A stretch of 37,637 bases of DNA, from assembly GCA_026417495.1 (NCBI GenBank), contig JAOADD010000001.1:1-37637 (forward strand), written 5' to 3'. This document shows positions 1 to 37,637 of this stretch, piece after piece. This stretch comes from Ignavibacteria bacterium (lineage in GTDB: Bacteria > Bacteroidota > Ignavibacteria > Tepidaquicellales > Tepidaquicellaceae). The notes under the pieces were generated by a model. It had not been told where the DNA came from. It ran no database searches and worked only from the letters and a program-made list of their open reading frames with translations. Numbering within the stretch: position 1 is the stretch's first letter; every line of letters begins with the position of its first letter. The translations under genes and the position numbers were made by a program.

Positions 1-425
1 GAGGAAAATATTATATCTTTTAGTAAAAATGAATTAGTAACGATGCAAAATAGTCCACCAAAATCACAAAGAGCCATTGGAAGGATAACAGCATTAAAGT
101 ATGTTGCCAAAAAATTTTTTTCCTTAACTTTTTTTAGTAAATAATTCTTCAAAGGAAAAGATAAAACGCAAGTGATTATACAAAGAACTAAAGATATAAT
201 TTTAATGGGAAATAAATTGTGAAGAGAGCTCTTCGGGTTATCTGAGTTTAGATGTTCAGGGGAAAATATTCCGATAATATAAATAATTATTATACCGAGA
301 ATAATTGCTATGGTGAGTATTCTTAACCTTCTTGATACGAAGTTAAACTCTACCTGGAGTTTTGTTGAAATGGGGATTCCTTTTCTGTCTGTTATTATAT
401 CATATTTTTTTTCCTGATTTGTCAT
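1..425 (-). CDS. Partial multi-pass membrane protein, 3' end outside the window
   Basis: An open frame starts at an ATG at 425 and runs off the left edge without a stop, giving about 141 codons. I translated it by hand. The first ~30 residues are polar (start MTNQEKKYDIITDRKGIPIS). A long hydrophobic helix follows at about residues 33-52 (ILTIAIILGIIIIYIIGIF). A second lies near 72-90 (IKIISLVLCIITCVLSFPL) and a third hydrophobic stretch near 106-125. This fits a small inner-membrane protein with three or four helices. I do not recognise the family and assign no function. It is divergent from ruvB, with 68 bases between the two starts, so the two promoters must share or overlap that gap. No Shine-Dalgarno is visible, as for most genes here. 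Confidence 0.6.
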   Translation of the reverse strand, partial: MTNQEKKYDIITDRKGIPISTKLQVEFNFVSRRLRILTIAIILGIIIIYIIGIFSPEHLNSDNPKSSLHNLFPIKIISLVLCIITCVLSFPLKNYLLKKVKEKNFLATYFNAVILPMALCDFGGLFCIVTNSFLLKDIIFS

Positions 426-493
426 TATGGTTTTACTGAATGAAAGGTTTTATTAATTGTATATGCATAAATTTAGCATTATTTTTATTTAAA

Positions 494-1525
494 ATGAAAT
501 CAAAAGCAACCATAAACACACCAGTAAGAATTCCTGAAGATGATAAGGATTTTACAACTCTAATTCGCCCTAGAAACTTCAAAGAATTTGTTGGTCAAGA
601 TAAAATAAAGGAGAATTTAAGAATTTTCATAGAAAGTTCTAGATTATTAAAGGAACCTTTAGATCATATACTGTTTACAGGTCCTCCTGGTCTAGGAAAA
701 ACCACGCTAGCACATATTATTTCAAACGAACTTGGAGTTCAATTAATTTCTACTTCTGGTCCAATTATAGAAAAGCCAGGAGATCTTGCGGGTATGTTAA
801 CAAGACTTTCAAGAGGGCAGATTCTGTTTATAGATGAGATTCATAGAATACCAAAAATTGTGGAGGAGTTCTTGTACTCTGCAATGGAAGAGTATCGGCT
901 TGATATTATGATTGACCAGGGACCAGCCGCAAGAAGTATCCCACTTAAACTTGAAAAGTTCACTTTAATTGGAGCAACAACAAGGCAAGGATTACTTTCC
1001 TCTCCTATGCTGGATAGATTTGGAATTACCTGTAATTTAGATTACTATTCTGTTGAGAATTTGGTTGATATTGTTAAACGTTCTGCAGGGCTTCTGAAAA
1101 TAAGAATTGATGATGATGGTGCATTAGAAATTGCAAAGCGTAGTAGGGCAACTCCAAGAGTAGCAAATCGATTACTTCGCAGGACTCGGGATTTTGCTGT
1201 GGTTAAGGGAAAAGGGATTATAAATAAAGAAATTGCTAAAATCGCTCTTGAAGCACTTGGAGTTGATGAGCATGGGCTTGATAAGGTTGATAAAAAAATT
1301 CTTGAGACAATAATATTTAAATACAATGGTGGTCCTGTTGGTCTTTCAACAATTTCTGCATCAATTTCTGAAGATCCTGGTACAATAGAGGAAGTATACG
1401 AACCATTTTTAATTACGGAAGGATTTATTAAACGTACACCTAAGGGTAGAGAGGCTACACAGCTAGCATATAAACACCTTGGAGTAATTAAAGGTAAAGA
1501 GGGAGAGACAGGAGCATTATTTTAA
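494..1525 (+). CDS. ruvB: Holliday junction branch migration ATPase RuvB
   Basis: RuvB is the hexameric AAA+ motor that, with RuvA and the RuvC resolvase, drives branch migration at Holliday junctions during recombination and fork repair. Numbered from the start chosen here (343 residues), the protein has Walker A GPPGLGKT at 63-70, Walker B LFIDEIHR at 111-118, the sensor ATTR at 161-164, the DRFG motif near 174-177, and the C-terminal winged helix ([20 protein letters not shown]). The frame is open from an ATG at 440, but that would add 18 hydrophobic residues absent from RuvB. The ATG at 494 gives the usual ~340-residue length and the normal 'RIPEDD...LRP' entry. Neither start has a Shine-Dalgarno. 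ruvA and ruvC are not adjacent. Identity is secure; the start is a judgement from family length. Confidence 0.96.
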
Positions 1526-1584
1526 AAATTAACTGTATTAACAGTAATGTATTTTTCTCTAATTTCATTAAAAAGATCTTAAGA

Positions 1585-2640
1585 CTAGAAACAGTGTATT
1601 TCTAAATCTTTTTCCTTATATCCAAATAACTTAATTAGTTCCATAACAAGTTTCATAATACTATTTGCACTAAGATTTGTCTCAACGTAAATTCCACTTC
1701 CTCTGATAATAGATGGTTTTCTAATTTTACTAGAAGATTTTGAAAAGTATGGCCTTTGTCTTCCTTTAAGATTTAAAACCTTTTGAAAATCTTTCGGATG
1801 ATTTTGATAAAGAATATTGCATATACTGATTAAGAATTTACTCCAGGAGTTTACCTCGTATTCTATTTGCTTAAATTTAAAAAAAGATATCTTTTTGTAA
1901 GTATAATTTTTATTGACGTGTAAATTTGATTTCCCAACCCTAGAAGGTAAATCAATCTTAATATCTTTAATAGTAAGATCGTGAGTTTTAATAAATTTTT
2001 TAACAGTCTCATCATCTGGAGTGAACCCACAAAGTTTTGCAGTGGTACTACTAATCAAATTAACTAATTCCTCATTTTGTTCTTCCCAAATTTTATTCCA
2101 CGCTTTTGGCAATGTATTTTCAATTTTGTTTTGCTTTTGTTTTCCTTCAAATACGCTTTCAGCATTTTTATATGCTTTGTCGGACAATACTTCCTCTTTT
2201 TGCAGATAAAGTTCAAAATTTTGACAGATTTCATCTGCTTGCTGTTCGGTTATTTCTATGGTATAAAATTTTCGTTGTTCCCAATCACCTTCTTTAAGAG
2301 GTAAATAAAACCACCAACTTAATCCATTTGTTAAAACTGCAAGCTTTACACCTTGTTTAAAAGAATAATTTAACAATTGTTCTTGATGTACATTTAAATC
2401 TATTCTACAATTTTTTACTTCTATAAAAACTTTGTTTTCTCCCTTTGTATCTCTCAAAACATAATCTACTCTATTACTTTCTACTGAATATTCGGGGAAT
2501 ACTTCGTTTGTGTTGAATATGTTCCATTTGAGGAAAGATAATATTGGTAAAATAATTCCTTGTTTTGTTGCTTCTTCTGAATCAGGAAAATCCTTTTTGT
2601 TTTGTAAATCTTGAATAAATTCCTTAAGATTATTATGCAT
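1585..2640 (-). CDS. Orphan type I restriction HsdR N-terminal-like nuclease
   Basis: A 351-residue protein with a PD-(D/E)xK nuclease fold of the HsdR_N type. The core is visible in the first 95 residues: Asp59 in RVDYVL, Glu74-x-Lys76 in VFIEVKN, and a QxxxY motif (Gln88 to Tyr92), which type I restriction R subunits carry just after the catalytic core. It lacks the SF2 helicase/translocase of true HsdR. The second half (about 170-351) is a separate conserved-looking domain ending GSGIYVETNLSANSIMKLV followed by LFGYKEKDLEI; I cannot name it. No HsdM or HsdS gene is nearby. It is convergent with ruvB and stops at TAG. A role in defence or in cleaving modified or foreign DNA is possible, but only the nuclease fold is supported. 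Confidence 0.72.
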   Translation of the reverse strand: MHNNLKEFIQDLQNKKDFPDSEEATKQGIILPILSFLKWNIFNTNEVFPEYSVESNRVDYVLRDTKGENKVFIEVKNCRIDLNVHQEQLLNYSFKQGVKLAVLTNGLSWWFYLPLKEGDWEQRKFYTIEITEQQADEICQNFELYLQKEEVLSDKAYKNAESVFEGKQKQNKIENTLPKAWNKIWEEQNEELVNLISSTTAKLCGFTPDDETVKKFIKTHDLTIKDIKIDLPSRVGKSNLHVNKNYTYKKISFFKFKQIEYEVNSWSKFLISICNILYQNHPKDFQKVLNLKGRQRPYFSKSSSKIRKPSIIRGSGIYVETNLSANSIMKLVMELIKLFGYKEKDLEIHCF

Positions 2641-2826
2641 TGGATGTAGTTTTTAATTAAACTATTGTTTTACCAAAAATAAAAATTAAAAAATTTATGA
2701 TAAAAAAAACCAATTATTTTATATTTATAAAGCGGGCTTGATATTGTCTATATAGAAACAAAAACATATTAAAAATTAATTTATTATCATAGAAAATAAA
2801 AATAAATTAAATTATCTTTTTAGATT

Positions 2827-3405
2827 ATGAAAAAATTAGTAAAAGAATCGATTGTAATTCTTGTAATTGTGATTATTTTTGCAGTTATTGGGAATATTTT
2901 GAACCCCAAAGGGATATCCCTATTTCCTGATGAAAGTAGATATAAAATAGACTCTACCAGTAGCGGAATAGATTATTCAAAAGTTTGGAACGACCCTTAT
3001 GACACAACCAGTAATAAAGTTGCAATTTTATCAGGTGGGGAGACGACAAAAGAAGGGTATATAAAACCACAAAACATAAATTTAGTTCAAGCAAAAACGC
3101 TATACGATATTAACGGATTGTTTATTGACGGTAGAAAACGAGAGGAATACGAAAAAGGACATATTAAAGGAGCGATAAACATTCCTTACGAAGAATTTAT
3201 GAAATTAACTGTTGATGAAAGAAAAGAAATGATGAGAAAATATAATAAAAATGGAGTAATTGTCTGCTACTGTGAGGGGGGAGGTTGTGATGTAAGTATA
3301 GACCTTGGATACGAGATTGCGAAAATTGGATTTAATAGCGTAAATATATATTTAGGAGGATATTCAGAATGGAAAGCAAAAGGATATCCTATAGAAGAAA
3401 AATAA
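2827..3405 (+). CDS. Membrane-anchored rhodanese-like sulfurtransferase
   Basis: The 192-residue protein has one N-terminal membrane helix (about residues 7-24), a linker, and a C-terminal rhodanese domain (about 83-190). The signature is clear: FIDGRKREEYEKGHIKGAIN, then the active-site strand VIVCYCEGGGCD, then YLGGYSEWKAKGYPI. The likely persulfide-forming cysteine is Cys149. The loop CEGGGC ends in Cys154 where most rhodaneses have Arg, and Cys147 lies two residues before the catalytic one. The topology suggests a domain outside the cytoplasm. It heads a likely operon with the MauE-like gene (25 bases on) and the DUF1573 gene. Substrate and partner are unknown; a role in sulfur or thiol transfer at the envelope is inferred from the family and neighbours. 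Confidence 0.85.
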   Translation: MKKLVKESIVILVIVIIFAVIGNILNPKGISLFPDESRYKIDSTSSGIDYSKVWNDPYDTTSNKVAILSGGETTKEGYIKPQNINLVQAKTLYDINGLFIDGRKREEYEKGHIKGAINIPYEEFMKLTVDERKEMMRKYNKNGVIVCYCEGGGCDVSIDLGYEIAKIGFNSVNIYLGGYSEWKAKGYPIEEK

Positions 3406-3430
3406 TTTTGTAATAAAATCTACTTTAGAA

Positions 3431-3937
3431 ATGTCAGAAGAATTTGTTAAGAATACCGAAGAAAAGAAAGAAATAACTGCATTATCAAAAATTTTTCAGT
3501 ACAAAAATTTTATATTTTTACTTAGACTAATTATTGGTTTGCTGTTTATTTATGCATCATATGATAAAATTTTGAGACCAGACGAATTTGCGAAAGCAAT
3601 TAAGAACTATGACATACTTCCATTTAGTTTGATTCATATTCCTGCAATTATTTTACCATATCTTGAACTCTTTACAGGGTTGTTTTTGATATTTGGAAAA
3701 TTTAAGCTCGGTAGCCCATTTCTTATTGGTCTGATGTTAATTTTCTTTCTAATTGGTTTAATTCAAGCATATGCTAGAGGGTTAGATATTAATTGTGGGT
3801 GTTTCTCACTTGATAATCCTGATGCAAGTAGTAATATTCTATTAAGAATTTTTGAGGATATTTTAATGCTTATTGCAGTTGTTTTAATATTCATGCATAA
3901 TTACAAGCAGAAACTTTTAAATGATAAAAATAGTTAA
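3431..3937 (+). CDS. MauE/DoxX-type redox-associated membrane protein
   Basis: A 168-residue integral membrane protein with four hydrophobic segments: about 27-43, 70-88, 96-114 and 138-156. Typical MauE/DoxX features are the first helix RLIIGLLFIYASYDKI, the following FAKAIKNYDILP, and the 'LELFTGLFLIFGKF' second segment. A conserved CGC motif (residues 122-124, DINCGCF) lies after the third helix. MauE is needed for maturation of disulfide-rich methylamine dehydrogenase, and relatives are thought to handle disulfides or thiols at the membrane. It lies between the anchored rhodanese and the DUF1573 gene, 9 bases from the latter, so all three are probably co-transcribed. The exact role here is not shown. 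Confidence 0.8.
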   Translation: MSEEFVKNTEEKKEITALSKIFQYKNFIFLLRLIIGLLFIYASYDKILRPDEFAKAIKNYDILPFSLIHIPAIILPYLELFTGLFLIFGKFKLGSPFLIGLMLIFFLIGLIQAYARGLDINCGCFSLDNPDASSNILLRIFEDILMLIAVVLIFMHNYKQKLLNDKNS

Positions 3938-3946
3938 AAAATAATA

Positions 3947-4402
3947 ATGAATATGAAAAAACTAATTCAAACAAATATTGCAAAAACACTGTACTTTTTA
4001 GTAGGACTTGTGTTAATATTGCTATTGATGTTATATGTGAGTGACAATTCAATTATTGCTGCTTATGATAAGGGACCTAAGATTGTATTTAAAGAAACTG
4101 AACATGACTTTGGGAAAGTGCCACAAGGTCCATCTTTGCAATATAATTTTAAGTTTACTAATAAAGGTAGTGGTATATTGAGGATTGAAAAAGTTTCTAC
4201 TTCCTGTGGCTGTACAGCTGCAGAAGTTGGAAATAAAACAGAATATAAAAAGAATGAAAGTGGTTATATTAAAGTAGAATTTAATACACAGGGTAGGGTT
4301 GGTCATCAGGAAAAGACTATTACTGTATTTACAAATGACCCTGATAACCAACAGGTTAACCTAAAGATAATGTGTGATATTGATCCTAATATGTCCTATT
4401 AA
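3947..4402 (+). CDS. DUF1573 domain protein with N-terminal membrane anchor
   Basis: A 151-residue protein with one membrane helix (about 13-31) followed by an Ig-like DUF1573 domain (about 46-148). The family signature is complete: FKETEHDFGKVPQG, then FKFTNKGSGILRIEKVSTSCGCT (Ser86-Cys87-Gly88-Cys89-Thr90), then the closing strands with FNTQGRVGHQEKTITVFTND. DUF1573 proteins are common in Bacteroidetes-group genomes as exported or lipid-anchored proteins of unknown function. The conserved CGC pair suggests a disulfide or metal site. A second ATG two codons in (3953) is an equally good start; neither has a Shine-Dalgarno. It is the last gene of the rhodanese-MauE unit and converges on the MATE gene, 27 bases away. 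Confidence 0.85.
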   Translation: MNMKKLIQTNIAKTLYFLVGLVLILLLMLYVSDNSIIAAYDKGPKIVFKETEHDFGKVPQGPSLQYNFKFTNKGSGILRIEKVSTSCGCTAAEVGNKTEYKKNESGYIKVEFNTQGRVGHQEKTITVFTNDPDNQQVNLKIMCDIDPNMSY

Positions 4403-4429
4403 AAAGGTCATCTATTTTAGAAGTTTGAT

Positions 4430-5797
4430 TCAATCAAAGGGGTGAAGTTTATCAACTATTGTTGAGTATTTTAGTTCTTTTTTTAGTAATTTGCTTCTTT
4501 TTGTTTTCCATGTTCCTTTTTTAAACCAGAAAAAGATTATTATTCCTTTCAATAACACAGTTAAACAAATTGCGTACCATATACCATTTAATCCCCAATA
4601 AAAGGAGAATAAAGCAGCCAGTGGTACTCTTAAAAAATTAATAGTTAAGCCAACCACAGCAGGAGGTATTGAGTATCCAGCTCCAGTAAAAGCACCCTCT
4701 AAGATAACCTCTATAGTGGAAAAAATAATTACAATTGCAGTTAACTTATTGAAAAAAGAAGAAACTTCAACAATTTCTAAATCGCTAGTGAAAAATCCTG
4801 CTATTTGTTTACTAAGAATGAATAGAGCAACCGAATAAATAGCGGAGACAATACAACCATAGAATAATGTTTTCCATGCAAGTTTTTCTGCCCTATCAGG
4901 ATTTTCAGCACCAATTTGTTGCCCAGTAATTATAGATGCAGCAATAGAGAATCCTACAGTAATCTGGTAGGAAACAGATTCTGAACGATGGCTAATTCCT
5001 ACGGCTGCAAAGCCTAAAGTACCATAGTGAGAAATAATATTTGAAATTAAAATATAAATTAGAGAAAACGCAAAGCCATTAAGAGAAATTGGGAATCCAA
5101 TTTTTGCAGATTCTTTTATTATTGCAAAATTGAATTTGTATTTTAAAATTGAATTAATATAATTTTTTTTCAGAAGAACAATATATCCAATTATAAACGA
5201 TATGAAATAAGAAATGATAGTTGAAAGCGCAGCTCCCCTAATACCCATTGGTATAATAATATGAAAACCAAATATGAAAACGGGAGCAAGAATAAAATTC
5301 AAACTTAATGCAATTGATAAAAGATAAAAAGGAATCCTTGTATTTCCGTTGCCGCGAAAAATTGAGTTAACCACGGATAACAGTATTATTACAGGAAACC
5401 CCGATAAATATAATACTAAATATTCAGTTGAAAGAATAGAAAGTGAATAATTTAAATTTGTAAGTGAATATAATAAAGGTAATATTTGAATTATTATAAT
5501 ACCAAGGGTAAGTGAGTAGAAAAAAGAATTCAGTATATTTTGCGTTCCTATTTTTTTTGCCAAAGAAAAATCCCCTGCTCCTACCGCTTGTGCAATTAAA
5601 GAGTTTGTACCTGTTGCAAGCATCTCTCCAAGTTCAAGAGATGCCCAAACAACAAACATAGAAAAAGTTAAAGCTGCAAGTTCATCACTACCAATTTGAC
5701 CTACCCAAAATGCGTCAATCACAATGAAAAAGGCTCGTAAAACAGTTTGTAATATTGCAGGAATGGCTAAGCTTAATATTATCTTTCTATCACTCAA
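4430..5797 (-). CDS. MATE family efflux transporter
   Basis: A 455-residue, very hydrophobic protein with about twelve membrane segments in two similar halves. This is the layout of MATE cation-driven drug/metabolite exporters (NorM/DinF group). Family wording includes the N-terminal IILSLAIPAILQ, 'DAFWVGQIGSDELAA' after the first helix, GTNSLIAQAVGAGD, NGNTRIPF, and in the second half GFSIAASIITGQQIGA and EGAFTGAGYS. The start is a TTG at 5797. It is the only usable initiator between the upstream in-frame stop (5816-5818) and the first helix, and it gives a normal MATE N-terminus (SDRKIILSLAIP). It is divergent from the TPR-SPOR gene and convergent with the DUF1573 gene. Its substrate cannot be read from the sequence. 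Confidence 0.93.
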   Translation of the reverse strand: MSDRKIILSLAIPAILQTVLRAFFIVIDAFWVGQIGSDELAALTFSMFVVWASLELGEMLATGTNSLIAQAVGAGDFSLAKKIGTQNILNSFFYSLTLGIIIIQILPLLYSLTNLNYSLSILSTEYLVLYLSGFPVIILLSVVNSIFRGNGNTRIPFYLLSIALSLNFILAPVFIFGFHIIIPMGIRGAALSTIISYFISFIIGYIVLLKKNYINSILKYKFNFAIIKESAKIGFPISLNGFAFSLIYILISNIISHYGTLGFAAVGISHRSESVSYQITVGFSIAASIITGQQIGAENPDRAEKLAWKTLFYGCIVSAIYSVALFILSKQIAGFFTSDLEIVEVSSFFNKLTAIVIIFSTIEVILEGAFTGAGYSIPPAVVGLTINFLRVPLAALFSFYWGLNGIWYAICLTVLLKGIIIFFWFKKGTWKTKRSKLLKKELKYSTIVDKLHPFD

Positions 5798-5911
5798 ATT
5801 ATATATCGTATATTTTTAAAGTTACAAAAATTTTTAGCACTTTTTTTAAACCTTTAAATTATTTGTTATTATTTATAAATTCCAATTTGTGAGTTTATAA
5901 ATAATTTTTAA

Positions 5912-7594
5912 ATGGAGAAATTAATTGATACAATTATAGATTTAATTGAAGAAAATAAATATAAAGAAGCATTATCTGAATGTTCCAAACTTGTTTTTCA
6001 TTATCCGCTTAACCCACTTGGTTATGAACTGAGAGGTGATTGTTTCTTGTATTTTAAAAAATATAATCTTGCATTTATTAATTACAGAGAAGCTATCAGT
6101 TTAACTAATGCAACTGATGTTAGGAATAGGAATAGTTTATCTTTGTTATATAAAAAGAAAGGGATTTGCAATTTAAAAACCAGAAATTTCAAACCTGCGG
6201 TTGAAGATTTTACAAACTCGATTAATTTTAATCCTGATAATTATGAAGCATACCATTTACGCTCTAAAGCTCTTAGAAAAATTGGGGATTATGAGTCTGC
6301 TTTAAAAGATGCAAATAAAGCAATAGAACTATTTTCAGAGTATGCTGAAGCATATAATAACAGAGGCTGTATTTATTATATGACCAATAAACCAGATGAA
6401 GCAATAAAAGATTTTACTAAAGCAATTGAGTTAAAACCAGATTACGGAGGGGCATATTATAATAGAAGCCTTGTTTATAAAAACATAAAAAATGATTTGC
6501 AATCTGCAGAACAAGATTTGGAGAAAGCAGAAATTTTTAGAGCGCAAAAATCACAGCCACCTCAAAAAATAAAAATTACAAGAACAGAAGAAATTAGAGA
6601 ACAAGATAAGATAACTTCGTATGAAGAAAAGAGAGAGAAGTTTAGCAATATAACAATAGATGAAGGGTTGAAGCTTTCTGAGGGTTTATTCGAAAGTTCA
6701 GAATCCAAACCTAACGTGATTGAGTTGAAAAGCACTAATAAAGAAATTGAAGAATCAGAGGGAAAATCATTTTCAGATATTTTTGCAACAGAAGGTAAAA
6801 CGGTAGACCAAGCAGAGGAAGCAAATTTAAATAACTATGCAGTGGAAGAAGTTCTGGAAGCTAAACATAAAAGCGAAAATTTATCATCACCGTTTACTGA
6901 AACGCAAGAAGGGAAATCACTTGAAGATTTAGTTTCCGAAGTAAAGATACCGGAAGAGTTAAAGGAATTACATAACCAGATAGTGCTTCCCCCACAAGAA
7001 GAAACAAACCCCAAAGAAGAACCAAAAAAAGAGAAATTAATCAGAGAAAAACTAGAAACCAAAGATAGTAAAGAACAAGAAAAAGAAATTCAAAAGAAAG
7101 ATTATAAAGAAAAACCTGAGCCTAAACTGTATAGTAAGTATTTATATGATGAACCAAAGAAAAATTACACAACCCTGTATTTTATTATAGGTATTTTGAT
7201 TTTATTGTTTATTGTTGGGGGTATTTTTTTAGTGAAATTATTGCAGAACAAAACAGAAACAAACAAGCAAGTAACAACTGAGACAGGTAAGAAAATATTT
7301 GTAATTTATGAAAAAGGAGATTCTAATAAAATTACAGTGAGCGAAGATTTTGAAAAAGTTATGTCAGAAAAAGGTCTAGTTCTTGTAGCAGTTGATAGTG
7401 GATTTAAGTTTCAAGCTGGTTCATTTAAAGACTCAGTGTATGCAGTTTCAAGATCGAAATGGCTAGAGGAACAGGAATTTGAACCAGAAATACAACTTGC
7501 AGATTTAAAAGATAAGGGAAAGTTTTATAGAGTAAGATTTGGTGATTTTAAAACTGTTGAAGAAGCAGATTCAGTTGCAAGAACAATTAAATAA
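5912..7594 (+). CDS. TPR - transmembrane - SPOR domain protein
   Basis: 560 residues in four parts. (1) About five or six TPR repeats at 5-205, for example YNNRGCIYYMTNKPDEAIKD and AYYNRSLVYKNI. (2) A long charged, probably disordered linker at ~215-415, rich in Glu and Lys. (3) One membrane helix at ~418-441 (YFIIGILILLFIVGGIFLVKLL). (4) A C-terminal SPOR domain at ~490-560 (FKFQAGSFKDSVYAVSRSKW ... YRVRFGDFKTVEEADSVA). SPOR domains bind glycan strands stripped of peptides at division sites, so the TPRs should be cytoplasmic and the SPOR domain periplasmic. Only 14 bases separate it from the next gene, which carries tandem HU-like domains, so the two are probably one operon. The protein ends right at the end of the SPOR fold. 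The pairing suggests a cell-wall/chromosome or division role; the partner interaction is inferred. Confidence 0.85.
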   Translation: MEKLIDTIIDLIEENKYKEALSECSKLVFHYPLNPLGYELRGDCFLYFKKYNLAFINYREAISLTNATDVRNRNSLSLLYKKKGICNLKTRNFKPAVEDFTNSINFNPDNYEAYHLRSKALRKIGDYESALKDANKAIELFSEYAEAYNNRGCIYYMTNKPDEAIKDFTKAIELKPDYGGAYYNRSLVYKNIKNDLQSAEQDLEKAEIFRAQKSQPPQKIKITRTEEIREQDKITSYEEKREKFSNITIDEGLKLSEGLFESSESKPNVIELKSTNKEIEESEGKSFSDIFATEGKTVDQAEEANLNNYAVEEVLEAKHKSENLSSPFTETQEGKSLEDLVSEVKIPEELKELHNQIVLPPQEETNPKEEPKKEKLIREKLETKDSKEQEKEIQKKDYKEKPEPKLYSKYLYDEPKKNYTTLYFIIGILILLFIVGGIFLVKLLQNKTETNKQVTTETGKKIFVIYEKGDSNKITVSEDFEKVMSEKGLVLVAVDSGFKFQAGSFKDSVYAVSRSKWLEEQEFEPEIQLADLKDKGKFYRVRFGDFKTVEEADSVARTIK

Positions 7595-7608
7595 AGTTTA
7601 ACAGTATA

Positions 7609-9942
7609 ATGAACAGCACAAATTTAATAAGTAAAATTTCCGCTAAATTCAACATAAGCAAAAAGAAATGTGAACTAATTTTTGATAAAATATTCGATGG
7701 AATTAAAATGAGCATAAAAGAAAAGAAAGAATTTAATGTGGAAAATTTTGGTAGCTTTAAAGTTGTAAGGCGGAAAATGCAAAAAATGATTGATTATAAT
7801 AAAAAAGCTGTTGTTTTGTTACCACCAAAAGATAAGCTTGTTTTTTACTATTTCAATGGAGTTGAAGAACAAAATGTTGAACAAAAAAAGAAAGAACTGC
7901 AAGCAAAAGAAATAATTAAAAACATTGCAGACGAATATAATATAAACGAAATTGAAGTATACAATTATTATTACACTTTATTTGACATAATTAAGGAATG
8001 CTTTAGGAAGAATATAAATGTTAATATTTTAGAGTTTGGGAAATTTAAAATATCAGGTAAAGGGAAAGTAAGTTTTTCTCCTGCAAAGAAATTTCAGGAT
8101 GATATAAACTACAATTTTAATAATCTTGAAACAGTAATTATCAGAACATTAACACCGACAGAGTTTGCATCACTTACTAAAGAAGAAGAAAAAAGAATTT
8201 TAGAAGAGACAAAAGAAGATACAGCAATAAAAGATACATTTGAGATTGAAGCACCTGTTGACGAAATTACCGAAGAAGAACCTTATGAAGAACAGGAAAT
8301 AAAACCAAAAGAGGAAGTTATCGAAGATTTATTGGATAGAGAGAAAGAAATTATTAAAATAGAAGTGGAAGAAATTTCAAAGAAATTTGATGAAGAAAAG
8401 TTAAGATTAAAAGAGGAAATAGATGAATTAAGAAAACGAATTGATTCACTGGAAATTTTAGACAAGAAAATTCGTGAGTTAACTGAATTAGGAATAAAGG
8501 GTTTAGAAGAGAAAAAAGAAATAGAAACTCCAGAGGTTATAGGAAAAGAAGCGCAAAAGGAAGTAACAGAGATAGAAAGGGAAACACAACAAGAAGCGAA
8601 GCAACAGGTAGAAGATTTTGCAGAGCGAGAGCAAGAAATAGAAATGCCTAAAGAGCAAGAGTTAATGGAAATTGAAAAGGAAACCAGAGAAGAAGAAGAA
8701 CAACTTAAGAAACTTACGGAACTAGAAAGTAGAATACAAAAAGAGGAAGTACAGGGGCTTAAAGAAATAGAAGAACATATAGAGTTAAAAGAACCTGAAA
8801 TAAAAATAGAAGAACCTGTTGAGAAGAAAATAGAAGAAAGTTGGGAAGAATCATTTGAGAGAAAATGGAGAGAATTAAGAGAAAAAATATTTTCGACACC
8901 CAGTGAAATTGAAGAGCTGAAACCACCTTCATTAGCAGAAGAGATAACTGAAAAATTAATAGAACCAGAGCCTACAATAACCACACCAACAATAGAGGAA
9001 AAAGCACAAGATGCAGAAGAACAACTTACTGAAACAATAATACACGAAGCACCAACAAAAATATTAGAAGAAAAAGATGCTGGTACAATTTTTGAGGAAC
9101 CTGAACTGGAAGAGAAAGATATTACACCTGCATACCCTGAAGTTTTTGAGGACGAAGATACATTATCAATAAGTGAAATATATGGAAGGTTAAAAGAAAG
9201 CTTCTCTTATATTTCAACTGAACAGGGACAAAAAGAAGAAGATAAAGCAATAATTTCTGAGAAGAAAGGGGATACTCTTTCAACTGAAAAACCAAAGGAA
9301 ATTGAGACAGAGCTTAGAGAGAGTTTTGATGAAAAAGAAGCAATTATTAAGGAAGAACCAACCGAGATAGTCGATACATCTATGGATGATGTAATTAGAA
9401 GGTATGAAAGATTAAGAGAAAAACTTAAAGAGGAATTGATAAAAGATGAAATTTCATTTCCTGATGAAATAATTAGCGAAAAGCCAATTACTCCTATTGA
9501 ACCCGTTCCTGAAGAGATTAAAGATGTTGATCTGAATGGTATTGGAACTGATAATATTACTAAGATATCGGATTTTGACATTTCTGAATTTGATGTGATA
9601 GAGGAAACAGAGGATATTACAACTAAACCCATTTCTTCAATAGAAGACTTGGAAGAAAGAAAAGTAAAAGATGAATTATCAGAATCAATTGATAGAACGC
9701 TACAAGAGATAAAATCTTATATGGATGAAATTGCTAGAAAGGAAAAGCTTCCTCTTAGTAATAGTGAAAATAATATTGAAAAGGAAACACCGTTTAAAGC
9801 CCTAAATGATATAGAACTACCTAAAAGTATTGATGATTATTTTGAACAAATTACCAGAGATAACATTAAAAAGTTTCCCGATATTAATGATGAAGAGAAT
9901 AAAGATATTACTGATGAAGAGAAATTTAAGGAAAAAGAGTGA
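7609..9942 (+). CDS. Tandem HU/IHF-like domains with a long acidic Glu-rich tail
   Basis: 777 residues, no membrane segment or signal peptide. Residues ~1-88 read as an HU/IHF-fold domain: two helices (LISKISAKFNISKKKCELIF, DKIFDGIKMSIKEKKEF), then FNVENFGSFKVVRRKMQKM, a short arm and LPPKDKLVFYY. Residues ~96-175 look like a second HU-like copy with little or no arm (IIKNIADEYNINEIEVYNYY, VNILEFGKFKIS, VSFSPAKKFQDDINYN). The remaining ~600 residues are extremely rich in Glu, Lys and Ile, with coiled-coil stretches (for example EKLRLKEEIDELRKRIDSLE), and the rest is low-complexity and probably disordered. Double HU-like modules resemble the HU-CCDC81 proteins of Bacteroidetes, which usually carry their own membrane helix and SPOR domain. 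Here the SPOR domain is in the preceding gene. DNA binding is plausible for the first copy but not shown. The gene abuts lnt, with the two stop codons directly adjacent. Confidence 0.75.
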   Translation: MNSTNLISKISAKFNISKKKCELIFDKIFDGIKMSIKEKKEFNVENFGSFKVVRRKMQKMIDYNKKAVVLLPPKDKLVFYYFNGVEEQNVEQKKKELQAKEIIKNIADEYNINEIEVYNYYYTLFDIIKECFRKNINVNILEFGKFKISGKGKVSFSPAKKFQDDINYNFNNLETVIIRTLTPTEFASLTKEEEKRILEETKEDTAIKDTFEIEAPVDEITEEEPYEEQEIKPKEEVIEDLLDREKEIIKIEVEEISKKFDEEKLRLKEEIDELRKRIDSLEILDKKIRELTELGIKGLEEKKEIETPEVIGKEAQKEVTEIERETQQEAKQQVEDFAEREQEIEMPKEQELMEIEKETREEEEQLKKLTELESRIQKEEVQGLKEIEEHIELKEPEIKIEEPVEKKIEESWEESFERKWRELREKIFSTPSEIEELKPPSLAEEITEKLIEPEPTITTPTIEEKAQDAEEQLTETIIHEAPTKILEEKDAGTIFEEPELEEKDITPAYPEVFEDEDTLSISEIYGRLKESFSYISTEQGQKEEDKAIISEKKGDTLSTEKPKEIETELRESFDEKEAIIKEEPTEIVDTSMDDVIRRYERLREKLKEELIKDEISFPDEIISEKPITPIEPVPEEIKDVDLNGIGTDNITKISDFDISEFDVIEETEDITTKPISSIEDLEERKVKDELSESIDRTLQEIKSYMDEIARKEKLPLSNSENNIEKETPFKALNDIELPKSIDDYFEQITRDNIKKFPDINDEENKDITDEEKFKEKE

Positions 9943-11670
9943 TTATACACTAAATTTTTTTGAAGATATTTTTATACCCAATCCCACAAACAATATTATA
10001 ACCGTAAGATAACAGCATATTCTTGGTAGCCAATCTCCATAAAGCGTATAAAAAGTTTTTTCTTCTCTCAGCCCAATATTTGCAATAAAAAGAGCTTCCT
10101 GATTTATTGATGTTTTATGGTAATAATTTCCATAAGGATCTATTGTTCCTGAGATGCCTGTATTGGCACATCTAACAATCCACCTTCTATTTTCTATTGC
10201 TCGAAATATTGCAAATTGATTATGTTGATATGTACCTTGTAATTTTCCCCACCAACCGTCATTTGTAATTACTATTGAAAATTGAGCGCCTTTATTAACG
10301 AACTTTGAAAAAAATTCGGGATATATTGATTCATAACATATAGCTACATTAAACCTGAACTTGTTGTATACATTAAAAACAGTTGTATCCTGCCCTGTTT
10401 GATATGAACTTAACCCTACTCCCCACCTTATAATATCTTTTAAAAATGTCAATTTTTCCTGATAAGGCATTCTTTCGCTACCAATTACGAGTTTTATTTT
10501 ATTATACCTTTGAAGAAAATCAGTGTTTGAAGTTGTGTCTATTAAGACAGCCGAATTAAATACATCATAATAATAAGTTTTATCCGCTGACTCTTTTGAG
10601 TCAATTCGTGGCTTTTTTGAAGGAAAATTATTTGAAGAATCTTTGTATATATAAAAGTCTGGAAACCCTAATAATATTGGCAACTTCAAACTATCCGAAA
10701 TATTCTTTATAACAGAATATTCTTTTCTATAAGCAGGATGTAGTATGTAAAAAGTTACAGCTGTTTCTGGTAGAACAACCAGCTGAATATTTTTGTCTTG
10801 ATTATATAAAGATAAAATTAAATCTGAATATTTTTTCATTAACTCGTTATGTCGCATTCCCCATTTTTCCCAAGGGTCAATGTTAGGTTGAATAACTCCA
10901 ATTTTAAGTGTATCGGTTAATTCATTTTTTGAATAGAGATATCTTTTTGCAGATAATATTGTATATAAGTTTGGAACAACTAAAAGAAATGTAAATATTA
11001 TTGCAGTAATTATAGACGGGGCAAAGTGTTTTTTGTTTTCAGAATTACTGCACTGTAAGCTTTTTATCGTTTTTTTAAGAGAAAGGAATATATAATAAAA
11101 TAGTGCTGATAAGGTAAGAGCCCATAAGGAAACACCATACACACCTGTAATGTCGGCATATTGAATTTTTTCTAAACTGTTCGAAAAAGCGTTTCCCGAA
11201 ATTAACCAAGGAAAACTTACTTCTGTTATTGACATTAAAAACTCATATGCTGTAAATATTATGGGAAAAAAAAGAAGTGATATATTTTTATGCTTAATTT
11301 TATTGAACTGATTTGAAATAAAGTAAAAAGCATAAACTGGAATCAATAATGTTATACAGTGAAGTACTATTGTAAAAAACCCACCTAATATTAAGAACTT
11401 GTCTGCATCGGTTCTTACTCCTGCTAGTGATATCCATGATAATGCGATTAAATCAAAAACAAAAAAAACAAAACCAGCCCTTAAAAAAAGTTTTTTGTAA
11501 TTTTCAGTATTTTGTATTATATGTATTAATAAAGCATATCCTATAATTAGCAAAAAACTTATATTAAAAGGAGGAAAAGAAAACCCAAGGCAAAACCCTG
11601 TAACTATCAATAAAATTAGTTCGCGAAGGAAATTTTTAGTAAATTTCTGTGAAATTTTTTTAAACGACAA
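9943..11670 (-). CDS. lnt: Apolipoprotein N-acyltransferase Lnt
   Basis: Lnt adds the third acyl chain to the N-terminal cysteine of lipoproteins in the inner membrane, the last step of lipoprotein maturation. The 575-residue protein has an N-terminal membrane domain (several helices between ~15 and 240) and a nitrilase-fold catalytic domain (~253-520), then a last helix (~548-565). The triad is visible: Glu302 (VVLPETAV), Lys391 (YNKIKLV) and Cys445 (VAICYESIYP). The usual VPFGE after the Lys is altered to VIGSERMPYQE. The start is a TTG at 11670; the upstream frame closes at 11686-11688 and the next Met is ~145 residues in, so the initiator is forced. It is probably the last gene of an ispF-PAP2-lnt transcript, 37 bases after PAP2. 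Confidence 0.95.
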   Translation of the reverse strand: MSFKKISQKFTKNFLRELILLIVTGFCLGFSFPPFNISFLLIIGYALLIHIIQNTENYKKLFLRAGFVFFVFDLIALSWISLAGVRTDADKFLILGGFFTIVLHCITLLIPVYAFYFISNQFNKIKHKNISLLFFPIIFTAYEFLMSITEVSFPWLISGNAFSNSLEKIQYADITGVYGVSLWALTLSALFYYIFLSLKKTIKSLQCSNSENKKHFAPSIITAIIFTFLLVVPNLYTILSAKRYLYSKNELTDTLKIGVIQPNIDPWEKWGMRHNELMKKYSDLILSLYNQDKNIQLVVLPETAVTFYILHPAYRKEYSVIKNISDSLKLPILLGFPDFYIYKDSSNNFPSKKPRIDSKESADKTYYYDVFNSAVLIDTTSNTDFLQRYNKIKLVIGSERMPYQEKLTFLKDIIRWGVGLSSYQTGQDTTVFNVYNKFRFNVAICYESIYPEFFSKFVNKGAQFSIVITNDGWWGKLQGTYQHNQFAIFRAIENRRWIVRCANTGISGTIDPYGNYYHKTSINQEALFIANIGLREEKTFYTLYGDWLPRICCYLTVIILFVGLGIKISSKKFSV

Positions 11671-11707
11671 ATCAAACTTTTTATTTTAATAGAATCACAA
11701 TTGGAAA

Positions 11708-12271
11708 TTAAGCTCTTTTATATTTTATTTTTAAAACTTTATTAATAAGTAACCATATCTGTACTACAATGAAACCAATTAATAAGCCAATTAATATGCC
11801 TCCAGCAACATCAGAAGGATAGTGTACTCCTACAAACACCCTAGAAATTGCAATTAGAAAACTTCCTATATATAAACCAATTTTATATTCAGGGTAAAAA
11901 TGTGAAAGTAGATATGAACCCGCAAAATGATTTACCGCATGGGAAGAAGGGAACGAGTAAGAAGATGAGCAAGGAATGAGCAAATGTACTCCTGGTAAAA
12001 CATTACAGGGTCGAACTCTGTCAAATATATTTTTAATAAGAACACTACTTGTTTGATCACTAATTACAACACAAATAATGATTAATACAGCAGCAATTCT
12101 TCCACGCTTACCTCCCTTTATAACCATTACAAACCACATAATAACGAAGAATATCATCCAGTGATTTCGTTCAGTAATGAAAGGCATTAAAAAATCAGTA
12201 ACTGGATTTGCTAATGTTACATTGATAAAATAGAAAAGACTTACATCAATGTTATAAAAAAAATTCATCAT
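11708..12271 (-). CDS. PAP2-family lipid phosphatase
   Basis: A 187-residue membrane phosphatase with all three PAP2 signature motifs: K-x6-RP (Lys80 to Arg87-Pro88, KNIFDRVRP), PSSH at 108-111, and SR-x5-H-x3-D (Ser143-Arg144, His150, Asp154). The two histidines form the phosphohistidine and general acid pair of the family. About five or six helices surround them. Members remove phosphate from undecaprenyl pyrophosphate or phosphatidylglycerol phosphate. Its place between ispF (isoprenoid precursor) and lnt (envelope lipoproteins) favours undecaprenyl pyrophosphate recycling, but sequence alone does not settle the substrate. MMN at 12271 gives two adjacent start choices. Confidence 0.9.
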   Translation of the reverse strand: MMNFFYNIDVSLFYFINVTLANPVTDFLMPFITERNHWMIFFVIMWFVMVIKGGKRGRIAAVLIIICVVISDQTSSVLIKNIFDRVRPCNVLPGVHLLIPCSSSYSFPSSHAVNHFAGSYLLSHFYPEYKIGLYIGSFLIAISRVFVGVHYPSDVAGGILIGLLIGFIVVQIWLLINKVLKIKYKRA

Positions 12272-12343
12272 TCGTACTCTAAAATCAAAAATTAGGAATT
12301 AAGAATAAAGAGAAAAATAAAAAAGCTAGTATTAATTTTTACA

Positions 12344-12826
12344 CTATTGTTTTACTACCAGAACGATAGTATATGCTGAGCAACCCCTTTTTTCCCCAAT
12401 GAAACCTAACCCTTCAGAAGTGGTAGCTTTTATTGAGATATTTTTGCAGTCAATTCGTAGCGAGATGTTTTTTTTCATTTGTGAAATGTACCGCATAATT
12501 TTCGGCTCTTCAAGAATTATTATCGAGTCAACATTTACAACTTTCCACTTTTTCTTTTTAAGTAAACTATAAGTTTTTTCAAGAAGGATTAAGCTTGAAA
12601 TGTTTTTATATTTCTTACTTGTGTTTGGGAATTGATTCCCAATATCTTTTAAACCTGCAGCACCAAGTAAAGCATCACAAATTGAATGTAATAACACATC
12701 AGCGTCAGAATGTCCAAGTAATCCATATTTGTAGGGTATTTCTACTCCTCCAAGTATCAGTTTTCTGTTAGCTGAAAACTTATGAATATCATACCCAAAT
12801 CCTACTCTTAAATTTCCGAAACTCAT
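12344..12826 (-). CDS. ispF: 2-C-methyl-D-erythritol 2,4-cyclodiphosphate synthase IspF
   Basis: IspF converts CDP-ME 2-phosphate to the cyclic diphosphate in the MEP (non-mevalonate) isoprenoid pathway; the enzyme is a Zn-dependent trimer. The 160 residues match the family length. Zinc ligands are Asp13 and His15 (GYDIHKF) and His47, inside the signature GLLGHSDADVLLHSICDALL. The C-terminal signature KATTSEGLGFIGEKRGC is intact. A start at 12826 gives a standard short N-terminus (RVGFGYDIH). It is first in the likely ispF-PAP2-lnt operon, 72 bases before PAP2. No ispD is present nearby, although ispD-ispF pairs are common elsewhere. Confidence 0.96.
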   Translation of the reverse strand: MSFGNLRVGFGYDIHKFSANRKLILGGVEIPYKYGLLGHSDADVLLHSICDALLGAAGLKDIGNQFPNTSKKYKNISSLILLEKTYSLLKKKKWKVVNVDSIIILEEPKIMRYISQMKKNISLRIDCKNISIKATTSEGLGFIGEKRGCSAYTIVLVVKQ

Positions 12827-13021
12827 AAAAGTTAATTTAAAAAATCAAAATAATAAAAGAAAGTTCAACCTTCAATGTTATATAATTCCAAGAAAGCAAC
12901 TATATTCATTACTTCTGATGACTTTTTAAAAGGGAAAGTAGTTTTCGCGTTTATTTTTTAACCTTAACAATCAATATTAAGATGTTTAATCTGTTTTATA
13001 GAACAGTATTTATATAAGAAA

Positions 13022-13069
13022 AGGGCTTCGCATTAATAAAATTAATCAATTTTTTTAACACGAAGCCCT
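13022..13069 (-). terminator. Long inverted repeat, likely terminator of the minus-strand T9SS gene
   Basis: AGGGCTTCG (13022-13030) and CGAAGCCCT (13061-13069) are perfect complements. Pairing continues inward with two mismatches to TTAA/TTAA, giving a stem of about 15 positions. On the minus strand the stem is followed by TTTTCTTAT. It begins 43 bases after the stop of the interrupted propeller gene, in the right place to end that transcript and separate it from ispF. Confidence 0.6.
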
Positions 13070-13112
13070 AACTTCCAAAATTGAGTAGTATAATTTAGTT
13101 AGCTATGACTGA

Positions 13113-14300
13113 TTATTTTAATAATATCATCTTTTTTGTCTCTACGAAACTTTCGGAGATTAATTTGTAAAAATAAATACCACTTGGGTTATTTCCTGCA
13201 TTCCATTCTACTTCATAAGTACCAGGAGAATGGTTTTCATTTACAATAGTTTCAATTTCTTTTCCGAGTGCGTCAAATATTTTTATTGTTACAAATGTAT
13301 TTTTAGGTATTTGGTAAACAATTTTGGTTACTGGGTTAAAAGGATTAGGATAGTTTTGTTGTAAGGCAAATCCTGAAGGAACCTCGGAAGAAATATTTTT
13401 TATTCCTATAATTTCGGTAAAGCTTCTACGCTACACCCTGTCATAGGGAAGTGCAGCATATATGTAATTATTAGCAATTAATAAAGCAGATATAAATGGA
13501 ATAGTATATGGGAGTCCCTGATTTTTATAAATCCAATTTACACCATTATTACTTGTCATAAGTACTCCTGCCCCTCCAGCAAAAACGTAATTTCCACTCA
13601 CTGCGAAACACCAGCACCCTATCCCATAAACTTGAGTCCAGCTTGTGCCATTATTTGTGGAACGGCATATACGGTATGGTGTACCCGCAAAAAGGTTTGT
13701 ACCATTTATAGCTAAGCAGTCTACAGTTTCAGTGTCAAGTGGGGTTTGTATCCAATTTTGTCCATTGTTCGAAGTTACAAATACTCCATATTCATCAGTT
13801 CCCGCAAAAAGATAGTTGCTACTAACCGCTAAAGCATAGATATCTTTATTTTGCAAACCAATTTGAGTCCAACTTACTCCATAATTGGTAGAAAAGTAAA
13901 CCCCAAAACCTTCATCTAACCCTGCATATATATTGTTTGAGCTGGCTGCGAGTTCTAACACACGTTTATCGCTTAATCCAACATTTGTCCAGTTTGAACC
14001 ATAATCTGTTGAACGATAAACACCATTTTCTGTTCCAGCAAATATATAACTACCACTAGTAACAAAACAAAAAACACCCACATTATTTAAAGCAACTTGT
14101 GTCCAGGTAGTACCATCATCAAGTGAACGAAATATTCCGTTTGTGTCTATCCCTGCAAATAAAGTAGTTCCATTTGCTGCAAGAGATGATATTACCCCTT
14201 GTGGACCACCTAATAACACCCACTGACTGGGACATTCTGAAGTTAAGAAAGAAAGACATAGAACAAGGTGTACAATAAAAAATGTAATTGATTTTTTCAT
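13113..14300 (-). pseudogene. Propeller-repeat T9SS cargo protein interrupted by an in-frame TAG
   Basis: The frame from ATG 14300 encodes a signal peptide (MKKSITFFIVHLVLCLSFLT) and about six YVTN/BNR-like propeller repeats of the form 'SSNNIYAGLDEG.GVYFSTNYGVSWTQIG', then stops at TAG (13431-13433) after 289 residues. Reading on in the same frame gives RRSFTEIIGIKNISSEVPSG, then QQNYPNPFNPVTKI and a full type A sorting domain ending KKMILLK at the TAA at 13113. In relatives the junction reads VWRRPLSE, so the amber codon replaces a Trp (TGG to TAG). A product stopping at 13431 would lack the sorting domain and should not be anchored at the surface by T9SS. Either the gene is recently inactivated or one base is a sequencing error. 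The rest of the frame is intact. Confidence 0.85.
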
Positions 14301-14627
14301 AATATTAATATTTGGTTATAAATTAGTTAGTTAAAGTTTCTGCTAATACTCCCGTTATTTAATGAAAAAATAATAATTTTAAAAACATGTATTTTAATAC
14401 TAATCTTACTATGACATATATGTTGTATAATTTCTCTATACATTTTTAGAAATTATAACCATCTATTCTTATCAGAAAGAGAATAGCAATCACATTCCAT
14501 TATTCTCTCAATGCAAGAGATAAAAAAACTACACATGTATCAAGAAATGAGCTTTATATGACCTACAATTAAGAAAGTTTACATTTTTCCAAATTGAAAT
14601 GTTATTATTAGAAAAACTTTTTCCTGT
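14301..14627. other. Intergenic region between dinB and the propeller gene
   Basis: 327 bases with no open frame worth reporting. It must hold the end of the dinB transcript and the promoter of the minus-strand propeller gene. A weak inverted repeat, CTATTCT (14463-14469) with AGAATAG (14480-14486), has a 10-base loop and no T tract after it. I do not call it a terminator. Confidence 0.4.
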
Positions 14628-15944
14628 CTATCTTGAAATTCCCACGCGTATTATTTTCTCACCATATTTGTATTTAATCTCATCAAGGGTGTAATAAGGA
14701 ACAGAAACTTTATTATTGAATAAATTGAAATTTTCACATCTACTATCCGTTAGCAGGTTACTGGCTATTAAGCCAAAAAGTCGCGCTCTCACATTTGAGC
14801 GTGGGGCAGGTAGTTTTTTGTAAATTTGTATAACAGCAGAGAATAACTCTCTATCGTCGTTTGTATAAACTTTTAATTTTAAATCTTCTGCTGCATATTT
14901 TAAATTTTCATACCTTATTACAAATACCAGATACCCTGTAACAAGGTTTTTATCTCTGAGTTTCCTACCTATATATTCACAAATGCGGCGAATTTCCTGT
15001 TTAACTTCATCAGATTTGTATATTGGATTTGATAAAGTGTGTTGGTGACTTATTGCTTTTTCGTGTTCCTGTTTGTGGAAAATTTCTGAAGTGTCTTCAC
15101 CCCGAGCAAGTTTTCTGTAAACGATGCCATTAATCCCAAATTCATGATGCAGAATGTGAGCGGGTGTATTTGCAAGGTCGCCAATTGTAAATATATTATA
15201 CACACTTAATCTTCGTGCTATCCTTGTTCCAATTCCCCAAATTTTTTTTACGGGGAGCTGATATATAATTGATTTATCCTTTGGAGTTATAATGGTTAGT
15301 CCATCAGGTTTTTCAAGCTTTGTCGCAATTTTTGCATAGGTCTTGTTGTAGGAACACCCAAGAGAAGTCGTAAGATTTTCTCTTATGCGTATTCTTGATT
15401 TAATCTGTCGAGCAACTGATAGAACCTGCTCCCAGTTTATAGTTTGTGAATCAGAATTTTTGACAAGATGAGAAATATCAATAAAGCATTCATCAATACT
15501 ATATTGTTCAATATTTTCTGAAGGTGCAAATTCTTGCAGAACCTCCATTATACTTTCCATAATTGCTTCATACTTGGGTCCGTAGCATGGAATGGAAATT
15601 AATTGTGGACAAAGTTTCTTTGCTTGCCAGACACTCATTCCTGTATCGACCCCAAATGCGCGAGCTTCATAAGAAGCTGTCATAACAATCCCTTTCCCAT
15701 CTGGCGTTCCGCCTACCGAAACGGGTTTTCCTCTAAGTTTGGGATTATCACGCTGTTCTACCTGTGCGTAGAAAGCATCAAAGTCTATGTGGATAAAACA
15801 TCTATCTCTATGTTCAGTTAAGTTTGGATTTAAATCCTTAAAATGTGGATGTGAATATAAAGGCATTAGCCGTACCCGCTTGAAAACCCCTGAAAGAGAA
15901 TCGCTTTCTCTTGGAATGAAAAAATATGAACTTGCTTTTTTCAT
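14628..15944 (-). CDS. dinB: Y-family DNA polymerase (Pol IV/DinB type)
   Basis: A translesion polymerase that copies past damaged bases at low fidelity. The 438 residues contain the palm motif IHIDFDAFYAQVE (about 51-63), GIVMTASYEARAFGV, and the second catalytic motif YSIDECFID (about 148-156). These are followed by the helix-hairpin-helix thumb region (VKKIWGIGTRIARRLSVYNI) and a little-finger domain. The N-terminus is ~45 residues longer than E. coli Pol IV. A second ATG at 15866 (MPLYSHPHFK) would remove 26 of these; I kept 15944 because it sits right after the palindrome and promoter-like sequence. No beta-clamp motif is obvious at the extreme C-terminus. A 28-base palindrome 13 bases upstream suggests regulated, perhaps damage-induced, expression. 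Confidence 0.93.
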   Translation of the reverse strand: MKKASSYFFIPRESDSLSGVFKRVRLMPLYSHPHFKDLNPNLTEHRDRCFIHIDFDAFYAQVEQRDNPKLRGKPVSVGGTPDGKGIVMTASYEARAFGVDTGMSVWQAKKLCPQLISIPCYGPKYEAIMESIMEVLQEFAPSENIEQYSIDECFIDISHLVKNSDSQTINWEQVLSVARQIKSRIRIRENLTTSLGCSYNKTYAKIATKLEKPDGLTIITPKDKSIIYQLPVKKIWGIGTRIARRLSVYNIFTIGDLANTPAHILHHEFGINGIVYRKLARGEDTSEIFHKQEHEKAISHQHTLSNPIYKSDEVKQEIRRICEYIGRKLRDKNLVTGYLVFVIRYENLKYAAEDLKLKVYTNDDRELFSAVIQIYKKLPAPRSNVRARLFGLIASNLLTDSRCENFNLFNNKVSVPYYTLDEIKYKYGEKIIRVGISR

Positions 15945-15956
15945 ATACCTTAATTA

Positions 15957-15984
15957 ATTATACCATAATAATATATGGTATAAT
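15957..15984 (-). promoter_or_regulatory. 28-base perfect palindrome in the dinB promoter region
   Basis: ATTATACCATA (15957-15967) and TATGGTATAAT (15974-15984) are perfect 11-base complements with a six-base centre. The element ends 13-40 bases upstream of the dinB start, and each arm contains a TATAAT-like box (GGTATAAT). It has no T tract in the right place and an AT-only core, so it fits a dimeric repressor operator better than a terminator. A LexA-type SOS operator is a natural guess for a Y-family polymerase, but the sequence does not match the E. coli or Bacillus LexA boxes. Confidence 0.5.
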
Positions 15985-16055
15985 TTTAGAAAAAGCAAGC
16001 AAGAAATTTTTACAATATAAAAATGCTATTAAAACGGAGAATCGGTATATAAAAA

Positions 16056-16094
16056 GAAAAAGCCACCTGGACATTTGCCCAAGTGGCTTTTTTT
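16056..16094 (-). terminator. Terminator of the cold-shock gene, A- and T-flanked
   Basis: GCCACCTGG (16062-16070) pairs with CCAAGTGGC (16079-16087) across an 8-base loop, with one mismatch. It is flanked by an A-rich run on the left and a run of seven T on the right, so it could work in both directions. On the minus strand it lies 15 bases after the cold-shock gene's stop and is followed by TTTTTCTTTTT, a classic intrinsic terminator. Confidence 0.8.
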
Positions 16095-16109
16095 AAAGCA
16101 AAACGTATT

Positions 16110-16310
16110 CTATATTTTTGTAACGTTTGCCGCCTGTGGACCTTTTGGACCCTGTTCTATTTCGAATTGAACCTTATCACCTTTATTCAAAGTTTTGTAG
16201 CCTTCAACATTAATAGATTTGAAGTGCACAAATACATCAGGTTTTCCTTCTCGGGAAATAAATCCAAATCCTTTTTCAGGGTTGAACCACTTTACAGTTC
16301 CTTCTTCCAT
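16110..16310 (-). CDS. cspA: Cold-shock protein (CspA family)
   Basis: A 66-residue OB-fold nucleic-acid chaperone of full family length. Both RNA-binding motifs are intact: RNP1 KGFGFI (residues 13-18) and RNP2 VFVHF (26-30). The start [19 protein letters not shown] and the end [13 protein letters not shown] are textbook. Such proteins melt RNA structure at low temperature or act as general RNA chaperones. It is a single-gene unit: a terminator follows 15 bases after the stop, and a long AT-rich gap (16311-16564) precedes it, shared with the divergent queA. Which of the usual several csp paralogues this is cannot be told, so the symbol is nominal. Confidence 0.97.
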
Positions 16311-16564
16311 TTAAGAGATTTAATTAGTGCAAAAAAGATTAATTAAAGCAAAGTGTATAAATTTTTGTTTTAAACCCCAATCAAATACTATACTACATAC
16401 TATAGTTATAGCAATTTTGAGATGTAAAACTACGATTTATTTCACTTCATTGTAAATATATATTAATATTTAACCAACTGCAAGACTAAATACATATATA
16501 TTTATTGGTAATATTTTTATTTTAAACACTCTGAATATAATTAAGTCTTTTAATTTTGTAATTA

Positions 16565-17824
16565 ATGGATATATATAAGCAAATAAATATTAATGACTAT
16601 AATTATGAGTTACCTAAAAATTATATTGCCCAATTCCCTTTAAAGGAACGTGACAAGTCAAGATTATTAATATATCAGCGGGGTAACATTATGGAGGATA
16701 TTTTTTTTAATATAGATAAATACATACCCTTTAATTCACTTCTTATATTTAATGATACAAGAGTAATAAAGGCAAGACTATTTTTCAATAAGCCTACTGG
16801 TGCAAAAATAGAAATATTCTGTCTTGAACCAGAACAAGGGATGGAATTCTTACATACAGAGTTTAATGCTGTTGGGTGTTCTACCTGGAAATGTCTTGTT
16901 GGAAAAAGTGGAAAATGGAAACATAATGTCTTGGAAAAAGAGTTTCAGTATAATGACAAAACATATAAATTATTTGCCAGAGTAAAAGATAAAACTCCTG
17001 AATATTTTGTTATTGAATTTAAATGGGAACCCCCAAATATTAACTTTCATAGTATTTTAAAAATATTTGGGGAAACACCTTTACCTCCATATATTAAGAG
17101 GCAGGCATTACCTGGTGATGAATCTACATACCAAACAATTTATGCTCAAAAAAACGGCTCAGTTGCTGCTCCTACCGCAGGATTTCACTTTACAGATGAG
17201 ATTTTCAAAAAATTGGTAGAGAAAAACATAAAAACTCTGTATTTAACATTACATATTGGAATAGCGACATTTAAACCTGTGAAAAGTGAAATTATTGCTA
17301 AACACAAAATGCATTCTGAGTATATTTGTTTCGAGAAATCTTTGATTAAAACTCTTTATAACAATCTTGTTAATTTGGGTACAGATAGTTACAGAAAAAC
17401 TATTGCGGTTGGCACCACTTCAACCAGAGCACTTGAATCCTTATACTATTTAGGGACACAAATATCAAAACTTGGGGTAGAAAAATTACAGTCTAAATTA
17501 TTCTCCTTTAAAATTAATCAATGGGAACCCTACGAAACCTCTGTAAAAATTTCAACGAAGGAATCATTAGAGTTAATTTTAGAAGTAATGGAAAAAGAAT
17601 CTATAAACAAGATTTCAGGGGAAACAGAAATGATTATTGTTCCTGGCTTTCAATATAAATTTATCGATGGGTTAATTACAAATTTCCATTTACCTAAAAG
17701 TACATTGCTTTTATTAGTTTCGGCTTTTGTTGGAGATAAATGGAGGGAGATATATGATTACGCTTTAGAAAATAAGTTCAGATTCTTAAGTTATGGTGAT
17801 GGGAGCTTACTTTTTAAAGAATAA
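16565..17824 (+). CDS. queA: S-adenosylmethionine:tRNA ribosyltransferase-isomerase QueA
   Basis: QueA transfers and rearranges the ribosyl group of SAM onto preQ1 in tRNA, making epoxyqueuosine at the wobble base. Family blocks are present: the N-terminal YELPKNYIAQFPLKERDKSR, FNDTRVIKARL, GETPLPPYIKR, SVAAPTAGFHFT, TLHIGIATFKPV, GTTSTRALES, and the C-terminal TNFHLPKSTLLLLVSAFVG. At 419 residues it is longer than the ~345-residue E. coli enzyme. The extra length lies in the segment around residues 90-150 (an insertion with WKCLVGKSGKWKHNV) and in the region before the C-terminal block (about 285-345), as in other Bacteroidetes-group homologues. It starts an apparent run with the PLP enzyme 11 bases downstream. 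Confidence 0.93.
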   Translation: MDIYKQININDYNYELPKNYIAQFPLKERDKSRLLIYQRGNIMEDIFFNIDKYIPFNSLLIFNDTRVIKARLFFNKPTGAKIEIFCLEPEQGMEFLHTEFNAVGCSTWKCLVGKSGKWKHNVLEKEFQYNDKTYKLFARVKDKTPEYFVIEFKWEPPNINFHSILKIFGETPLPPYIKRQALPGDESTYQTIYAQKNGSVAAPTAGFHFTDEIFKKLVEKNIKTLYLTLHIGIATFKPVKSEIIAKHKMHSEYICFEKSLIKTLYNNLVNLGTDSYRKTIAVGTTSTRALESLYYLGTQISKLGVEKLQSKLFSFKINQWEPYETSVKISTKESLELILEVMEKESINKISGETEMIIVPGFQYKFIDGLITNFHLPKSTLLLLVSAFVGDKWREIYDYALENKFRFLSYGDGSLLFKE

Positions 17825-17835
17825 TTAAATTTAAA

Positions 17836-18783
17836 ATGGAGAAATTGAATAATTCTTTAATACCAACTCCTTTACATAAGCTTGAAGCAATATCGAAATA
17901 TCTTGAAGTAAATATATATTGTAAAAGGGACGACCTGACGGGATTTGCATTTGGCGGTAACAAGACCCGAAAGCTAGATTATTTAATTGCAGAAGCTAAG
18001 GAAAAGAGCTACAATACAATTGTGACAACAGGAGGGTTTCAATCTAATTTTTGCAGAATAACAGCTGCTTATGCAGTAAAAGAAGGGCTAGAAGCATACT
18101 TTGTTCTTGGTGGGAAAAAAAGACCCAATAAATTAACAGCGAACCTACTTTTGATGAAGATGTTTGGAGCAAAGTTAAGTTTTATTGAAACTGAAGATTG
18201 GGACCTGTGGGAAAGTGAAGCTATGAAATTAGCTGATAGATTGACTCAAAGAGGGAAAAAAGTCTATAGAATGCCAATCGGAGGTTCAAATTCAACGGGA
18301 ATACTTGGTTATATCGATTGTTTTAATGAAATTGTTTCTTACGAGAAGAAAAATAACATTTACTTTGACTTTATTATACATGCTTCTGGTTCTGCAGGGA
18401 CTCAATCAGGATTATTGATTGGTAAAGCAGTTAACAATTGGAATGGAAAAATTATTGGAATCTCGGTTGCTAAAAGTGCTAAGCAACTTATAAATGAAGT
18501 TCTTAAACTTTCTCATGAAGGAGGAAAAAAATACAATGTAAAAGTCAATTATAAGGATGTTATTGTTGATGATAAATACATCGGAAAAGGGTATGGAGTT
18601 CCTACACAAAAAGCAAGTGAAGCAATAAAAATTTTTGCAAAGTTAGAAGGTATATTACTTGATTCTGTATATTCTGCAAAAGCCGCAGCAGCTCTTATTG
18701 ATTATTGTAGGAAAAAACAGTTTAAGAAGAAGCAGAATATACTTTTTATTCATACAGGTGGTAATATTTATTTATTTAAATAA
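17836..18783 (+). CDS. PLP-dependent D-cysteine desulfhydrase / ACC deaminase family enzyme
   Basis: A 315-residue fold-type II PLP enzyme. The Schiff-base lysine is Lys43 in GGNKTRKLD, the family signature. The phosphate-binding segment TTGGFQSNFCR carries Ser69-Asn70, but the following residue is Phe71 where D-cysteine desulfhydrase and ACC deaminase usually have His (QSNHxR). Other blocks (MPIGGSNSTGILGYIDC, ASGSAGTQSGL, FIHTGG near the end) fit the family. Likely chemistry is elimination or deamination of a small D- or cyclic amino acid such as D-cysteine. The His-to-Phe change means the substrate should not be assumed. It follows queA by 11 bases and may share its transcript. Confidence 0.82.
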   Translation: MEKLNNSLIPTPLHKLEAISKYLEVNIYCKRDDLTGFAFGGNKTRKLDYLIAEAKEKSYNTIVTTGGFQSNFCRITAAYAVKEGLEAYFVLGGKKRPNKLTANLLLMKMFGAKLSFIETEDWDLWESEAMKLADRLTQRGKKVYRMPIGGSNSTGILGYIDCFNEIVSYEKKNNIYFDFIIHASGSAGTQSGLLIGKAVNNWNGKIIGISVAKSAKQLINEVLKLSHEGGKKYNVKVNYKDVIVDDKYIGKGYGVPTQKASEAIKIFAKLEGILLDSVYSAKAAAALIDYCRKKQFKKKQNILFIHTGGNIYLFK

Positions 18784-18848
18784 AGATTTTTGAATTTAAA
18801 AGATGCTTTTTTGTTTTGGTAAAAAAGTTTATCTTAAAATAAAAAATT

Positions 18849-19367
18849 ATGCCAAAACCAACACCAGAAGAATACCCTGAATTTTTCAAGATTTATGTTA
18901 GTCTTATTGAAGATGATGATATTGTAAGTATTTTATTAAATCAATCACAAGAGTTACAAGATTTATTAAAAAACATCTCTGAAGAAATTGCCAATAAAAG
19001 TTATGCTTTTGGTAAATGGACTTTAAAAGAAGTAGTTGGACATATGATTGATAATGAGAGATTATTTATTGCACGTGCATTGAGAATTGCAAGGGGAGAT
19101 AAGCAAAGATTACCTGGATATGATCAGGATTCTTATGTCAAAAACGGCAGGTTTTTTAGAAGAACACTTGAGGACTTATCCCAAGAGATGCTTTTGCTTC
19201 GCGTTGCGGATTTATTGTTAATTAAAAGTTTTGATGAAACTGAACTTGCTGAAAGAGGAATTGTAAACGATTATGAAATAACAGTGAATGCTATATTATA
19301 TGTACTTGCAGGTCATGAGAGGCATCATATTAATTACATAAAAGAAAATTATCTGGCTCAAAAATAA
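18849..19367 (+). CDS. DinB-fold (YfiT/DUF664-type) putative metal-dependent protein
   Basis: A 172-residue four-helix-bundle protein of the DinB/YfiT superfamily (not the DinB polymerase). Putative metal ligands are the His in VVGHMIDNERLFIARAL and the pair in AGHERHHINYIKENY. Between them lie AFGKWTLKEVVGHMID and YDQDSYV, both typical of the group. Members include thiol-dependent transferases (bacillithiol, mycothiol) and enzymes of unknown activity. Nothing here fixes the substrate. It sits 65 bases after the PLP enzyme on the same strand, with an AT-rich gap that may hold a weak hairpin. Confidence 0.8.
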   Translation: MPKPTPEEYPEFFKIYVSLIEDDDIVSILLNQSQELQDLLKNISEEIANKSYAFGKWTLKEVVGHMIDNERLFIARALRIARGDKQRLPGYDQDSYVKNGRFFRRTLEDLSQEMLLLRVADLLLIKSFDETELAERGIVNDYEITVNAILYVLAGHERHHINYIKENYLAQK

Positions 19368-19385
19368 ATTTTTTCAGGGATTCAA

Positions 19386-19934
19386 CTATTTGTTATTTGG
19401 GGATATAATTTCTTTCCAATTATTCCAATTAAGTCTCCTTTTCTCCTTAATATGCCTATTATAGGACCTATCATAAAGTATATGTTCCCATCTTGGTATC
19501 ACACATCCTGTTATTTCTGGTTTGTCGTCGATTAAATAATTACCATTTACTAAAGTTTTATCGTTTGTGAGTATTAGTTTATTAACCCAATCTTTTCCAA
19601 GATGTATTTCAACCCATTTGTATTTTTCAGTTACGCAATATTTATAGTTTCTAAAAGGACTTGTGCAGATAAAAACATTGTATCCCATTTCTTCCATCTG
19701 ATATATTGCTTGTTTTCCACCTTCAATTTCAGGTAATGATTCAATAAATCCTTCAGTAATTATGATTTCTGTAATTAGATCTTTGTATTCATCAGGCATT
19801 TCTTCCCTTAAATAGAATTTAGTCCTTTTATCTGGTGGTACAATGAACTTATCTGGGTGTCTTCTTTTCCATTCTTTATAAAATCCCCCATCAAAATCAG
19901 CAAGCACATCATCTAAATCAACAAGAATTATCAT
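19386..19934 (-). CDS. 5'(3')-deoxyribonucleotidase-like HAD phosphatase
   Basis: 182 residues of the NT5C-type HAD family, which dephosphorylates pyrimidine deoxynucleotides such as dTMP and dUMP. Motif I is at the very N-terminus: Asp6 and Asp8 in LVDLDDVLADFDGGF. Motif II is probably FICTSPFRN, and the acidic motif III is NYLIDDKPEI. This tight N-terminal arrangement fixes the start at 19934. It is convergent with the DinB-fold gene. A thymidylate synthase (thyX) lies 3.3 kb away on the other strand, so two enzymes touching the dTMP pool are in this window, but they are not in one operon. Confidence 0.85.
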   Translation of the reverse strand: MIILVDLDDVLADFDGGFYKEWKRRHPDKFIVPPDKRTKFYLREEMPDEYKDLITEIIITEGFIESLPEIEGGKQAIYQMEEMGYNVFICTSPFRNYKYCVTEKYKWVEIHLGKDWVNKLILTNDKTLVNGNYLIDDKPEITGCVIPRWEHILYDRSYNRHIKEKRRLNWNNWKEIISPNNK

Positions 19935-20291
19935 AAGTTTTTATTTTAATTAGTTTTTTACCAAAACAATGTAATTATTAATTCTATTAGTTTCAATAAA
20001 AAATTGTTTTTATCTTTAGATAAAGGTGAAAAATTTGTCAGCAACCTTTTGATAACTAAAAATATTTATTCTGTTAATAAATTTTAAACTCTTTTGGAAT
20101 TTCATATAGCCACGATAATTTTCAGTTCTTAGCGGTTAATCTATATTTTATATGAATATGATAATTACCAATTAGAATCTTTTTTAAGAATTTTATTTAT
20201 GTAAACTAAAGGTTTGTTTTAAAATAAATTCCTTTTAATTATATTTTTTTTTAAATAAATTACACAATAAATATAGAAAAAGGATATTATT
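19935..20291. other. Divergent intergenic region
   Basis: 357 bases between the nucleotidase and the ferredoxin-subunit gene, with no open frame of note. It must carry both promoters. Two things stand out: a 16-base palindrome TTTATCTTTAGATAAA (20009-20024), which I cannot assign, and a good Shine-Dalgarno AAAAAGGA at 20277-20284, seven bases before the ferredoxin ATG. No riboswitch or structured RNA is evident by eye. Confidence 0.5.
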
Positions 20292-20648
20292 ATGAACTCA
20301 AAATCAAGCACAGCGGAAACCAAACCAAGGAAGATAAAAGGAAAGACAATTATTGATATACAAAAATGCAAAGGTTGTGAGTTGTGTGTTACAGCCTGTA
20401 AAGAAGGCGCTATTTCAATGTCTAAAAAAATAAACAACATGGGGTACAGATATGCAGTTGTAATTAATGATTTGTGTACTGGTTGCGCTAACTGTGCACT
20501 TGTGTGTCCTGATGGTGTTATTAAGGTATATAGAGAAGGAAAGAAAAAGAAAGAACTGATTGCTACAATTTCAAATGTACAATCGGATATTAAAATTGAA
20601 ATAGATAACCCATCAAAAGAAGATCTTTCTAAAATGGATTATTTATAG
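20292..20648 (+). CDS. 2-oxoacid:ferredoxin oxidoreductase, 4Fe-4S (delta) subunit
   Basis: A 118-residue ferredoxin-like subunit with two 4Fe-4S motifs: CKGCELCVTAC (about residues 25-35) and CTGCANCALVCP (about 61-72). It has a ~20-residue basic N-terminal extension and a charged C-terminal tail. It supplies the electron path from the TPP active site to external ferredoxin in Vor/Kor-type complexes. It heads the cluster delta-alpha-beta-gamma-thyX and is one of the few genes here with a clear Shine-Dalgarno (AAAAAGGA, 7-base spacing). Gene naming differs between Vor and Kor systems and the substrate is unproven, so no symbol is given. Confidence 0.9.
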   Translation: MNSKSSTAETKPRKIKGKTIIDIQKCKGCELCVTACKEGAISMSKKINNMGYRYAVVINDLCTGCANCALVCPDGVIKVYREGKKKKELIATISNVQSDIKIEIDNPSKEDLSKMDYL

Positions 20649-20743
20649 CTTAATTATATAAAATAATCTTCAAGTATATTTCTTTTTGTGGTTTATTTGA
20701 AATTTAATTTAATTTTAAGAAATAAGAATTAAAAATCAATAAT

Positions 20744-21808
20744 ATGGAAGAGCATGATATAAGATTAATGAAGGGTAATGAAGCATTAGCAGAAGCTGCA
20801 ATACAAGCTGGCTGTGATGCTTTTTTTGGTTATCCAATAACCCCACAATCTGAGATTCCTGAGTATTTTTCTAGAGAGATGCCCAAAAGAGGAGGAGTGT
20901 TTTTGCAAGCGGAAAGTGAAATTGCATCTATTAATATGATATATGGTGCTGCTGGAGCTGGAGCAAGAGTAATGACAACTTCTTCTTCTCCAGGTATAAG
21001 TTTAATGCAAGAAGGTATTTCTTACATTGCTTGTGCTCAACTTCCATGTCTGATAGTTAATGTTAACCGTGGAGGACCAGGGCTTGGAACAATTCAACCT
21101 GCACAGGGAGATTATTTTCAAGCAACCAAAGGTGGAGGGCATGGGGATTATCGCCTGATTGTGTTAGCCCCTAATTCTGTTCAAGAAATGGCAGATTTTG
21201 TTTTCCTTGGTTTTGAGCTAGCCGATAAATACCGTAACCCTGTTATGATTTTATCAGATGGAGCAATAGGGCAAATGATGGAAAAAGTTGTTTTTAAGAA
21301 AAGAGAGATTAAAAGGGTTCCAAAACCATGGGCTACAACGGGTAAAACCAAAGATAGGGAAAGAAACATTATTACATCACTTTTTATTCAACCCGAAAAA
21401 ATGGAAGTTGTTAATATTGAGTTACAGAAAAAATATGAAGAAATATGTAAGAATGAAGTAAGATGTGAAGAAATTATGACTGAAGATGCTGAATATTTAG
21501 TGGTTGCTTATGGTTTGAGCGCAAGAATTTGCCATAAGACAGTACAACTTGCAAGAAATGAAGGTAAAAAGTGGGGACTTTTAAGACCTATAACACTTTA
21601 CCCGTTTCCATATAAACGTATTGAAGAGATCGCAAATCATTTAAAAGGTGCCGCAACAGTTGAGTTAAACGCAGGACAAATGGTAGAGGATTTAAAACTA
21701 GCTATAAATGGAAAAGTACCTGTAAGTTACTATGGTAGAATGGGAGGGATTATTCCTAGCCCTGAAGAAGTGAAAGAGAACCTTGAAAAAATTTTTGCAA
21801 AATTTTAA
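20744..21808 (+). CDS. 2-oxoacid:ferredoxin oxidoreductase, alpha subunit
   Basis: 354 residues forming the pyrimidine-binding and domain II part of the TPP enzyme. Family blocks: KGNEALAEAAIQAGCDAFFG then YPITPQSEIPEY; AESEIASINMIYGAAGAGAR; TTSSSPGISLMQEGISYIA; NVNRGGPGLGTIQPAQGDYF; and near the end VELNAGQMVEDL. The complex oxidatively decarboxylates a 2-oxoacid to the acyl-CoA, reducing ferredoxin, and can run in reverse for carbon fixation. The overall arrangement (short separate delta, alpha, beta, gamma) matches enzymes annotated as 2-oxoisovalerate (Vor) or 2-oxoglutarate (Kor) oxidoreductases. I cannot choose between them from sequence alone. Confidence 0.93.
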   Translation: MEEHDIRLMKGNEALAEAAIQAGCDAFFGYPITPQSEIPEYFSREMPKRGGVFLQAESEIASINMIYGAAGAGARVMTTSSSPGISLMQEGISYIACAQLPCLIVNVNRGGPGLGTIQPAQGDYFQATKGGGHGDYRLIVLAPNSVQEMADFVFLGFELADKYRNPVMILSDGAIGQMMEKVVFKKREIKRVPKPWATTGKTKDRERNIITSLFIQPEKMEVVNIELQKKYEEICKNEVRCEEIMTEDAEYLVVAYGLSARICHKTVQLARNEGKKWGLLRPITLYPFPYKRIEEIANHLKGAATVELNAGQMVEDLKLAINGKVPVSYYGRMGGIIPSPEEVKENLEKIFAKF

Positions 21809-21840
21809 TTAACGAAGAAAAAAATTAACATTATAATATT

Positions 21841-22644
21841 ATGGAAGAAGATAAAAAAATTGAAGTTCCAGAATGTTTAACAGAGGAGGATTTGGAAGGG
21901 TATGATTTAGTTTATGAAAGACCACATACCTTGACCGAAAAAAGATTTCATTACTGTCCTGGGTGTGGTCACAGCACAGTACATAAACTCCTTGGCGAAG
22001 TAATTGAAGAATTAGGTATTCAAGATAAAACTATTGGTGTTGCTCCTGTTGGATGTTCTGTTTTTGCATATGATTACCTTGATATTGATATGCAAGAAGC
22101 CGCTCATGGTAGAGCAACGGCAGTTGCTACGGGAATAAAACGAGTACTTCCTGATAGGTATGTATTTACTTATCAAGGGGATGGTGACCTTGCAGCAATA
22201 GGAACAGCAGAAACTATTCACACAGTTAATAGGGGAGAACATATATTAATAATCTTTATAAATAACGGCGTTTACGGTATGACCAGTGGACAAATGGCAC
22301 CGACTACTTTACCTGGAATGAAAACAACAACTTCCCCCTATGGTAGAGATGTAGGTAATGTTGGTTATCCTCTTAAAATGTGTGAATTACTTGCGAATTT
22401 ACCTGGTGCATATTATGTAACAAGACAAGCGGTTCATACTCCAAACCATGTTAGAAAATGTAAGAAAGCTCTAATAAATGGTTTTAAATATCAAGATTTG
22501 AAAAAAGGCACTTCTTTTGTAGAGATTGTTACAAATTGCCCATCAAACTGGAAAATGACACCGCTTGAGACCTTGAAATTTCTTGAAGAAGAAATGTTGA
22601 AATACTATCCTCTTGGTGATGTGAAATTGCCTCCAAAAGAATAA
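21841..22644 (+). CDS. 2-oxoacid:ferredoxin oxidoreductase, TPP-binding beta subunit
   Basis: 267 residues. The TPP/Mg2+ site is visible as GDGDLAAIG followed by NNGVYGMTSGQMAPTT. The N-terminal FHYCPGCGHSTVHKLLGEVI carries the CPGCGH motif of this subunit family, and VAPVGCSVF and AAHGRATAVATGIKR follow. Together with alpha it forms the active site. The wording of the HGRATA block and the DIDMQEAAHG segment resembles Vor-type rather than pyruvate-type enzymes. It lies 32 bases after alpha and 32 before gamma, so it is clearly within one operon. Confidence 0.94.
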   Translation: MEEDKKIEVPECLTEEDLEGYDLVYERPHTLTEKRFHYCPGCGHSTVHKLLGEVIEELGIQDKTIGVAPVGCSVFAYDYLDIDMQEAAHGRATAVATGIKRVLPDRYVFTYQGDGDLAAIGTAETIHTVNRGEHILIIFINNGVYGMTSGQMAPTTLPGMKTTTSPYGRDVGNVGYPLKMCELLANLPGAYYVTRQAVHTPNHVRKCKKALINGFKYQDLKKGTSFVEIVTNCPSNWKMTPLETLKFLEEEMLKYYPLGDVKLPPKE

Positions 22645-22676
22645 CTATAAATAGAAAATATTTAAATAAATTTTTT

Positions 22677-23228
22677 ATGGTAGAAGAAATAATTTTTGCT
22701 GGCTTTGGCGGACAGGGAGTATTGTCAATGGGACAAACTCTTGCTTATGCTGCAATGAAGCAAGGAAAGAATGTTTCCTGGATGCCTTCATATGGTCCTG
22801 AAATGAGGGGGGGAACCGCAAATTGTATAACCATTGTTTCAAATGAAACAATTAGTTCTCCCATAGTCTCTCGATTTGATACTGCTGTTGTGTTAAATCA
22901 ACCATCAATGGAAAAATTTGGGGAAAGAGTTAAGCCAAATGGCGTTTTAATTTATGAAGCAACAAATATCCTGAAAGTTGTTGATAGAAATGATATAGAA
23001 ATTTATCCAATTCCAGCAGCAGAAGAAGCTAATAAATTGCATAATACTAAAGTGACTAATATGGTATTGCTTGGTGCATACTTGGAAAGAAAACCACTTG
23101 TGAGTATAGATTCAATAATTGATGCCCTGAAAGAAGTATTACCAGAGAGATACCACCATTTATTAACTGTTAACAGAGAAGCTTTAACTGTCGGAAGCAA
23201 TATTATGAAGTCTTTGATGGCTAAATAA
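22677..23228 (+). CDS. 2-oxoacid:ferredoxin oxidoreductase, gamma subunit
   Basis: 183 residues of the gamma (CoA-side) domain. Signature blocks are IIFAGFGGQGVLSMGQTLAY, PSYGPEMRGGTANCI, SRFDTAVVLNQPS and NMVLLGAYL. It completes the four-subunit complex. Its TAA stop overlaps the thyX ATG by one base (TAATG), so translation of the two is probably coupled. Confidence 0.94.
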   Translation: MVEEIIFAGFGGQGVLSMGQTLAYAAMKQGKNVSWMPSYGPEMRGGTANCITIVSNETISSPIVSRFDTAVVLNQPSMEKFGERVKPNGVLIYEATNILKVVDRNDIEIYPIPAAEEANKLHNTKVTNMVLLGAYLERKPLVSIDSIIDALKEVLPERYHHLLTVNREALTVGSNIMKSLMAK

Positions 23229-23932
23229 TGAAAAGAAAAGTCTTAGATAAAGGATTTGTTGAACTTATTGATTATATTGGTAGCGACTTAACTGTAGTAA
23301 ACTCTGCAAGAGTATCTTTTGGAAAACAAAAGGGGACATTTGACGAAAGAGATAGAATTCTTGTAAAATTTCTAGCAGAAAACAAACATTACTCACCATT
23401 TCGCCATCTAATTGTCCAATTTCATATTAAAGCACCTGAATTTGTAATGAGGCAATGGTATAAGCATGTAGTTGGTATTGAAACAAGTTCAAGCTATCCT
23501 ACAAAGGACCATGCATGGAATGAAATAAGTGGCAGGTATGTACCTGTTTCAGACTTTTATTATCCCACAAATTGGCGTCAGCAATCAGAAGATAACCGAC
23601 AAGCTTCAGAAGGCTCAATAGAAAATCAGGAAGAAGCAAACAAAATATTTAATAATGCAATGTCTCTGCTAACTGAAATGTATGAGAAACTACTTTCGCT
23701 TGGTGTAGCAAAGGAACAGGCGAGGATTATTTTACCATTAAACCTCTATACTGAAGTGTATTGGACAGCATCATTTCAAGCAATTATGAATTTCCTTGAC
23801 TTAAGAGATGACCCGCATGCGCAGTGGGAAATTCGTGAGTATGCACTTGTAATTAGAGACATTATGTTTGAAATATATCCTGAGACTACTAAGATATGGT
23901 TTGAAGTGCACGATAAGCTAAAAACAAAGTAA
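23228..23932 (+). CDS. thyX: Flavin-dependent thymidylate synthase ThyX, variant motif
   Basis: ThyX makes dTMP from dUMP with FAD, NADPH and methylene-tetrahydrofolate, replacing ThyA. Family features are NSARVSFGK (25-33), SPFRHLIVQFHIKAPEFVMR and the C-terminal LRDDPHAQWEIREYA. The canonical RHRxxSxNExSxR motif is changed: RQWYKHV (75-81) replaces the RQW[FY]RHR form, and about a dozen extra residues (GIETSSSYPTKD) come before WNEISGRY (97-104). The catalytic Ser and final Arg remain. The gene overlaps the oxidoreductase gamma subunit by one base and is followed 24 bases on by a strong terminator. The 234-residue length is normal. Confidence 0.92.
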   Translation: MKRKVLDKGFVELIDYIGSDLTVVNSARVSFGKQKGTFDERDRILVKFLAENKHYSPFRHLIVQFHIKAPEFVMRQWYKHVVGIETSSSYPTKDHAWNEISGRYVPVSDFYYPTNWRQQSEDNRQASEGSIENQEEANKIFNNAMSLLTEMYEKLLSLGVAKEQARIILPLNLYTEVYWTASFQAIMNFLDLRDDPHAQWEIREYALVIRDIMFEIYPETTKIWFEVHDKLKTK

Positions 23933-23956
23933 GAAGAATTATTTATAATTTATATT

Positions 23957-23990
23957 ATGCTTCATTTATTTAGTAAATGAAGCATTTTGT
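23957..23990 (+). terminator. Intrinsic terminator after the oxidoreductase-thyX operon
   Basis: A perfect 12-base-pair stem, ATGCTTCATTTA (23957-23968) with TAAATGAAGCAT (23974-23985), has a 5-base loop and is followed by TTTGTTTTAT. It starts 24 bases after the thyX stop. Confidence 0.85.
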
Positions 23991-24013
23991 TTTATAGAAA
24001 AAGAAATTGTTTT

Positions 24014-24664
24014 TTAAATATAACCTTTTATCCAATAATAAATTAATTTCATATACTCAGATATTACATTCCGAAAACCATCAGCGTAGTTCCACCAGTT
24101 TGTTGTATTATAATCGGTGTAATAAACCGAGCAATAAATTTGAATACCTTGGGGAATTAGAATCTTCTTATAAGCATTAAAACTTCTTTTAGAATGAAAT
24201 GCTTCTGTTAATAAAATTACTTTGCTATAACCATACTTTTTAAGAGAGTCGGATATTATATTTGATTTAGTAAAAGTATATGGGTGTTCTATATGATAAT
24301 AAAAAAATCGATAATTAAACTTATATCCTAAAGAATCCAATGTTTCTTTCAGCACCTTTCCAAGTTTTTCTTCAGGGATAATATTTTGTTTAGAAGGTAA
24401 TCTTATTATCCATACTTCTTTACAACTTTTTTCACTATAAAGGGAATTGCACTTTTCAATACATGGCTTTATTAAATTGTCTTCTTCCATCAAAATAACA
24501 TCTGCGGTATTTGTTTGTAGTTCTTGTATGATTAGGAAATTTGCAATACTAGTTAGAATGGGCTTTTGAAAAATATAAACTAAAATTATTAAAACAATTA
24601 GTACAACTAATTTGAACCGAATTGTAAATTTTTTTCCTTTTGCTTCTTTAAAAATAAATCCCAC
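24014..24664 (-). CDS. YdcF/SanA-like DUF218 membrane-anchored protein
   Basis: 216 residues with one N-terminal membrane helix (about 16-35) and an extracytoplasmic alpha/beta domain. The best family marks are KVILLTEAFHSKRSFNAYKK (the 'LVTsdfHmpRa' block of DUF218) and the C-terminal WWNYADGFRNVISEYMKLIY. The usual first motif (aDaIVVLGgg) is degenerate: ADVILMEEDN. ElyC/SanA/YdcF proteins act in envelope maintenance, but their enzymatic activity is not settled. The start is GTG at 24664: an in-frame TAA lies immediately upstream (24665-24667) and the next Met is well past the membrane helix, so the initiator is forced. Confidence 0.65.
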   Translation of the reverse strand: MGFIFKEAKGKKFTIRFKLVVLIVLIILVYIFQKPILTSIANFLIIQELQTNTADVILMEEDNLIKPCIEKCNSLYSEKSCKEVWIIRLPSKQNIIPEEKLGKVLKETLDSLGYKFNYRFFYYHIEHPYTFTKSNIISDSLKKYGYSKVILLTEAFHSKRSFNAYKKILIPQGIQIYCSVYYTDYNTTNWWNYADGFRNVISEYMKLIYYWIKGYI

Positions 24665-24806
24665 TTAACTAATTTTTAAGTTTTACATAAATTACAATGT
24701 ATAAATTTATCAAACAATTAATTTAAGAAAGCATGTATTTTAGAAAAATTTATCACTTTATATGATTGAAAAATGTATGTAAATTAACATAAAAAATCTT
24801 TACAAA

Positions 24807-25709
24807 ATGAATCCTATAAACAAATTAATAGTAGCAGTTATCCCCCTCTTTCCTAAAAATGTTGTTAGAATATTTGCAAGCAGATATATTGCAGGGGATA
24901 ACATTAATGATGCTGTCAAAAAAGTAAAAGAGTTAAACTCTAAATCAATAATTGCAACGATGGATGTTTTAGGTGAAAGTATAAAAGATAAAGAAGAAGC
25001 GGTTCAATCTAAAAACGAATCAATTGAAGTTCTTGAATATATAGATAAGTTTAATCTCAACTCAAACCTATCTATTAAACTAACTATGCTTGGGTTAAAT
25101 ATAGATTTTGATTTATGCTTAGACTTGACAGCTGAAATAGTGGAGAAAGCAAGAGAATATAACAATTTTGTTAGAATAGACATGGAAGATTCTTCGGTCA
25201 CTGAGAAAACAATACAGATTTATGAAACTCTGCGAAAAAAATATAATAACGTAGGAATTGTTTTACAATCTTACTTAAAAAGAACTGTAAACGATGTAAT
25301 TAGACTTACAAAAGAAAAAGCAAACTTTAGAATATGTAAAGGTATTTATATAGAACCGAAAGAAATTGCATATAAGAAAAAACAGGAAATAAGAGATAAC
25401 TTTATGAAAGCACTAGAGATTATGTTTAAGCGTGGAGCTTATGTTGGAATTGCTACGCACGATAAATATTTAATAGATGCTTCAAAAAAATTAGCAACGG
25501 ATTTAAATATTCCTGATGATAGATATGAGTTTCAAATGTTGCTTGGAGTTAAGGAAAATTTGCGTGATAAGCTTGTTGCTGAAGGATATAAAGTAAGAGT
25601 ATATGTACCATTTGGGATTCGTTGGTATCAATATTCTATGAGAAGATTCAAGGAAAATCCAAATATAGCAGGTCAAATACTTAAATCTTTAATTACTTTT
25701 AGAAGATAG
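24807..25709 (+). CDS. Proline dehydrogenase (monofunctional PRODH)
   Basis: A 300-residue TIM-barrel flavoenzyme that oxidises proline to pyrroline-5-carboxylate and feeds electrons to the quinone pool. Blocks typical of short bacterial PRODH are LSIKLTMLGLNIDFDLC, FVRIDMEDSS, VLQSYLKRT, FRICKGIYIEPKE, GIATHDKYLI, FQMLLGV, and the C-terminal YVPFGIRWYQYSMRRFKENP (about 267-285, with the paired Arg279-Arg280 that bind the substrate carboxylate). The length fits the stand-alone enzyme, not the large bifunctional PutA. No P5C dehydrogenase is present in this window. It is 27 bases upstream of the DUF4159 gene. Confidence 0.93.
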   Translation: MNPINKLIVAVIPLFPKNVVRIFASRYIAGDNINDAVKKVKELNSKSIIATMDVLGESIKDKEEAVQSKNESIEVLEYIDKFNLNSNLSIKLTMLGLNIDFDLCLDLTAEIVEKAREYNNFVRIDMEDSSVTEKTIQIYETLRKKYNNVGIVLQSYLKRTVNDVIRLTKEKANFRICKGIYIEPKEIAYKKKQEIRDNFMKALEIMFKRGAYVGIATHDKYLIDASKKLATDLNIPDDRYEFQMLLGVKENLRDKLVAEGYKVRVYVPFGIRWYQYSMRRFKENPNIAGQILKSLITFRR

Positions 25710-25736
25710 AATAAAATATAGCTATAAATAATTTCA

Positions 25737-26441
25737 ATGAGGTCTATAATTATAATATTAACCATATTATATAGTTTTACAACTTTTACAAGTTATGATG
25801 CTAATTATTTAAATACTATTGAGCAAGTTAATAAGAAAAATAGCAAAGTAGGTATTGCAAGACTTAAATATTCAGGGGGAGGAGACTGGTTTAATGATCC
25901 TTCAGCAGAAGTTAATATGATGGAATATCTTAAAAAAAATACACTTATTGATATGGACGATCCCCAATTTATTGCAGTTGATATATCTACAGATGAAATT
26001 TTTAAATTTCCTGTAATAATTTTAACAGGACATGGTAATATAAATTTCTCTCCTGAAGAAGCAGTACGTTTAAGAAAATATTGTGAGTCTGGAGGCTTTC
26101 TATTTGCCGATGATGATTACGGTATGGATGAATCCTTTAGGAGAGAAATAAAAAAGGTGTTTCCTGATAAAAATTTAATTGAACTTCCTTTTAATCACCC
26201 TATATACAATTCACACTTTAATTTTCCAAATGGACTTCCAAAAATACATGAGCATGATCAAAAGCCCCCTCAAGGTTTTGGGATATTTTCATTAGAAGGT
26301 AGATTGTGTGTGTTTTATACATATGAAACCAATATTACAGATGGGTGGGCAGATACAAAGGAGCATCAAGACCCTCCAGAGAAACGAGAAGAAGCATTTA
26401 AAATGGGAACTAATATTATTGTATATGCATTAATGAATTAG
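25737..26441 (+). CDS. Secreted DUF4159 domain protein
   Basis: A signal peptide (MRSIIIILTILYSFTTFTSY) is followed by a DUF4159 domain filling the rest of the 234 residues. Recognisable elements are VGIARLKYSGGGDWFNDPSA, PVIILTGHGNINFSPEEAVRLRKY, GGFLFADDDYGMDESFRREI, and PIYNSHFNFPNGLPKIHEHD near residue 160. The domain has a Rossmann-like or glutamine-amidotransferase-like look with conserved Asp and His residues. Its function is unknown. In many genomes DUF4159 genes accompany MoxR ATPase and DUF58/VWA genes; none are here. Instead it sits between proline dehydrogenase and YjbQ. It stops at TAG. Confidence 0.85.
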   Translation: MRSIIIILTILYSFTTFTSYDANYLNTIEQVNKKNSKVGIARLKYSGGGDWFNDPSAEVNMMEYLKKNTLIDMDDPQFIAVDISTDEIFKFPVIILTGHGNINFSPEEAVRLRKYCESGGFLFADDDYGMDESFRREIKKVFPDKNLIELPFNHPIYNSHFNFPNGLPKIHEHDQKPPQGFGIFSLEGRLCVFYTYETNITDGWADTKEHQDPPEKREEAFKMGTNIIVYALMN

Positions 26442-26473
26442 TTCTTAATTAACAAATAAAATTTTTCAATATT

Positions 26474-26890
26474 ATGAAGTCATATAGAAAAGAACTCTGG
26501 TTTGAAACAAAGAAGAGAAGAGAATTTATAAATATTACAGGAGAAGTAGAAAGAGCCTTAAAGGAAAGTGGAATTAAGGAAGGATTTGTTTTAGTTAATG
26601 CTATGCACATCACAGCGAGTGTATTTATCAATGATGATGAAAGTGGACTACATCAGGATTTTGAAGAATGGTTAGAAGGGCTCGCTCCTGAAAAACCATA
26701 CTCACGGTATAAACACAACGGATTTGAAGATAATGCGGATGCTCATTTGAAGAGAACCATTATGGGTAGGGAAGTTGTTGTTGCTGTTACTAATGGAAAG
26801 CTTGATTTTGGTCCATGGGAACAAATTTTTTATGGTGAATTTGATGGAAAAAGAAGAAAAAGAGTTTTAATAAAAATAATTGGGGAATGA
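26474..26890 (+). CDS. YjbQ family protein (UPF0047)
   Basis: A 138-residue single-domain protein of the YjbQ family. Conserved parts include [40 protein letters not shown], and in the second half [20 protein letters not shown] and [19 protein letters not shown]. The His residues of 'MHITAS' and 'NADAHLK' are probable metal or catalytic ligands. The family is sometimes described as a secondary thiamine-phosphate synthase from complementation work, but the physiological role is uncertain. It is the third gene of a same-strand run with PRODH and DUF4159, 32 bases after the latter. Confidence 0.92.
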
Positions 26891-26965
26891 GAGTTTTTTT
26901 CAAAAGCTCCCTATCTATTAGAATAAAGTTTGTAATTATATTAAAATTATAATGTTCCAATCCTG

Positions 26966-28876
26966 ATGAAGTTATTGCCTGAAAAGCAAGCATATAGGTT
27001 ATTGTTTCAAGTACTTTCTTTGATAATTCCTTTGCTGATATATGTTTTTACATTAGCTCCAACAATATCTTATACCGATTCAGGGGAACTTGCTCTTGCT
27101 TGTATTAAACTTGCAATTGCACACCCGACAGGGTACCCACTTTTCACAATGTTAGGAAAAATATTTTATTTACTTCACTTTGGGGAGGAAGCATATATAC
27201 TTAATTTAATGTGTGCAATATTTTCTGCTTTTTCTGTGTTTATTTTCTTTAATGTTTTAGTTTTGTTATTGAATTATTTAAAGCAAAACTTTACAGATAA
27301 GAAATTTCGTACAAGTTTAAATGAATTAAATATTAATATCATAAGTTTATTTTCTGCTTTCTTACTTGCATTCTCACGAACATTCTGGGATTCTGCGAAT
27401 TCAATAGAAGTATGGTCTTTACATAACCTATTCATAACCTTACTTCTTTATGTGTTTATCAAGGCAATAACTCAAAATTCTGAAAAGCATTACCTGCTTT
27501 TTGCCTATCTACTTGGACTGAGTTTTTCAAATCATTTATCAACATTTTTCACTTTATTTGGCTTTTTATCTTTGTACTTTATGTATGAAGGTTTCAACAG
27601 GATATCATTAAAAAGAATATTGTTTCTATTCATTCCGTTTATAGGGGGATTATCGGTATATATTTATTTAATTATAAGAGCTAATAACGATATTATAACT
27701 TGGATTTATCCATTGGATTTGTATAACTTATATTATCATATAACAGGAAAACATTTTAGCGGGTTAATGTTTAAGTCTTTCAAGTCTTCTATTGATATGT
27801 TAGGTAACTTTATAGAATTTTTTCCAAAAGAATATTTTTTTGTACCACTATTGATAAGCATTGTTGGAATTTTTTATTTATGGAAAGTTTCTAAGAAATA
27901 TTTTGCTTTTACGATTTTGCTTTTTATTGTTAATATTTTGTTAGCAATAAATTATGAAATACTTGATTTTGAGAATTACTATTATTTAACTCCAATATGT
28001 GTCGCTATCTGGTTCGCATTTGGATTAGTTTATTTGATTGGCAAATTTAAGTTAAGGTCATATCTTATAACTATTATTTCTATTATACTACTATTATTTC
28101 CTTTAACTCAAAATTATTCTAAAGTTAACGAAAGCGATAATTATGTTATTCATGATTATTATATGAACTTTGTAAAATTTTTGCCTGAAGATGCGGTGGT
28201 TGTAACTGAAGGTATGGATGTTGCTATGCTGGCTTCTTTTTATTATCAAATGGTAAAAGGAATTAGAAAAGATGTCGTTATTTTTAATGATAATCTTGTA
28301 ACTTCAGCTCCTTGGTACATAAATTTTTTAGAACAACACTATAAAAATTTTTATGAAAAAAACAAAAATGAATTTGATATATACTTCAAAAATCTTCTTG
28401 ATTATCACTATAGTAAAAAGGAAAATTTTTATAATAAGGAGCTTATTAATTCATACATAACACTTTATAAAAGTATTTTAGAAAAAAACGATGTTTTTTT
28501 TACACAGGAATTTGTCAGAAAACATCTTTACAATTCTGTCCTAACGCCAATTGCTAAAGAGTATAACTTGATTCCATATGGTTTATTTTTTAGAGCAACG
28601 AAAGACTCAAATTTCATTGATGATGGAAGTCCTGAATTTAATTATCAAGTTAAGCAAAAATCTCTTGAAAAACTAATAAAGGAAGACCCATTTTATACAA
28701 TAATAGCTTATGTATATTATAATAGTTATTTGTCTCGAGCAAATTACCTTATCCAAAACATGAAATTTAATGAAGCAGAGAAATTAATAAGAAAAGCTGA
28801 AGCAATTATACCCGAAGAGAATAAAGCAAAGCAGATGTTGAATACACTCAACCAATTAAAAAATAAACAGAAGTAA
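26966..28876 (+). CDS. DUF2723 membrane protein, putative O-mannosyltransferase-like (TMEM260 type)
   Basis: 636 residues. An N-terminal region with about ten or eleven hydrophobic segments (to ~residue 385) is followed by a ~250-residue soluble region. The DUF2723 signature is clear: APTISYTDSGELALACIKLA followed by AHPTGYPLF (about 31-60), with the acidic Asp38/Glu41 in the first extracytoplasmic loop as in GT-C glycosyltransferases, then SRTFWDSANSIEVWSLHNLF. The C-terminal end (FNEAEKLIRKAEAIIPEENK) looks like a TPR-type helix pair. TMEM260, the eukaryotic relative, is a protein O-mannosyltransferase; the bacterial acceptor is unknown. A role in glycosylating exported proteins would fit a genome with many T9SS cargo proteins, but this is inference. 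It is convergent with the next gene, with only 4 bases between stops. Confidence 0.85.
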   Translation: MKLLPEKQAYRLLFQVLSLIIPLLIYVFTLAPTISYTDSGELALACIKLAIAHPTGYPLFTMLGKIFYLLHFGEEAYILNLMCAIFSAFSVFIFFNVLVLLLNYLKQNFTDKKFRTSLNELNINIISLFSAFLLAFSRTFWDSANSIEVWSLHNLFITLLLYVFIKAITQNSEKHYLLFAYLLGLSFSNHLSTFFTLFGFLSLYFMYEGFNRISLKRILFLFIPFIGGLSVYIYLIIRANNDIITWIYPLDLYNLYYHITGKHFSGLMFKSFKSSIDMLGNFIEFFPKEYFFVPLLISIVGIFYLWKVSKKYFAFTILLFIVNILLAINYEILDFENYYYLTPICVAIWFAFGLVYLIGKFKLRSYLITIISIILLLFPLTQNYSKVNESDNYVIHDYYMNFVKFLPEDAVVVTEGMDVAMLASFYYQMVKGIRKDVVIFNDNLVTSAPWYINFLEQHYKNFYEKNKNEFDIYFKNLLDYHYSKKENFYNKELINSYITLYKSILEKNDVFFTQEFVRKHLYNSVLTPIAKEYNLIPYGLFFRATKDSNFIDDGSPEFNYQVKQKSLEKLIKEDPFYTIIAYVYYNSYLSRANYLIQNMKFNEAEKLIRKAEAIIPEENKAKQMLNTLNQLKNKQK

Positions 28877-28880
28877 ATTT

Positions 28881-29897
28881 TTATTTTAGCAATACCATTC
28901 TTTTTACATCTATAAAATCATTAGCTTGAAACCTGCAATAATAAATCCCACTGGGAAATTTTGTTGCATTCCATTCAATTTCGTAAATCCCTGCACTTAA
29001 ATTACTGTTGAATAAATTTGCAATTTCTTTTCCAAGAATATCAAAAATTATTAGACTTACAGAATAATTTCCATCGATACTAAATCTAATTTTTGTTGTG
29101 GGATTAAATGGGTTTGGAAAGTTTTGTTCAAGATATATTTTATTAGGAATTTCACCTTCAATGTTTTTTATACCAGTTAACAACCAAAGATTATATAATA
29201 CTTGTAGTGAGTCAATAGGGTCTTTATTTGTTGGTGTATTATTTACATTTAAATTTAGGTAATATGAATTTGGAGGATCATTAGGTTTTGCTACTCTTAT
29301 AAATGCGGATATTGAAGATTTATTATATTGAGTACATCTTGTATCTGCTCCTATCATTTTTGCTCCTTGTAAAGCAGCCATGAGTTTATCAGCAAGAGTA
29401 CCTTGAGTATTTAAAAATCTTACTTGCATGGAATCAAGAACTTTCTGTCCGAGCAATATATTTCCCTGAATTGTATAAGTAGGTCCAATAATATGATTTT
29501 TATAATTCTGACAGTTTACACCTGTATAAGCTGCGGTTCTTCCTCCATTTACTAAATCTACTATACCATATTGCCTAATTGTAGGATTTCCCTGTGCATC
29601 ATGTGCAATTAAAGAGTCTATTATTTGCTGGGGAGAAAGTCCCATATTCATCAGAGTTCTTGCATAATTTTGATTTGTAGCGTTATAATATGCTTGTGTA
29701 TGAATTACCCCTACCCCAGGGTGTACATCACTCAAAATGATGCAACCACTGACACAAGATGCTCCTGCACTTCCAACCTGCCCTGTTATAGGATCGACGG
29801 CAGTTATTGAAAAAGTATCTTGAGAAAACATCTTTTCATTTAATAAAGTAATGAGAAATAGTATTATCAACAATACTGATGTTTTGTTCAATTTCAT
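28881..29897 (-). CDS. Secreted DUF1028 (Ntn-hydrolase-like) protein with T9SS sorting domain
   Basis: 338 residues in three parts. A signal peptide ends near Gln26 (MKLNKTSVLLIILFLITLLN). A DUF1028 domain covers ~27-235 (TFSITAVDPITGQVGSAGAS, HPGVGVIHTQAYYN, RQYGIVDLVNGGRTAAYTGV, TYTIQGNILLG, ALQGAKMIGADTRC). A type A T9SS sorting domain covers ~255-338 (EQNFPNPFNPTTKIRFSI ... IFDILGKEIANLF ... SGIYYCRFQ ... VKRMVLLK). DUF1028 has an Ntn-hydrolase-like fold; many members begin directly with Met-Thr-Phe-Ser. Here signal-peptide cleavage after SQ would leave Asp-Thr-Phe-Ser, placing the conserved Thr near the new N-terminus. Surface location is predicted. The substrate is unknown. Confidence 0.88.
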   Translation of the reverse strand: MKLNKTSVLLIILFLITLLNEKMFSQDTFSITAVDPITGQVGSAGASCVSGCIILSDVHPGVGVIHTQAYYNATNQNYARTLMNMGLSPQQIIDSLIAHDAQGNPTIRQYGIVDLVNGGRTAAYTGVNCQNYKNHIIGPTYTIQGNILLGQKVLDSMQVRFLNTQGTLADKLMAALQGAKMIGADTRCTQYNKSSISAFIRVAKPNDPPNSYYLNLNVNNTPTNKDPIDSLQVLYNLWLLTGIKNIEGEIPNKIYLEQNFPNPFNPTTKIRFSIDGNYSVSLIIFDILGKEIANLFNSNLSAGIYEIEWNATKFPSGIYYCRFQANDFIDVKRMVLLK

Positions 29898-29965
29898 ATT
29901 AGTTTTTTTAATGTTAAACTATTGATAAAATTTTTCATATGCAAGTCCGCAAGAATGATAAAAAA

Positions 29966-29994
29966 TCCCGCAGTGTAATAAGTACACTGCGGGA
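29966..29994 (-). terminator. Strong intrinsic terminator of the 30.0-31.9 kb secreted protein gene
   Basis: A perfect 12-base-pair stem, TCCCGCAGTGTA (29966-29977) with TACACTGCGGGA (29983-29994), has a 5-base loop. On the minus strand it is followed directly by TTTTTT. It lies 26 bases after that gene's stop and is unusually G+C-rich for this window. Confidence 0.92.
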
Positions 29995-30020
29995 CCGTAA
30001 AACGAATTATTTTTTACCTT

Positions 30021-31868
30021 TTATTTTAGAAGAACCATCTTTCTAATAGCACTAAAATTATTGGATTCTAATTTATAGAAATATATTCCACTTGTAAGGT
30101 TTTCTGCATTAAATTCATATATATAATTTCCTGCATTCATTTTTTCATTAATTAGTGTTGCAACCTCTTTTCCAAGAATATCATATACCTTCAGACTTAC
30201 AAAAGCAGAAGTAGGAATTGTAAATGAAATTTTAGTTGTTGGATTAAATGGATTAGGATAATTTTGAGAGAGTTTAAATTCAACAGGAATTTCATTTTTA
30301 CCAATATTTACAAGCGAACCGCTACATCCCATATAAGCATAAACACCAACACCACCTACTCCATGTCCGAGAGTGAAGCAACTATCAGTTGAGTATCTAT
30401 AACCTGCTCTTACAGGAGTGAAACTAAATCCCATATTTGTAGAAAGAACAAATGCAGTTGGCATAGAACCGTTATTATATTGCCTTAAATATATACTTGA
30501 AGAAGTAGGACTATTTCTTACTGCGTATGCAAAACGGAACTTGTTTCTTATTCCAGGGATTCCTTCTACATCCGTGTAAATTGTGGTATCTAATGCACCA
30601 CTTATATATCCCGAACTCCATGAAGTACCATTGTTAGTGGTGATTCTGTAATAGGGGTCCCAATCTGTTGAACTGAATTGTCTAGTATATGCTAACATTA
30701 TATATTGTCCTCCTATTGTATCATCATTTCTTGAGCTTGCTAATCTTGGCATGTAATTTACATTTGTTTCCGTTAGAAAAGGGTTTCTTGAAGGGGAAGT
30801 GGCACCATAATCATTAGAGTATGTGAAATACAAATTGTTTATTCCAGCTCTATAGAAGTTAGAAACAGTTATTAACCAGTCTGTAGATGCGGAATCAGAG
30901 TATACAATATCGTTAAATAGAATAGTTGTATCTCCAGCATTAGGAAGTTGCCACCAATAAGAATTTTGGGGAGTAAAGTTTCTATTTGTAATTGTTGGTG
31001 TAGCAGCATAAGGATTTGTAATGATACTAAATTTTGTTTTTAAATGATGTGTGGAACCAGTGGTTGAATCCTGAGTTAGAATTATATACACATAAGTTAG
31101 ATTTGTATATTTACCATTATCACTTGTTATTCTTGGGTTAAGAAAAGCATTTCCAGGAACGGCAGAATAAAAGTTTGCAAAAAATGTTTCACCACCACTG
31201 CTATTCATCCTATATATTGTTGAATAATGAACTGAAGAAGAAGTAAATCCAGCAACAACATATATGTATGAAGTAGTTCCATTATTTATTGCCTCGATAT
31301 CGAGTTCGTCATTTCTAAAATCCATATCCACAGCATAAAATACTCTATATATTAAAGTCCAAGACATACCGTGATTTGTCGACGTATAGACTTTTGCAGT
31401 ATCTGAAGCAGCATTAACATATTTAGTTTGCACGACATATATTCTACCTGATATTGGATCAGTTGAAGTGGCGACTGCCCATGCTGCATCTGTTGGGGAA
31501 ATTATTGTAAGGTTATAGTCAGATTGACCTAATGGTTGGTTAACATATTCAATAATTGGAAGTGGTCCGTTATTAATAAATACTGAATTGTCTTGTGAAA
31601 TATTTCCTGTTATTTTTTCTAATTCTTTTTGCAATTTCTCTGATTTAAGAAAATCTCCATTTTGTCTGGCATTTCTTATTTCAGCCACAATAGTATTAAT
31701 TTTTTCCCTATCATATTGTTTTGAATCACTTCCCTGAGGCCCATTGTTTGGAATTATGTATGCAAAAGTCGACATTGTTTCTCTTGTATCCTTCTGAGAA
31801 TAAAGAGGAGAAGTAATAAAAACCAAGGTTAGAATTAAGAGGGGTAAGAAATAAATTTTGTGTTTCAT
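30021..31868 (-). CDS. Secreted BNR/sialidase-fold-like protein with T9SS sorting domain
   Basis: From ATG 31868 the 615-residue protein has a signal peptide (MKHKIYFLPLLILTLVFITS, ending SPLYSQ), then a helical charged stretch (KINTIVAEIRNARQNGDFLK), then a ~400-residue beta-rich region with Asp-box/BNR-like elements (YTSTNHGMSWTLIY, TFSNDYGATSPSR-like, ITTNNGTSWSSG, LSTNMGFSFTPV). The end is a T9SS type A domain (SQNYPNPFNPTTKISFTIPT ... VYDILGKEVATLI ... SGIYFYKLESN ... IRKMVLLK). A longer frame from 31931 is open, but the internal ATG has a strong Shine-Dalgarno and a perfect signal peptide, so it is the real start. It probably folds as a six- or seven-bladed propeller. No catalytic residues can be assigned. 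It has its own terminator, so it is a single-gene unit. Confidence 0.85.
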   Translation of the reverse strand: MKHKIYFLPLLILTLVFITSPLYSQKDTRETMSTFAYIIPNNGPQGSDSKQYDREKINTIVAEIRNARQNGDFLKSEKLQKELEKITGNISQDNSVFINNGPLPIIEYVNQPLGQSDYNLTIISPTDAAWAVATSTDPISGRIYVVQTKYVNAASDTAKVYTSTNHGMSWTLIYRVFYAVDMDFRNDELDIEAINNGTTSYIYVVAGFTSSSVHYSTIYRMNSSGGETFFANFYSAVPGNAFLNPRITSDNGKYTNLTYVYIILTQDSTTGSTHHLKTKFSIITNPYAATPTITNRNFTPQNSYWWQLPNAGDTTILFNDIVYSDSASTDWLITVSNFYRAGINNLYFTYSNDYGATSPSRNPFLTETNVNYMPRLASSRNDDTIGGQYIMLAYTRQFSSTDWDPYYRITTNNGTSWSSGYISGALDTTIYTDVEGIPGIRNKFRFAYAVRNSPTSSSIYLRQYNNGSMPTAFVLSTNMGFSFTPVRAGYRYSTDSCFTLGHGVGGVGVYAYMGCSGSLVNIGKNEIPVEFKLSQNYPNPFNPTTKISFTIPTSAFVSLKVYDILGKEVATLINEKMNAGNYIYEFNAENLTSGIYFYKLESNNFSAIRKMVLLK

Positions 31869-31875
31869 TGTGTTT

Positions 31876-31884
31876 CTCCTTTCT
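31876..31884 (-). promoter_or_regulatory. Shine-Dalgarno that fixes the start at 31868
   Basis: On the minus strand AGAAAGGAG is followed by seven bases and the ATG at 31868. Most genes in this window have no such site, so it is unusual and decides between the 31931 and 31868 starts. Confidence 0.8.
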
Positions 31885-32056
31885 GTTATGTTAGTGAAAA
31901 ACAAAACATACACATTGAATAAAAGTTCCAATTAATCTATTAAATTTTTATAATGAATTTTTTGAAAGAAATAAATTACAGTTTTTCTAAAAGATTAATA
32001 GCTTATATACTGATTAAATTTTTTTAGAAAGAAAACTGGGAATAACAATAAAACAG

Positions 32057-32932
32057 CTAACCTCTGTTTGTCAAATAGACCCCTATTAAAACTAAAATAA
32101 ATCCTGCATAGTGAAGAGGAAATAAAACTTCACCATCTAAAATTCCCCATACTATTGCAACAGAAGGCATCAAATAAGTTACCATTGTTGCAAAAACAGG
32201 TGAAGTAATTCTAATTAATTTGTTGTAAAGTATTAATGCAAATGCAGTTCCAACGGTACCGAGTATAAATATAGATAATAACGGATAGATATAATTCTGT
32301 ATATCACTAATCCTGTTAATAAAATCAGTGGTAAGTAAAAATATAATAGCGATTGGTCCAACAAAAAATAACGCTTGCGTTGTTAAAGCAATAGCCCCTG
32401 TATTTTGAAAGTAATGCTTTATCATATTGGCATTAAAAGCGTATAGTATGGTTGCAATTATAACATAAACGGCAAAGAAATTGAAACTACCCAGCTCACC
32501 AGTATTACCAACTAATATAATACCTAATGTTCCAATTAAACCTAATAAAACACCCAAGATTTGAATGATTTTGAATTTTGACTTAAAAAATAGTATTCCA
32601 ACAATTAAAGTAAAAACTGGAGTTATAGAATTTATAATTCCAGTTATTGAGCTTTCTAATTGAGTTTCCGCAAGAGAGAATAAAAATGCTGGAATAAAAT
32701 TGCCTGTTAGTCCAAGAAAAAAAACAAGAGGTTTTCTTTTTAATGGGATTTGACTAAATGTCCTAATTGCTAAAGGAGCGACAACCAAAAATGCAAAGAA
32801 TATTCTTCCACACCCAACTTGAATGGCAGAAAAGCCATCTAACCCTTTTTTAATTAAAATGTAAGATGTCCCCCAGATAAGCGACAGAATAATTATTAAA
32901 ATCCAAGCGGTTAACTTATTATTTTTTAACAT
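32057..32932 (-). CDS. EamA-family (DMT) transporter
   Basis: 291 residues with ten hydrophobic segments in two repeats of five, as in drug/metabolite transporter (EamA) proteins. The first repeat begins ILSLIWGTSYILIKKGLDGF and includes GLTGNFIPAFLFSLAETQ then LESSITGIINSITPVFTLIV. The second includes ILGTVGTAFALILYNKLIRI, then SPVFATMVTYLMPSVAIVWG and ILVLIGVYLTNRG. The length and symmetry are complete. These carriers move amino acids, nucleosides or other small solutes; the substrate cannot be inferred. It is a single gene between two T9SS cargo genes, all on the minus strand. Confidence 0.92.
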   Translation of the reverse strand: MLKNNKLTAWILIIILSLIWGTSYILIKKGLDGFSAIQVGCGRIFFAFLVVAPLAIRTFSQIPLKRKPLVFFLGLTGNFIPAFLFSLAETQLESSITGIINSITPVFTLIVGILFFKSKFKIIQILGVLLGLIGTLGIILVGNTGELGSFNFFAVYVIIATILYAFNANMIKHYFQNTGAIALTTQALFFVGPIAIIFLLTTDFINRISDIQNYIYPLLSIFILGTVGTAFALILYNKLIRITSPVFATMVTYLMPSVAIVWGILDGEVLFPLHYAGFILVLIGVYLTNRG

Positions 32933-33218
32933 TAAATTATTTTATCTCTTCATAATTTCATAATTAACAAAATTGCATTTAATATTAATCATTTTAAAGT
33001 ATAAATTAGTTAATAGAATTAATATTTACACAGTAAGGAAAATTTTCTCTTTAGATTTGTTGGAAATTTTTTGTGTTTTAAATTTTATATTTTTTAAAAG
33101 ATGTAAAATTGTATAACAGAATTCTAAAAGTATTACAACCAAATTTATATTATTGAAATTTTATTACATTTATACCCTTAACTATTTTTTTGGAATTGCG
33201 GAAAATTAGTCAATAACA

Positions 33219-35978
33219 TTATTTCAGAATCACCATCTTCTTTGCCATGATAAATTGATTTTCTTCTGTATTCATTCGATAGAAATATATTCCGCTTGGA
33301 ATTTCTGAGGCATCGAGTAATATTGTATAATAACCAGCATTTTTAAATTCATTTACAATTGTTTTCACTTCTCTTCCCAACAAGTCATATAATGTTATGT
33401 TTACCTTGCTGTCTTTTGGTAATGCAAAATCTATTTTGGTTATTGGATTGAAGGGGTTAGGGTAATTTTGGCTTAACTCAAATTTAGTAGGAATACCTAT
33501 TTCAACTATACTGTTTAAATCAAAATATTCATAATTGCCGTTATAATCTATTTGTTTCAAGCGGTATTGATACTTACCTGTCTGAAGTTTCTTATCTTCG
33601 AAGATATAATTAGTTATTGTGGATTTTGTTCCTTTTCCATTTATGTACCCAATCTTTTCCCATTTATCAGCTCCATTATTTTGATATTTACGGTGGATTT
33701 CAAACCCTTGATTATTTAATTCTGATTCTGTTATCCATGCGAGTTTAACATCTCTACCGTTGGTAGTATGGGTAAACGATAGTAGTTTAACTGGCATTGC
33801 ACTTTCAGTACCTCCCGTGAAAACACTAAAGCTATTAAGTGCTGTCTTGTATAATTTATTATTAGTATAGTCTGCTTGTCCAAGATTTTCCCACGATATA
33901 CCATTGTATTTACCAAAATAGATGTATTCATCATTACCTACTATGTCATTATCTAAATAATTAAGAGTAATTGTATATGATAAATTATTTATTGTTCCAG
34001 AGGGTTCTAAAATCCAATATCTCTTTAAATAGTTATTTTCACTTTGATTATTTATGTGTTTGACATTTGACATTTGTAGAGATATATATGCATTTGAAAA
34101 TTCTGTTCCTGAAAAACTTAGTATCACTTCTGAATATTCGCTTGTTTCTCTTGTATCTCCTATATAGAATTTATAATCAATATTATTAGCAGATACTTTC
34201 CTTTTTAAAGTTCCAAGATTTGTTCCATCATCAAGCACTATCATATTATTTATCCCAGGATTTGTACAGTTAATAGAACCTTCAACGGTAAGAGTATTGT
34301 TGGCAAGCTTAAGTAAACCACTTGTTAATGTTAATGAGCCTCCTAATGTTAAATTTCTATTTAATATAATTCCATTGCTATTGTTTATGACAAGTGTAGT
34401 GTTTGACCCGAAGTTTATCGTACCACTACCTCCAATTGTTTGAGTAGATGAACCATTTAAAATAATATTGCTAGCTGATGTAGGAGAGAAATTAAGTGTA
34501 GCACCACCAGCAACATAAATATTGCCTTTAATATTTATTCCACCTATTAAGTTTAAATAAACAGCTGTTGCTGAAGTAATTGTTAAATTATCGACTGTTA
34601 AAGCACTGGTCCCTGCTGTTTGTGCTTGGTTGTTAAAAGAAGGAAAATCAATTTCAAAGTTAGCATACGTCCTACCAGAAAAGGAGGGAAATTGACTACT
34701 TTGATGTTTATATAAGCTTCCCGATTGAAAAACGACTACAGAATTAGGAGCTTGAGCACCAAAAGGGTTTGCCCCTGATTTATTTATATAAACCGAACCA
34801 TTAGCAAAAACTACTGAGTTTAAATTTGTTGTTCCAAAAGCATTTCCAGAGAAATTTGTTTCAGCTGTGAATGTACTACCACCTTGAAATGTAATAGCGT
34901 TTGCATCTACTGCTGTAAGCCTATGTGCTGCATTTGAAAATGTCATATTTCCTGATACTAAACCAGTTGTTCCTGTTGATAAGGAAATGGTTAACGAATC
35001 CGTGCCATTAATATTTAGTTGGGAACCTGCATCAACGATTAAATCCGTTTCGTTTCCACCTGTTATGGTTAATATATTATTAGCAGCCCCTGACTGTAAA
35101 TTGACAATAGTAGAGTTTGTAACTAAAAGCTTCCCAATTGTCTGAGTCGGAACATTTGTAACTGTTACAGTACCTCCATTGTTAAATTGTAAAATATCAG
35201 AAGGAGAGGGATTATTTCGTGAAGGAGTCCAATTTGTTGCAGTAGTCCAGCTTGCCGTTCCTATTGCATTCCATGTATAAGTATTTTGCGAAATTGATGA
35301 GCCATTAATACTTACATTATCTACTGCAAAGCTTGGTCTTGAACCAGAACCACTTACTTGTCTTGACGCCCACCTTAATTGTACAACGGATTGGTTATCA
35401 CAAACTGATGGTAAAGTTATTGTTTTTGTTTGAAGGTTTTGAGGAGAAGTTGTATTGCCTGTTTGTGTGGTTGTATTATTTTGATATTCTATCCCAGTAA
35501 GATTTGTGAATAGTCCTGTTGTTCCAATTCTGTATTGCAAAGTCACTTCATTTATTCTTGTATTGGTACTTCCATCATAGGGGTTTCTTATTGTCATAAT
35601 GTCATATTGAATCTGAATATTTGTATATCCTGTTGTATTTATCGATAAAATGATTGTTAAATCAAGAGAACTTGAATTTAGAAATCCAATTTTTCCATTG
35701 TAATTATGAACATTTCCAGATGTTGTAGCTGCAGTACTTGAAGCAGTTAAGGATCTATCTGCTATTGGGGCAGCAATGTTAAAATTAGAACCAGGATTGG
35801 TAGATATAGTCCATCCCTGCCACCCTGAAGGATAAGTTGTTGATGTATGTGGTAGCGAACTAAAATCTTGGGAGTATGGTAAGGATTGTGGAGTAGGGTT
35901 TGTTTGTCCTAAAGTTATGTTTATTAAAAGTATTAATGTTATATAAACAGATAGAAAAAATATGACCTTATTTTTCAT
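33219..35978 (-). CDS. Large secreted beta-repeat protein with T9SS sorting domain
   Basis: 919 residues. A signal peptide (~1-24, MKNKVIFFLSVYITLILLIN) is followed by a beta-sandwich-like domain (~33-230, starting PYSQDFSSLPHTSTTYPSGW and ending RPSFAVDNVSING). Next is a long Asn/Thr/Ser-rich region (~235-600) with repeated short strands (LLVTNSTIVNLQSG, LTIT, LNINGTDSLTISLS), typical of a right-handed beta-helix. Then come a segment with ESAMPVKLLSFTHTTNGRDV and a fibronectin-like fold, and the type A sorting domain (SQNYPNPFNPITKIDFALPK ... LYDLLGREVKTIV ... SGIYFYRM ... KKMVILK). It is probably a surface adhesin or matrix-like protein; no enzyme motif is visible. There is no Shine-Dalgarno. 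Confidence 0.88.
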   Translation of the reverse strand: MKNKVIFFLSVYITLILLINITLGQTNPTPQSLPYSQDFSSLPHTSTTYPSGWQGWTISTNPGSNFNIAAPIADRSLTASSTAATTSGNVHNYNGKIGFLNSSSLDLTIILSINTTGYTNIQIQYDIMTIRNPYDGSTNTRINEVTLQYRIGTTGLFTNLTGIEYQNNTTTQTGNTTSPQNLQTKTITLPSVCDNQSVVQLRWASRQVSGSGSRPSFAVDNVSINGSSISQNTYTWNAIGTASWTTATNWTPSRNNPSPSDILQFNNGGTVTVTNVPTQTIGKLLVTNSTIVNLQSGAANNILTITGGNETDLIVDAGSQLNINGTDSLTISLSTGTTGLVSGNMTFSNAAHRLTAVDANAITFQGGSTFTAETNFSGNAFGTTNLNSVVFANGSVYINKSGANPFGAQAPNSVVVFQSGSLYKHQSSQFPSFSGRTYANFEIDFPSFNNQAQTAGTSALTVDNLTITSATAVYLNLIGGINIKGNIYVAGGATLNFSPTSASNIILNGSSTQTIGGSGTINFGSNTTLVINNSNGIILNRNLTLGGSLTLTSGLLKLANNTLTVEGSINCTNPGINNMIVLDDGTNLGTLKRKVSANNIDYKFYIGDTRETSEYSEVILSFSGTEFSNAYISLQMSNVKHINNQSENNYLKRYWILEPSGTINNLSYTITLNYLDNDIVGNDEYIYFGKYNGISWENLGQADYTNNKLYKTALNSFSVFTGGTESAMPVKLLSFTHTTNGRDVKLAWITESELNNQGFEIHRKYQNNGADKWEKIGYINGKGTKSTITNYIFEDKKLQTGKYQYRLKQIDYNGNYEYFDLNSIVEIGIPTKFELSQNYPNPFNPITKIDFALPKDSKVNITLYDLLGREVKTIVNEFKNAGYYTILLDASEIPSGIYFYRMNTEENQFIMAKKMVILK

Positions 35979-36463
35979 TTTTACAACTAGTTTTAAATTT
36001 TTATGTTTTATTCAAAGAATTTTTAGTTTTATGATTATTTTTTGTAAAAGGTTTTTCACAACAAAAATTTTAATTATTTTTCAGTTCATAGATTTTACTT
36101 AAAAAAGAATAACAATTTAAGAATAAAATAGTTCCTGAAATAAATTTATTGAGCAACTGTTAAAAAGTAAATATTATTAACTTATGTGCGCAATACCAAA
36201 AAATGTTTCAATCTAGTACAAAATTTGGTTTTTGGATTCAAAAGAAAAACTTAAATGCTGCAATAAAGAACTAATAAAAAATAAAAATTATACTTTAATT
36301 AATTATTAAATGTGAATTAAGTTTTTCTCCTAAAAGACGTTCTTAATTTTTTAAATTTATAGAGAATTTAATCTTTCCACTTTACATAAAAGATTGGAAA
36401 TTTCCGAGAGGCTTCTGAAAAGATTAAGTAAATCTTTGTAACTTTTATATTTATAATGTCCAA
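35979..36463. other. Gene-free AT-rich gap
   Basis: 485 bases between the large T9SS gene and the fibronectin-III pseudogene. No complete gene, hairpin terminator or repeat is convincing. The right part (36357-36503, minus strand) has a 48-codon open stretch without any start codon, discussed under rejected items. The gap may be decayed coding sequence, as its neighbours to the right are. Confidence 0.4.
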
Positions 36464-36824
36464 TTAGTGTCCTGAGCTTTCTGTCATAACAACCGATGCG
36501 ATATTAGAATAATCTGACTATCCACCATAATTGGCAGCTACTACTCTATAATAATATGTTTTTCCTATCGTTAAAGCTTTTTTAGGAGCGTCAATAGATT
36601 CTGGTTTGTAACCCGAAGAGCCAGCGTAACCCTAGAATACCTGATCAGAACTGCGCTCTATCACAAAAAACAATTCATTAGTTGAATTATCCTGCTATGT
36701 TAACTTTACCTCAGCCAAAATTTAAAGCAGTTCCCACCAAATTACTTGGAGCAAATTAAGCTGTAGAACTTCCTAATAATAAGTTACAAAATAAAATTAT
36801 CCCCCTTAATAATGAATTTTTCAT
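36464..36824 (-). pseudogene. Decayed secreted single fibronectin type III domain protein
   Basis: An ATG at 36824, with AAGGATG just upstream, begins an intact signal peptide (MKNSLLRGIILFCNLLLGSS). Then the frame breaks. TAA at 36756-36758 is followed by FAPSNLVGTALN. A one-base frameshift occurs near 36716-36724, within an A/T run. The other frame continues LAEVKLT[TAG]QDNSTNELFFVIERSSDQVF, [TAG] at 36632-36634, GYAGSSGYKPESIDAPKKAL, TIGKTYYYRVVAANYGG, [TAG] at 36518-36520, SDYSNIASVVMTESSGH and TAA at 36464-36466. Restored, this is a complete FnIII domain (LTWQDNSTNE and YYYRVVAANYGG are textbook). The four internal stops plus the shift make sequencing error unlikely as the only cause. 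The ~115-codon length suggests it was already a fragment of a larger protein, as no sorting domain follows. Confidence 0.85.
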
Positions 36825-36879
36825 TTTTACATCCTTGTTATTTTTGTGCTTAAATGATAATAAAAAAACTTTTCGGATA

Positions 36880-37637
36880 TTAAATTGTTGAAGTAGTAAA
36901 TTTAATTCTACTATTATGACAAAGTATCCTTATAGCGTTTCTTGCTAATAATACTGCAGAAGGTAAATCACCTCCTGGAGACAACCAGTGTCCTGCCCTA
37001 TAAGAGTTTTTTAAATTTGGAAGTTGAAAGGGAAACTGAACCACATCGTTGATTTTTTATTTAACAGCCACCCTTCATAAGAAGCGCGCCAGTTTCCTGT
37101 GTATCTCTCAAATGTAATTGGAGTTGTAACATTAACTACTTCAATTTGATTTTTTATTCCTGGATATAATTCAGTTATAGAATTTATAACATCCTCTGTA
37201 ATTTTCTCTTTTGTATCATAATAATTGTTCTTATCTTCATATAACTTCTTCCAGTGATTATATTCTGTTGGTATCATAAATTGTAAAGTACTTTTTCCCT
37301 TCTTGTTAAGTATATTATCAAAACTTTTGTTTGTAAATTCTAATTCTTTTACTTTTTTACCAGCTATTTCTATTTCTTTTTTTAAAAGTAGTTTTAATTC
37401 ACAGGGCTCTTTAGTGTAATCGGAGTTTAGCCCAAGAGATATGTAAATAATGGGTGGAAATGGTTCTAATTTGTTATAACATTTTTTAATTTTATTATTA
37501 ATATATTTTTCCTCTAACCATTTAAAAATAGTTGTATAACCATCTGCAGCAAAAAGTATAATATCTCCTTTTATTTCTCGATTGTCGATGTTATAATTCC
37601 AACGGAATTATTATTTTCAGTAGTAATTTTGTTTACT
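36880..37637 (-). pseudogene. CrtI-like FAD oxidoreductase C-terminal part, frameshifted and edge-truncated
   Basis: Three minus-strand frames join into one protein. From the right edge one frame reads VNKITTENNNSVGI. After a shift near 37592-37604 the next gives NIDNREIKGDIILFAADGYT, then PPIIYISLGLNSDYTKEP, MIPTEYNHWKKLYEDKNNYY and VTTPITFERYTGNWRASYEG to about 37015. A second shift leads to LPNLKNSYRAGHWLSPGGDL, PSAVLLARNAIRILCHN and a TAA at 36880. The 'TPxTFERYTGNWxxSYEGW' and 'GHWLSPGGDLPSA' blocks are typical of the C-terminal half of phytoene desaturase / retinol saturase-like flavoproteins. The FAD-binding N-terminus lies outside the window. With two frameshifts the gene should not yield a working enzyme, unless these are base-calling errors near an end. 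It is next to another clear pseudogene, which favours real decay. Confidence 0.75.

Follow-up and report, generated by a model that had tools for sequence, protein, structure and literature searches.

Results

Gene pair at the locus

The window analysed in this study is a stretch of 37,637 nucleotides from an Ignavibacteria bacterium (contig JAOADD010000001.1). Its forward strand carries a TPR-TM-SPOR gene of 560 aa (gene 1, 5912..7594) and, after a gap of 14 nt, an HU-HU-acidic tail gene of 777 aa (gene 2, 7609..9942), which is immediately followed by lnt. The first-pass annotation had placed both open reading frames at these positions and had described the product of the second as having two HU-like domains, an acidic tail and no membrane helix; the ORFs, Pfam matches, hydropathy and AlphaFold2 (AF2) models of gene 1 and of residues 1-190 of gene 2 all agreed with this layout. 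According to dN/dS, both genes are under purifying selection.

The product of gene 1 begins with a TPR domain (residues 1-212, 5912..6547), which has Pfam matches over the cut-off and an AF2 pLDDT of ~90, lacks a signal peptide and is presumed to be cytoplasmic. The linker behind it, modelled with low confidence, carries the motif KSFSDIF (residues 285-291, 6764..6784), also found in the linkers of HU-TM-SPOR relatives, and an LH docking motif, IPEELKELHNQI (residues 346-357, 6947..6982), which was detected by a motif HMM and is predicted to form a short helix (AF2 helix 348-358, low confidence). When the window's genome was searched with the DIF and LH patterns, no further convincing coding carrier was found besides those known. 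Hydropathy placed a transmembrane helix at residues ~423-441 (7178..7234), matched by an AF2 helix at 420-445. The chain ends in a SPOR domain (residues 490-560, 7379..7591), which scored 29.0 bits against the Pfam cut-off of 21 bits (PF05036) and, like the TPRs, was modelled confidently (~490-560). The glycan-binding positions of the RlpA SPOR domain, a Gln and an Arg-x-Arg (PMC6895207), are occupied by Q501, R540 and R542, the putative glycan-binding residues of gene 1. The chain stops after helix 2 of the domain (profile positions 3-65 of 76) and lacks the last beta strand, in place of which the AF2 model has an additional N-terminal strand.

The product of gene 2 opens with HU module 1 (residues 1-81, 7609..7851) and HU module 2 (residues 92-180, 7882..8148), the latter with a short arm. 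Both exceeded the Bac_DNA_binding cut-off (PF00216; 52.6 and 28.6 bits vs 22.4), and AF2 returned two confident HU modules (pLDDT 87, pTM 0.78), confirming the HU fold proposed earlier for each. The two modules were modelled as one pseudo-dimer, and in a fold comparison both halves of it aligned with single-chain IHF (Z 13.3, rmsd 1.9). From the locus maps, the counterpart of module 1 (HU1) in relatives is a separate small HU gene, and that of module 2 (HU2) is the N-terminal module of an HU2-TM-SPOR protein. An alignment that combined small and tandem HUs mis-registered the halves and was left out of the results. No membrane helix was found by hydropathy over the whole 777 aa. The remainder is an acidic tail (residues 186-777, 8164..9939) with 32% D/E and a net charge of -99, for which dN/dS against genome G002 was ~0.2 with dS near saturation. 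Short motifs are conserved in the tail within the window's genus (g1), whose members are uncultured, and a conserved segment near the end that includes KSIDDYF (residues 727-758, 9787..9882) is confined to that genus. No similarity between the g1 tail and the linkers of relatives was found by BLASTP with the low-complexity filter, and motif models of the tail found nothing convincing in relatives.

Gene arrangements in relatives

HU and SPOR domain maps and gene order were read across 40 related loci and mapped onto an RpoB tree, and the states were ordered from these three sources together. The form seen in the window occurs in three g1 genomes, namely the window and two others, one of the two a complete single contig, with HU regions 72% and 48% identical (48-73% over the genus). 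The genes are adjacent in all three. The analysis thus turned up neither of the results that would have refuted the first-pass annotation, a lack of HU fold or a pair not conserved in relatives. The HU chain lacks TM and SPOR in all three g1 members, whereas most relatives encode HU2, TM and SPOR together in a single chain. The commonest layout is a small HU gene beside an HU2-acidic linker-TM-SPOR gene, and a TPR-TM-SPOR gene has been added upstream in one clade. HU1-HU2 fusion is recurrent (g1 and g10/g14), and the tree implies about three losses of TM-SPOR by the HU chain.

It had also been proposed that the HU part and the wall part of one protein are here separated onto two genes. The two-gene form is indeed conserved in the genus, but the SPOR gene is not a broken-off half: four sister genera (g5, g6, g8 and g9) have TPR-TM-SPOR together with an intact HU-TM-SPOR gene, which rules out a simple split of one gene.

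Probable hand-over between the two chains

The LH motif was present on the HU chain in 13/13 family members without TPR-SPOR and in 0/12 with it; where TPR-SPOR occurs, the motif HMM located LH on that protein and not on the HU chain. This complementary pattern goes back to only one or two independent changes on the tree, too few to test TPR-SPOR against LH loss with independent pairs. The Q/R/R triad of the SPOR domain behaved similarly, being complete in 12/12 TPR-SPOR proteins and in 6/6 HU-SPOR proteins without a TPR-SPOR neighbour, vs 1/9 HU-SPOR proteins with one.

A TPR-TM-SPOR profile matched the HU-TM-SPOR proteins of TPR-less genera across linker, TM and SPOR (E 7e-35 and 1.6e-27), the similarity in the linker being partly compositional. 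The SPOR domains of TPR-SPOR proteins had a mean identity of 0.24-0.39 to the HU-SPOR domains of TPR-less genera vs 0.19-0.25 to those of their own clade, with the SPOR domain of the TPR-SPOR in genome G001 equally like both. A SPOR-domain tree built to date the duplication left the deep forks unresolved. Judged from these sequences, TPR-TM-SPOR most likely arose by copying of the rear part of HU-TM-SPOR, with TPRs replacing HU2; from the observed homology and complementary motif loss, we infer a duplication. Since the HU chain lost the LH helix and most SPOR glycan-binding residues, and then in g1 its TM-SPOR, beside an added TPR-SPOR gene, the changes point to duplication and hand-over and not to a simple break.

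Discussion

Considering these results, we propose that the gene pair is a two-gene derivative of the HU-TM-SPOR envelope system of Bacteroidota, produced by duplication and hand-over, in which an HU scaffold is recruited through TPR-TM-SPOR; we give this reading a probability of roughly 0.55. In relatives, the small HU would pair with the HU2 of HU2-linker-TM-SPOR as a single HU heterodimer, connected across the inner membrane to peptidoglycan at the septum. A second gene would then have arisen in one clade, with a TPR domain where HU2 had been, followed by linker, docking motifs, TM and SPOR; after this, the HU chain probably lost its LH docking helix and most of its SPOR glycan-binding residues. 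In g1, the HU chain would then have lost TM and SPOR, with HU1 and HU2 fused into a single chain; sister genera would represent intermediate steps of this process. The HU pseudo-dimer may thus be a cytoplasmic scaffold, most likely recruited to the division site by TPR-TM-SPOR, either directly, with the TPRs or the LH helix binding the HU chain, or by way of a common partner recognising the motifs LH and DIF. An HU pair acting as a scaffold on a separate SPOR anchor is the best reading of the data, and the sequence patterns suggest that the two proteins may be in physical contact.

A more specific and doubtful version is that the LH helix of TPR-TM-SPOR docks in trans on the HU pseudo-dimer, or on a partner that formerly read LH on the HU chain. 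A one-chain link from HU to the septal wall would then have become a two-protein link, with duplication, docking-helix loss, glycan-site decay and membrane-anchor loss represented as stages in living genera.

The two proteins may instead be neighbours with no physical link, TPR-TM-SPOR alone having taken the envelope role while the HU-HU-tail protein, now without TM and SPOR, would be drifting toward the short soluble HU-HU proteins of the sister clade and have its function at another place in the cytoplasm. The repeated loss of TM-SPOR from the HU chain fits this account, and five genera (g2, g10, g13, g14 and g16) keep an HU pair with no TM, SPOR or TPR-SPOR at the locus; the SPOR proteins left in g2, g10, g13 and g14 are RlpA-like where read. 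An HU pair can therefore work without a SPOR anchor, which counts against our reading. However, short HU2 proteins retain the LH helix, which is gone from the g1 HU chain while its neighbour has it. Moreover, the g1 tail is still long, under purifying selection and marked by conserved motifs, and the genes stay adjacent throughout g1. We regard independent neighbours as unlikely.

The first-pass annotation went further and proposed that the nucleoid is tethered to the septum, the HU pair sitting on DNA and the acidic tail docking to the TPRs of the SPOR protein. In favour of this, the HU folds were confirmed and resemble single-chain IHF, window HU1 is basic (net charge +9, with +2 for HU2), the SPOR glycan residues of gene 1 are intact, and HU1 of family f12 retains a VNPKTG arm tip. 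Against it, the window and all HU1 of families f1 and f2 lack the NP beta-arm tip associated with DNA bending, HU2 in g1 has a very short arm, and other tandem HU pairs belong to protein assemblies such as doublet microtubules. With the NP tip absent from f1 and f2 HU1 and an acidic HU2 in the sister family f2, the putative chromosome (DNA) side of the system is weak, and the full tether is distinctly improbable. Finally, broken HU-TM-SPOR frames in two other MAGs of the family (L040 and L044) raise the suspicion that gene 2 lost its TM-SPOR end to an assembly error or a frameshift, but this artefact was ruled out by the shared form of three genomes, one complete, with conserved tail ends directly followed by lnt.

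HU-TM-SPOR proteins are common across Bacteroidota. The staged hand-over marks the parts that matter, namely the HU pair, the LH helix and the SPOR glycan site, and offers a testable division of labour between the chains. The repeated HU1-HU2 fusions further predict that the small HU gene beside each HU-TM-SPOR gene encodes its dimer partner. In the literature library searched, we found neither a functional study of HU-TM-SPOR proteins nor a paper joining SPOR with HU.

Comparison with known systems

Membrane SPOR proteins such as FtsN, DamX and DedD are generally known for one TM helix and a C-terminal periplasmic SPOR domain, as in gene 1, which differs from them in its TPR front and in the long, acidic linker on the cytoplasmic side that carries the LH and DIF motifs. 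Single-chain IHF and HU dimers share the pseudo-dimer geometry of gene 2 over 116 residues, but the DNA-bending NP tip is missing in the window and module 2 is nearly armless. The eukaryotic CCDC81-like chains of ciliary doublet microtubules resemble gene 2 in fold and tandem-HU arrangement (Z 10.7-13.2), but their context is not shared, and identity is only 8-14% in the structural alignments; the Pfam match to HU-CCDC81_euk_1 was weak, just under the cut-off.

The closer likeness lies within bacteria. Other Ignavibacteria and Bacteroidota have HU + HU2-TM-SPOR pairs on two ORFs (e.g., L043, L056 and L213), with the same HU1 and HU2 and, in family f1, at the same locus; in the window, HU1 and HU2 are fused into one chain and HU2 no longer has a TM-SPOR of its own. 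The kinship suggested earlier with the one-chain HU-HU-TM-SPOR protein HU-CCDC81_bac (PF18175) was borne out by a profile-profile alignment in which both modules kept their order and register (E 6.5e-8), although the PF18175 model itself gave no Pfam match to gene 2. A membrane helix and SPOR belong to the same system in both cases; HU-CCDC81_bac keeps them in the HU chain, whereas the window has them on another gene with a TPR front, and the window's tail is much longer. The window system is a derived variant of this Bacteroidota HU-TM-SPOR (HU-CCDC81-like) kind.

The gene pair and its predicted folds

Gene 1 (5912-7594, + strand, 560 aa) ends 14 nt before gene 2 (7609-9942, + strand, 777 aa). 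Gene 1 carries TPRs and a SPOR domain over the Pfam cut-off, and a hydropathy scan placed a single TM helix in it. Gene 2 has a Pfam Bac_DNA_binding match, and its two HU modules scored 52.6 and 28.6 bits (cut-off 22.4) when the genome that holds the window was searched; no TM helix was found in a hydropathy scan of the whole protein, and its tail (residues 186-777) is 32% D/E with a net charge of -99. The parts named in the first-pass annotation, a TPR-TM-SPOR gene and a two-HU gene with an acidic tail and no TM, were thus borne out by Pfam, the hydropathy scan and AlphaFold2.

With a 12-row alignment as input, AlphaFold2 modelled both N-terminal modules of gene 2 (residues 1-190) as HU, as had been proposed (pLDDT 87, pTM 0.78). 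Single-chain IHF (Z 13.3, rmsd 1.9, 116 residues), doublet microtubule tandem-HU chains (Z 10.7-13.2) and a Mycoplasma mobile gliding-motor chain (Z 13.9) match this model; because the matches span both modules, HU1 and HU2 model as one HU/IHF-like pseudo-dimer. The gliding-motor chain is the best of several matching the pseudo-dimer among chains R-W of PDB 9io5 (G1-ATPase dimer), whose copy number would fit GliD, a protein for which an F1 b/delta origin is favoured (PMC11864180). In the gene 1 model, a TPR solenoid (residues 1-212) leads through a low-confidence linker to the TM helix and the SPOR domain. In the latter (window 7379-7591, and relatives) the chain stops after helix 2, the usual last strand being absent, and an extra strand (residues 490-494) precedes the domain in the model, which may represent a permuted SPOR variant.

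Arrangements among relatives

Matches occurred in 47 of the 99 relatives searched; 40 loci were fetched, with domains mapped in all and neighbours in 18. The closest named relatives are Ignavibacteria MAGs, and the complete genome of isolate Ch128a (CP054675), of the window's genus g1, shares 72% identity over the HU region. Usually a ~90-aa HU gene precedes a gene for HU2-acidic linker-TM-SPOR (460-1060 aa), and the stop of the first frequently overlaps the start of the second; this arrangement occurs in the sister family f2, the more distant family f12 and genera g4, g7, g12 and g15 of the window's family, f1. In genera g5, g6, g8 and g9 this pair is preceded by an extra TPR-TM-SPOR gene, whose TPR end is cut off by the contig edge in g6; the gap after it is usually large enough for a GAF-domain gene. 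Such a gene (~165 aa) lies just 5' of the HU gene in many f1 members (L038:6995-7492 and equivalents) and is absent from the corresponding place in g1. In g1 alone (the window's genome plus two more), TPR-TM-SPOR is directly followed by a fused HU1-HU2-tail that has neither TM nor SPOR. The HU pairs of genera g2, g10, g13, g14 and g16 come with no TM, SPOR or TPR-SPOR, and in g10 and g14 HU1 and HU2 are once more fused. Downstream, lnt is present in most f1 loci read.

Two MAG loci (L040:5295-7836 and L044:7635-10383) carry HU-TM-SPOR in separate HU2 and TM-SPOR frames, through sequencing error or else through additional splits of natural origin. At an f12 locus (L056:7371-10872), ExbB/TolQ-like, ExbD-like and TonB_C genes directly follow HU and HU-TM-SPOR, which suggests a tie to energised envelope machinery. 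A 484-aa open frame at L089 (G016:C3) combines a glycosyltransferase-like front, a TM helix and a SPOR domain.

Proposed duplication and hand-over of the TM-SPOR module

On the RpoB tree, separate HU and HU-TM-SPOR genes are most simply the ancestral state. Among genera with an assigned state, which do not include g3 (genome G004), TPR-TM-SPOR arises in the clade of g1, g5, g6, g8 and g9, with g16 near its base at a branch point that is not fixed, and the HU chain lost TM-SPOR about three times. The pair had been read as one linker split into two genes; the parts are indeed separated in g1, but HU-TM-SPOR and TPR-TM-SPOR coexist in four sister genera, and the history is therefore better described as duplication, then hand-over.

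Searched against whole genomes, the TPR-TM-SPOR profile matched HU-TM-SPOR of G005 (E 7e-35) and of G013 (E 1.6e-27) over profile positions 214-620 and 280-616 respectively, covering linker, TM and SPOR in both, with compositional bias forming part of the linker score. Nearly all TPR-SPORs read contain a putative docking helix, the LH motif (I-[PS]-[DE]-[DE]-[LIV]-x-x-LH-x-EI). A model trained on TPR-SPORs alone placed it on the HU chain of f1 members without TPR-SPOR and did not find it on HU chains where the genome has one (13/13 vs. 0/12); some scores were weak (E 0.004-1.5), with an alignable core visible by eye, and the main caveat is that the pattern represents just one or two independent events in the family's history. 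Among the HU chains that carry the motif are short HU2 proteins lacking both TM and SPOR, where it lies C-terminally. Another linker motif, K-S-[YF]-[DSN]-D-[IV]-F (DIF), is found in TPR-SPOR and HU-TM-SPOR well over shuffled expectation, and the g1 tail carries a look-alike, KSIDDYF, in its conserved C-terminal end.

The glycan-binding residues of the RlpA SPOR domain, Q270, R309 and R311 (PMC6895207), align with Q501, R540 and R542 of gene 1. This triad is complete in 12/12 TPR-SPORs, in 6/6 HU-SPORs of f1 genera without TPR-SPOR and in 9/10 f2 HU-SPORs, but in one of the nine HU-SPORs whose genus carries TPR-SPOR as well. Its last Arg is absent throughout f12 (0/6), so the glycan-residue reading holds within f1 and f2. 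Mean SPOR identity of TPR-SPOR was 0.24-0.39 to HU-SPOR of TPR-less genera and 0.19-0.25 to HU-SPOR of its own clade; the SPOR of the G001 TPR-SPOR is equally close to both.

Proposed working

Established SPOR proteins are placed at septal denuded glycan, and the SPOR domain would position the membrane protein there likewise. The small HU and HU2 would form a heterodimer, as the HU1-HU2 fusions in g1 and g10/g14, together with the model, suggest. In g1, either TPR-TM-SPOR or a partner common to the LH and DIF motifs would recruit the HU-HU-tail protein to the envelope. The chromosome side of the proposed linker found no support: since the NP tip, the HU arm tip used for DNA bending, is absent in f1 and f2, and HU2 is acidic in f2, a conserved DNA-bending role is unsupported; the basic HU1 of g1 may still contact DNA. 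Five genera argue against an obligatory linkage of HU to SPOR, since their HU pair has no SPOR gene beside it; in genomes of this sort, those SPOR proteins that were read at other loci are RlpA-like.

Kinship with known proteins

The suggested kinship with the one-chain HU-CCDC81 proteins of Bacteroidota was upheld. Gene 2 is not PF18175 (HU-CCDC81_bac) by Pfam's own cut-off; the family's tandem-HU profile aligns with PF18175 members in register over both modules (E 6.5e-8), and the SPOR regions are alignable too. Two-ORF HU + HU2-TM-SPOR loci (L213, L214, L215 and L217) also occur in other Bacteroidota, their HU2 aligning at E 1.7e-11 with the NxxFxxLEPV extension included. Judged from these PF18175 and two-ORF relatives, the HU-TM-SPOR system is spread through the phylum, its parts repeatedly fused or separated. 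The HU/TPR-SPOR pair is a real, reproducible, derived variant of HU-TM-SPOR proteins, a kind that is known, though apparently uncharacterised. Clear HU-CCDC81_bac members are one-chain HU-HU-TM-SPOR proteins in most examples read, whereas in g1 the TM helix and SPOR domain reside on a separate TPR gene.
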